Part shown: in pieces, positions 1-64,000 of the stretch
Numbering within the stretch: the first letter of the stretch is position 1
How the letters are laid out: the number at the start of each line of letters is the position of its first letter
Assembly: GCF_000004825.1 (NCBI RefSeq)
Contig: NW_008805100.1
Coordinates: 124,001 to 188,000, forward strand
Length of the DNA stretch: 64,000 nucleotides
Reading direction: 5' to 3'
DNA from: Heterostelium album PN500
Taxonomy: Eukaryota; Evosea; Eumycetozoa; Acytosteliales; Acytosteliaceae
The notes under the pieces: generated by a model
Seen by the model: the letters and a program-made list of their open reading frames with translations, nothing else
Told to the model about the DNA's origin: nothing
Database searches by the model: none
Made by a program: the position numbers and the translations under genes

Positions 1-14
1 GTTTCTTGTTTTAG

Positions 15-95
15 ACCACAGATGTATCATCATTGGGTGACGACTCTTCAATAGTTATTAATTATTTAACTTGGTATATCCAAAGTCTATCCTGA
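15..95 (+). CDS. possible last exon of a gene entering from the left
   Basis: A pyrimidine-rich stretch ending in AG at 13-14 looks like a splice acceptor. It is followed by 26 open codons and a TGA at 93-95. The translation is balanced rather than low-complexity, which fits the tail of a gene that begins before the window. TGA is an unusual stop here, since almost every other gene in the window ends in TAA, and the stretch is short. I see no domain. It could be chance. Confidence 0.22.
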   Translation, partial: TTDVSSLGDDSSIVINYLTWYIQSLS

Positions 96-373
96 TTTTG
101 TAAGTATTTATTTCCAACTTTAATGACTTATCTCAGGTCTTTGAGAATACACATATATCATGGAGATTATTATTTTAACTCTCTCCAAAAAAAAAGTTCT
201 ATTGATATTTAGGAAATTTTAATTTGAAAATCTTCCAATATCTAGATTTGAAATAAAAAACTTATTAATGATCTAAAATAGTATCCTGATTTATGAATTC
301 TATTTATTAAAGTATTTGGCTTTCATATTTGTTCAAACCAATTATTTATATTTTTTTATTAAAAAAAAAAAAA

Positions 374-1529
374 ATGAAATTAACATTTAATATTTCAATT
401 CTTATAGTATTATTATCCATTTTAAATGTAATTTGAAAATATAGATATTTTTTAATAAGTATCATTTTATTAATATATTAAATAAAAACTCCAGGTGGTA
501 CACTCAGCTGAATTAAATATTGGACAATATATTATGGTTGCCAAAAATGAGCAATTTATTTCTATTAACACCACTGATGGCACTATAATAAAGAATGTCA
601 ATATGGCAGCACCATTCTTGTTCTTTCATGGATTTTTATCTGGAAATTCAGAGGATAATACTATGTTATTGTTAGTTACCGATTTTGATCTTGGTCAGGA
701 TTTAGTAGTGGAGTATTCCATCAATGTAAGTAGAACACCTATTTTTCATTTAAAAATTTTTAATAGTATTAATAAAAGAATAATTTAGAATAATACTTTT
801 ACAGAGGTTATGGGTTTGAATTATACTTTTACAGGTACACAAAATCCTCAATACTTTGCCTATGATCCAGTTTATCAATTAGCTGCTATTCCAGACTTGA
901 ATTTAATGGTTAGTCATCCAAATCTTACTGTTTTCATATGGGACTTTAAAAATCAAGAATTGTAAGTTTTTTAACTGATTGATACTGTGGATAAATAGTT
1001 ACTAATAAAATTATATAGTTTATCGATTTCACTTCCAACTGGACCATTGAAACAACGTTCGAAATACCCAGTCGGTTCATATGATCCAACGACAGGTGAC
1101 TACCATATTATCTATGAACCGATTACATCATTGGGTACCTATTACATAGTTTTCAACCTGTGGAGTAAATCCATTGTCCAGGAGCCAATTTTCTTTAATG
1201 GTTTCGTTATGAAAACTCCACAAATCGTTTACTTTGACAATCAAGTATTCTTTATTGATTTGTGTCAAAAATGTAACTATACGATTTACAATGTATCGAT
1301 TGCAACTGCAACCACACAAATCATCTATACAGTACCAAATCGTTTCCCAGCATATATTTTCTCAAGTACTCTTGGTGTAAAAGGAAGCACAATTGTTTTG
1401 TTTTCTTCTCTTAATGGTGAAGAGTATACAACAACTGTTATTGATCTTGCTACCCAAGATGTTCATATATCACCAGCTGTCAAAATGATTCTTCCAATCA
1501 GATTTGAATGGATAAGTGCTGGATTTTAA
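374..1529 (+). CDS. secreted protein of unknown function, 4 exons, 316 aa
   Basis: Exons 374-427, 495-725, 807-961 and 1019-1529 join with matching phases and total 951 bases (316 codons plus TAA). The N-terminus is Met-Lys followed by a run of Ile/Leu/Val and a small-residue region near residue 20, so it looks like a signal peptide. No C-terminal membrane segment is visible. The body is rich in alternating hydrophobic and polar strands (for example residues 28-60 and 170-300), which suggests an all-beta fold, possibly propeller-like; that is inference. It contains a few NxT/NxS sites and a CxxC near residue 225. The gene converges tail-to-tail with the large secreted protein gene at 1628. 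I do not recognise a family. Exon borders are well supported; the function is unknown. Confidence 0.72.
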
Positions 1530-1627
1530 TATTTTTCAATAAACTCTAAATCTTTTTTTATTATTATTAATAATTTCAATAATTTCCATTCAATTAGGAC
1601 AAAGGTTGCATTACACTTGTTTCATTG

Positions 1628-4600
1628 TTATGAGTTTATTTGATTTGTAGTGTAGATTTTATAGTTACCAGCACCCAATCCTAATAATGGTGGTGAGGAA
1701 TTAACTGATCCATCTGGAGGAAGAGGATCACCTCTCATATCAGGATAGTTCGATACAACCAGTCGCTTTAGATATTTATATCTGAATGGAGAGTCAGGGA
1801 AATTTCTTGGGTCAAAAGATGATAGCACCACAATAGATGTGCCGTCATCGATTTGCATCGTCAATTTACAACCAATCTGTGGTTTGATATAGGTTGTTAT
1901 ACCATTGGCATTGCTAAATGAGTAATCACCACTTTGATACGATACATATTTATCAGTTGCATTTAAATAGATGAAAGCTCCATTACATGATGCATCTATT
2001 TAAGTGTAGAATTAATATTAATATTATTAAAATAGAATTTTGGTGTTATAGTTAATATGTATTTTACTTACACCTAACAATGAATTGTAAATCTTCTTTT
2101 GCAAACGGTTGAACTTGGGAGTAAGAACCAGAGTTGACACCTACATTCCAATTGGAGTTTAGTTGTCTTGGAATTGAACGGCAATAACAAAACCATGAAC
2201 AACTGAATGAAGTGTAAGCGAATGGTGGTATAACATTCGTATTAATTGGATAGGTTTTAGATCCACTTGTTCCATTCCATATTTGTGCTCCCATACATTT
2301 AGATGCTGAAATAAAAAGTGTTAACATATTATAATTGTTTTGTTTTTTTTTTGTTAATGATTAATTAATAACTTACAAAGATATGTAAATTGATAAATAA
2401 AAGGTAGAGAATTTCCAAATCTGAAATCAATGAAACCTTGTTCCGACGGTGGATATTGGAAGGATGATAAACATGCTATCTTGGTGTCACTTATGAATGA
2501 AAGAAGTTGACAGAAGTAACCATCTACCAGAATGGTTGAGTTGCCTGCCATTCCTGCAGGTGGGAAGTTGTATCCGTTTATCACCAATTCGTTGGCTGGT
2601 AGATGTGATGGATGTTTGGAGAAACCAGTTACGGTTGGTGGTGCCCGTTTCATATTGTAATACTGATACATCGGTGTTGGCGTGTAAGATATTGTTATTG
2701 TACATTGATTGATACCACTGAGTACGGGACACACTAGTTTCTGACCGGAAAGTTGACAATTTGTTATAAGAGAGCAAATTCTAATCTGTGGAATTCTGAA
2801 AGACCAATTGTTAATAAAAAAGGTTCCACCCATTGTCGGAACAACCAAATTATTCTCCAGTAGAAAATCTGAAAAGATATCGATTTTAGAGATTACAGGA
2901 GGTGGATAAACTGTTCGGGTAGCCTGATATAAAACCGGTGTTGGAATATAAATAGCAACGGACATATCGCTGTTGACTGTGAACGTTTTGATTTTTCCAT
3001 CCCAGCTGACTGGCAGATTTCTGAGGTAGATTTGGTCGAATGTGCCAACCGGTAGAGTTAGCGTTGAACCTGTCGTTACCCTATCCAAACTATCGTAAAA
3101 CGTTTGAGATGGAGCACCTGGAACATATTGGAAGAATGGACAATTGTATTGGAATACCAATGCATCGTTTGAACTTGTCACTGTATGAATGAAATTGTTA
3201 ACGACCGGAAGAACATTTGGAACTTGGCCAGTGTTGAATGAAATGATATTTGTCATTGTTACATCTACAATATAATTGGCAGCACCACTATAAGCTGAAT
3301 AAGCGAGCGATCCATCCTTTAGAGTATGTGTCAGAGTCACTATGGTGTTTGGTAACTGAAGGTTTGCCGGTTCATTCAATATATTATCGAGATTACTATC
3401 AACGTATAATACCAATTGAATCTTGTATTTATAACGAATTCTGACTTGATCGGATGTCGGATATTCCACTGTACAATTGTCAAATCTAGCATCTAATGGT
3501 TTCATTGTACACGATTGATTGGATGCACTGTTACACCAGCCATAACTAGACAGACTAAATGTTCCATATTGGAGAGTAAGTTTATTTTCGGCACCTGACA
3601 GAATGATACCATTACATCCTTTCCAATTGAATTTCAAAAGACCGACATCAATCAATTTTGTTGCAGTACCAACTTTAAAGTAGATGGTAGTAGGTAAAAA
3701 GTGAGTTGAAATCGTATTGATTGTCAATGAATAACTACCACTGACAATACTGGGTAGATAATAATTTCCATTTGCATCGGATGTTGTAACAGTACTACCG
3801 TTTATCTTTATAACAACACCAGAAATTCCAATTTCACCAATATCTTTAATATTATTTCCATTTAAATCTTCATAAACTGTACCTTGAACATTTATAGCTT
3901 TTTTAGAAAGAAAAATATTCAAGTTAATAAAAATTAGTTTAAAAATATATTTCAGAAAAGTAAATAATTACGCTCATATGAATATTTATATTCTGGATAT
4001 GGAAAATATTTCTTTAAATACATAGATGTCATTGAAATTTGAACAGCTCCAGAACCTGGTGGAATATTACAAACTATTTTAGAACTATCTGATAATTTTA
4101 CTCCACAAGATAATTGATTTGCTAAATATGAATATTTTGAATAAAGTTAGTTATTTAAATTAATTATGTTGGTATTCATTTTCTACTTACTAAATAAAGG
4201 TGAACCAAAATAAAATAATGGAGTATTTAAATATGGACTAAAGAATTCAACAGATTGTCCAGCTTGATTAAGCGAGATCAGAGAACTGAACATTGAAAGA
4301 TATGCTACTTCAATGAGTACATTGGAGACTGGAGTGATTGGTATCTTAGTGTTTGAAGTGGTTTGTAATACAACGGAATCAATACTCTCGGATGAATAGA
4401 ATGTAATTCCAATAGAATTTGTAAAACCATTCAATGATGTAATACTGGTGTTATTCCAACCCATCTTCGTTAGAGTATTTACATCGTATTTACCAACCGG
4501 TAGTGTAAGCATTGTTCCAGTAGGGCTGTATAGTATGACTGGTCTAATCGATGAATACACCCAGTTGAAGAGTCCGAAAGAATCAGAGAATGATTGAGTA

Positions 4601-7600
4601 ACATTGTAAGTCTTGGCATTAACTATCGTATAGAGATTGGGTTGTACTATTTCCAAATAGATATCAAGCAGACCTTGTTTAACAAACAATGAATAGCTAC
4701 CGGTTTCCAAACCAACATTATAGGTGATACCATCAGTTGACGAAGTGTAATAAAGAAAAACACTGAATGGCGGTGGTGACATTTCAAATCCTTCTTTTTG
4801 ACCATTCAAATTACTATCCATATAAAATGAAAAACTAACTTGATAACCAATTTCCATAAGTGAAATATCATTATCTATTGTTAAAATACAGTTAGTTGGT
4901 GACTAAGAATTATTGAAAATAAATAACATGTTAATAATGATATAATAAAGATTGTGGAATTCAACTATTTTTATACTACTTACATAAATATATGATAAAG
5001 GATATAAACAATTTTGAGAATTATAACAAATTCCATAGTTTAGTAAATTAACTTGTCCGTATTGAAGGGTAACCGTTGTAGTTTGGTCGTTTGTCAAATA
5101 ATATCCAACACAACCTTTTCCACTTAATATCCAAACTGGAATGTCAATATGATTGGTTAGAGAAACAATTTCTAACAAATAGTTGTTTAGAGGTGTTATA
5201 TATTGGGAATTGGGTTGAATATTTATACTATAAATATCCTCTGGTATATTTACTGTAAGGGAACCAGTGATTATCTGATAAACGAATTGACGTGAAGGAT
5301 TGGTTGTGGATGTCAAAGTAACAGCACCAGAAACACCCATTTCATTCGATTGATGAATATTATCTAAATTGGAATCTTGAAAAAGAGTAATAATCAAATT
5401 CGAATAGACCACTGTAGATAGAGAATTTGATGGTCTTTCACCAATTACAACTTGAACCGATTGATATCCGTTTTGAATTGGATTGACATTCGTAATGACA
5501 ATGGTTGTTTCATTAACGAATGTATTGTAATAGTTGGTCTTCTGGTTTTGGTAATTGGTGAATTGTATCCAGCAGGTTGCATCTTGTGTTACTGTCGATG
5601 GAATGAAATTGGTACCACCGATGGTTATGCTATTATCGCTTGGTTTGTATTGGTATGAATGTATAGTCGGAGCTTGATATGCAAATATCGTGGTCGTGTT
5701 AACATTGTCACCAGAGACAATAGTTAAATCAAGTGAATATTGGAATCCTTCAGGTACTGGACATTCCATAAACACATTGAAAGAGTAACAATCGATGGAT
5801 ATTGAATCCAATTTGGTCGAGTTGATATCATCGAAAGAACTACCGAATCCACTACCTCGGAATTGCATTAAACCACCGGTGGTTGGAATGAGCGCTGAAT
5901 TTGAGCCAATCGATGGTGCAGAATAACTAAAATAGCTGCTGGATACTGTTGGAACGATATTATTTGAGACTTGTACCGATACATATTGTTTAGATGAACC
6001 TGCACCAAATGGAATGCTACAGCTAATGGAAGTATCAGAGATACTGACAATTGGACATGATGATGTTCCAATCGATACTGAAACCAATGATGAATTCTGT
6101 CCGAAACCTGAACCTTGAACAGATAACAAACCAAAAGGTGTTCCAATACTTGGTGAAAAAGTTGAGATTGTCGGTGGTTGATATGAGAACCTTAATGATT
6201 GAATTCCATTAATAGAATTAATCTTATTTCCATTCATATAAACTGATAAAAAGCTATGATTAAATTCAATTAATTAGTAAATGGAATTATATATTATAAT
6301 GATCAATAAATTAAATAATATTTACAAGTTTGTTCCTGTTCCGGCTGGAATACTACAAATAATAATTGTATGATCAACTTTAATGATTGTTATGTTTTGC
6401 TGAACATCATCAATGTTTACAATTATATTTGAAATAAGATTTCCAAAGTTTTCTCCATATATTGTTATATTACTTCCAGTGGTTGGAATTAAATTTGGAC
6501 TTATTGATTCAATTATTGGTTCTATAGAATTAAGAAATATGAAATTAGTTAATTAGATAAGTTAAACAAAACATATTTTAAACTTACCAAAATAAGAAAA
6601 AATGAATGGATAACTTTGACAATCATAATTATCTGTTGTTGGATCATAAAGTTGAATGGAAAGGTCTACTCCTGATGATGGTGGAACTACACATTTAATA
6701 AATGTTGAATTGATATAGATTGTTTGTAAACATTGATAGTCTCCAATGGATGCCTCTATTCCATGAGAAAAATGATAACCAACTATATCTATTGAATAGT
6801 TGCCACTTGTTGATCCATTGGTTTGAGAGATATAATTGATAATAGGTCCGGTTACATTACACATTTGGTCAATGAATTGATACAGATCATCGGAACGATA
6901 GTTTACCAATTGAACGTCACAAATTCGGTTTCTAAATGTTGCGTATAAAATACCGCTGTATTGCTCGGATAGTCCTGGAATTATCTTTGGCGAGTAATAA
7001 ACTTGTAAATCTGAATCTGAATTGGAGTCATTTCCATTTAGCAGTTCACTTGAATCCACCAGTGACTCTATCAAATCGGTTAGAGTTACCAGAGTGAGTG
7101 GATCACATACCTTTCTTGTAGAATTGGTGAGGTAACATAGTCTGATTTTATCGGTCGGTTGATCTTGGAAAATGATATCGAAATACAACAACAGATTGTT
7201 GGATGACAAAGAATTCAATGGAATCTCCAAAAGTACTTGAATTGCCTGACTGGAGTTAGTGTATGGAGTTGGTGTAAACCATTGTTGTATTGCATTGGTA
7301 ACATTATTAACTTGTTGTTGATTGAGACTATAGATTTGGTAACTCGTAAAATATCCAGGTGTAACAAGTAAATCTATTAAATTGTCATAGGAATAGGTAT
7401 TGACAATTGGTGTTGAGGTTGTTGTAGTTGTTAATCTTCGTTTGTTTTGTACCATTAAATCGAAAAACATTTCACCATTGTAATACAAGATGTTTTGATT
7501 GACTGGAACTTGAAGGGTTGGATCGAAACTAGCATAAAGTGTTTGAATGGTCTGTGCATATTCAACTTTATCCAAAATGGACTGCCACTTTATCATATTA

Positions 7601-10600
7601 TTAGAGTTCATATCACTAAAGAATGCTGAGGTGAAAGGATCCTGAGGACATAGTTTCTCATCATTATTACTATCGATCCAATCCCAAACAGTGGCAGCAT
7701 ACCAGAATGCTGATGGTGGCGGATTATTGGCTGGCATACCCTCCAAATCATAAGCAATAATATTATTATTATTCTCTGGATTTGAAACAAAACATTGATC
7801 TACAAATGATGATTGAACACCATACATTTCCTAAAATTAGTTAATTTAGTTATTAGTTGCTAGTTATTATTTAGTTGTTAATTATAAATTCATCTTACGT
7901 TGATAATAGTTTTAGATATTGCCCATGAAATTCCTTGGATGACAGCATCATCGACTTGAGGTAATGGCGATAATCCGAATGACCGATCAACAATAAACTC
8001 TTTGATTAGATACCAAGTGATTACAAATGCAACTTCATCTTTACAGTTGATGTTGTGAATGTAGAGTTGACCATTTTGGAGTGTTGTGAGTGTGTTTGGC
8101 TGTGCTGGAACCAGTTGAATAGAAACAATATCGGGTAGTAGATATTTTGTTTTGACATACTCTAAGTAATGACCAATGAATGCCATAGGATTGTTAGCAG
8201 GTGTAGTATACTGTAGGTAATTACTAAACATTAGAATATATTGGAATCCATAGTTGAATGGATATGGATTGGTGGCGAGTGTAGTTTCTACTCTTTGGGC
8301 ATTCTCACGGTTACATGGAGCAACAACCTGGTCACAACTATAAACATTGTAACTGTTGTCTTCCAATGCATACAGCTGTTTAACACTGATTGGATTATCA
8401 GTCATTATATTATGTGACCAAGTTTGATCCCATTCCATATGTAAGGACATGGCACGACGATAGATACCCATCTCTACTTGAAAGTGTGATTGCGTGTCTG
8501 CCACTCCATAGGTTCGTGGATAGGTTGAAACAGTCTGATAGTTTTGTCCTTTGTCAATGGAGAATACTTGTTGGATTTCAAAGAGCAGACCGGCAGGCAC
8601 CGGTGTTGCATCGCCAGAGAGAATCTTCATGTGCATTGTTGCCCATGTCATCCAAGGAGGGAAATAGTAACTTCCTTTCGATTGCACTGCAAAAGTATTT
8701 GCAGCCGAATCGATAGGTATCACATTTGAATACCGTGCAACTCTGTTCGAGAAGAAGTTAACGAGATTCGGATGATTTAGACAAGTGTAACCTCCTCCAC
8801 GTTCACCTTGGTGATTATGTCGGTTGAGATCACCCGAACAAAAGATATTATCATAGCGATCCGGTGAGTAAGGTTGAGCGTACATGTTATATACCAACTT
8901 GGAATGATCGGAATCAGCACGATTCGTAAGATCTTCAACGTTCTCTGCAAGATCTACGTCATGCAGAGTATACTCAACATTCGCCATTATCTTTTGATAT
9001 TCCAACGTCTGATATTGTCTTCTCGTTCCACCTAAATCCAAAGTCTGAATGAAAAACGGTCGTTTTGTTGCTGCATTTTGATTGAACTTCTCTACCATCC
9101 GCTCCGAGAGATCTATACCGTTGGTGATAAACGTCGGATTGGTATTTGGAATCATGAAAGCAACTGCATTCGCCGACATCACTGGAACATTCGATTCCTT
9201 ATATTCATTTGTAGTTTTCGAAAACATATCCAACTTTGTAGCTCCTTTCGTATAGAATTCAGACCACCACCAACAATATTGATATAGATTACCTTTTGCT
9301 TTTATTTGATTATCACAATTCTATAAAGAATTTTATAAGTCGTCAAAAGAAATACTATTATTATCACTACTGATTATTACTTACTTTCAAAATTTGTAAT
9401 GTTATAGAATTATCGGTTGTTAATAGATCATCCAATTTCTGAAAGGTACCTTTCACTGCATTGTTTACGACTTGATAGATCATTGGATAGTTCTGTGCAA
9501 TGAATGCAGAGATATAGTTGATTCCGGTGAAGATTGGTGTGTTTGGATCGAATGGACCGAATGTATAGCAAAAGAAATGTTGATTGAGTGTAGCATCACC
9601 CAACCAGAATTGTGACCGGATATCGTAGTATTCGTAGGGCGGATTACCAGGATTACCGTATTTAGTTGGTGGATTCAATCCGTTGTAGGTGAACGCTGGC
9701 CAATACGGTTGAGAATGAGTGATGTGAATGCCAGAACCAGTGACATGATCGTAGATAACAATACCTTTGGTATGACCGAAATCGGAGCCTCGTGAGAATA
9801 TCTTGTGGCCGGCAAGCGGATCGTCCGAGACCAGCACTTTGACACCGTCGTTCGGTCTACGCATACCGTTTTGATCGTTATAGAAGATGTATGAATAACC
9901 GTAGCGAATCTGGTCGAATGTCGCTGCCAGTGGAGAGAGTTCAGCGTTGGTATCTGTCAATCCTTTGTAACGAGCAACACTACGGTCATAGAGATTATCA
10001 ACATAGAGATAGTTGTCTTTCAAATTATCGGGGGTTTTCGAACTGAATTTATATTTGAAGGTGAACCACCAATCGACAGGAGGATTGGTTGCCAACCGGT
10101 TGTTCCTACCTAGACATGACAAACCGTAGAATGACAATGTGATACCATTCGATAGTAAACCCTCACCATACGATACTGTTACAGTAAACTCTGTTTCATA
10201 GGCAGATTTGACGTCACAGGTAATGGTTCCACCAACAACCAAGACATTTTCACATTCATATCGGATTGCATTCTGTGTTATTGGATCAACACCATCAAGG
10301 TAGATAGTCGGTGATACTCCATTGATAAAGTTTGAACCTCTAATTGTTATCGGTGTAACGATGGCACTTGCCGAATTAATATTGATGAACGACGGTGTGA
10401 AACGAGCTAATCTTGGCGATAGAAAGAATATTATCGGTTCGAAATCGACATAGGTAATAGGTATTTTTGTATCGGGAATATTGACACCAACCCATTTCAT
10501 CATAACATCATATTGACCTGCTGCATTGGCAGGTATGGTAACTTGTAACTTTACATAGGCAACCGTTCCAATCATAATATTACTTGATACCACTGGTAAC

Positions 10601-11820
10601 ATATTAACTGGTAGCACACCTGAGAAATAGAATTGTGGTACTTGATTGACACCTCTTGTATAAACAGACATCGATCCACCTGTATTTATAAATATTCTAT
10701 TTGCAGTGATAGATGGATCTTTGATAATAGCGACGCGATTAATAACAAAGTTAGTTGATAATATTATCTTATTGTTACTTACGATAATCAACATTCAATT
10801 GATAGATATCAGCTGGTGCCGGATAGAATGGTAGATTAACAGTGACTTGGTAAACATTTGGAATTGATTCATCAATTTGACAAGTGAATGAGGTATCTGT
10901 TTGAACACCAACCAAATAACAATTCTTACCGTTCATAACAACACCAGGTAATATACCAACACCCATATTGAAACCTAATCCATCGATTTTCAAAGTTGGT
11001 TGGTTAACAAAATCAACAACCGTTATACTTGTTACAGTTGGTTCTATTTAAAGAAAAAAGGGTATTATTAATGATAATTGTTGTTGATAGCTATAATAAT
11101 AATAATTCATAATTATTACTTACGAATTACATTGATCGCAAATACTTTTGGTGGTGAAAATAGATTCAATGTATTTCCTTGAAATATATAGGTATAGGCA
11201 CCGATCGGTAGGTTATTTGGAATGGTTAACAATAGTTTTTGAGCATCGTTTGGATCGGCTTGTGGCGCAATAGGAAATTGATTGAAACCATTGGAAAATA
11301 AAATTGTTTCTATACCTTTTACCACCTCAGCTGTGAAACTAACCGTTGTAGATGGAACCAATTGTAATGGAAATGTTTTTATAACCGGTTCTATATACAA
11401 TCATATTTAGATGTTAAACAATTGTTTATATTTATGAAATGAAATGAAATTTTGTTTACCTTGAATATAAGAAGCTGTTTGTGCACCTAATTTGATATCG
11501 TAGGTACCAACGAAACTCATTGGGCATTCCGCAATCAACTTGTGAATGACACCGTGTCTCGAAATAAAGAGTTGTGAACAAACGATCGGATTGACAAAAC
11601 CATTGATGGTAATGGAAACTAAGAGACTTCCTGGTATATTGTTATAGATACCGATATCCAGCTCGGACTCTACGAAAAACCATTGACTACCAGGAATTGG
11701 ATTGACCTTTTGTGCTGTGGCAACTTTAAATGTTAACTTTGCATCAACAGCAACAAAAAAACCTGTAATTAAAACAAACAACAATATTATTATTGTTGTT
11801 GTTGGTCTTAAAGTAATCAT
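1628..11820 (-). CDS. giant secreted DNase II / IPT-TIG / Cna-B-like multidomain protein, 13 exons, 3109 aa
   Basis: Exons on the minus strand: 11820-11460, 11390-11124, 11044-10793, 10718-9385, 9320-7899, 7830-6588, 6521-6326, 6253-4984, 4902-4191, 4121-3972, 3897-2377, 2305-2072, 1995-1628. All phases match and the total is 9330 bases. Residues 1-27 form a signal peptide. Ig/TIG-like modules fill about 120-490. A complete DNase II domain spans about 493-935. About 935-1540 has no match I know. TIG modules follow at about 1548-1900, with SdrD/Cna-B-like strands showing the pattern D-S-N-L-D-N or D-L-N-G-N near 1990, 2130, 2410 and 2540, and a further TIG near 2830-2900. I see no transmembrane segment or GPI signal, so it is probably released or matrix-bound. 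Most introns are phase 1 and sit at module edges, as expected for a mosaic built by exon shuffling. The likely role is extracellular DNA degradation tied to adhesion; that part is inference. Confidence 0.85.
8730..10122 (-). other. DNase II catalytic domain inside the giant secreted protein
   Basis: The domain covers protein residues about 493-935 and is split by the intron at 9384-9321. Diagnostic blocks of the DNase II family appear in order: a V-D-W start near 507, YNDQ at 573-576, the first HxK motif GHTKG with His at 609, then the paired strand ending H-S-Q-P, a C-x-T-F strand near 677, the second HxK motif DHSK with His at 877, GDLNR near 901, and RGGGYTC at 912-918. Family knowledge: the two HxK motifs form the metal-independent, acid-active phosphodiesterase site, so both catalytic halves are intact. 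The domain is somewhat longer than the usual 350-360 residues, mainly from inserts before the second HxK motif. Confidence 0.88.
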
Positions 11821-11976
11821 AATACTCTTTTATTATTATCACAACTATTTTCTTATTCTTTATTTTTTTAATTGGTTAATTGAATAATTGTTTATTAATA
11901 AATGATTTATTGATTGATAGATTGATTTGTTTGATTCTCTTGCCTATCGACTAATAATTTCATAGATACATTTCAA

Positions 11977-12024
11977 GTGAAGCGACTGACTTGCACCAAT
12001 CAAACGAAAAGGTACTCGCTTCAC
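11977..12024. repeat. 9-bp inverted repeat with 30-bp spacer
   Basis: GTGAAGCGA at 11977-11985 is matched by its reverse complement TCGCTTCAC at 12016-12024. It lies between the divergent giant-protein and SMR genes. A related TTCAAGTGAA sequence occurs both here (about 11973) and at about 13338 on the other side of the SMR gene. It may be a regulator site or a small hairpin; no function is shown. Confidence 0.4.
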
Positions 12025-12300
12025 ATATCTGCTGAGGTTTTATTATTGGGCTAGTTGAAAGGCATGTTATTAAAGTGATTAGATCTACATTTATCATCTT
12101 TTAGGTTGAACAAAAAAAAGAAGATCTGTTTTTTTTTAAAAAATAAAAAATCGTTTGAACATTTTCTTTTCTTTGAATTAAAACATAAACAAACAAATAA
12201 ATAATTAAATAATTAAATAAAAAAAGTGTGTTTTTGAAAAACAAAAAAAAATTATCTATATTTATTTTAATTATTTTAATTGATCTTTTAAAAGATAATT

Positions 12301-12379
12301 TAATCAGTCATCACACAAATGGAGAGTTATGTCATAAAACAACCATTTTAAAATGGGGAAAGTTGTTGTGTGCTGATTA
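12301..12379. repeat. imperfect hairpin enclosing a 14-bp palindrome
   Basis: TAATCAG (12301-12307) and CACACAA (12312-12318) pair with the contiguous arm 12366-12379, leaving a 4-base bulge. Inside the loop, 12343-12356 is a perfect palindrome (CCATTTTAAAATGG). The structure sits about 160 bases upstream of the SMR start codon in the 720-bp divergent region 11821-12541. The rest of that region is A/T runs, plus a CCACACCC box near 12414. Possible readings are a promoter element or a small structured RNA. Confidence 0.45.
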
Positions 12380-12541
12380 AAATAAAACTTAAAACAGTCA
12401 GTGTTAGTGTACCACACCCAATGCAAAGTTGTTTTATTCTTTTTCACATTATTCTTTTTCACTTTATTATTATTTTTATAATTATAGCAATACCTACGAG
12501 AGATATATATTTATATATATAAAAACAACCAATTTTCAAAG

Positions 12542-13098
12542 ATGTTTGCAATTGCAGCGGGTGCAGCATTCCTATATGCAGCCTATATGTTCATTAGAAA
12601 CATATGGGTTACCAAAGAAGATTTAAAGGATGACGATAGTGTAGATCGATTACATCGGAAACTAGACGACGAAATTGCGAAATTGAAACAAAGAAAACAA
12701 TACAAGTTAATTGATCAAACTGTAGCTGATACTTGTCAACAGATATTCGATTTAAAGTAATATTTTTAACTTGTATTTATATAGCTTTTATAGTTTCGAT
12801 TTTATTAATATTCTTCTTTCTACTTTCTTCTTTATTATTATATAGTAATGAAGGTAGAAATAAAAGTGAAATTGATTTACATGGTCTATTTGTTAAACAA
12901 TCGATTGAATATTTGAAACAAAGAATACAACTATTGAAATCAAACGGATACAATGGTGAATTGTTAGTGATCACCGGTTTAGGTAATCATTCCTCTGGTG
13001 ATGCCAAGATAAAACCTGCAATAGAGAAATACCTATTGGATAACTGTTACTCTTTCGAAATTACTTCAAAAGGTGGTGCATATCTAGTTGATGTATAA
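12542..13098 (+). CDS. membrane-anchored SMR-domain protein, 155 aa
   Basis: Exons 12542-12756 and 12846-13098 join in phase 2 and give 155 residues. Residues 2-22 form one hydrophobic segment that looks like an N-terminal membrane anchor. A short charged helix follows (about 27-70). Residues about 75-155 are a Small MutS-Related domain: it opens with the I-D-L-H-G motif and contains I-T-G-L-G-N-H-S, which corresponds to the family's T-G-x-G-x-H-S loop. SMR domains act as nucleases or RNA-binding modules; the Leu-His-Gly and Gly-x-Gly loops are intact here. The membrane anchor together with a minimal SMR domain is compact. Which membrane it sits in cannot be told. Confidence 0.85.
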
Positions 13099-13509
13099 TC
13101 ACTCTGTAACTTTACATGTACAAACAAACAATTGTATTTTTATTTTTATTTAATAAAAACATTAAGATTTTAATCTATTCTATAATATTATATATATATT
13201 TTTAATCAGTTGCTTATAATGATGACAAGGTAATTTGAGTGATAAAATAATAGTAAGAAAAGATGAGATATATATTTAATCACTGCGCATTGATTGTTCG
13301 TGTAAGAAAGATTTTATTTATACTAATTTGATAATACACTTCAAGTGAACCTTTTTGCAACTGAGATGAAGGCTTCCAATAACATATATCACATCTAGTA
13401 AAATTTATTAATGTTTTTATTTAAAATGTAATTTTTAAAAGGATGGTAGATGAGAGATGTCTGTCAACATTCTTTTAATATATAATATCAAAAAAAAATA
13501 ATCATTTAG
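13099..13509. other. intergenic, no gene seen
   Basis: AT-rich spacer between the SMR gene and the decayed gene. It contains poly-A/T runs and the sequence CTTCAAGTGAA near 13338, also found upstream of the SMR gene. I see no open frame or RNA gene. Confidence 0.5.
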
Positions 13510-14301
13510 AATTTTACAACGCTAGCGAGTAATCTTAACGATACTTTGAAGCAACAATTCAGAGAGCATCTCGAGCGTGACAAAGACGAGGATGCATTCA
13601 TTGTCGATCCATGGAAACGATCAAAGGTTGCCAATCTTTCTGCTCCTTCTATTCTTGATGATTATTTTCAAGAAGATTGCCAATGCACCTACCACATTAG
13701 TAGATACTTCCAAGCTATCTCAGACAAAGAAACAAGATGATGATTGATTCTTTCCAAGCTATATCAGAAAAAAATAACAATATGGTTGATGCTCTCAGCT
13801 ATCTCAGACAATAACAAGATGATTGTCGATGCTTTCCAATATATCTCACAAAATATAGACAAGATGTCCAGAGTTGGTTAAGATGCTTGGTATAATGCTC
13901 AAAGACGTTTAACCAACAATTCCTCACATCACGTCTTCCGGTAGCTGTTGGATTTAAAGGAACATCAAAGAAAGGGTTGACTTCGACTTTGTGTTCTACC
14001 TGGGCTGACTTTTCATTCACTCTTGTCAACCATTAGAAACTTTGTCGAATCAGTCATTGGAGGTAGTACCTATAATATCAGCAGTTCCTTTAAATCCAAC
14101 AGCTGCCGGAAGTCGTGATCTCAATAATAAAAAATGTTAATTTATCAATATTAATCTTTCTTTATTTTTTTTTTTTTTTTAATCTTTTCAAAATACGATG
14201 ATAATGATGATATCGCCAAGATTGACAGCTTTGAGCCATTAGACGCCAAGCAAACTATGGTGGAGAATATGATGCAGAAACTAATCAGATCCAAAGTATA
14301 G
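13510..14301 (+). pseudogene. degraded gene remnant with frameshifts and internal repeats
   Basis: From about 13510 a codon-like stretch runs to the TGA at 13738 with good composition (acidic, aromatic and proline residues in a globular-looking order). Coding quality then jumps between frames. Bases 13708-13870 hold three imperfect copies of a unit of about 50 bases that would encode F-Q-x-I-S followed by D/N/K-rich residues. Bases 14070-14140 encode V-P-L-N-P-T-A-A-G, and 14197-14301 encode an acidic 34-residue tail ending in TAG. An inverted coding copy lies at 13928-13963. The pattern fits an old multi-exon gene or mobile-element protein broken by indels. I do not recognise the family. Confidence 0.5.
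13928..14119. repeat. 36-bp inverted repeat, 34 of 36 matching
   Basis: 13928-13963 is the reverse complement of 14084-14119 apart from two mismatches, with a 120-base loop. Both arms read as the same peptide, V-P-L-N-P-T-A-[T/A]-G-[R/S]-R-D, on opposite strands. So this is an inverted duplication of coding DNA rather than a simple-sequence palindrome. Confidence 0.75.
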
Positions 14302-14603
14302 CTAGTTGTATCAGTCACAATATTATTATTTTATAAATTTAAACAAATAAACTTTTTTATAGTTTCAATTCAATTATATTTTCAATCAATATAGATATAT
14401 AGTATATTACAAAAGTTTTAAATAGTATAATTTATTTAAAAAATGAATGAAAATGTTAATGTATTGAATTATTATTTACAATTATTCAATATTTACTAAA
14501 AGTACGGGGTGATTATATATCTTTGGTTTTGTTTTGTTTTTGATTTAAATATATTGTTGTTGTTGTTGATTATCATTTGTTTAATTGTCATAATTATTAT
14601 ATA
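14302..14603. other. intergenic, no gene seen
   Basis: AT-rich spacer between the remnant and the 3' end of the RBR ligase gene, which point towards each other. It holds only A/T runs and a short TTG-rich stretch. Confidence 0.5.
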
Positions 14604-17262
14604 CTACAGTTCAAACAATGAATCTTTGGCAACGGCATTTAATAGTCCTTCTTTCTTGGTTCGTGTCAGTGTGATCATATTCATTACATCCATTCTCTGT
14701 TGAGTTCCGAGTTGAGTAACCGATTTCTTGAGTACCTCTTCCATCAACTCTGCCAGAGTCTCTGTTGTTTTCTCGAGATCCTGCTGTAGAAATTCAAAGA
14801 GTTCGCGTGCAGTCTCCACTCTTGGCTGGGTAACCGCGTTGGCAAACGAAAAGAAAGCGAAAACATAAGTGTACTTCAAAACGTTTCTACACTCTAGCAA
14901 CTGATCGACTCCTCTCTCTATAAACTGTACTTCTGCCCACGTCGAATTCAATTTTTCCAACTCCTCCATCTTCTGCTTCGCTTCCTCCCTTATCATCTTC
15001 TCCAACTTTCTCGAACTATCATGATTGATAAATCTTTCGTAATAATGTAAATATCTAAGTAGTTCAACCCTAAACAAATGTTATAACATTATATTAGTAA
15101 TCTAGGGATAATACTTCTTTCAAATATATAACATACTTGTTTCTTTCTTTCTCTTCGATTTCGGCATTCTCTTTCTTCTTGGACGATGACATTGGCTTTT
15201 GGAAGAGATTGAGGAAATGGTTACGTTTCGTTTCTTTCTCCTTTTGGAATCGGTTGCATACGTAAAAGTCGTTGTGTCCTTTCCACGAGCGTAGACACAC
15301 CCAACACCATTCGTACTGGCACTGTCGGCAATTCATGTGATTGCATCCACCGTTCTTCTCGACAGAGACCGAGCATTTCGGACACTGCTTGCAATTGACT
15401 ACCTTCCAGTGAGATGTCTCCGATTCGTCTTGACACTTGGTTTCCCAGTGTGCCATCTGTTCGCATGTGGCCGGTGCATGCGACTCGCGGTGACACTTGA
15501 AACAAAACTTGCGACCACACGAACAATGAACGATTTCCAACGCTGTAGAAGCAGAGTCTTTAATGAGCGTAATGACATTGTCACAACCGGGAGTTGGACA
15601 CCAACGAACATGCTGTTGATTGCCAGCCAAGAACTTACGGGTTGCAAACTGCTGATACTTTTCATAGGTGACAGGTGCAACTAGCCGTTGAACAACTGAA
15701 TCATCAACAACACAGACACACTTATAGTATGGACATCTAATGGATGCTTCTCCCTCTGTTATCTTTGATGTCAGATAACCACCCCAACAATCGTTACAGA
15801 AATAATGATTACATTTCACAGCTGTCATATCATCAGCACTACCTTCTTCACCACAAATCGAACAACTTTGTTGAATGTTAGTATTATTTGTAGTTGTTGT
15901 TGTTGTTGTCGTTGAAGTTGATACAAATTGAGTTGAGTTTGCTAATGAATATGATATTGTTGATGATGATTGTTGTTGATGTTCATCATTACCAACCAAA
16001 CTACTACTATTTCCATTTAATATATATTGTTGTTGTAATATTGCCAATCTATTTGAAGTGTTGTTGCCGCTGCTGTTGATAAGTGGAGAATTGGATTGAC
16101 TTTGATTGTTACTGTTGTTTGGCATTTCGATACCGACTTCCTTGCATATGTCTTTCGGTGATTCAAAGTATTTGGTGAGCATCAGTTCTCTACGCCAATT
16201 AAAGTGTTTGAGCAATGCCAATGCCGATTGATTCGAGAGTTGCAGCAGCTCTGCAATGTCTTTGATCTCCTGTTGTTGCTGCTGTGCCAACTCAGTCGGT
16301 GACAAACACTTGAAGTTCATCTGTTGATTGGCAGCCTCAATTTCATTCTCGACCTCCTGTAGCGCCTTGATGAATGCCTCTTCTTCCTGATCGTCGTTAT
16401 CCTCATCGTCGTTATCGTCGTTATCATTATAATCGCTATTACTATCGTAATCAGAGTTTTGTTCATCCGGTAACTCATCCTCTTCGTTCTGACAATGTTG
16501 TAGTTGATGTGATTGTTGTTGCTCACAACTATCAACTTTACTTCCGGAAACCTTTAGATTTCTTCTAAATAATTGTGATGAAACTGTTCTTATAAATGAT
16601 TTATTGTTCACTGAAGATGATGTTGATGATGTTGTTGTCGTCGTAGTTGTAGTAGTTGTTGTTGATATATTTGGTATTGATGTTGAACTAATATTAATAT
16701 TTATATCATCAACAATTGAAATCTCTGTTTGATCGTCTTCATCTTCTTCACCACCATCATTATTGGAAATACTCAAACTTTGTTCGTCTCGTTCCACAAG
16801 ATTACCGGATTCTCCCAACATCATCGGTACCAATTCAGTTGGAATGAATGAAGTTGTCAGAGTTGTTCTTAATATATCATTATTATTATTATTATTATTA
16901 TTCAAACTACTATTATTAATATTTCCAATTGAATTTGATTCTGATTCTATTATTTCAAGTTGTGATTCTGAACTCTGACTTATTTCCTTTCTATTGTTAC
17001 TATTGTTGTTGGCTAGCATACCACTCTTTGAAGAAGGAGGAGATGAAGAGGAAATAGTTGACTTTCTTCTAAATGACAATGTTCTAGATGAAGTTGATAA
17101 AGATTTAACTTTCTTTGTCTTTTTCTGTTTGTTGTTTGCTGTTGAAAGTGTTGAATCAACTAAATCTGTATTGGCTGTGGATGATGTTGCAACATTTGAT
17201 GTGGCAGTTGGACTTCCATGGTCTGAACTGCTACTCAACAATTTTTTTAATTTATGAAACAT
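14604..17262 (-). CDS. Ariadne-type RBR E3 ubiquitin ligase, 863 aa
   Basis: Exons 17262-15137 and 15069-14604 join in phase 2 for 2592 bases. The first ATG is at 17262; an AG just upstream (TTTCAG) hints at a spliced leader. Residues 1-330 are low-complexity Ser/Thr/Asn with two acidic Asp/Glu tracts. A UBA-like helical segment lies at about 340-385. RING1 starts with CSICGEEG near 465, the IBR spans about 530-600, and RING2 begins with CPKC near 625 and holds the N-G-G-C-N-H-M block whose Cys is the catalytic thioester residue in RBR ligases. A long helical Ariadne domain fills about 690-863. The order UBA-like, RING1, IBR, RING2, Ariadne matches the HHARI/RbrA group. Family knowledge: ubiquitin passes from E2 to the RING2 Cys and then to the substrate. 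The large acidic N-terminus is unusual for Ariadne proteins. Confidence 0.9.
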
Positions 17263-18967
17263 TTCTGAAATTTTCAATTATATATATGGAAAATAAATAA
17301 ATAAAAATAAATAATAAATAAATAGATGATTGTGTGTGTATATATATTTTATAATTTAATTTACATAAAAGATAAAAATAAAAATAAAACCTTTTTTTTG
17401 TATATACTATATTATAATTTAAATTAATTTTCTAATAAATAAATAAAATAATAATAATTGTTAGTTAGTTGTTAGTTGGTTACTACTTTGATTTGATTTG
17501 ATTGATTTGAATTGATTTGATTTTGATTTGATTTGCAGTACAGTGAGTGATTGATTGATTGTTTGATATGAGTGAGTGATTGAGTGAGTAAGTGGGATAT
17601 ATAAAAAAGGAATAGAACAGAAATATTAATATTTTAATAAAAAATATAAATATGATTGTTTTTGGTTTGATAGATAGAGGTAGAAGTAGTTGTTGTTGTA
17701 GTTGTTGTTGATTGGTGTATGGTTAATACTACTGTTGTTGTTGCTGCTCCAAGAAATTGGTTTTTTTTTTTTTGTCTGTAGTGTTATTGTTATTGTTATT
17801 TTGTGTTGTGTTGTGTTCTTTTCCTTTACTTTTGTTGCTTGATGATGCTGATAATAAAAGAGTCAAATAAAAAGAGTTTACTCTTTCTTTTCCTCTCTCG
17901 TTTTATTTATAATACTATCAATCAATTGATACAACAAAGTCACACAACAATCAATCATGTTTTGAATAAATTAAATACGGCACCACACACATTTATAACA
18001 TTCATTAATAATAATAATAACTACACACACAAACACACACCGCAACAACACACTAAATAACGAAAATTGTTGTGATGTGGTAAAATTTTAAAGGAATTTT
18101 ATTAATTACCACATACATCATCCATATGGGTTGTTTTGTTTAAATAACTAAATTTGTTTGTTATTATTATTTATTTATTTGATGATGTTGTTGTTTGTTG
18201 ATTACAATTATTATTACTAAAAATTGATAACAATCAAAATTGTTGATTCCAAAGATGATGTAGCGGTTATATGAATTGAATATTTGGTGATGTTGAAGAT
18301 GATGATGGATGATCATCAGTCAATTGTCACTAAATTGTATTTATATTTTTGAAACAAAGAGCTATATAATATAAATGTACTTACAATATTGTTTCAAAAA
18401 ATCATTTACATTATTTTTTTTTGATAAACTATATAAAATCTTGACAATCTATAAATATTGATTTTGATATTGTTTGCTAGTAGGTAGTGGAATGTTCGAT
18501 ATAATGTTTAATTATCTATCCATCTATCTCTCTCATAATAATAACTAACTAATTAACTGTATGAAACTAATACAAAAATAAAACAATATTGTTTATAAAA
18601 AAATCACAATTACAATTTATATTAAAAAAAGTTTCCATTTTTTTTTTTGCAATTCAAGCAATCATAAAAAGTTATTAATGTAAAATTTAATCAAAAAAAA
18701 CTTTCGTTGAATAATTTTGCAAAAAAATAATAAAATAAAATTAAAAAATAAATTAAAATTAAAAAATTTGAACCTATTTTTGGTTTTTTCTTTTTTTTTT
18801 TGTCAAAGGTGTGTGGTATGTGTGATTGTTCATTGATAGAACAGAAACAAAACGATCTAAAAAAATATCGATGTTTGTTCGCAATAATAATAATATTGGA
18901 GGTGGGTGCCCCATAAAAGTCTACCCAATTTCGAAATGACAACAACAATAACATTGAGATTTTATTA
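17263..18967. other. intergenic region between the RBR and JmjC genes
   Basis: This is the promoter side of the RBR gene and the 3' side of the JmjC gene. It holds GATTT/GATTG simple repeats (about 17490-17600), TTGTTG runs, poly-T near 17762 and many A/T runs. Short open frames here (for example 17803-18060) are simple-sequence chance products. I see no gene. Confidence 0.55.
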
Positions 18968-20401
18968 TTACCACCAGAAGCTAACAGAGAAACTTGTTGA
19001 CAGAGAATGAACATAATGCCAACACCTCGGCGGAATATAGAGAGCTTCACCTTCGTTGAGAATACACTCGAAATAGTTTGTATCTTTATACTTTGGAAAT
19101 TCATTTAAATCTACTGATTCAATATTGATCTGGATATAAATAAATAAGTTTGTTAATGATGATTTTTATAAATAACAATTATTACTACTTACTCTACTTG
19201 TATTTGAAAGAATATCATTTTCATAAGGATATAATAGATGTGATTGATCGGCTGAATATAAACGAATATACTTTGATCCTACTACTTGACATAAGAGATT
19301 GTTGTAACGATCGAAATGAAGTGGTGTAGTTGTTCCACTAGGTCCAAACCATGCATTAATTATAGGATCACTATCTTGATCTTGATCTTGGTTGTTGTTG
19401 CTATTAGAATTAGACAAAAAACAATAATCTGGAATAACAATATCGTTTCTTAACTTTGTTATTTGTTCAAACAATCTTGTCTGTGCTAAATATCCAATCT
19501 CTCTTTTACTATTACTGCTATTATTACTATTATTAATAATATGATTATCTATGAATTGATTTATTGTCATTAATTGTTGTGTCCATTTATCATCTAAATA
19601 GGTTGATCCAATTTCAATTGGTACTGTTCTTAAGCCTGCAACTGATTTCAAATAGTCTAGGTTTCGCCATGGTCGAGTGGTAATTGCTGGCCAATGTTGC
19701 ATCGATTGCTTGATAATAACAGGCCTACCAACATTCATATACTTTGATTGAAACAATTGTAATGAAGGTAATTCAACTCTTTCAATTTCATTCGATTTAT
19801 TAATATTTAAATGTAAATTGAATTGATCATTATTATTATTACTATTGTTATTACTATTATTATAGTTAATGTTGATATTTGTTGATGAAAATGATAATTG
19901 TTGATCAACATAAACAGTTAAACAATCGATAAACTGTATGATTAACTTGTAAAAAAGATTACCACCAAATACTAAAGAATAATCTAATTTACTTATTATT
20001 GACTGTATTATATTGCTATTACTACTATTATTATTATTGCTTGTATATAATGATAATAAGTAATCTTCTATTGATAAAGAAGATGATGATTGTTGAGCTA
20101 GACTATAATATGATATTAATATAGAACTATATGAGTAAATATCTCTATATATAATATCTAGTTGTTTCCAATCACTTTTTACACTATTAATGATTTGATA
20201 TGTTTTAGAATTGACTTCATTGTATATAGATATTAAACTATTATAATCATCATCATCATTATTAGTATTAGGTGAATAACTATTTGACTTTTCAAAAGAT
20301 GATTTAATTAAACATTTTAAACTGCTTGATTCAATGATATCAATATCTACTTTTTGATTGAATAAATCTACAGTTTGATTATATATATCTTTAATTTGCA
20401 T
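18968..20401 (-). CDS. JMJD5/KDM8-like JmjC oxygenase, 456 aa
   Basis: Exons 20401-19193 and 19129-18968 join in phase 0. Residues 1-200 are a helical region interrupted by Asn/Ser runs. About 215-456 is a cupin-8/JmjC domain with the order typical of JMJD5: G-R-P-V-I-I, then W-R-N-L-D-Y-L, T-V-P-I-E-I-G-S, an I-N-A-W-F-G-P-S-G block and P-L-H-F-D. His362 and Asp364 are the first iron ligands and His441 in C-W-H-Y is the distal one. The C-terminus S-F-S-V-S-F-W-W is characteristic of the family. Family knowledge: these are Fe(II)/2-oxoglutarate oxygenases; human JMJD5 hydroxylates arginine, and its histone demethylase activity is disputed. The iron site looks intact. Confidence 0.9.
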
Positions 20402-20650
20402 CTAGAAATGTAAACATATTTAATACGATTAAATAAATCAATTTCGATGCCTTTTTTTTTTTTTTCAAAATTTTAATATTGTTTTTATTTAGCAATAGAT
20501 AAATAATAAACTAATAAAGAGGCAAAAAGATTATTTTAAAAATATTGAGGAAAAAAAGGATTTTATTGTATTTTGTGTGTTGTTTGTGAATTGTAGTATT
20601 GTTTGCTTTTTGTTTTTTGCGAGTAGTCAGTTGGGGCAACGAGTTGGGAA

Positions 20651-22350
20651 TTATTCCATTGTGAGTTCAATTGTATATAACCATTTAGTTAATGGTGCAT
20701 CTAAAGCTGTAATAACAATTTCCAAAGTTTGAAAAGCACCTTTTAAATTGTAACGCAATATTTTTGATTCACGATGATCATTATAATTAACATCATACAA
20801 ATCTGGATCCACAGCTGTATAGAATGTGAGTCTATCTCCTTTAGATGCTGCATTTTGGCCGGACATATCAATGGTCTGAGTTTTACCCATTACTCTAAAA
20901 TCAAACATTTTTGTATCATTAAGTACCTCAGTAAATTCTCTTTCAACAGTAAATGCCAATTTGGGATTTGAAATCCAGCCAGATCCATTGGTAATAGTAA
21001 TAACAGCTGTTTTTCAAAAATTAGTATCTTTACATAAATTATTATATTAAAACTAAGAATTATCAACAAACCTGTTTCTCCCTTTTTGGAAAAAGAATAA
21101 GGAATGGTTCCATTTACAGTATCAGTGATTCTTTAGAAAATGTGATAGTTAGTTTAAAATATTAATACCACGATTAAAGATTCACTACATACTTGCCAAA
21201 TTTATCATTACCGAGAGAAGTATCATGAATATTGAGCTTAAATGTTTTAAAACCTTTGTTTGTACTAAGATCAAAATTTCCATTTTTTCCGGCTTGACGG
21301 ACAACTGGAAGTGGGTATTCAATGAGGTCTAGTTCATTTATACGACCATAAACTCCCGCACTATTATCAGGTAAATCTTTTAAAAAAGTGTTAATATTAA
21401 AATGCTATGATTTTTTTGTATTGTGTGGATAATAATGTTACCTTCAAGTTCAAAAGGAAATGGTAGCCTTTTATAACAAGTTGAATAGAGACAATGTGCC
21501 AAATCATGGTGGAACTGTATAACTCTATCATGAACCTTTGACTTTAAAGATGGTACACTGGTAGTACCATTGATATAATCACTTGGTAAACCCCATGAAA
21601 TTCCTTGGAGGATAGCATCTCTCATGAGATTGATATACATCATCATTGTGACTGATAAAAGATTTCCCATGATGTGTGAATACAATTTATTTGAAAAATC
21701 GATGATTGCTCCTTCAAGGGAGTCTCTAAGACCCAAAAATTCTGATCTTATCATTTCGAGAAGATTGTCATCGGAAAGTTGTTGTAAGTGAGAAGGAGGT
21801 TCAACTCGATGTTCCAAAGAGGTGTTGACTTTTAATCCAGCTTTAACTTGATTTCTCTCTATGTAGATAGTTATCAAATCATTGAAATTATTTCCTCTAT
21901 TTTGACAATCTTCAAACTTTAAAGTGCATCTGTTTTTTTCATCTTGATCCAACTTATCGTCCACCATTTCTTCTACTTTTCTATAAAGATCGTCCATTGC
22001 ATTGTCGAACTGATCTTTAGTTATATATTTACCATTGTTGGAAAAAATATGGCCCCATAATAACTGTTTAAATAACAATTAGTTAGATGGATATTCTAGA
22101 ATATAGATACAATATATTTACTTACTCCAAACCCAGTCTTGAGGAGATTACCAACCTCTGGAGTGAAACCAATAATTGTTCCTATAATAGTACCCCAATC
22201 TGCAGAGGTAATACTTGAATTGAATTCTCTAACCTTGGGTGAAAATTGTTGATAAACTGAATCAATTCGTTCTTGAGGTGTAAGAACTGGTAAAACTAAA
22301 GATTCTTTATCTGTCTCTGGGATACTGACAGGACTTTCGATGCTATTCAT
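20651..22350 (-). CDS. crystal delta-endotoxin N-domain-like protein, 481 aa
   Basis: Exons 22350-22126, 22063-21442, 21376-21193, 21130-21072 and 21006-20651 join with matching phases for 1446 bases. There is no signal peptide. Residues about 40-275 are helical. They include a hydrophobic Gly-rich helix near 50-72 (G-T-I-I-G-F-T-P-x-V-G pattern), an acidic amphipathic helix followed by a G-N-N-F turn near 132-135, and a long hydrophobic helix followed by D-A-I and W-G-L near 224-234. The order and spacing of these blocks match the pore-forming Endotoxin_N domain of three-domain crystal proteins. Residues about 285-481 are beta-rich and about 200 long, short for the two C-terminal domains of bacterial relatives. 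The gene is intact with four introns, so it is resident in the nuclear genome. Function, target and activity are unknown; the assignment rests on pattern recognition. Confidence 0.7.
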
Positions 22351-22499
22351 GATTTTTGAAATTAATTTAATGAAGAATGATTAATGAGAATGATTGAACT
22401 CGATAATTTATAGTTGTTGTTACTCTTTAAATTAGATTAAATAAAAATTAAATAAAATTTCATTTCTTCTGCAATTACTTTAGATTGCAATCACAAGGG

Positions 22500-22678
22500 T
22501 TAGCTATTGGACATCGCATGGTCAAATTGATTGAGATCGAACTCTCGAAGTTAGAGATTTCGTTTATACCTCTTGGATATAGTAAACTCCACTATTCTGT
22601 GAAAAGAGACTCTGAGTTGAACAAAAAGAATCTAAAACAAAATTGCTAATCATAATTTTTGTTTTAGCTATTGGACAT
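22500..22678. repeat. 15-bp direct repeat, 164-bp period
   Basis: TTAGCTATTGGACAT occurs exactly at 22500-22514 and 22664-22678, upstream of the endotoxin-like gene. The sequence between is not repeated. It may be a pair of regulator sites or a footprint of a past insertion. Confidence 0.5.
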
Positions 22679-22759
22679 TGATTCACGAAATTTTTTTTTG
22701 ATTTATTTTTTACAAAAGTGCACCAAACAGGACATTAACAACAAAGTGCGCTATATAAT

Positions 22760-22775
22760 AAATCGCATGCGATTT
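22760..22775. repeat. 16-bp perfect palindrome
   Basis: AAATCGCATGCGATTT is identical to its reverse complement. Its GC-containing core stands out from the AT-rich surroundings, and it lies in a divergent promoter region about 410 bases upstream of the endotoxin-like start. A dimeric regulator site is possible. Confidence 0.5.
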
Positions 22776-23662
22776 TGATTTCATTAATTTAATCAATTTT
22801 TGTTCTTAGCAACTCTAATTATTCAAGAGATTTGGCAATCGCCGATCATTTCAGTAATTGAAATTAATCAAAAGATCTATCTATCAGCATAAAAATAAAA
22901 ACACTTAAGGTTTGTTTAAAATGATATGAAATCGAGATAGTTATTTATTGATTGAAATTATTTCATTGCATAACCATTCATACATGATAAATATAAACTT
23001 TAAATGAATTTTTGAACAGAACATCATTTAAATAAAAAAACGTTGGTGTATTTTTTTTTTTTTTTTTTGTTTATTAAAAAAATTTTACAAATTTTATTTT
23101 TTATTCTAAATGGGGTTGGAGAATATTCTCTCGCGATTGATTTAAATTCGAATATGTTACGTCTGTGTGTCTAAATTAATACAAATAAATAAATAACAAT
23201 AGTATGTTTATTATGCTCACTATAAAATCTGATAATTATTGTCAAAAAAACATGAAAAAAAAAATGAAAAAAAAAAAAATGAAAATAAAAAAAAAAAATG
23301 GTCAAAATGGGAAGGGTATGAAAAGCACCACCATAATAATGATTATTTCTTTTTGTGGTTGTTCCCCAAAACTAGGAGAAGCTTCTACTCACTAGAATAA
23401 GCTTCCCCTGCATAAGCAAACAAACCGTTATGTTCTACCACACTAACTATAAATATTGATCAATTTACTTGGTGTTTGAATCAAAACTTCATTCATTTCA
23501 AATTAATATTAAATATCTAAGCTAAAATTAATAATAATCTAATATAACCTTTTTTTTTTTTTTATCATCATTAATTTAATTGATTTATTTGAATAAAATA
23601 ATTAATTAACATTATATACTACTTTCTATTTTAAATTAAATTAATTATCAATATCATTAAAG

Positions 23663-24781
23663 ATGGATTCAACTATGAGATGTGCAAGATTCGCACAACA
23701 AAACGGTGAGTTGGAGCTTGCTGTTGTTCCAGTACCAAAGATCACTCAGACCAACCAAGTAAAGATCAAGGTTTATTCATGTGGTGTTTGTCACTCTGAT
23801 GTTCTTGGCAAGTACGGATTCCCAGGAATCAGTTGGCCAAGAATTCCAGGTCATGAAGCTGTGGGTAGAGTTTTAGAGGTTGGTTCTGCCGTCACCCGGT
23901 TCAAGGTCGGTGATAAGATTGGTGTCGGTTGGTTCGGTGGTCATTGCGCGACTTGCAATCCATGTCTAGATAACGAATGGGTGTGCTGTCAAAAAGGTCA
24001 AGTCTGTGGAATTCACTACGACGGTGGTTACGCCGAGCAGATGATTGCACCTGAGGACGCATGCGCCTTGGTTCCAGAGGAATTGGACTTCAAACACTCC
24101 GGTCCATTGATGTGTGCCGGTATCACTGTATACAACTCTATTCGTCAGCAAGACATTAAAGTCGGTAGCTTAGTTTGTATTCAAGGTATCGGTGGATTGG
24201 GTCATCTCGCAATCCAATTCGCCAGAAAGATGGGTTATGAAGTAGTAGCATTCAGTGGTGGTGCTGACAAGCGTGATCTTGCATTGAAACTTGGTGCCAA
24301 TCACTACATTGACGGATCACAACCAGATGCCATCGAACAACTTACCAAACTCTCACCGAAACTCATTGTTACAACTTCGCCAAGTGCTAAAGCCGCTGAA
24401 TCGCTACTTCCTGCTTTGGCTACCTGTGGTAAATTCTTACTTCTTGCTGCCATTACTGATCCAATGAATATTAATCCACTTCAATTATTACTTAAAAAAC
24501 AATCTATTGTTGTAAGTTATTTATTTATTTTAAAAAAAAACATTAATCTTTTTTGAATATTAATATTAATATATTTTATATTTAATTATTAATATTAGGG
24601 ATTCCCATCTGGAGATTCAAGAGATTCAGAAGATACTCTCAAATTTGCAGCAATCAACAATGTACAGGCTATGGTTGAGGTGTTCCCACTTGAAAAAGCA
24701 GCGGAAGCATTAGGTAAAATGTTGGAAAATCGTATTCGTTTCAGAGGTGTACTTTCTATTGTTCCAGAGGATCAGCTATAA
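23663..24781 (+). CDS. zinc-dependent alcohol dehydrogenase, 343 aa
   Basis: Exons 23663-24511 and 24599-24781 join in phase 0. This is a medium-chain dehydrogenase. Catalytic zinc ligands are Cys43 (C-G-V-C-H-S-D block), His64-Glu65 (G-H-E) and Cys151. The structural zinc lobe has Cys95, Cys98, Cys101 and Cys109. The dinucleotide-binding turn G-I-G-G-L-G is at 175-180. Length and motif order match the bacterial/fungal AdhP/YahK-type group, which oxidises primary alcohols or reduces aldehydes with NAD(P)H. There is no targeting signal, so it is probably cytosolic. The C-terminal I-V-P-E-D-Q-L is not a peroxisomal signal. The exact substrate cannot be read from sequence. Confidence 0.93.
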
Positions 24782-25293
24782 AATCGTAATTTAATCCGAA
24801 ATAGAAAATATTTTCTAAACAAACAATATAAATAAATAATTAAATATTAAAATAACCCAAAAAGTGATTTAGTTAAGAAAACAACAGTAACAATTTTTTT
24901 TTGTACCATTTGAATTCCCAAAATAACTAACTGACTGGAATGAATGATTTCAAAACTCCGATTATTTAGGGTCGATAACCTCATTTTTACTTTTTTTTCA
25001 CACTATTTTACAGTGCAAACTATTTTCTTTTGAAATTTCAATCACAGATATTTTTCAATTCTACACAATTCTATTGTTTTTTCTGAGTGTTTAAAATAAT
25101 TAATCTAAATTATTTTGATTTTTTTGATTTTTTTCAAATTTTTTTTTTTTAATTTTTTTTTTTTTGCCGATTAGAATTGTGAGTGACGCATTCTTTTTTT
25201 TTTTATGATATATAGTTTGCTGATTAATTTTTAAATTCATTTTCTGTTGTATTCTATTTATTTATAACATATATATATAATAATTATAAAAAA
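24782..25293. other. promoter region of the cathepsin B-like gene
   Basis: 512 bases of AT-rich DNA with several long T-runs (for example around 25140-25165) and a TATA-like ATATATATAATAATTATAAA just before the start codon. T-runs next to TATA-like boxes are usual in dictyostelid promoters. No gene is seen. Confidence 0.5.
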
Positions 25294-26381
25294 ATGAGAT
25301 TTATCTCTACTTTATTAATTGCTCTTACAGTTTTCGCTGTTTGCAATGCTCTCGATTTAAATAAGCCAGTTTTGGACGATAAGTTCATCCACAACCACAA
25401 TGCCAACGGTGCATCATGGGTTGCCGGTAGAAACCCACGTTTCGAAGGTCAATCAATCGGTGACATTCTCGGTCTCCTCGGAACCAAGAAGCCAAGAAAC
25501 ACCCCAGAAGAAGTCTCAGTCTCCAAGGTTGCCGTTCCAAACTCATTCGACTCCCGTACCAACTGGCCAGGTTGTGTCCACGCCGTCTTAAATCAAGGTC
25601 AATGTGGTAAGTTGATAACAGCAGATAATAATATATTTTCGTAATTATAAAAACATAAATTAACCACTTATTTTGTTTTAATTTTCTAGGTTCATGTTGG
25701 GCTTTCGCCGCTTCAGAATCATTGTCCGATCGTCTCTGTATCGCCTCACAAGGAGCCATCAACGTCACCTTGTCCCCACAAGCTTTGGTTTCATGCGACA
25801 TTGAATTCAACCAAGGTTGCAACGGTGGTATCCCACAAATGGCCTGGGAATACCTCGAATTGCACGGTATCCCAACCGACTCATGTTTCCCATACACCTC
25901 TGGTAACGGTACCGCCCCAGACTGTCAAAAGGAGTGTTCCGACGGATCCAAATACCAATTGTACAAGGGTAAGACCTTCACCTTGAAGACCTGCTCTTCC
26001 GTTGCTGCCATCCAAGCCAACGTCTTTGCCTACGGTCCAATCGAAGGTACCATGGATGTCTACCAAGATTTCATGTCCTACACCTCTGGTGTCTACGTCA
26101 TGACCCCAGGTTCCAAATTGTTGGGTGGTCACGCCATCAAGATCGTTGGTTGGGGTACTGACTCCACCTCCGGATTGGACTACTGGATTGTTCAAAACTC
26201 ATGGGGTTCAGATTGGGGTATGTATAAATATAATAATATTTAATTATTGGTCAAATTTGTTTATTAATTTACTTTTCTCAATTTAGGTATGAACGGTTTC
26301 TTCTGGATCCAACGTGGAACCAACATGTGTGGTATTGACAGAGACGCCTCTGCCGGTCAAGCCGATATCTCATCCCTCTAA
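25294..26381 (+). CDS. secreted cathepsin B-like cysteine protease, 311 aa
   Basis: Exons 25294-25606, 25690-26217 and 26287-26381 total 936 bases. Residues 1-19 are a signal peptide and about 20-80 a short propeptide. The mature papain-fold enzyme starts near V-P-N-S-F-D-S-R. Oxyanion Gln101, catalytic Cys107 (Q-C-G-S-C-W), His252 (G-G-H-A) and Asn274 (Q-N-S-W-G) are all present, with C-N-G-G near 148. The occluding loop that gives cathepsin B its dipeptidyl carboxypeptidase activity is missing; only a short Cys-containing turn lies there, so it is probably an endopeptidase. Codon use is strongly biased (TCC, ACC, AAG, GGT), which fits high expression, probably as a lysosomal or secreted digestive enzyme. 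Both introns split a Gly codon (G|GT). Confidence 0.95.
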
Positions 26382-26659
26382 ATAAATAAATAAATATATA
26401 ACTTTAAATTATTTATATAAATTATCAAACTATTACACGAAAGAGGTTTACAAAATTTAATACTTTTTATTAATGTTTTATTTCAAATTTAAGTTAGATC
26501 TTTGTTTGTTGATAAAACATTATGACCACTATTGTGAACAATATAATTGTAAAAGTTGAATTGATTTAGACAACTATAACAAAGAGAAACAAACTTTAAT
26601 AAAAGATATTTAAAATGTAGTTTATTTATTAATATTATTATTATTATGAGTGGCAATGT

Positions 26660-26782
26660 AACTTGTGGTTGTATTTCAGAGGATTTTATCTTTTAATTAT
26701 AATAAGGATTTCCTATTAGTCGGTCTCAAAACCCAGAATATGTCTACACATGGCAAAAGCTACTGAAATACAACCACAAGTT
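26660..26782. repeat. perfect 20-bp inverted repeat, 83-base loop
   Basis: 26660-26679 (AACTTGTGGTTGTATTTCAG) is the exact reverse complement of 26763-26782. Such a long, mixed-sequence perfect stem would fold stably if transcribed. A small-RNA precursor, a regulatory hairpin or the ends of a short non-autonomous element are all possible. I cannot recognise a target-site duplication. Confidence 0.75.
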
Positions 26783-28015
26783 GATATAATCTTCAGAACA
26801 CCAACAAAATGGTTTTTACAGGTCACTTTTTGTGTACGATAGACCATTTGTTCGACATAAATTGAGGGCAGAATTAGTTAAAACTCGAGCCAGGAAAGTA
26901 GATACACATCACCACTTCCAGTCATACAGCTATACTGAATGGATGCCAGAGATATAAATGTGATCGTATTAATTGTATTTGTACAGAGCAAGAATATTGG
27001 ATGGTAATGAAGACACTTAATTCCATCCTCGATCAATGATAGGATCAACATAAGAGATAAGATAACTATGATTAAGATTATAACTTACACTATAATAGTA
27101 TCTGTACAATTCTTTAAATAAAGTAAAATAAATAAAACAATTTGATGATGATTCAGTGTTCCTTGGTTCAATATAGAGAAGTGATTGACATTCTGTAACT
27201 ACTTAATGAAATAAAAGTAATATAGATGTTTTGTGCAGCATTATTTTAAAACTTGAGGTAATCAATAGTGATTGATGTTTTTTTCAAAACAAGGTCCAAA
27301 CATCAGTTTTTGCAATCAAATATATAAAATAAGCAAACTATCTACAATTCTAAGTGCCTTATTTGTGTAATCGTAAACGAAATCAGGTTTGGAAAGACTT
27401 AACTTAAACATTAACACTTTACCATCTTTAGATAGATAATTGTAAAATAAAAATAAAGAGATATTGATTCAAGTTTAATTCTTAATTAAAAATCCTTTAA
27501 ATACTTCTGTACCAACCCAACTTTGTCAATATATATATTTGTATTGACTAATTAATCCATACAAATAGTATAAAGACAAAAAAATATTTCTTTTTTTTTT
27601 AAAAATATCTATGAATTTAAAAACCCAATCTGATTTTTAATGTTTTGATAGTTTCAGACGAATTGAAAGATATTATCAAAAAGATCCATTATTTATTACA
27701 ATAACCTGTTTTTAACACACAAAATTTATCAGATTTCATTTCGTAGACCAAAGTTTTTATCAGATTCAATTTCCTCGAACAACTTGGTATCTGAATCATT
27801 TTCACACCCAAAAACAAAAAATTGGTGCTGCATAACAGTCGATCATACAATCTTTCAACCAATCTCTCTGACATTACAAATCATTTTCAGCTCCGCTACT
27901 ACTACAAATGTTACAGTCGATCAAGGAAATCTTGAATATTTTAATATCATTTTAAAATGTTTGACTAACTATTTAATAATGTTGTTGATATGATATGAAG
28001 TTAGTCATTCTTGTC

Positions 28016-28031
28016 ATTAGACTAGTCTAAT
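28016..28031. repeat. 16-bp perfect palindrome
   Basis: ATTAGACTAGTCTAAT equals its reverse complement. It is isolated in the gene-poor tract, not part of a simple repeat. Confidence 0.45.
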
Positions 28032-31000
28032 TGGAATTCAAATCGATTTTGTAACTCTGCAGCAGCACTTTCTGCTCTGCCATGATGATGTTGATGATCT
28101 GATTGATTTCAGTAAAAGGGATTAATGAATTATTCTATGCACCACTATCAATTCACTTCACACTGTTTTTTAGTAAAAATAAATATAACATGATATGAAC
28201 CACTCTAACACACACGGCAACCACCATCTAAAACCAACAACAATTTTTGATAGACTGAAAATTGTGTTTTGTTTATGCCCTCACTCAATCATTGATTATT
28301 GGGTGTACTTGAACATGTGTGTTTATCATTGTTGTTGTTGGTTATAATTCGGATAGAACAGAGGTCATTCACTCAATTAAATAATATAAAAAAATACCCA
28401 TAAGTACAACGAGAACATGGAGATCGAAAAAAAAAAAAAATAGATAAAAAAAACCCTTGAAAAAATAAATAAAGTGTGAAGTGTGTGTGAAGTCTTTTTT
28501 TTTCCACTTCAGAGTGTGTGTGTAGCTCTCTCTCATAGTCGCACTTTCAATGACATTTTTTTGGTTTGGGCACAGATTATAATTAATCTGATGAAAAAAC
28601 TTTTTTTCTTTTTTAAAATAATACTGATGGTGTGTTTGGCAGATCAAGTTGTTCCCCCACCCCTATTTAATTTGAAAACACACAATGGTTATCTGATTCA
28701 TTCATAAATGAAATGGAGGTCCTCTAAAACGACAAAAGTAAACAACAACAAAACAGATCAAATCAATGATTAAAATATCAAAAACTGAAAAAATATTCTA
28801 TAAATTGTTTTAATAAAACCTACACATCATCAGAAATCAAACAAATCATATCCAGTTGTACACTAACTAAACCAAATCTTATATTTCTAATTGTTGTATT
28901 ATATTATATATCCAAGATTTACTATTTATTACAACATAATCAAAAAAAAAGTAGCAAATATAATTGCCAAGTTGATCAACAAAATAAATTTAGCAAATTT
29001 TACACAATGTAAGTTAGATATAAATTAAATCTACCAATCTTTGTTGTTTTTGTAAAGCAAAAGTCATTAAATATATTAAAAGTTATTTGCTGATTGCAAT
29101 CTATTGGTCCAAATCTAACATTTTAAACATTAAAACCTTTCTCACTCTTTCCATAAACAATTTAAAAGAAGGAAGGTCCAAAAATAAATCTAATCATTGA
29201 TTTAAATAAAATGGATATATATATTTATTTCATTGATTTAGTAATCAATCAATCAATAATTCATTCATTCCCAAAGGTTTAAAAACCATATAACCTTTCG
29301 TTATAGATAAGATATTAAATAATAAATTATCCATTCATTCAAATTATAATAATTAAAACAAAAAAAAAAAACCTTTTAAAAAAAACATCCAAATCTATCG
29401 ATGATTTATAATTAAAATTTTAATTAAAAAAAAGTTACCCCAATAATCTCCTACATTTATATTATCAATTTATTTCCAATCAGCCAATCAACCAACAAAT
29501 CAAAAAGTTTCTCGAAAATACTACCATCTTTTTCTTCTGCTCCATCTCTAAAGAAATTCGAATGAAAATGGTGTTTTATTTAGCAATATAATCATTCATT
29601 TTGCTGGATAGAAGAGGTTGTTTAGCTATTAATATCAATTGGGTTAGAAATAAATTGTCAAAACAAGTTGGTTGAGAGATTATATATTTAACTTTTTTTT
29701 TTTATTTTATTTTTATTTTTGTTTGTTACTTTTGGTTTCATCTTGATCACCTTTTTTTAGGAAGGCGCCAGAATAATCATTTCCACCAATAACAACTATA
29801 AAATTCATCTCTCTCATTCTCTCTATTATTTACCATCAGTTCAACAAATTGTACCACTGATTGGCTTGTTAGTATAGAGTCAAATCACTTTCATTGCCTT
29901 TTTACTCTTCAAGGTATAATTGTTAAAAGATTCATTCATTCAATCTATCTAATGTACAGATCATTGAATACTGGGGTTTGGAGTGTGTGTGTGTGTTGTT
30001 ATGCCTCTCCATAGGTGTGAGAATCATCACATGATGTGTGGTAGGTGGTAATAACCACTAACTAAAGCTATATATATTTGAACATGAATGAACAAGTGTG
30101 TAGAGAAAAGTGTTTATAATATTATTATTTTTTGGTTGTGGTTATGTATGTATGTATCTATTTTTTATTTTCACTCACTCTCATTTACTTACTTCTCTTG
30201 TTTTCTCTTTGTTAATCAACCAACATTATAATATTAACAACAATGAATGAATGACTGAACGAATATCAACATATACAAATCTATCACATACAAATATATT
30301 GTTATAAAAATATATTCAACAACAACAACAACATTATCGCTAACTTCAATATACAATTAGTTTGATCTACTAAAAGACTCACTTTCACATTATCTCACTA
30401 TTTTATTTTTTTTTGTTCATTCATATAACATGAACCATCAGAACCCACCACTACCACCACACATACCTAATCATAATATGAATGAATAAATTTGTTGTTC
30501 CTCATCAATCAATTTTAAAAATTAAACTTTCATATCAACACAACCACATCAACAACAACATGAATTTATATCAGATGTATAAAAATGTGAACCAAATATA
30601 ACAAGTTATCATGTTATTGCCAATGTTGACTGTTTCGTGTGTGTGTGTGTGTATCCATTTCCAACTCAATTCCGCTTGGCTCCACTCGATACTATACAAT
30701 AGGTTATTAAACTTAAGCAACACACGGTCAATACCTATTGTTATGTTGGAGATCTATTACTGCTACTGCTGCTCGAATTGGTATTGTCAAGTTTGTGTAT
30801 TGTTAATATTGTTGTTGTTTCATCAAATGTCATATATTCTATTCCATTTTCTTTCTATACCCATATTATTATTATACATCATCATCAACATCATCATTTT
30901 ATCTAATGTATCTCATTAATGAAATGAGAGTGAATAAAAACTGATGTACAAAAAAAAAAAAAAAAAAAATTATTTGCTTTTTTTACTTTTGCTTTTTTTT

Positions 31001-31859
31001 TTTTGCATGTTGTTGTTATTTTAACATTACAATAATAATAGTAGCAATAGTAACAAACAAAACAATAACATAATATAATATATAACAGTAATATTAAGCA
31101 ACATACATACTATCCTTCCTTATCTTCAAATGGCACAAACAACCAAACACAACATATGTTGTTGGTTGTTCAAGTATGCATGATTGATGATGAGCAACAA
31201 TAACAATGTAAATATGATTGAGCAGCACAACAACAATAACAATAGTAATAGAGTTGGTTATTGAAAGACGATAAAATCATATGTTTTTTAATGATCACTC
31301 CCGCTCGAACATCTCATTCAATGTGTTTCAAATAAGAAATCTCATTTTTAAAAACAAAATTTTTTTTTTTTTTTGTAAAGTTATAATTTTTTTAATTTTT
31401 TTTAATTTTTTTTGATGGTAAAACATTTTTCATTTATTTTAATTTTTATTTTTTTTTCATGTTTCTCTTATTTATTCGCAACTTGAAACATGATATCCAC
31501 TACTTCACTACTCTGAAGCACCTTCAACCAGCAACCAACATCCACAAACTCTGACTATAAAGTTTAGATTTGCTGTTTTATATTATATTTATTCTTTCTT
31601 TAACAATTATTTCATAGTTAACAACAAGTACTTTTCTTTCTTTCATTGTATTTGTTTGTTTTTTTTGTTAAAATTATTCATTCATTTAATTATTTATTTA
31701 TTTCTTTCTTTTTCAACTCCTCTTTTATTATCATATTATCAAACTAAACTATTAGTAGTTTAGTATTTCTTATTTTCTTTAAATCGAATTATTTTTATTA
31801 ATTAACCTTATACTTATTATTATAATCTACTACTCAACTCTTAAAACTATTCAGATTTA

Positions 31860-32400
31860 CTAAATCTTTTATTTTTTATTTGGGTTGACCTCTTTTTGCT
31901 TTGTTTGCCTGCAAGATTGTTAAATTACCGCGTTTAACTTCCTTGGTTGCTTTTTGTAGAGTGCACTGTTTGATCGGTCCTGCAAGTGATTACTTTCCCG
32001 TGTGTGCTGTTTTTGAAACAAACATTACAAGTGTTCCTCTCGAGATAATCTCATTGTCATCCTGGCGCGTGTACCCGAGTTTAGTTAGTTAGTTAGTGTT
32101 GGTTGTATTGGTTTGCTCAGAGATCCAGTTATCGCACCATCACATTCTATTGTTGGTTGTGTCTGAATCTTTTTGTTGTAATAGCACTCATCCACAAAAG
32201 GAAAAGTAGTATTTGTAAGCTATTTGGTTTTTTCATTACCATAAAATCAAAATAGATATAATAACTACAAGTTTTTTAAAGAGGAGCTAGCGTTCAGTCA
32301 GTGTGTTGTTTTGTTTGTCCTATTATATCAATTTATCATATATACATACATTTTAAAATCCAATTTAATATTATTTGATCGGTCTGTTACGTAGTTGTAA
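31860..32400 (+). other. GC-richer non-coding island upstream of the KEN-box gene
   Basis: The composition is distinctly less AT-rich than the flanks and includes CGCG, GGCGCG and CTCGAG. TTTGATCGGTC occurs twice (about 31970 and 32376). Small stems are visible, for example GTTAAA/TTTAAC around 31918-31940 and GAGAT/ATCTC near 32042. The only open frame (31901-32092) lacks ATG. It could be leader exons of the gene at 33076 or a separate non-coding RNA. The strand is guessed. Confidence 0.3.
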
Positions 32401-32682
32401 ACAGTTATCGTCATCTGATCGTTGGATTCCAAAAACAAAAAAAAAAATCAAATTTTTTGCCAAAAAAATTGCAATTTTTAAGACATTGCCATATATTTGC
32501 AAAACAACCTGGAAAACTCTGGAAATTCCAAATTATAATTTTTTTTTTTGATTTCATATTATTATTTCATATGAACACTTTTATTCTCATTTAAATAATA
32601 ATATTTATTAATTATTTACCACACACCACCCACATATTTATACCTCTACTTTTAATATATTTATAATCAATCAATCAATCAA

Positions 32683-32700
32683 ACACACACCCACACCACA
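32683..32700. promoter_or_regulatory. CACACCC-type box (possible G-box factor site)
   Basis: The sequence ACACACACCCACACCACA reads TGTGGTGTGGGTGTGTGT on the other strand. This resembles the G/T-rich boxes bound by the dictyostelid developmental factor GBF. It lies about 375 bases upstream of the start codon at 33076. Simple CA repeats nearby make a chance match possible. Confidence 0.3.
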
Positions 32701-33075
32701 AAACACAATCATCAAATCAAAAACACACATACTCATACACAATATCAAGACAAACAAAACAATACATATATATATTTTTAATTAACACACACCACCACAT
32801 AGTACTATGAAGTTAAAATTGTTAAGTTAATTATTAAAGCATATTCATTATATATATTATATATTTAAACAATTTAATTAATTGCCAAAAGGCATTTTAA
32901 TTTGCCAGTAAGCATTTAGTAATTTTTTTTATAACCAAATCTAGATTTATTATATTTTATATATATATATATATTTTTTTATTTTTATTTTTATTATCTA
33001 TTTATAAAATTATTTGATTATAAATTATTATATATTTAATTATATATAATAAATATTATTCAACAATCAAAAATC

Positions 33076-33612
33076 ATGTCATCATCCACATCTTCTTCTT
33101 CAACTTCCAAAAAATCAAAATACACCTATTTTGATAATGAAAACAAGGAAAATATCGATCCAGTCACCGGTTTACATTCGAATATTAGACCAATCGTCAA
33201 TTCCTGTGGTTCCTCAAAGAAAAGAGTAGCATTAAAAGATATTACTCCTGTAAGAGTAAGTAATTTTAAATAATTATTAATTCATAATATTCCATAAAAA
33301 AAAAAAGATAGTTTATTAATTATAAAATTATAATTTTAGGTTACATTATCACCCAAAAAAATTAGACCGACCTCTGCTCTGGCAAAAGTTAATAATAATA
33401 GTAATAATAATAATTCAGTTTATGTTATTACCGGCACAAGTTCACAGCAATCACCATCTATAAATAATCAAAATACACCAAAACCAATTCCTTTTCCAAT
33501 TTTTTCAAACCCATTAAACAACACCACAAGCAACAACACATCAACAACACAGTCAACTTCATCAAAATCAAAATCTTCAACTTCTTCTTTATCTATTAGA
33601 ACAATTAGATAA
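33076..33612 (+). CDS. small KEN-box protein, possible cell-cycle regulator, 150 aa
   Basis: Exons 33076-33255 and 33340-33612 join in phase 0. Residues about 22-34 read N-E-N-K-E-N-I-D-P-V-T-G, a KEN degron followed by the D-P spacing common in APC/C substrates. A basic S-K-K-R-V-A-L-K-D-I-T-P block follows (about 48-59), then T-P and S-P sites that could be CDK targets. The C-terminal half is low-complexity Asn/Ser/Thr. The combination of KEN box, basic K-R-x-x-L-x-D-I-T motif and S/T-P sites is seen in cyclins, securin-like proteins and APC/C inhibitors; I cannot say which. A second possible donor four codons earlier (CCT|GTAAGA) would remove Val-Arg only. Confidence 0.72.
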
Positions 33613-34204
33613 CCAAGATTTATCATCATACAACAATCAAACAACCAAATATTTCATTTGACCTCCCCACCTCCCCCAATCAACAATACAAATCATCATT
33701 ATCATTATTAATTAGGTACATAATAATATATATAAGCCAATCAATCATCACCAATCAAAACAACTAAATATATACATAAAATCACAACAAACTAAGCTAG
33801 ACTTGTTGCTCCAATCAATTTTAGATCAAAAAGCAGGTAATACGAACGTAAAGATAGAAATCTTACTTTTTTTCAACCAAAAAAACATACAAAAAAAAAA
33901 GTTGATTAAAATACCAATTTTTTTTTTAACAAGTACGATTCATATCTATTAATAATGGTTAAACATAATAAGATGGCAAATAATATAAAAACCAAGATAA
34001 TCTAACGATCATTGGATTATCGAAGAAGAAGTAAGAATTAAAACCTTACTTTTTTAAAAACTTGTAACAAAAATAACAAACAAACCAAAATAAATTTAAA
34101 AAAATTTAGCCATTTATTTTTTTTTACCAATCAAATAATTAACAATAACACTGTGTTCTTTTATTCTTTTAAATATATATAATATCTTTATTTTCTGTTA
34201 TTTG
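33613..34204. other. convergent intergenic region, no gene seen
   Basis: It lies between two genes that point at each other. The sequence is CAAT-rich and A/T-run-rich, with two similar blocks around 33845-33885 and 34022-34060 (both contain GAAGTAAGAA/AAAGATAGAA-like DNA followed by CTTACTTTTTT). Probably 3' untranslated regions. Confidence 0.45.
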
Positions 34205-35428
34205 TTATAGTTTTGAAATATTTGTTTGAATTATACTTTTGGATTCAATTAATCTATCAATATCATCTGATTCGAATCCAAATTTTTTCAATACCGTCAC
34301 TGTGTTGGCACCTTCCACCACCAATTTCTTTGTTGATAGCTGATCGATTTGTTGTTGCTGTTGTTGTTGAATCGATAGTTTTGTTGTATTTTGTACATCG
34401 AAAAGTCTGGGTGCCATCATTACATCGAGACCGTTGTCACCTTTGAAAACCAATTGTCTTGCTGTTGCCTGTGGATGACCTGTCAACTCGTGCATCTCGA
34501 GCACCGGCGCAACACAAGCGTCAGTACCCATAAATATCTGTTCCCACTCATCTCTTGTTTTCTTTGCGAAAATCTCTTTAAACAGCTGCTTCATTCGCGG
34601 CCATTGTGTTTGGTCGGTTTGATCTGGAAGATCGGTCCGCTCCGCCAATCCCATACCCTTCAGCAGCTCGCTGTAGAATGGCCCCTCAATAGCGCCAACC
34701 GATATATACTTGTGATCGAGCGTTTCGTATACCTCATAGAAATGAGCACCGCTATCCAGAGCATTACATCCACGATCGTTATCCCACCATCCGGTTCTTC
34801 CAACTCGCAGCTTATAGATAAAAGTCGCCAGATATGCCGCGCCGTCCATCATGCTGGAATCTATGAGTTTTCCACGACCCGTAGATTTCCGCTCGTAGAG
34901 CGCAAACATGATTCCGAGAGCACACATCATTCCACCGCTTGCAAAATCACCAAGAATGTTCGACGGGAAGAGTGGCGCTTGTCCGCGACGTCCAAGAACC
35001 GACAGTGCTCCGGACAGCGCAATATAGTTGATATCGTGGCCGGCGCGCAGTGCATACGGTCCGGTCTGTCCGAATCCAGTTAGTCGCGCGTAGATCAATC
35101 TCGGTGCCTCCGACATGAGTGACTCTGGCGACAAGCCGAGTTTCTCCATGACGCCAGGCCTGTACGAATCAATGAGAACGTCGGCCTTCTTTGCCAGCGA
35201 TCTCAACACCTCTACACCTTCCTTGTGTTTCAAGTTGATAGCAATCGAGTGTTTTCCACGAGTCAGCTGATCGATTGGTTGAGAAACTATACTATCGCCA
35301 ACGACACGATCCACTCTAATAACTGTCGCACCGAAATCCGCCAAGATCAATCCACAATATGGAACGGGTGCCAAACCTGACATCTCCAAAACAACCAATC
35401 CTTCTAAAGGTAAATTTAAATCTTCCAT
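34205..35428 (-). CDS. alpha-methylacyl-CoA racemase (CaiB/BaiF family), peroxisomal, 407 aa
   Basis: Single exon. The protein starts with the L-E-G-L-V-V-L-E-M-S core, then A-D-F-G-A-T-V-I-R-V-D, which binds CoA in this family. G-H-D-I-N-Y holds His131 and the G-D-F block holds Asp161; their 30-residue spacing equals that of the catalytic His/Asp pair of alpha-methylacyl-CoA racemases. The length fits the family. The last three residues are Ser-Lys-Leu, a canonical PTS1 signal. Family knowledge: the enzyme interconverts 2R- and 2S-methylacyl-CoA so that branched acyl chains can enter beta-oxidation. It is divergent to an acyl-CoA oxidase gene that also ends in SKL, which supports the pathway. 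A polyglutamine run (about 363-369) lies near the C-terminus. Confidence 0.93.
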   Translation of the reverse strand: MEDLNLPLEGLVVLEMSGLAPVPYCGLILADFGATVIRVDRVVGDSIVSQPIDQLTRGKHSIAINLKHKEGVEVLRSLAKKADVLIDSYRPGVMEKLGLSPESLMSEAPRLIYARLTGFGQTGPYALRAGHDINYIALSGALSVLGRRGQAPLFPSNILGDFASGGMMCALGIMFALYERKSTGRGKLIDSSMMDGAAYLATFIYKLRVGRTGWWDNDRGCNALDSGAHFYEVYETLDHKYISVGAIEGPFYSELLKGMGLAERTDLPDQTDQTQWPRMKQLFKEIFAKKTRDEWEQIFMGTDACVAPVLEMHELTGHPQATARQLVFKGDNGLDVMMAPRLFDVQNTTKLSIQQQQQQQIDQLSTKKLVVEGANTVTVLKKFGFESDDIDRLIESKSIIQTNISKL

Positions 35429-35998
35429 TCTCTTAGTAGCAACAAACTATATAATATTTACAAACAAATTACAAAGTATAAATAAATAAAAAAATGAAAA
35501 CAAAAAAGTAAATAAATCAAACGAAAATATAAAAAAATACTATCTAAAATTGAAAACAAATAAACATATCTAATAATAGTATAGCTAACACTTGTACATT
35601 GAACTACTTGTGTGTGTTTATTTGAATATTTACAAGTAATTTGTTGTTTTTTTTTTAATCTTGAAATCTAATAATAAATAATAAATAATATGTTTAAATT
35701 ATTGCTAATATTATACAAATAATATAAAAAAGATATTATTTATTATTGTTATTATATTTTAGGTGATTATCGACCCACTTGTTTACATCATTTGCAAACT
35801 GAATGAAAAAATCAAGATACATGTTTGAACATTAACTTTATAACGCTTTGAATTTCCTTTTTTGCAAACAAGATTTTTAAAAAAAAATGATTTTGATCAA
35901 ATTTAATTTAACTACTTTAGTATTAAATTCAATTTCATTTTAATTTGTAATTTTATTTCTACTATTTTATATTTGTATTTGTAATTATATTTATATCT
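35429..35998. promoter_or_regulatory. shared divergent promoter of the racemase and acyl-CoA oxidase genes
   Basis: 570 bases separate the two start codons. The DNA is AT-rich with T- and A-runs, TATA-like TATAAATAAATAAA near 35477 and CTTTATAACG near 35848. No gene is seen. Joint expression of the two peroxisomal enzymes is inferred from the arrangement only. Confidence 0.5.
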
Positions 35999-38117
35999 AT
36001 GTCTCAACAGCAACAACAACAAGTAGTAGTACATCCAGATCTCTTAAAAGAACGATCGAAAACAAGTTTTGATGTACCAACTTTAAATAGATTTATAAAT
36101 AACAATGATCCAACTGTTATCGATTTAAAGGTAAAATAAAATACAACATTTAAATATCAAAATTATAGATTATAATTAACAAACTTTTAAATAATAGAAA
36201 AAAATAAGAACAGAATTTCTTGCTGATCCAATATTATCTGATCATCCAGAGTATGTAAATTTCCTATCGAGAGAAGATCAATTTAAACGTGCCGTAGAGA
36301 TCAGTGAGAGAGTGATAAAGATCAAGAGAAAGTTGGGTATTATCGATTCGACCGGTATCGAATTCTATCGTGAACTCTACCAAGAGATTCCACTGATCTT
36401 GCATGACGTCGTCTTTGTTGGATGTATGCGTTCGTTGGCCAGTGAAGAACAACTAGCGGAATGGCTACCAAAGGCGTTGAACTACCAGATTATCGGTGCC
36501 TACGCACAGACCGAACTCGGTCACGGTTCCAATGTTCAGGCGCTAGAGACAACCGCTCACTACTTGGCAGAATCCGACGAGTTTGTTTTGAATTCACCGA
36601 CACTGACCTCCTCGAAATGGTGGATCGGTGCACTCGGTCGTATCTGTACGCACGCCGTTGTATTCGCGCAGCTACACCTCAAGGACAAAGATGGAAAACT
36701 GGTGAATCACGGTCCACATCCATTCTTGGTTCAGGTTCGTTCACATGAGCAACACCAACCGATGAGCGGCATCACCGTTGGCGATATCGGACCGAAGCTC
36801 GGTTACTCCACCGTCGACAATGGATTCATGAGATTGGATCACGTCAAGATTCCAAGAAAGAACTTGTTTGCGCGATACGCACAGGTCACCAAGGAAGGAC
36901 GTTACGTTCCTCCACCTCATCCACGTCTTGTCTATGCCGGTATGGTAGGTGTTCGTGTCTACTTGGTTGGCGATTCTTTCTCTGCCATTTGCCGTGCCGT
37001 TACTGTTGCCGCGCGTTACTCTGTGATTCGTCGACAGTTTGGACCGTCGGGAAAAGAGGAAACTCAGGTGCTCGACTACCAGAATCAACAGGCGCGAATC
37101 GTTCCATCGATAGCTGCTGCCTACGCTTTCCTCTTTGTTGGACGTCGTCTCTCTGACATGTTCTCCAACGTGATGTACGCAGCGAAATCCAGAAAAGATA
37201 CCACTGACCTGCCAGAGTTACACGCACTCTCCTCCGGATTGAAAACGACCATCACCTACATCACCTCGAAATGCATTGAGGATGCGAGATTCTCGTGTGG
37301 AGGACACGGATACAATCAGGCATCGGGATTGGTTCGTCTCTACAACAACTATCTTCACTTGGTGACAGCCGAGGGTGAGAACAATATCCTTCCACAACAG
37401 ACTGCCAGATTCCTGTTGAAGGAATACAAGTCGGTGATGGTCGATGGCAAGACCAAACTCGGTGAAACTACACAGTATTTAGTGGACGAACAAAACGCAC
37501 CAAATACCCTCACTGCTCTATTGGCTGCCACTGGAAAACAATGGAGTGATCCAGCTATTTTGGTGAGAGTATTTGCTCATCGTTCTGCATTCTTGATTGC
37601 CCGACTTGCCCGATTGATTCAAGAGGGATTGGGAAGTGGTAGAACCATGCAAGACGTTTGGAATTCACTCAATGTCGATTGCATCCGAGTGAGTGAAGCT
37701 CACTCACAACTGTACATTTTGAATTCATTCGCTACACAGTTGTCGCTTGTCCCGTTGGATGCACGTCCAGTACTCGTTCGTCTCTGTCAGTTGTACGCAC
37801 TGAATAACATCGAGAGAAACAGCGGTGAATTCCTCATCGATCAATTCATCAGCCAAGATCAAATTGAAGAGATCTCCAAGTTTATTCTCAACCTGTACGC
37901 TCAACTCCGTCCAGATATCATCGGACTGGTCGATACCTTTGATGTTGCCGATCACACTCTCGGTAGCTCCTTGGGTCGTTACGATGGACAAGTCTATCCA
38001 GCACTCTGGGAATGGGCCAACAAACATCCACTCAACACCTCTGACGTTGGACTTTCCCAATTCTTTAAAAACATTAATAATAACAATAATAATTCTGTAC
38101 CAACTTCAAAATTGTAA
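35999..38117 (+). CDS. peroxisomal acyl-CoA oxidase, 683 aa
   Basis: Exons 35999-36130 and 36198-38117 join in phase 0. The architecture is that of ACOX: N-terminal helical lobe, the A-Y-A-Q-T-E-L-G-H-G-S block (about 145-155) lining FAD, a beta domain to about 270, then the helical oxidase lobe. R-Q-F-G near 323 contacts FAD, and the catalytic base is Glu436 in T-A-E-G-E-N. G-G-H-G-Y is at about 412-416. The C-terminus is Ser-Lys-Leu (PTS1). Family knowledge: the enzyme oxidises acyl-CoA to trans-2-enoyl-CoA and gives H2O2. Pairing with the racemase gene suggests it acts on 2-methyl-branched substrates, but straight-chain use cannot be excluded. The start ATG (35999) precedes a short polyglutamine run. 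Confidence 0.95.
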
Positions 38118-38435
38118 AATTACAAATTTCGTAAATAAACAAACTTTACCATTTTGATTATTATTGTTCTTTAAAAGGAAATCGAATCATCATTTTGCAT
38201 AATTTCATCATTAATGATTTATTTTGTAAATAATTTCAGATAATTAGAACCATTCTACGATTTGAACCAAAAAAAAACAAATAAATCTAGATATTTTATT
38301 TTTGGGATTATTTTTGGGATTTTTTTTGGTGATTTTTTACAAATCAGACAACCTTGATTCTCCTTATTTATTCATTGCGTAACAATTTTCGATACGAATA
38401 AACCTCATACAACAAATAAATCTCTTTAAAGAAAA
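38118..38435. other. intergenic, no gene seen
   Basis: AT-rich spacer. It contains 3' sequence of the oxidase gene and the promoter of the next gene, with a repeated TTTTTGGGATT near 38300. Confidence 0.45.
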
Positions 38436-38978
38436 ATGAAATATATATTAACAATTATTGCTGTAGTTTTACTTTTTACCTCTTTGGCCAGTGCTTCTGT
38501 CTCTGTTAAATATGGTTCATGTACAGGAAGTGTAAGTAAAGCAAATATATTGAATGAAAGTAATATTATTGAAAATGAACTAACTATTAACCATTTCAAA
38601 TAGTGCTATTGTGCATCTAATATGATTGAAAATTATAATACAAGTGAAGCTCTTATGGTTGTAGAAATACCAAATAAACCGGAGCTCAAACAATTTGATA
38701 ATAGATTTTCTGCTACCTACGATCCAGAGTTAAAGAAAATTCTTTTCAATGCCACTGGTGATACCTATACAGTTGCATTCCCTGATTTGGCTTACCCAAT
38801 CAACAAGCCAGGAGACAACTCCTACGGAGTACCACAATGTGTATATGTAATCAATAGCTATGTAAAAGACAATTGTTTATACAATGTATTCTGTAATGAT
38901 GAATCCTCAGGATCATCTTCACTCTTACCTTTCATCGCAGCTATCACATTTTCTGTTGTTTTAAGTTTATTACTTTAA
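38436..38978 (+). CDS. small GPI-anchored-type surface protein, 156 aa
   Basis: Exons 38436-38531 and 38604-38978 join in phase 0. Residues 1-20 are a signal peptide ending in small residues. The mature part has six Cys residues and two to three N-glycosylation sites. The C-terminus has a Ser/Gly-rich spacer (about 135-140) followed by a hydrophobic tail to the end with no charged residues, which is the form of a GPI attachment signal. Many dictyostelid surface glycoproteins have this layout. I do not recognise the family. Confidence 0.82.
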
Positions 38979-40227
38979 AAAAAAAAAATTAAAAAATAAA
39001 AGATAAATAATAATTCTTTACAAAATTGTTTAGCTGGTCAATAAAGATCTTCTATCTTCACTTATTGACTGATTGATTGGATGATTGATTAATTTGTTTT
39101 ATGTTGTTAGTGGTTTACAATTAATTTACAATTAGCAATTCCGTGAAATCTTGATTACCAACTGTTCCTTAAGATGATGATAAATATCAGAGCTCTAGAT
39201 ATCTTCAATATCTTCCCCTCAGAGTGGGATATTTGCAAAAAAGGTCGGTTCTAATGCATTTATTAATGATGCAAGTTGTCAATTCAATTTGATTCTTTGC
39301 GTTTTAAAAAGATCAAAGTTGTAAAAATGTTCAGAAAAGAAAAAAAAATAGTTCATCCCCAATCTTGCAGTTCCCGAGAGTCATAAGATCTATTGTTTAT
39401 AGATAGTTGTTTATAAAACATATGCGATATGAAAAAATCATATGCTACTGCAGCTAGGCTAGAATGATTTCAAGTTTATTTGCAGCTCATTAAAGTCTTT
39501 TCCAACCAGCCTTTACTTTGCAAAAAAAAAAAATCATTCAAACACATAAAACACACTAGATATTATGAATCAAAAAAGATTTTTTCTGTTTTTTTTTGGA
39601 ACGCTCTCCTTTGCCTGTGTGATTTGGTTTTCGAATTTTTGTAATTTTCAATGGTTTTAAGGGGCGCATGGGTTGTGGAAGTGATGGTTTTCAAATCAAA
39701 TTTTTTTTCTCTTTTTTTTTTAGAGTTTTTTTTTTTTTTTTTAATTTTTTCTTTTTTTTTATTAATTTATATTGTAACTTTTAAAGGAGTCTTGTCTTTC
39801 TTTATTTACCAACATCAAACAACAATCTCAATCAGGTCGTTATTTTGCAATATATTCTTTTTTAATCAATCAATTAATCATCAATTCCAACAATATTAGA
39901 TACAAATAGCAACACGTCAGAAAATAATTAGAACATAATAATTTCTTTTTTTCTCAACAAACAATCCAAAGAAAAACCATAAAAATAGTATAACTATTTT
40001 TCTTTTTCTTTTAATTTTTTTTTTTTTTTTTTAGCGTAGATCTAGATAATAACAACATTTTAGCTCCTACAATCTTTATTATAATCATTGTTTCAATACC
40101 ATTAAATTTAGTCACAAAAAAAAATAACTAAAAAAACAAAACAAAAATAATATATATTTAAATTTAGAAACATTGTTTTTATTTTTTTTAAATCTATTTT
40201 AAATTAAGATACACACACAAATCAAAG
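38979..40227. other. intergenic, no gene seen
   Basis: 1.25 kb of AT-rich DNA. GTCAATAA at 39037-39044 pairs with TTATTGAC at 39062-39069, a possible 3'-end hairpin of the preceding gene. Long T-runs lie at 39710-39770 and 40015-40032, the latter near the start of the next gene. The open frame at 39651-39899 is poly-Phe noise from these runs. Confidence 0.5.
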
Positions 40228-42374
40228 ATGGATGAAGAAAATTTAGGAAAGGTATTTATTTATCTATAAATAATAATAGTGGGTTGTGTTGTGCTAGAGA
40301 TAACACACGCAAAATCTTTTAAAAATAGATCAAATTCTCTGATCGAATTTCGTTCTAACACTTTTTTTTTTTTCTTTTTTTTAAGCTTTTGAAATCACTT
40401 TCTAATTGTAATTATGTAGAGTTTGTAAAGATTTTCTCAATGATTCATGGATTCGATGCTACTTTTGAATTTTTGAGAAATGGTCTCACTACGATTCCAT
40501 TTATGGCGTTCAAGAGAAAGTTTTGGTGGGGAAACAACAATGACGAACAATCATCATCGAGCACAAACACAGTGGTAGAAGAGAAACCACAAAAGTTCAA
40601 GAGACAAGCAATTCGTTCCACCTGGGAAGATGATGAACAATCTTGGCTATCTGGTCCCGGTGCCAATCCATCGTATCCAAGCGGTGGTGGCATGTCATAC
40701 GATAGTGATCATGGATATAACAGACGTTCAAAATATCAAAGAAGAACATCTGCACCATCATCTTTTAAAACACAAAAACATTTAAAGTAAGTCAATTAAC
40801 ATTTAATAATTAATATAAATTACTTTTTCTAATTTATTTATATAATTATATTTTTTTCCAGGTTTTCAGATTTACCATATGAATTGATTATAAATATTTT
40901 CGGTTATTTAAAGACAACCGATTTATTGATTGCATCGTTGGTATCACATGAATGGAGTAGAATTTGTTTTGTATCGACGATAGAGTTGAACATTGACAAT
41001 AGAAATGACATTACAGATCCTATTATATCAAAGAAAATCTATAGACACAGTAATTATTTGAAAAAGATAAGATGTGCTTCACCAGCGTTTGCCGTCAGTA
41101 GTTTAGAGACTATTCTGGTGCATTGTCGTAATCTGGTGGATTTACAATTCTATCACTGTCCCAGTATTCTCGATGCTCAAATCGATTTGATAGCTTCGCG
41201 ATTGGAGCACCTGAAGCGTTTGGTGCTACACAGCAATGTATTGACAAATACATGCTTCGATTCGATTGCTCGTATTGCCTTGCTCGACGATTTGGAGCTG
41301 GGTGGATTTCGTCGACTGAATCTCGAACATCTCGCAAAGCTGGGTCAATGTCGTGTACTGCGCTCACTAGACGTCAGCGGAATCGACTCGGAACGCGACT
41401 TTGTCCAGCACCTCGCCACTTGTACAAAATTAACAGTTCTTCGGCTAAACATTGCTTCGGAGACCAGTATTATCAAACTTCCATATCTCACCAATTTACA
41501 CGTGCTCTCCATTGCCGAATGGGAAGTGGAAAGCACTGAAAAGGGTGCTCAACTACACTTTTTAAATCGACTTTCCAAGTTGACGAAATTCGAGGTGTCC
41601 ATTCCAGACTCGGTTGCGCTGATTAGCAACTTGGCAGGATTGACGCTTTCGGCACCGACTCTTCGTGAGTTGGATTTGGAGGCGTCGTACGATATCCCCG
41701 AGGAGATGTTCATCTATATTTTCGAACAACTCCATTGTATAGAATCATTGTTTTTAAGCGGTTTCAATCTTAGCGGAGAGTGTTGGCGTGCGTTCGCTTC
41801 ACTCTCGCGACTCAGAAACCTCTCGATGTGCTGCACCGTCATGTCGGAGAAGTCAATCAACACCGGACTCAAACATCTTGGCGAGTGTGCATCACTCCAA
41901 ACGCTCTCACTCATCAACTCCACTCAAAATTGGATCTCCATAAACGCCGACTGCTTCCGACAACTACTGAATTGCTTGGAGCTGAGCCAGCTGCGACTGG
42001 GAGGTTCGCGCGGCGGTGGTTGGCTGCTAGACGAATTTATCTTTGAGATCATTGGAAATATGCAAGTGTTGCAGCATCTCGACACCTCGAATAGCGGTGG
42101 CATTTCCGAGCGTTGTTTCGAGCACCTCTCGCGATGCTCGTCACTCGAGTCACTCGAATGCGGACTCAAAATCAGCGAAGAAACCGTACGTAATGCCGTC
42201 GCAGAGTGGTGCGGTACCGGAACACTAGTCAATTGTCCATCACTCAAAAAGGTGGTGGTCGATGTTAAGCTACCGGCAATCGTCACCTCCGAGGTAACTT
42301 GCGATTCACAACAAACAAACAATTCCAACAACATTGCATTTAATTTAGTCACCAAATTAGCAACACAAAACTAA
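40228..42374 (+). CDS. F-box / leucine-rich repeat protein, 645 aa
   Basis: Exons 40228-40251, 40386-40786 and 40862-42374 total 1938 bases. The first coding exon is only 24 bases. Residues about 1-140 contain a Gly/Ser/Tyr-rich low-complexity part. An F-box follows at about 142-185 (F-S-D-L-P-Y-E-L-I-I-N-I-F then W-S-R-I-C-F). The rest (about 200-620) is a series of leucine-rich repeats of the cysteine-containing FBXL type. Family knowledge: the F-box binds Skp1 in an SCF ubiquitin ligase and the LRR arc selects the substrate. The substrate is unknown. Confidence 0.88.
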
Positions 42375-43398
42375 ATCCAACAAACAATAATATAAAAAAA
42401 AAAACAAAACAACAACAAAACAACGTTGATATTTCTTTTTTCTTTTCTTTCTTTTTCTTCTTTTCTTTCTTTTTTTTTTTTCATTTGTTAAAAAGTTGGA
42501 TTTTTTTTGTTTGTTTGTTGTGTTGTGATATTAATATTTTAATGCAAATCAATCAATAATCAATTAATAAAATAATAATAAAATATTTAACATTTTAATG
42601 TAAAATTGAATCAATCACTTCTCTTTTCTTTTTTTTTCTTTTTTATTTTTGTTATTATTTTGGTGTCCAGGTCCTTGAAATAAATAAAAAAAAAAATAAA
42701 AATTATGTTATTTTATTGCAATATTTGCAGCAATGACATCGTCGTCAGCAACACCAAATTTGAGAATTGCAACGAAAATTGTACTTTTTTTTAATGAATT
42801 GCATTTTATGACTGATGTAACTCTCATAGCACTGGTATCGGGTTAAAAAACAACAAACAAACAAAAAAATATTGATTCTGATCAGCATGATCTCTCACGC
42901 CAATTTGCAGCTTTTCATTTTATTGGTGTGGTGGAAACAACCCACCCTCAAAAGGATAAAAATTCAAAAATTTTAATCACCAAAAAAAATAAAATAGCAC
43001 TTCCACCCACCATTTGATCAGGTTCTCCGATATAATAAGAAAAATTTAACCACAGATGTTATTTTCTGAATGGTATTTATATTTTTATCGGTTGTTTTTG
43101 TTTTTGTGTTTTTTTTTCTTATATTTAATCACGATCAAAATCACGAAGTAAAAATTTATGTGTTTGAATGTTTGTTTTGTTGAAACCACAACTTCTATAG
43201 TTAGTTGTTTTTTGTTTTATAAAAACAAACAAAAAGAATAACACATTTTGTTTTAATGAATTAAAATTAAATTTGTTAAATCATAACATAATTATACATC
43301 AATCATTCCATTTTTCTCATTTTATACTCTTATTTTTTTATACATCTTTTAGATATACATCATTTAAATATATCAACTTTTAGAGAGAATAGTCAATC
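42375..43398. other. intergenic, no gene seen
   Basis: 1.0 kb. C/T-rich stretches near 42430-42480 and 42615-42650 and many A/T runs. A 37-codon ATG frame at 42733-42846 has reasonable composition but no support; see rejected items. Confidence 0.5.
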
Positions 43399-45576
43399 AT
43401 GTTCAATGAGTATTGTCAAGAGTTAATTTTAAAAAAACAGATTGAAATTGAAAAAGAGATTGGAAAAGAAAAGTCAACAGATTTTATAGAGGTTTTCAAG
43501 ATTCAAATGGAGATTGAAAATTTCTATATATCTATTACTAATGATCCTCTTGAGATCAAGAAAATCTCTATCAATCAAAAGTTTAATCATTTATTTTCAC
43601 AAATTTATTATTTTATAAAAATAATATATATGGATATTCAATAAATGAAATATCATTATTTATAAAGGAAATATTCGAAAAAAAATTAACAATAAATAAT
43701 TTTAATATAAATATTAATAATAATAATTTTTATAGCAATATATTTTTAAGGTAAGTTTTAGAAATAATAAAAAGATATTCAAAGATTTTAACTGGATTTT
43801 TTCTTATTTTTTTTTGGAAAATATTCAGTGCACTGGAATATATAAATGAAATAGAAAATAGTGATAAACAATTTTATTTCTTTGATCCAAGTGTTCATTG
43901 TGAAATTTATGATAGAAATAAACATTATCATTTCGGTTCGAGAGAGAATGATAGTGAAATAGTATCACTCTGTGTCATTCCATCGGTATTTTCAAAATCT
44001 GATAATTCCATTGTTTCCAAGAGTCTTGTGTTGGCCAGTAAATCAAAATTTTCAATCGATTCGCTACCACTCGAGATGGCAATTACTATATTTAACCAAC
44101 TCGAGCCAAGAGACTTGTTTTCATTTTCAATGGTTTCACATAAATACAAAGAAATCATTGGAATATACAGTTGGAATCATCTCTACTCTGTAAGATGTCC
44201 TGAGATCATCAGACAACTAGATCCTACATACCTACACCCACTATCAATCATGTTTCAAGTCTATCCATTCATGCCCTATGAAAATCAAATCCAATGGTTA
44301 ATGACTGTCGTTAGAGGTATTCGTAAATACTCACTAAAAGTAACTTCACTAAAGATTCTTTTGAATTTTATTTCCAAGCTCGATTCAAAAGATTTTATAG
44401 AGAAGATTTCGAATTTCTATCATGATTTCGTTCAATTTACAGTTTCAATAATGCAAGAATTCATTTCAATAAGAGAAATGGTTTATTTATCAATGGAGAT
44501 CTTATCATTAATTTTTAAAGGTAAATAATTAAAGGTTGTTTAGAAATAATTAATTATTAATCTAGATTTTATTTTCTAGATAAACAATTTGATAATATAA
44601 AGATATTGGTTCATAAGAAAATAGATAAGATGGTAATAGTAACATTGAAGAAGTATGAATCCGATCCAGAAATTCAATTGTCAGGTCTAAATATTTTGTA
44701 TCGAATTGCCAGCGATAATTCAATGAGACCTGCACTTGCCAACGATGGAATCTTTGAAGTTTTACAAAGAGTACAAATTCAATTGATAACCAATAAGAAA
44801 CCAAACCATTTACAACCACTTATCCTAGAGAAATGTTGTGAGCTCTTACGAAATCTTGCATTCAATGAATCGTTACACAAGTACTTTGAGGTAAACAAAG
44901 ATATCATCAAGAATACAATCAAAGTAATGAGATTACCAATCATGACAAAAACAGCATTAATAGAAGGTTGTATTGCATTGAATAATATTTGTCAAAAGAG
45001 TAAGTAAAATAACATTTAATTATTAATAATAATCTAAACAGAACAGGTTTATTAACATTCAAAACTATCTATTTATTTCAATTTCTTCAAGAGAAATTAG
45101 CTAAATTAATATATAAATACGGAGGTGTAAAATTATTATGTGATTTACTTACCATCAGTAATGATGTCGATGTTAAATCAGAGATTATCAATAACTTTAC
45201 GAATCTTGCATACTTTAGTCTAACGATTCGTATGTCAATCTACAAAAGAGGTGGCATCAGATTGATTCTCAAAGAGATGAGAGATAATCCAATGAATGAA
45301 TCCATTCAAAATAATTGTTATAGTGGATTAAATAATTTAAGTTTTACAAGTAAGTATATATCTGTAACTTTCTTTATTACCTATGTTATTAACTAAAATA
45401 TATATTTTATTTTATTTTATTTTTATAAATTATTTTTAGTTGTTATTACAAAGAAGATTGCAAAGTCAGAGGCAATAGAGTTACTTGCAGTAGCTTCATC
45501 GAATTTCCCTCAGAATGCTGATAGATATAATCATCTACTTAGTTGTCTAGTTGATTTAAACAATGGAGTAATTTAA
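43399..45576 (+). CDS. F-box protein with armadillo-like repeats; one-base frameshift in exon 1
   Basis: Exons about 43399-43750, 43829-44520, 44580-44999, 45092-45349 and 45440-45576. Exons 2-5 join cleanly. Exon 1 has length 1 mod 3 where 2 is needed. Its frame closes at 43642, but from about 43622 the next frame is open to the donor at 43751 and reads sensibly. One extra A in the A-run 43617-43621 would join them. No GT-AG pair fixes it. Domains: an N-terminal helical part, an F-box in exon 2 (L-P-L-E-M-A-I-T-I-F-N-Q-L) at about 180-220, then helical armadillo/HEAT-like repeats to the end. The exon 4 acceptor is tandem (AGAG at 45090-45093). Probably a substrate adaptor of an SCF ligase, if functional. 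Confidence 0.7.
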
Positions 45577-45717
45577 TAGTTTTAATAAATAATAAATAAT
45601 AATATTCATTTATATATTATTTGATCTATAGATAATTGTTGGGTTGTTCTCGAGTATGATGATGATGATTCTTTGTTGTTTTGTTTTAAAATAAATCTAT
45701 TATTATTAATTGGTTGA

Positions 45718-46716
45718 TTAAGATGATGTAGTTGCACCTAATTGATTCATTTCATTCATAAATTCATCGAATCCATCATCCAAATCTTGATCATCTTGAT
45801 TCTTTTCTTTGTTTTCTGTATCTGTAGTTTCTTTTGTTGTTGCTTTTACTGTTGTAGTTGTAGTTGTAGTTGTTGCTGTGGTAGGTGTAGTTGGTGTAGT
45901 TGTAGCTGTTGTTTTCGTAGTAGTAGTAGTAGCTGCAGGTTTCTTTGATGTAGTTGAAGCTGCAGGCTTTCTTCTTAAATTCAAAGGTATCAGATTTTGA
46001 TTGACAACAATATCTGGTTGTTTCTTTTCTCTTTTTGTGGCTGTTTCCTCTTCTTCTACTTCTGTTTGTTCATTTGATGATGTTGTTGCTGCTGCTCCTG
46101 CTGTTGTTGTTGTTTCGTTTTTAAATAATAATTGTGGTGGAAGAGGTGGAGGTATTCCCATTGGCAAACCACCGACTGATGGCATCATAAAAGGTGGCAT
46201 TGGTGGCATTGGTATTTGAGGTGAACCACCTGCAGGTGGACCAAAGAATTGCGGTGGAAATTGTGTGAGGTAAGGTGGTATCATTCCAGCAGGTGGAAGT
46301 GGTGGCATTCCCATGAATGGTGGTGGCGGCATCATTGGTGGTGGCATTGGTGTTTGAGGTGGACCTGCAGGTGACATTGGTGTCATATATTTCTGTGTTG
46401 TTGTCGATGCTGCTGCTGATGCTGCTCCTACAGGTCGCTTAGAAGGTGGACCTGCCGGTGACATTGGTACCGATTGTTGTTTTATAAGATGTGCTGATGA
46501 TCCTATTGATTTACTACCACCAACATTTGTATTCTATTTGTTTATTCATGAATATAGAACGTAGATTATGATTAACATTATTATTATTATTATGTTATGC
46601 TATGCTATCGAATTTAATTGTTATTATATACATACATTTTTAAAATTACCTCTATTATTAATATCTACACGTTTATTTCCATTAAATGTGTTATTAGGTT
46701 TATCATTCTTTACCAT
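45718..46716 (-). CDS. proline-rich protein, possible splicing-associated factor, 298 aa
   Basis: Exons 46716-46636 and 46533-45718 join in phase 0. Residues about 50-150 are rich in M-P-P-P and P-P-L-P-P motifs that could bind WW or SH3-like domains. The middle is acidic and then a Thr/Ala/Lys tract. Near 190-200 lies N-L-I-P-L-N-L-R-R-K. The C-terminus has D-D-G-F-D-E-F-M-N-E-M, which resembles the D-D-x-Y-x-x-F-M-K-E-M end of WBP11-type splicing factors. The N-terminal WBP11 domain is absent, so this is at best a partial relative. Nuclear RNA processing is a weak inference. Confidence 0.75.
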
Positions 46717-47317
46717 ATTAAAATAAATATGTTTGTACAATTATATAACTAGTTAGTTAGCAAACTATTAGTTTTCATAAGATTGCAAAGCTTGTTGTAA
46801 GGTTTATTTTCATTTTTTTTGTTTTTTTTTTAAAATTGAACAACCCAAATTTGAAGAAAGAAGTTGAGTTGTTGCACACATTATTTGTATTGTAATAAAG
46901 TTATCAATATTATGATTCAAGATAAACAACAGTTAGCTATTTAATTAGTTATATTTTAATTTAATTAATTTAAATAAAAAGAATTTAATTCTAAAGTATT
47001 TTATGAAGATAGAATTATTTATTAGTCTTTGTGTGGTAGGAACTTATTCATTATTGGTACAACGAACCACACACTGTTGTTTCACACTATTTTTGTTTGT
47101 TTTTCAGTGTGTGTTGTCTATATTCAATATTACGATAATTATTGTTGGTTTACCAATGAATAACACATGTGAATTGTGAATTCAATTTCAAATTTATCAT
47201 CGAGTGTCTATTATTTATTTATCAGACAGATAACTATTTAAACAACAATAAATATTTAACAATAATAATGGTTTTTAGTTTAGCATCTCATTTAGGAAAT
47301 GAGATAAGAAATCAATC
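46717..47317. promoter_or_regulatory. divergent promoter region, includes the uORF at 47268
   Basis: 601 bases lie between start codons on opposite strands. They are AT-rich, with CACACACTG near 47067 and CAGTGTGTG near 47105 forming inverted copies, and T-runs near 46815. Confidence 0.4.
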
Positions 47318-47327
47318 ATGGAATTAA
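47268..47327 (+). promoter_or_regulatory. short upstream ORF overlapping the next start codon
   Basis: ATG at 47268 opens a 19-codon frame ending in TAA at 47325-47327. That is 10 bases inside the main reading frame, whose ATG is at 47318. The overlap means ribosomes that start here would pass the main start. The peptide is not simple-sequence. It may limit translation, or be the remains of an alternative N-terminus. Confidence 0.35.
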
Positions 47328-48244
47328 ATAATAATACAGATAATAATAATAATAATAATACAGATAATAGTAATAACAATAGTAATAATAACAACAATAA
47401 TAACAATAATAATAATATAGATTTTGAAAATGTTGATGATGATATAGATGATTATTATTATGATAATAAGGATTATGAAAGTGAAATTGAAATTGAATAT
47501 ATTTATAGTGACGGAGATGAAGAAGATGCATCTGGAAGAGAAAGAGAACTTATAGGTCATTTTAACAATTTGAATGATGAGGAGTTCGAGGAGCTCTATA
47601 ATGAATTGTTACCAGAGTTGGATCCGGATTTCGTTTCCGATTTGTTTGCCAGTGACAATTCAGAGGAGCGACAGATCAATGAAGTCGTTCAAGACGATAT
47701 TAATCAACTGAGTTCAACTAATATCTCACCGATGTTACTTAGAAGTAGTGGTAGAGGATTAAGAGCATCTACAACCACAACAGCAGATACAACAACCGCA
47801 CCCAACTCACCATCATCGTTGATCGAGATGAAGATACTATCACCATTAGGATTGTCACGTGGAGTCATTCCAAACCGACCACAACCCACTGCTAATGCCA
47901 TCGAAAGAGAACACCGTCAAGCTCTGAAACTACCTTACTTCACACCGGAGGATCTTTATGCCGCCGATCGACTACTAGCAGCCTATTTCCGAACTGGTCT
48001 TGCACTGATGACTATTGGCGTTGGCTTTGGTTCGCGTCTTGGCTACTCACGACACGCTCTCTTTGTATCGACTTTCTTTTTCTGTTTCGGAATATTCGCA
48101 GCAAGTCTCGGTTCCATTCGTAACTTTTTCATTGTTAAATACCTCAAACTTGGTTATATTCTACCACTGTTTTTCACCACATTCATCTTGGTAACTCTAT
48201 CTCTCGGACTTGTCGGTGTTAGTATTTGGGCAATATTGAAATAA
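47318..48244 (+). CDS. DUF202-like membrane protein with acidic N-terminus, 308 aa
   Basis: Single exon. Residues 1-35 are an Asn/Asp run from AAT repeats, and about 35-130 are very acidic. Residues about 215-308 hold three membrane segments. The first is preceded by A-A-D-R-L-L-A-A-Y-F-R-T-G-L-A-L, a pattern of the DUF202/YidH family (also found in VTC-like proteins), where an N/D-R-x-x-x-A-x-x-R-T-x-L-A-L block precedes helix 1. The soluble acidic half probably faces the cytosol. Cellular role unknown; vacuolar or organelle membrane is possible. Confidence 0.8.
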   Translation: MELNNNTDNNNNNNTDNSNNNSNNNNNNNNNNNIDFENVDDDIDDYYYDNKDYESEIEIEYIYSDGDEEDASGRERELIGHFNNLNDEEFEELYNELLPELDPDFVSDLFASDNSEERQINEVVQDDINQLSSTNISPMLLRSSGRGLRASTTTTADTTTAPNSPSSLIEMKILSPLGLSRGVIPNRPQPTANAIEREHRQALKLPYFTPEDLYAADRLLAAYFRTGLALMTIGVGFGSRLGYSRHALFVSTFFFCFGIFAASLGSIRNFFIVKYLKLGYILPLFFTTFILVTLSLGLVGVSIWAILK

Positions 48245-48308
48245 TTAGCAATAATCATCATTGTTAAATTGTTAATTGTTAATTTGTTAATTTATTTAAC
48301 AAGTTTAT

Positions 48309-49708
48309 TTATTTAATGAAATCCAATGAGTTATAATCTAATATTGTTGGTGTCAAGTCGTTTTCTGCCAACCAATCTTTGTTGTACAATCTACTGGTGT
48401 AACGATGACCTTGGTCACAGAGAACGGTAACAATCGTCTTACCAGGTCCGAGCTTTCTCGCCAGTTTGACAGCGCCTGCACAATTGAGAGCAGAGGAACC
48501 ACCTAAAAACAATCCATCGTTCCTCAGTAGATAGTGAGCCATATCGACACCCTCTTGCTCAGTTCCCTGGAATGCACCGTTCAACACTGCCTTGGCAAAG
48601 TTCTCTGTCTTTCGATTGACACCGACACCCTCATAGAATGAACGTGGTCCAAACTTGTCTACCACCAAACGATCACGAACATCGAAAATAACACCTGTAT
48701 TAACCAAACTATATAATCCTGAACCTGGTGGATCGATTAACCATGTTTCAATATTTGATGACTAAAATAACAATATAATATTAATAAAATAGTCATTAAT
48801 ATATATATATTAATAACATTTCTTTTTTCTTACTCTTGATTTTAAATAATTTGAAATTCCACCTAAAGTTCCACCTGTTCCAGCTGCACAAACGAATCCA
48901 TCTATCTTTCCATTGGTTTGTTGCCATATCTCTTTGGCAGTTCCATAGAAATGTGCATTGAAATTGGAGATATTATCGAATTGATTGGCATAGAATGTTG
49001 ATTTATCTACAAGACATCGTTGATATGCACAATGCATAAAATGTGATGCATTATTCATTCCTACAATTGGTACAATCTTTGATAGATTAATAGTAGTTAG
49101 TTTAATTCTATTTATATTTATAATACTAATTATTTAATTTTGTAATTACATTTATCTTTGCACCCAACATTTCTAATAGATCAACTTTTTCTTTTGATAC
49201 ATTGTCTGGTATGTAAAGTTCAACATTGTAACCTCTTGATTTACCAAACATTGCCAATGAAATACCTGTACTTCCTGCGGTTGCTTCTACAATCGTTGTC
49301 TTACCAGCAATTAGCTTGCCTTGTTTCTCACCATCTAAAATTATACTTTTCGCTACTCTATCCTTTGGACTACCACCAGGATTCATATATTCCGCTTTAC
49401 CAAGTATAGTACATCCTGTTGCTTTTGATAAACTTTCAATCTAAAAGTAATCAAATATTAAACAATCATTTTATTTTAATAAAAAGAACACTGTAGTTGT
49501 TTTGTTTTCTTTCTTTCTTACATACTTTAATTAGTGGAGTTTCACCAACTGTATCTATTAATCCATTACTTATTCCTGTGTGAAAAGATGTTTTTTTATT
49601 ATCGACAGTCGTTGTTGTTGTTGTTGAATTTGAAGTTGAATTGGGTTTATCTTCATTGTTATCTTGATCATCTATTTGATAAAATACTCTTTTTAAACTA
49701 TTTATCAT
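48309..49708 (-). CDS. cysteine synthase-like PLP enzyme, 389 aa
   Basis: Exons 49708-49526, 49440-49150, 49076-48834 and 48761-48309, all in phase 0. It is a fold type II PLP enzyme. Lys87 in G-G-S-P-K-D-R is the Schiff-base lysine. A-G-S-T-G is the substrate loop (usually T-S-G-N-T-G), and G-T-G-G-T-L-G-G holds the PLP phosphate. The C-terminal half has G-S-S-A-L-N, where Ser is expected next to the PLP ring nitrogen. The N-terminal 40 residues are a Ser/Thr/Asn-rich extension and could include a mitochondrial signal (M-I-N-S-L-K-R-V-F). Insertions and the changed substrate loop match the fungal cysteine synthase 2 type more than CysK. The substrate is uncertain. Confidence 0.88.
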
Positions 49709-49925
49709 TATTATTTATATATTTATTTATTAGTATTATTAATATATCTAATATATCTAAGATTTAATTAAGATTTATTAAAAACGACTAGGACGAACCA
49801 TTTTTAATTTAATTTTCATTTTATTTTACGATTATTTAATTAACTTTTTTTTTTTTTTTTTTTTTGAACATCTTGAATGTTTAAACATATAGATATTGAA
49901 GTAAAATAAGAATAGATATATAGAT

Positions 49926-50800
49926 ATGTCTAATACAACTAATTATAGTCCAATACTAGGTACACCTACTCCTTTTTTTAATCAAAATAATAATAATAAT
50001 ATAACTAGTAGTAGTACGAGTACTACTTCTACTTCTACTTCTACTACAAACACAAATACAAATACAACACCTCTATCACCACAATCATCTACATCATCAT
50101 CAACAACATCATCAATATTATCACCTTCATGTGTAAATCAACCTACTTCACCATCTTCTACGACAACAACAACTACAACAACTACTAGTACAAATACAAT
50201 TTCACCACCTATCTTTACATCAGCAATCAACCCAAACTCTGTATTATCTTCATTACAACAACAGCCAGCAGAGAAAATACATAATGTAACGACTGTATCC
50301 TCACAACCAAGTAAAAGAAGAAGAACATTTACAAAAGATCGTAAATATTATCAAAAAAAAACAATTGTTATTTAATTATAATCAAGTTCGCTCTAACTCT
50401 TATTATTATTATTAATACAATAATCATTTATATAGTTAAACATATGATGTATGGTTTTGGGTATCTATCATAAATTATAATATAAAATCATAACGTTAAC
50501 TTTGTAGAATATATTTATTAACATTAATCAATTTTCATTTTTAGTGATGTAAGAGATCCTCTACCAGATACAGTAGATCTATTGGAAGAGATTGTTTTCG
50601 AATATATTCAAGAGATGACATTGAAAGCAGCACAGGTATCAACAAAAAGAGGTAGATTTCAAACAGAGGATTTAGTATTTCTTGTTAGAAAGGATGCAAA
50701 GAAATATCATCGTGTCATCGAACTACTAAAGATGAATGAAGAGCTAAAGAAAGCAAAGAGAGCTTTTGACGATACTCAAGAACCAGTAGATGAAGAATAA
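49926..50800 (+). CDS. taf13: transcription initiation factor TFIID subunit 13 (TAF13), 231 aa
   Basis: Exons 49926-50340, 50436-50460 and 50545-50800 total 696 bases. The middle exon is only 25 bases and supplies the family block K-H-M-M-Y-G-F-G, so it is well supported. Residues 1-125 are Ser/Thr/Asn low complexity. About 137-228 is the histone fold of TAF13: V-D-L-L-E-E-I-V-x-E-Y-I, E-D-L-V-F-L-V-R-K-D and M-N-E-E-L-K-K-A-K-x-A-F-D. Family knowledge: TAF13 pairs with TAF11 in TFIID. The long N-terminus is a dictyostelid-style addition. Confidence 0.93.
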
Positions 50801-51024
50801 ATGAATTGTAAAATATATTTTTATAACAATAAAAAGAATTATTTAATGAGGAGGCAGCTAGCTCCCAAAGCATACACTCTAGATAAATGGTTAAAGATTC
50901 ACTAAAATTGCAATGAAAATATCCCAACCAGACGGCTGAAATAGTCATCATTTGGGAAAAGATTTTTTCCTGTTTGTTTTTTTTTACAACCCCTTAATGC
51001 GGCACTGAATGCGTGGGTCAAGAT

Positions 51025-51030
51025 AAAAAA
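51025..51030 (-). terminator. RNA polymerase III terminator of tRNA-Arg
   Basis: Six T residues on the minus strand begin four bases after the end of the tRNA. This is the usual pol III stop signal. Confidence 0.8.
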
Positions 51031-51034
51031 GGTA

Positions 51035-51107
51035 TGAGACATGCAGGGCTTGAACCTGCGACCTATTGGTTCGTAGCCAATCGCTCTTCCAACTGAGCTA
51101 AAGTCCC
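51035..51107 (-). tRNA. tRNA-Arg (anticodon ACG)
   Basis: 73 bases fold as a cloverleaf. The acceptor stem begins GGGACTT and pairs with ATGTCTC, with one G-U and one T-T mismatch at the sixth pair. The D arm AGCTC...GAGC carries the A box TAGCTCAGTTGG. The anticodon stem ATTGG/CCAAT holds loop CTACGAA, anticodon ACG. The T arm GCAGG/CCTGC with TTCAAGC carries the B box GGTTCAAGCC. No intron; no encoded CCA. Anticodon A34 is probably inosine and reads CGT/CGC/CGA. Confidence 0.95.
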
Positions 51108-51414
51108 TTTTTTATTAAAGATATTTATTTTTAAATTTTTATTTCATTTTTATCAATTATTTATTTTTAAATTTTTATTTCATTTTTATCAATTAATTAT
51201 TTGTAATGAATAATATAGCACCCTTTCGACATTTGAGTTATTTTTAACAAACCTATATCTTTACATAGAAGAGAAATGAATCCGAAACTTCAGATGTACT
51301 GGACAGTGTATGCAAAATCTTTATCAAGTTTGTCTTCCTGTTTAGACACCTTATAAAAATACATATGGTAATACAATATAATAAATAAGAATAAAATATT
51401 TTAACCTTTTATTA
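51108..51414. other. spacer between tRNA-Arg and the kinase gene
   Basis: AT-rich. It holds a 36-bp tandem duplication at 51124-51195; otherwise no feature is seen. Confidence 0.5.
51124..51195. repeat. 36-bp tandem duplication
   Basis: Two exact copies of a 36-base unit lie head to tail (51124-51159 and 51160-51195), 17 bases from the 5' end of the tRNA gene. Identical copies suggest a recent event. In dictyostelids, the flanks of tRNA genes are known targets for TRE-type retroelements, but no element is visible here. Confidence 0.75.
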
Positions 51415-53828
51415 TTAGTTTTTATAGCTTCGTTTTAAAAGTAGAGAGGTGATATATTCTCCTCTAGATGAATTCGAACATGATAGCAACGATGCTTCAT
51501 ATATATATTTATGTTGAATATCAATTTTGAGGGATTTACTATTTTCACTCTTGTGATTATAATATCCACCAATAACAAGTGATTCCATTGATTTTGGTAA
51601 AGGTATTCTTTTGTTTTTAATATCATCATCTGAAATCTGCATTTGATCATTAAAGTTATCGAAATTGCAAGCAGAAAGTTGGGAACTATCATGTAGTATT
51701 ATTCTTTGAAGTGAAGATGGAAGAACATCAATACCAATCATATGACTATAAGAGTTTAATTGTAAATCTCGAAGAGATTGTGGTAATACTCCACTATCCA
51801 AATACCGATTAAACGATCCAAAATGTAACATTTCAAGATTGTGTGGTAGATCTTCTATCTCTAGTCGTTGATTGTAGCCAAGCATTGTTAATGACATTAG
51901 CGATTGAGGTAACACTCCTTTTGATAGTTTTTCATTGAATCCATTTCCCAACACCAATGATAAAAGAGAATTTGATAGTGTTCCTCGAACTAGTTTTTGA
52001 TTGAAACCCTTACCAAATGTTAAATGTAAGAGTGAATGTGGAAGTACACCTATATGTATTTGTTGATTGAAATTTAATCCAAATGATAATGATTTCAGAT
52101 TTGGAGGGAGTGAATTAGGTTCCAATGGTCGATTAAATTCGTCACCAAATTTTAATTCAGTGATATTGGTTGAGTTGTTTATGAATGTAGTATTCACATT
52201 GAAAGTAATTGAATGATTTTCGGTTATAGTTTCAATATACTGTTGCAATAATTGTTGCAATGATTCTCTATTCTTTGGACTCGGCTCCAACAATCGATTA
52301 ATAAAGTCAATCAATTGTTGTGAATATCTGCATTCTGAAATGATAATTTCACCGGTAGATTTGAATAGTTGATGATAACTACTATCTTCTTGATGACTAA
52401 TCAATTTAAATATTCAAAAATAACTCGTTAATATCTGATTGATAATAATGTATTAAAAATGACTATCGAGTATTTACCAACATAATAATCTGAGAATCGT
52501 TGATCCAATTGAAAAGATGTCACACGATGGAGCATATTCTCTCCTCTTTGCTTCCTAATTTTATTATTATAAATTTAGTTAAAATCTATATGGAATATCA
52601 ATTAAATGGAATTTACATACTGGTGAAATATAACCAAATGTTCCACGAGTTGCTTTTTCAAGTGTGCTTGGATTTAAATCAAAAATGGTTGGATCTGTTA
52701 CTTCATTTTTGATCTTTAACTCACTTATATCAGGAATTTCTACGTTTGTATCTCGATCTTGAGTGATTGTTGATTTATCAATGAATTTACAACATCCAAA
52801 ATCACCAAGTATCAAACTCCAACCATCAATGAATATATTTGATGGTTTGATATCACAATGAACAATTCCAAGCCTATCAAGATCCAAAAGAATATTGAAA
52901 AGTTGTGAAATATATTCTCTAATATTTGATTCTGTAAATATTCTATATTTAATATTCAATATAAAATGGTTATTTCTTTTATTCTACTTTCATATCTCGA
53001 TTTATGTTAAAATAAATTTATGCTACTTACTGGTCATGATCAGCCAAATATTTATACTCTTGGTCAAGATCACCACCAAGACAATATTTTGTAATGATAT
53101 GAAATATTTGATTGTGTGTATCATCATGATAGTCAAAAAGCTGAACAAATTTTACATTACCTTTGAGTAATTCCATTGCTTTGATTTCATTCAATGCTCT
53201 TATATAATTTTTATCATCTTTTTCTTTAACTTTATCTGTTTCCTCCACTGTTTGTTTTTCGGTTTTTTTCTCTGTTTCTTTTTCTTTAGCTTTATAGTTT
53301 ATCTTTTTATAAACATACTTTTTGAATTGGTTTTGTTAATTTTACGATTGTCAATTGATTAATTTAATGCCGGAATGATCTTACCATTCTTTTATCAATA
53401 TCACACACTAAGTATACTTCATTGAGGCTGTTTAGGAATTTTGATATTGAATGATATCGTTTGTTATTAATGATATGTGTTTGTTTGAAATAGTCAACAT
53501 TGTGTTTGAATAGACTTTCTGTATTATTGATTGTGTATGATTGTGATTTATTTAATTGAAGTGTGCATATAGATATAGAATCTTGGAGTGAATGTAATTT
53601 TATAATTATTAAATGATAGTGAGGATCTACATTCTCTGGTATTACAATTACATTATTACGACTATTAATATTTCTCATTGATACGATCTCTCTCTGTTGT
53701 TCATCATTATTATTTAAATCGTGATTCTCATTCTGAAATAAAACTATAAATCTACATGTTCTTCCTACAGATGTAAATTCCAAGATACTTCTTCCATTTA
53801 ATTTTCTATCTGTTTTAAGGAAAGTCAT
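51415..53828 (-). CDS. protein kinase with C-terminal FNIP repeats, 703 aa
   Basis: Exons 53828-53385, 53317-53031, 52942-52621, 52554-52478 and 52396-51415 total 2112 bases. Residues 1-140 are an N-terminal domain I do not recognise. The kinase starts near 140. The V-Y-K-K block at about 150-153 supplies the ATP lysine (Lys152), interrupted soon after by a Lys/Glu-rich insert. Catalytic loop H-C-D-I-K-P-S-N has Asp274 (Cys replaces Arg of HRD). Asp291 is in D-F-G, and G-T-F-G-Y-I-S-P|E is the activation segment end. About 415-640 are FNIP-type repeats (F-N-x-x-L...L-P-x-S-L-x-x-L). FNIP repeats are a dictyostelid hallmark. All catalytic residues except the HRD Arg are present, so an active Ser/Thr kinase is likely. 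Confidence 0.88.
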
Positions 53829-55752
53829 TTATTTATCTTTTTAAAATAACTTTGGTTGGTCTATTAGCCCTGATATTTGCTCTACATATTTTTTTATTGA
53901 TCAAAAATTGTATTTTTTTTTTTTTTTTTTTTGGGATAAAGCACAATTTTTGCTCAGATGGGAGAATAGAATCCTCTATTAATAGCATCGTCAACAACAA
54001 ATTTTTCTTTCTTTTTTTAATATATTGAAATCTCCAGAGTGCTGGCTGGAACATAGAATGTATTGCAATAAAGATAAAATAAACAATAAAAAGTGGTGAA
54101 TCTACTTTTACTTATAAATGTCAAACAGTTTAAAAAAACAAAAAACAAAAAAAAAAAAAGGATGTTAATGGTATCTTTAACATAATTCTGGAGATTGATA
54201 ACTTGTTTTTAGAATTGATGAGTTATCGAAGGTTCTAACTCTTGGTACCAAGTAAGTAAGTGTACATTTATCTATTATTTTATTTTTATTTTATTTATAA
54301 AATCATTTTCAAAATTTTTTTTTTTTTTTTTTTTTTTTATCTATTCTTTTATTATTATTGGATTTCATTATGTGTGAAAATAAAATCTGTTGTGGAACCA
54401 ACAATCATTCTAAAAATATCTTTTTTGAGATATGTGGGAATCAGTTTTGATCACTGAAAAAAAAAGTGGAATAATTGCGAAAATTAAATAAAATTGAAAA
54501 AAAGACCAAAAAATAACCCATCAAACAAAAAAAACAAAAACACCATTACCATCATAGATTTCATCTTTTTTTCACGCACCAACAAAAAATTAACTAAACA
54601 ATTAAATCTATAAAAAAAAATCGCATCAACATTAAAAAATAAAAAAATTTTAAAATTAAAAAAGCCATTATTTATATCAATTTATTATTTATTCAGCAAC
54701 AACATTGCGACTACTCCATATTTAAATCAAAACATCCCCATCCATTTGTTGTTGAATCAACAACACAACACAACTCAACTCAAAAATTCTCGATCATCGG
54801 ATCCGCTGCTTGCCGGTGAAAATAATCAATCCAACAACATTCATTCTATTACAACAACATTATTATTTATTTTCATTTACATTGTATAAATAAATATATA
54901 TGTATATTGTTATTTATTCCAAGTTACTTAATTAATAAATAAATTCATCTAAATTTCGCTCACTGTAACAAAATAGAATAGAATTAGAACAACAACAACA
55001 ACAGAATAATCAAAGAATTTATTTTAATAACCAATTCACAAGAGTTAATATTAATATCAGTCGTTTTTGCTTTGTTATAATAACTTGACCATAAGAATAA
55101 GAAAAATAAAAATAAAAAAATAAACAACAAAACACAACAATCACAGAGCAGAGTGTGTCTTCAATCTCCACAACCACCAACTGGTTCTGTTATAATCACA
55201 CACACCTTTTGAATTTACTGTTCTTACCTCTTTTTTTTTTTAAAAGAATCAACAACAACAACAACCTCATTGTACAATACAATATTAATTTATTTATTTA
55301 TTTATTTTTAATAACAATAATTTTTAATCAATCAAATTAAATCATATCAAATCAAATCAATTCATACTTATATACATAAATAGATAGAGACCCACACACA
55401 TAAATAACAATTTCAACAATTTTTAAGTGTGTTTGTGATGTATGCTAAGAGTAGATAACAATATTGTTATAAAAGATAGAGATAAAGAGAGTGAGAAAGA
55501 AAATACAGATTAAGCGATAGATCAACAACAACAATAATAATAATACCTTCATTAAACAACTAAATTTAATCCAATAAAAGGAAATAAACAATTGTTATAC
55601 ATACAATCTAACGATAGTGCTGTTGTTTTTCCAAACACATTCCACCACTCACCACACAACAAAACAAAACAAAACACAACAACACAGATTCTCACACCAA
55701 GGACAAACAAACCCAACACACCTAGACTTAACTAAATTTAAAAGTATTAAAA
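53829..55752. other. 1.9-kb divergent intergenic region
   Basis: It lies between the kinase and RhoGEF starts. It holds poly-T (53912-53932 and 54317-54337), poly-A runs near 54140, CAACAA repeats from 54990, and ACACACC boxes near 55196. The part from about 54900 to 55752 looks like a long RhoGEF promoter and leader. No gene or RNA is seen. Confidence 0.5.
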
Positions 55753-58700
55753 ATGACTTCAACTGAAGGTATGTAATATATTATCATATTAAAATCAAAA
55801 GAATTAAAATGATATTATCAATACAATCATTATTATCATACCATATGTGATAGACATCATTCATTCATTCATTCATATTCACTCATCTATAATACACCTC
55901 TATAACTCACCTACAATTCAATTCAATTCAATACAATTAATTATAATAAACCATCACCTCACCTCTCTTTTATAAACCATATCTTAATCTTAATAAACTT
56001 TTTTAATCAATTTCAATATTTAAATAATACTTTACTTTACTTTACTTTTTAATATATATATAATTTATATTTATATTTATTATCTTTCAATAAATAATAA
56101 TTACTATTTTCATATAAAATGATTCGAATAAATAAAATTATTGTTAAAATTAGAAATCATGATTATAATAAACATAATATATTTAAAAAACATTATACTC
56201 ACAAAAATAACAATAATGTAGTAGGTACAAACAATCCAGATGTAAACATAAATCAAGAGAGCAAAGATGATAAAACTAGTGAAAAACGCGAAAGTAGGAA
56301 TATAGATGATGATTTGACAACTACTTCAACAACAGCTGCAACTGCCGATAATAAAGATAAAGATAACAACAATGACATTGACAAAGATAACGATGAATCT
56401 GAGGATAAAGATATTGATTCCGATAATGATGATAGTGGTGATGAAAAGTTAGCTGGAAGTAGTGGTATCAATAATAATAATAATAATAACAATAGTAGTG
56501 GTAAAGTTGTTATTGGTAAAGATGGTAAACAACAACAATTGTCAAAGAAGGAACTAAAGAAACTCGAAAAGGAAGAGAAGGAACGTGTGAAACAAGAGAA
56601 AGAGCGAATGAAACGCGAAGAGAAAGAACGTTTGGAACAAGAGAAATCGGAAAAGGAGAGAATCAAACGTGAAGAGAAAGAACGTCAGAAACTGATGAAA
56701 ACCAAATCAAACAGTGGAAGCAATCGTTCTTTGAAATCGATGGTTGGTACTGGTAGTTCTTCAAGCTCATTAAATCTTCATCAAGCGGCAGCGAACGAAT
56801 CAACTCCATCCTCACCAACAAATAAAGATGATAATAATAATGATACCGATATCATTAGTAATAATAATGTAAATAATAGTAATAATAATAATAGCGATGA
56901 AAAAGATAAAGAGAAAGAGAAAGAAAAAGATAGTAAGGAATCGACCAACAACAATGATCAAGATACAAATAGTAGTGAATTAGATGATTCAATTGATGAA
57001 TCTACGACAGCAACAGCAACAACAACACCAGCATCACCAATATCAAACAATAATAATAACAATAGTAGTAATAGTCCAGTAACTATATCATCACCTGCAC
57101 CTGCTTCTTCTTCATCTTCTTCATCTGGTGATAAAAGAGAAGTTGTCATCATAGTAACACGTGCATTCGCAGCAGTCGTTCATCAAAATGTATTGGCAGA
57201 AGAAGGTGAAACTAAAATGCGTAACAAAGTCATCAATGAACTTATCAATACTGAGAAGGATTATATTGCTGATTTGAAAGTTATTATTCATGTAAATATC
57301 AATATCAATTGACAATTTGTTGTAATATATTATTAACAGATCTTTATTGTTGTTGTGATAATCACGATTATTATAGGTTATTTTAGCACCATTAAGAGAA
57401 AGTAAAATTATTGACAGACAAAGATATAAATACGATATTCTCAAATATTCAGATGTTGTTGAGTGTCAATGAAGTGTTGTTGGCCGACTTGGAAAAGACG
57501 GCAAAGGCGAATCAGGGAATGTCGATCGGTCCTTGCTTCAAGTACTTGGCGGACTACCTGAAGATCTACTCGTCGTACTGCGCCAACCAGCAGATCTCAC
57601 ACGATCACCTGCTGATGTGCATCAAGAAGCAACCGGCATTCAAGCAGTTCTTGGACGAGCGACAAGCGATGCCAGAGTGTCGACAGTGTCACTTGGACAG
57701 CTTCCTGATCAAGCCGATTCAACGTCTCTGTAAATATCCACTGCTCATTCGTGAGCTCATAAAGAACTCTGTCGAGAATCACCCGGACATTGAATCACTC
57801 GAGCAAGCCTACTCAAAGATTCAAACAACCGTCATCACTGTAAATGAAAACAAACGTAAAGCTGAAGTACAACAGAAAATGTATAAAATACATGAACAAC
57901 TTGAAACAACTGAAGTAAGTGTTTAACTAAACTTTTTAACAAATGGTTAATATAATTACTAATGTATCCATCTATCTCTCCTTAGAAATTCGACTTTTTA
58001 ACACCTACTCGTTATTTGATTCGTGAGGATACGTTGAAGGAGTTGACAGAGGAGAAGGATAAGATTGCAGGAAAGAGTCATTACTTTTTGTTTAACGATA
58101 TTATTATGAGAACAAAGAAAGATAAGAAATCGATCAAGTTGGAAACACTGTTTGTCATTGCTTCGACGACGATCACCGATAATGAATCACGTGGAAACAC
58201 CAGTTTCTGTAATACATTTGAATTGGCACAGGTCGGTAGTGCCGGTAGAAAATTCACTCTCGTTTGCGACACCTACGAACAAAAGATGGAGTGGATGACC
58301 GATATCGAACAACTAATTCGTCCATTCCAAGAGGAATACACAAAAGAATATGAAAAGCTATTAGATGGTAAGAACAATAACACATCTATTAGAATCTATT
58401 CAAGTTGATCGTAATATTAACTAACTTCTTTACACAATATTTATTTAGATTTCGATCCAAGTAAATTCAAGAGAAGTACAATTGCAACTGGAAATCCATC
58501 TGCTGTTGATAGTTCACCGAAATCACTGATGCGCTCCGCTACTTCCAGTGGATTGTCGACTAAACACTTGCCGGCAGTACCATCGAAACCGTTACCTCCA
58601 CCACCACCATCACACAAATCCAATGTAAATCTAATAAGAAGTGAATCAAAATCGAATTTGAATGATAACAACTCTGCAAATACCACTCCAAACGCTGCAT

Positions 58701-59791
58701 CTCCTAGAACTTCTGTTGCCAATGTCAGTAGTTCCACCGATAGTCCTGCGACTACAACAACTCCAAGTTCAAGACCACCATCCATCTCCCCAAGATCATC
58801 GTTAACTCCACCTTTAGAAACATCTCCAAGAACTTCATTACATTTAACAACAACAACAACTACAACGACAACATCATCACCAACAACAACTGCAGAAGCA
58901 ACAACAACTACTGCTGCAGCCATTTCTAAAGCACCACTACCTTTTATTGTTAAACCAAAGCCACCAGTGACATTGCCAAGAAAATCACTAAACTCAACCA
59001 ACTCACCTGTATTATCTTCATCTGAACAATCGACACCGGTACTCAATCCGACTACCACCTCCACACCCAACATTCCAGTTTCCACACCACTTCAAAAACT
59101 ACCACCCAGAACAACAGAATCATCGATATCATCACCAGCATTCTCAAACTTTAAACCTGCACCAAATGTTGGTGGCAGACCACTACCAAATCCTGCCAAC
59201 ATGAAACCAAGAGCTCTTCCACATCCAACAACAACATCGTCATCACCATCATCCGCCAATACAACACCAACACACTCACCGTCACTACAATCAACTAATA
59301 ACAATGAATCAACGGCAACAACAACAACACCATCACCACCACCAAAGACAACAACAACACCAACAACATCATCACCATTGGTATCAAGTCCGTCAGTCAA
59401 TAGTTCGGCGTCGTCAACACCACCACCTGTTGCACCACGTCCTATTGCATTCCCAAAGTCAGCTGCTGCATTGAAGAATGTAGTACCTTCACCAGTATCT
59501 AGATCCTATTCGACTCTGCCATCTAGCTCATCTAGTTTCTCACCACTGTCACCGTCATCACCCAATAGTACAGCACCAGCAAAAGACGACAATCAACTAC
59601 CAGCCAAGAAAACAGTTGCACCCGTTCTTCCACCAACTCAAAACATCAACAAACTACCACCAAAGACAGTAACAACAGCACCAGTAATTCCACCAAGATC
59701 TTCAGCTCCATCAACCACCGATTCATCATCCAACAAACCACTTCCAACACCTCCACCAACAAGCAAACCTGTACCACCACCAAGACGTTAA
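55753..59791 (+). CDS. RhoGEF with DH-PH domains and proline-rich tail, about 1115 aa; probable one-base error
   Basis: Exons 55753-55768, about 56222-57291, 57377-57914, 57986-58367 and 58449-59791. The first coding exon is 16 bases. The exon 2 acceptor is doubled (TAGTAG, 56219-56224). Residues about 10-330 are Asn/Asp/Ser low complexity with a charged Lys/Glu coiled-coil (about 110-175). The DH domain is about 338-540 and PH about 545-680. The remaining part is Pro/Thr/Ser-rich with P-P-P-P motifs and ends P-P-P-R-R. Exon 3 must change frame once. From 57377 it reads V-I-L-A-P-L-R-E-S; dropping one A from 57404-57407 continues as L-T-D-K-D-I-N-T-I-F, as in other DH domains. A later acceptor at 57397-57398 also gives an open frame but loses the conserved P-L-R. 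Family knowledge: DH-PH proteins activate Rho/Rac GTPases. Confidence 0.85.
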
Positions 59792-60294
59792 TTAACTAAA
59801 CAACTAAATAACTAAATAATTATAATATCTAGAAACAAACAAACAAAAATGTAGTTTTACAACATAATCTAATCATACTTTGATGGAAACAAATACAATC
59901 ATGATTGCCTCACAACAAGATCAAATTCAAATCCATCATCATCTATTTAACCATTTAATGTCAATTTATTAATCTATAAATAAGACATTCAATTCAATTT
60001 AAAATATAATCTATTTATAATAAAAAATAATAATACTAATTTAATTTATTTAAATGAACTAACTAACTAGTTATATTGAGTAACAATGATCACATCTTAT
60101 TATGAGAAACGAAAAGTTTTAAAAATAAAGCCCGTGCAGAAATTTTGTCGTTTGTAAAAATGAATTTCTCGAAAAAATCAAATTTAATTCATAAAAATGA
60201 AAATTTTGGATGTGGGTGTGAGTGGTGAATTCTTCCCTATAGAGAGAGCCTATCTTGCATCAGCAACGTTCTTTTTCTCCACGATCACGCTACA
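59792..60294. other. promoter and leader of the RPS23 gene
   Basis: AT-rich DNA changes near 60195 to more mixed sequence with GATGTGGGTGTGAG (60208-60221) and a pyrimidine stretch CTTTTTCTCC (60271-60280) about 15 bases before the start codon. Such features suit a highly expressed ribosomal protein gene. No other gene is seen. Confidence 0.5.
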
Positions 60295-61151
60295 ATGGGG
60301 TAGAGTATATCCTCTATTACTTTATATGAGCGTTTATATCTTAGGTTGTGGATGTTTATAGTGATTAGATAGTTGATAGATGTTACAATAGATTTAGGAT
60401 TGATACATACAGGAATTTACATACAGCAGGTTGTTTAGAAGTGTTTATAGCTACAAGCGAAGGACACAAAGATGAAAGAAAGAAGAAAAAGAGATGAGGA
60501 CTACTATCTAAACAATTGACAAACATTCATAACCTTTGATAAAAACTTGCTCGTAAACAACAATGGAAAAACCATATTGTTAACACATTTTTCTATCATA
60601 TCCTACACTACTTTTTAAATAATATAGTAAACCAAAGGGATTGAAAACAGCTAGAAAGCTCAGAAATCATCGTCGTGTCCAAAGATGGAACGATAAGCAA
60701 TACAAGAAGGCTCACTTTGGTACTGCTTTGAAGGCCAATCCATTCGGAGGTGCTTCTCACGCATCCGGTATCGTCGTCCAACGTCTCGGTATCGAAGCCA
60801 AGCAGCCTAACTCTGCTATTCGTAAGTGTGTCAGAGTTCAACTCAAGAAGAACGGTAAGAAGGTTACCGCCTTCGTCCCATGTGACGGTTGTCTCAACTA
60901 CATCCAAGAAAACGTATGTAATCAACAGCAAACAAAAAACATTCAGATCATCAGTTTCGGAATCAAACAGTTATTCTAACTTTTTTCTCAATTAATTTAT
61001 CAACTTTTAGGACAAGGTCTTGGTAGCTGGTTTCGGTCGTTCCGGTCATGCCGTCGGTGATATTCCGGGTGTACGTTTCAAGATTGTTAAAGTATCATCT
61101 GTATCCTTGCTTGCTATCTACCGTGGTAAGAAGGAAAAGCCAAACGTATAA
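60295..61151 (+). CDS. rps23: ribosomal protein uS12 / S23 (RPS23), 143 aa
   Basis: Exons 60295-60299 (five coding bases, ATGGG), 60628-60913 and 61011-61151 total 432 bases, giving exactly 143 residues, the usual eukaryotic RPS23 length. The 328-base first intron interrupts codon 2. The sequence is a full uS12: G-K-P-K-G-L at the start, Q-P-N-S-A-I-R-K near the decoding loop (with the hydroxylated Pro), P-C-D-G-C-L-N, and G-x-P-G-V-R-F. The donor GTAGAG is weak, but no other ATGGG|GT lies in reach and the reading frame requires it. The small-subunit decoding centre is its place in the ribosome. Codon use is strongly biased, as expected. Confidence 0.95.
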
Positions 61152-61459
61152 ATCATTTTTTACGTTGTCTAGCTTTCTTCCTAAATAAAAAAATTGCCCT
61201 CTTAATTTAAAAAATGAAGGAATTAATTAATCATTGATTATTAGTTTATTTTATTATTTCTATCTATCTATCAATATGCAATCAACAACAACAACAACAA
61301 CGAAAAACATCAAGATATCAGTTGGAAATTGATGGTTGTTCTCACTATGTGTGAAATCTCAATTATTTCTGAAATTTTCTTTTTCATGAATTTATAATCT
61401 CACTCTGTTTTACAAACTAGTTTGTAATTGTATTATTATTACTTATCATATTCATATTA
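61152..61459. other. intergenic, no gene seen
   Basis: Spacer of 308 bases with CTATCTATC and CAACAA simple repeats. It covers the 3' end of RPS23 and the start region of the next gene. Confidence 0.5.
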
Positions 61460-64000
61460 ATGTTCATGAGTAGAAATAAAATGGATAATTTACTGTCTCC
61501 TCCACCAAGATCACCAACTTTAATTTTAGAAGGTAATACGAGGAATATATTTAAGGAGTTGGCAAAAGATAATAATGGACAATCATGTCACATGACAATG
61601 GCATCAATCGATGAGTCGATGTTTGTAAATCGATGTTTCGAAGGTGATCTCGTTATAGATTTTGGTGAAGTCTCGAGTGAACAGCGTATTTCAATCAACC
61701 GTACAATAGAGTCAATCAAAGAGGTAGCAGATAGCTTCGATCGAGTCGATAGTGTAAAGTCGCGATCCTATCTAGATGATTTCCATAGGCAGCGGTTGTT
61801 CGCTGATATGTTACCACACTTGATAGCTGCTAGCATGTTCAGTGCGTTTCAAATCGAACAAATCAGAATTCATCCATTGTCGTTAGGTCAAATAGTTTGT
61901 CGGAAATACCATATTGCCGATGATCTCTCGATATATAAACTGGCGGATGTTCCAACGATGATCGCCAATAACTTTACAAAACAATCACTCTCTCTCTTGG
62001 GAGATCTAATGATGCATCGTCATCTTGACTCTATTCTTAGTCTTGGAGAGTATTCACAATTCGATAGAAATGGTTTTATCTTTAAGGCAATAAGAAAGTT
62101 TCTAAATAAATCAGTAAGTAGTATTATAAGCAATAAGTATGATTATGATGAAAACACAAAAATAAACCATCTCTGCTAATCATAATGATATCTATCTTTA
62201 ATTAATTAGGATACATTGACTACTAATAGAGATAGATATCAAAGGTCTTATTATTCAGTGAATTTAGCAAGATATTTGAAGAACAATGAACTAGAGATTT
62301 TAGTTATGGAGATGGTGTACACAAATCAATTTAGAACTAAAAGATATATTTGTAAGTAGTAGTAGTTTGTTTGTACAAAATAGTTTGTTATTAATAATAA
62401 TCTATTATTAATGTTTTATAATAAAAAGATGGTAAAGAACATTTATCTGTGAATGATATCTTCAATTTCAAAAAAGGTGATGAGGCTAAACATAGGTTTA
62501 ATGAGCTCTATAAGGAATTGACCAACAGAGAATATAAACAGAATGACTTATTCCCACCAGGTGACAGTGATGAGTTCTTTGGTCACTTTGAATCCATAAT
62601 TGAAAAGAGATATCACATTCCATCGATGAAACAAATATGTTACTCTGTATTATCTGAAATGTTTTTAATGTATGTAGTTAATCTCTATGTTAGTTAGCCA
62701 TATTAATCATAAATCCATACTCAACAACAATATATAGTAACAAAACAGATTTCATGGAAAAGATAAATCAACTTACTTTCGATACGCTACGAGAATTCTT
62801 AATCTATTGTTTCCGAAATGAAAAACCAGTAGGTAATGAAATTGCTGTATACTTACTTGACAGGCTTAGGGGTGGAGTCTATAGTGACAGTGAATTGGAG
62901 GAGTTGTTCCCATTCCAGATGTATATCGAATCAATGTTTAGTAGACATAGATGGTTCCGTCGGTCAGTCATTTTCAGCATTCCACAAAGTTTAACTAGAC
63001 CACCATATGACGCCAATCTCTTGTTCAACGTCTATGAGAGTCGTCATCTCTTCAAACCAAAACAACTACCCGAAGCTAACTTGTTGTTCTCTCAAAAGGT
63101 TTCAACAAATCCACTCGTTCTCCAAGACAAACAGACATTCCTTGATAACTTTAAGAAGAATACCGATGGATTCTTTGAAGTATTGGGATTTAAGAATATG
63201 GTTATCATTGGTGGAGTTATGACAAGTTCTCTCACAGGTGAAACAGTTGGATTCGAATCATCGGATATCGATGTTTGTTTCTATGGTTTATCAGCAACTG
63301 AAGTCACTGAAAAGATTAGAGAGATTGTCAAACGTATCAATGCAAACTACACCGGTCACAGTATTACCTATAGTGAGAATGAACTTACATTCTGCCGTCA
63401 CTATCCTTATCGACACATTCAATTCAATTGTTCGGTATTCAATGATATTCAAGATGTTTTGTTGGGTGTCGATATTGAAGCATCTTGTTTCGCATTTGAT
63501 GGCACCAGCGTCTGGACAACTCAGCGCGGTATCGAATCATTCAACTATCGCGCCAATTTCGCTACTTCCTATGGACATGTTATTCGTGGTGACCAGATCT
63601 ACCAACGTCGTCTTCTCAAGTATTGGGAACGTGGATTCAACATTGCTTATTTACCAAATGAAATAATAGCTAGACGTGTAGAAAAGATGAACTTTGAGAA
63701 GAAGAAATCAAATGGTATAGAATTACTCTTCAAAGCGAGAGGCAATCAAGAGATATTGAGTTCGCTTCTTAAAAAAAATAGAGTCGGTGGACTTCCCTAT
63801 GGACCGAACTTCAACAAAGTTAATTTCGATATTAGAGTTACCAACAACTATAATAACAACTACGATGGTTACAATTCTAGTGATTGGCCATCTATTCTGA
63901 AGGATATCAAAGACCTCGATTATGTCATGCCGAGTAAAAACATTTTAACAAACACAGGATTACCATTCGATCATTTCTTGTTGATTGATAAAGATGATCA
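61460..64000 (+). CDS. nucleotidyltransferase-like protein, 3' end cut by window
   Basis: Exons 61460-62113, 62210-62351, 62429-62669 and 62738 to beyond 64000; all phases match and at least 766 residues lie in the window. ATG 61460 is used; ATG 61466 is equally possible. The N-terminal 480 residues are helical with no known domain. At about 501-524 a hydrophobic strand ends in I-I-G-G, followed after 17 residues by S-S-D-I-D-V. This G-G...D-x-D layout (Gly504-Gly505, Asp522, Asp524) is the core of the Pol beta/MNT nucleotidyltransferase fold. A third acidic residue may lie near 590 in G-V-D-I-E. Large dictyostelid proteins with such a core are often followed by ankyrin repeats, but that part is not visible. 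Activity and substrate are unknown. Confidence 0.75.

Follow-up and report, generated by a model that had tools for sequence, protein, structure and literature searches.

Fusion of DNase II to TIG modules is real and frequent in the genome of Heterostelium album PN500. The member described here, PPL_11593, lies in a stretch of 64,000 nucleotides that was analysed as a whole and is called the window. On balance we favour the reading that its product would be a secreted or phagosomal acid DNase, carried on an adhesive scaffold and directed at bacterial or other foreign DNA, within a lineage-expanded family of giant proteins.

Gene model and domain architecture of PPL_11593

A splice-aware search of the window gave a single open frame on the minus strand, running from an ATG at 11820 to a stop at 1628 in 13 exons, with GT-AG boundaries at 12 of 12 introns. 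The unbroken 13-exon frame proposed in the initial annotation was thereby borne out. Alternatives were listed for introns 7 and 8, and GTAAAT/GTAAGT donors and TCATAG/TCTTAG acceptors were chosen, yielding a protein of 3,112 aa. The public record of PPL_11593 has 3,099 aa and departs from this model at intron 3; the acceptor used here is favoured by the paralogue PPL_05196, which has the corresponding stretch and is 51% identical to the window protein over the region searched. The initial annotation had counted 3,109 residues and placed the catalytic histidines at His609 and His877. Its frame and motifs stand, but its numbering does not: a three-residue splice difference shifts these values to 3,112 aa, His612 and His880. 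A plus-strand gene at 374-1529, whose start is signal-peptide-like, runs towards the DNase II gene, and about 100 bases separate the two ends.

The features of the gene are as follows (window coordinates).

1628..11820, minus strand: whole PPL_11593 gene, 13 exons, 3,112 aa (splice-aware search and public record)
11460-11820, 11124-11390, 10783-11043, 9385-10718, 7899-9320, minus strand: exons 1-5
6588-7830, 6326-6521, 4984-6253, 4191-4902, 3972-4121, minus strand: exons 6-10
2377-3897, 2072-2305, 1628-1995, minus strand: exons 11-13
11740..11820, minus strand: signal-peptide-like N-terminus, residues 1-27 (hydropathy; cleavage site guessed)
10835..11041, minus strand: TIG-like module, residues 211-279 (home-made HMM, i-E 3.4e-4)
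10171..10380, minus strand: TIG-like module, residues 410-479 (home-made HMM, i-E 6e-7)
8688..10119, minus strand: DNase II module, residues 497-952 (Pfam PF03265, PDB relative 5i3e/5unb), with one intron at 9321-9384
9766..9774, minus strand: first HxK motif, H612-T-K614 (alignment with canonical L001)
9706..9717, minus strand: HSxP motif, residues 631-634 (conserved in alignment)
8898..8906, minus strand: second HxK motif, H880-S-K882 (alignment with canonical L001)
8820..8834, minus strand: GDxNR motif, residues 904-908 (also present in the Burkholderia DNase II, though that part of the PDB alignment is weak)
6847..8687, minus strand: conserved linker, residues 953-1543 (core modelled, perhaps zincin-like, without HExxH)
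6646..6846, minus strand: TIG module, residues 1544-1610, also TIG_SUH (Pfam, home-made HMM)
6232..6519, minus strand: TIG module, residues 1631-1702, with intron 7 (best Pfam stretch, home-made HMM)
5968..6174, minus strand: TIG module, residues 1722-1790 (home-made HMM)
5716..5895, minus strand: TIG module, residues 1815-1874 (home-made HMM)
5248..5388, minus strand: SdrD/Cna-B-like module, residues 1984-2030 (home-made HMM, i-E 1.6e-20)
3707..3880, minus strand: SdrD_B module, residues 2412-2469 (Pfam PF17210, home-made HMM)
2468..2638, minus strand: TIG-like module, residues 2826-2882 (home-made HMM)

Four Pfam profiles matched the window protein above their cut-offs: DNase_II (87.7 bits against 23, E 1.1e-24, two stretches), TIG (106.1 bits against 20.9, three stretches), SdrD_B (31.9 bits against 29.7, one stretch) and TIG_SUH (30.5 bits against 24). 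CarboxypepD_reg, at 20.6 bits, fell under its own cut-off of 32.3. Home-made HMMs detected seven TIG-like modules, two of them N-terminal of the nuclease, together with two strong and two weak SdrD-like stretches. The N-terminus is the sole strongly hydrophobic window of the whole protein at the hydropathy threshold used, and no transmembrane anchor was predicted anywhere along its length. The protein is therefore expected to enter the secretory pathway, and its end point would be outside the cell or in the phagosome. These results agree with the initial annotation, which had described a signal peptide and a DNase II embedded in a large mosaic of many TIG and Cna-B modules.

By profile and motifs the module is a DNase II, and it is predicted to be an enzyme. 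Genomic DNase_II matches at PPL_11593 cover profile positions 7-180, which hold the codons of the first HxK motif, and 255-324, which hold those of the second. The match over both HxK motifs on which the initial annotation had staked its reading was thus found, and the presence of both supports the catalytic competence that it had predicted. To our knowledge, known members of the family are single-domain proteins of about 360 aa. The HxK, HSxP and GDxNR motifs are common to the window module and the known family (PF03265; human DNase II alpha and beta, Burkholderia thailandensis 5i3e/5unb), whereas the module itself is about 455 aa long with inserts and is embedded in 3,112 aa. The Burkholderia enzyme was the sole structure retrieved from the PDB up to E 0.1 by sequence search (E 2e-6), in alignments that spanned the region of the first HxK and, weakly, that of GDxNR. 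A structure model over the module had a pLDDT of 32, too low to bear on the two-lobed phospholipase-D fold of DNase II. Two HxK motifs, one N-terminal and one C-terminal, define DNase II (PMC4148230; this and the other papers cited by PMC number were available in part, and statements drawn from them refer to those parts).

The nuclease is separated from the TIG array by a conserved region of about 590 aa, unnamed in Pfam, which the initial annotation had missed. A DNase II match was present within about 3.5 kb of 23 of the 24 linker loci. The one copy without an adjoining DNase II, at C3:124678-125511 of G000, has TIG matches nearby (C3:126-129 kb). Sequence searches with the linker gave no match in Pfam or the PDB. 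In a second-look structure comparison, the first 13 rows for the low-confidence model of the linker core were zinc metallopeptidases, and its topology may be akin to that of the zincins (thermolysin-like, zinc aminopeptidase). Zincins carry an HExxH zinc site, whereas HExxH was absent from the linkers of 28 protein models, some of which come two to a gene and some of which hold a partial linker; the sole HExxH among these models is at residue 3010 of an L013 model, far downstream of the linker. Since its core is zincin-like in the low-confidence model and lacks HExxH, the linker may be a dead peptidase. It is probably a connector in which any peptidase activity has been lost.

A family with catalytic-looking and dead-looking branches

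A profile search of the H. album genome (32.9 Mb) returned 65 DNase_II matches at E <= 0.001, and none was found at this threshold in any of 14 control genomes. Merging of matches less than 3 kb apart gave 48 DNase II loci, of which the weakest are near the cut-off and some may be assembly duplicates. The initial annotation had taken the window architecture alone and so missed this large family; a one-off architecture was rejected in view of the 48 loci. TIG matches were concentrated around them, 131 of the 150 scored (out of 729 candidates) being within 8 kb of a DNase II locus, in a zone that makes up at most 2.5% of the genome.

Four long unspliced frames of 1,886-2,587 aa (L009, L011, L012 and a piece of L014) each contained DNase II and 7-11 TIG stretches in Pfam. 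Both TIG and DNase_II were also found in 8 of 10 further single exons; the remaining two were L001, a canonical 360-aa enzyme, and L027, in which TIG is in other exons. Because DNase II and TIG share one frame in 4/4 cases and one exon in 8/10, chance proximity of separate TIG genes was rejected for the scanned loci. It might still be supposed that separate genes had been wrongly joined in PPL_11593, whose 12 introns are predicted from sequence alone. The unspliced frames elsewhere in the genome encode the same order, TIG-DNase II-TIG, and therefore the fusion as such is not a gene-model artefact. An Acytostelium protein (P0005) has the same domain order as the window protein, in two matching stretches of which the second was seen in part, and the intron of the DNase module recurs at the same place in the P0002 gene (L030) and at about the same place in L029. 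Wrong joining is thus hardly credible.

Further loci were noted. L017 (C3:13000-22999) and L018 (C23:3000-11158) hold two DNase II loci each, and contig C23 (11 kb) looks like an inverted near copy of C3:13-23 kb, either a recent duplication or an assembly duplicate. At C27:317429-362337 of G000, the C-terminal part of the DNase II profile was matched five times, at intervals and in short frames; L041, a piece in this interval, shows a GDSNR motif.

For comparison of the nuclease modules, 36 were aligned, 34 from the H. album genome and one each from Acytostelium and Cavenderia. The tree and motif table exclude L018p (a near copy of L017m), L041, L030 (the P0002 gene) and P0004 (the L024 gene), and also L027, whose two HxK motifs are intact by reading. 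Both HxK motifs were present in 18 of the 36 modules, including canonical L001. In four the first motif was present and the second region had not been retrieved. The first histidine was missing in the other 14, and 13 of these also lacked the second HxK; for L039 the second region was not retrieved.

In an IQ-TREE phylogeny (LG+G4, 360 columns), the 14 dead-looking modules formed one branch with support 99, and the 21 catalytic-looking giants, the window gene included, formed another with support 100. Canonical L001 was placed on a long branch between the two sets. The window gene clustered with PPL_05196 and L029 (support 100). This split of the family into catalytic-looking and apparently dead branches had escaped the initial annotation. 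Paralogues that lack these histidines have probably retained a role in binding or regulation. In two dead-branch copies, L010 and L015, the long frame stops and resumes in another frame (at about 4,106-4,187 and about 4,311-4,375, respectively), as would be produced by a short intron or by decay.

P0005 of Acytostelium has both HxK motifs and falls in the catalytic-looking branch, and P0014 of Cavenderia lacks them and falls in the dead-looking one. Judged by these sequences, the TIG-DNase II architecture recurs in Acytostelium with motifs intact and in Cavenderia with motifs lost. In word-limited protein searches, all dictyostelid DNase II giants retrieved came from Heterostelium, Acytostelium and Cavenderia; one such search also returned bacterial-type TIG proteins.

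Comparison with known systems

The dictyostelid allorecognition proteins TgrB1 and TgrC1 are surface-type, membrane-anchored proteins with TIG modules. These modules are common to them and the window protein, which, unlike them, contains an enzyme module and has no predicted membrane segment. PPL_11593 is publicly named only as an IPT/TIG domain-containing protein, although Pfam TIG, DNase_II, SdrD_B and TIG_SUH are already on its record. In mostly open-access literature, our searches turned up no account in prose of the fused architecture, none of five gene names of the giant family, and no paper in which 'dictyostelid' and 'DNase II' occur together. In the study of Luna and Chain (2021), deoxyribonuclease II activity appears among several enriched GO terms common to dictyostelid lineage-specific expansions (PMC8535579). 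The initial annotation knew of no description of this architecture; that holds for prose, but the domains are on public record and the DNase II expansion is in print. The window protein is thus a new architecture of a known enzyme, in a family for whose expansion a GO term was the only printed mention that we found.

Expansions of IPT/TIG and colossin/Cna-B genes in dictyostelids resemble the window family in their TIG and Cna-B modules and in their growth outside D. discoideum. In D. discoideum, A. subglobosum, P. pallidum and D. fasciculatum, respectively, IPT/TIG genes number 9, 43, 35 and 50, and colossin genes 5, 33, 22 and 7 (PMC4334915, Table 2). The IPT/TIG orthogroup of that paper differs in its description, which names EGF-like and C-type lectin domains and not DNase II; the main text of this Acytostelium genome paper, searched for DNase, deoxyribonuclease and nuclease, contained none of these words (PMC4334915). 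FNIP-repeat proteins are listed there as an expanded group (PMC4334915), and one is encoded elsewhere in the window (51415-52413, five stretches). The window also contains a frame for an acyl-CoA oxidase (36198-38117), where G+C is 45% over 2 kb against 28-35% in the neighbouring stretches, and an adjoining CoA-transferase family III frame (34205-35446).

The nematode Trichinella spiralis offers a parallel in its 125 predicted DNase II-like genes, only one of which is reported to hold an HKD motif (PMC4148230). As in the amoeba family, the expansion is large and many members are without catalytic motifs. The available part of that paper mentions no TIG or peptidase-like arms (PMC4148230), and the amoeba family differs from the Trichinella set in that many of its members keep both motifs.

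Possible functions of the giant nucleases

In the reading that we favour, the product of PPL_11593 would enter the secretory pathway as a protein laid out as TIG modules, DNase II, the conserved and perhaps zincin-like region, and then TIG and Cna-B-like modules. Its two HxK motifs would come together in one pseudodimeric active site and cleave DNA in acid without metal, as in known DNase II. The TIG/Cna-B arms would keep the nuclease at a surface, within a matrix or inside the phagosome, and its substrate would be bacterial or other foreign DNA. DNase II has a lysosomal role, and the giant might instead be sent to phagosomes to digest the DNA of eaten bacteria, with nothing released outside and with the TIG arms giving stability or bacterial binding. 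The size and long TIG/Cna-B arms of the window protein, unusual for a lysosomal hydrolase, weigh against this alternative. It is consistent with an N-terminal export signal being the only signal seen in the window protein, and with the activity in weak acid of DNase II, an enzyme also secreted in saliva (PMC11430429); we consider it possible but doubtful. It is very unlikely that the giant remodels the amoeba's own DNA traps. Sentinel cells of D. discoideum release DNA nets that are destroyed by added DNase I (PMC4773522), but the nets are described for that species, added DNase I is the only nuclease named in the available part of the paper, and our word-limited protein searches, which cannot show absence, returned no D. 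discoideum relative.

The DNase II loci are clustered and include recent duplicates, as might be expected if the family served in conflict with other amoebae or microbes, its dead paralogues acting as decoys or binders and its members diversifying quickly. In simple NG86 counts of few changes, made on several pairs and uncorrected for their number, dN/dS in the active pair L026/L025 was 1.37 in the DNase half and 0.21 in the TIG half of one exon (Fisher p 0.0008, rounded counts). Positive-selection signals in more than half of the stage-biased lineage-specific-expansion genes (PMC8535579) also favour such a role. Against it, the two halves were alike in a second active pair, L020/L024 (0.94 for DNase and 0.77 for TIG within one exon; Fisher p 0.62, rounded counts), and the DNase module of the dead branch is under ordinary constraint, with dN/dS 0.15-0.35 in four pairs; the simplicity of the counts weighs in the same direction. 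Values for downstream TIG exons were 0.28 (L026/L025) and 0.69 (L020/L024), and the short pair L025/L031, taken undivided, gave 0.74. There is a hint, and no more, of diversification or relaxed constraint in the active nuclease half once a gene has been duplicated, and recognition or competition as the function of the family seems to us improbable.

A wider scheme can be drawn, again with little confidence, in which two hydrolase folds of ancient origin, DNase II and a dead zinc peptidase, would form a conserved cassette of the Acytosteliales within TIG giants. One branch would provide a weapon or feeding nuclease with a diversifying DNase half, and in the other both enzymes would have become binding modules, the two branches making up a paired effector/pseudoenzyme system for foreign or rival DNA.

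Whichever role applies, DNase II, a single-domain enzyme in textbooks, is here the central module of giants, and of the 150 TIG matches scored 131 lie around them. Since a single family contains both catalytic-looking and apparently dead branches, it lends itself to the study of the tethering of an acid nuclease, the purpose that dead nucleases serve, and the handling of extracellular DNA by social amoebae.
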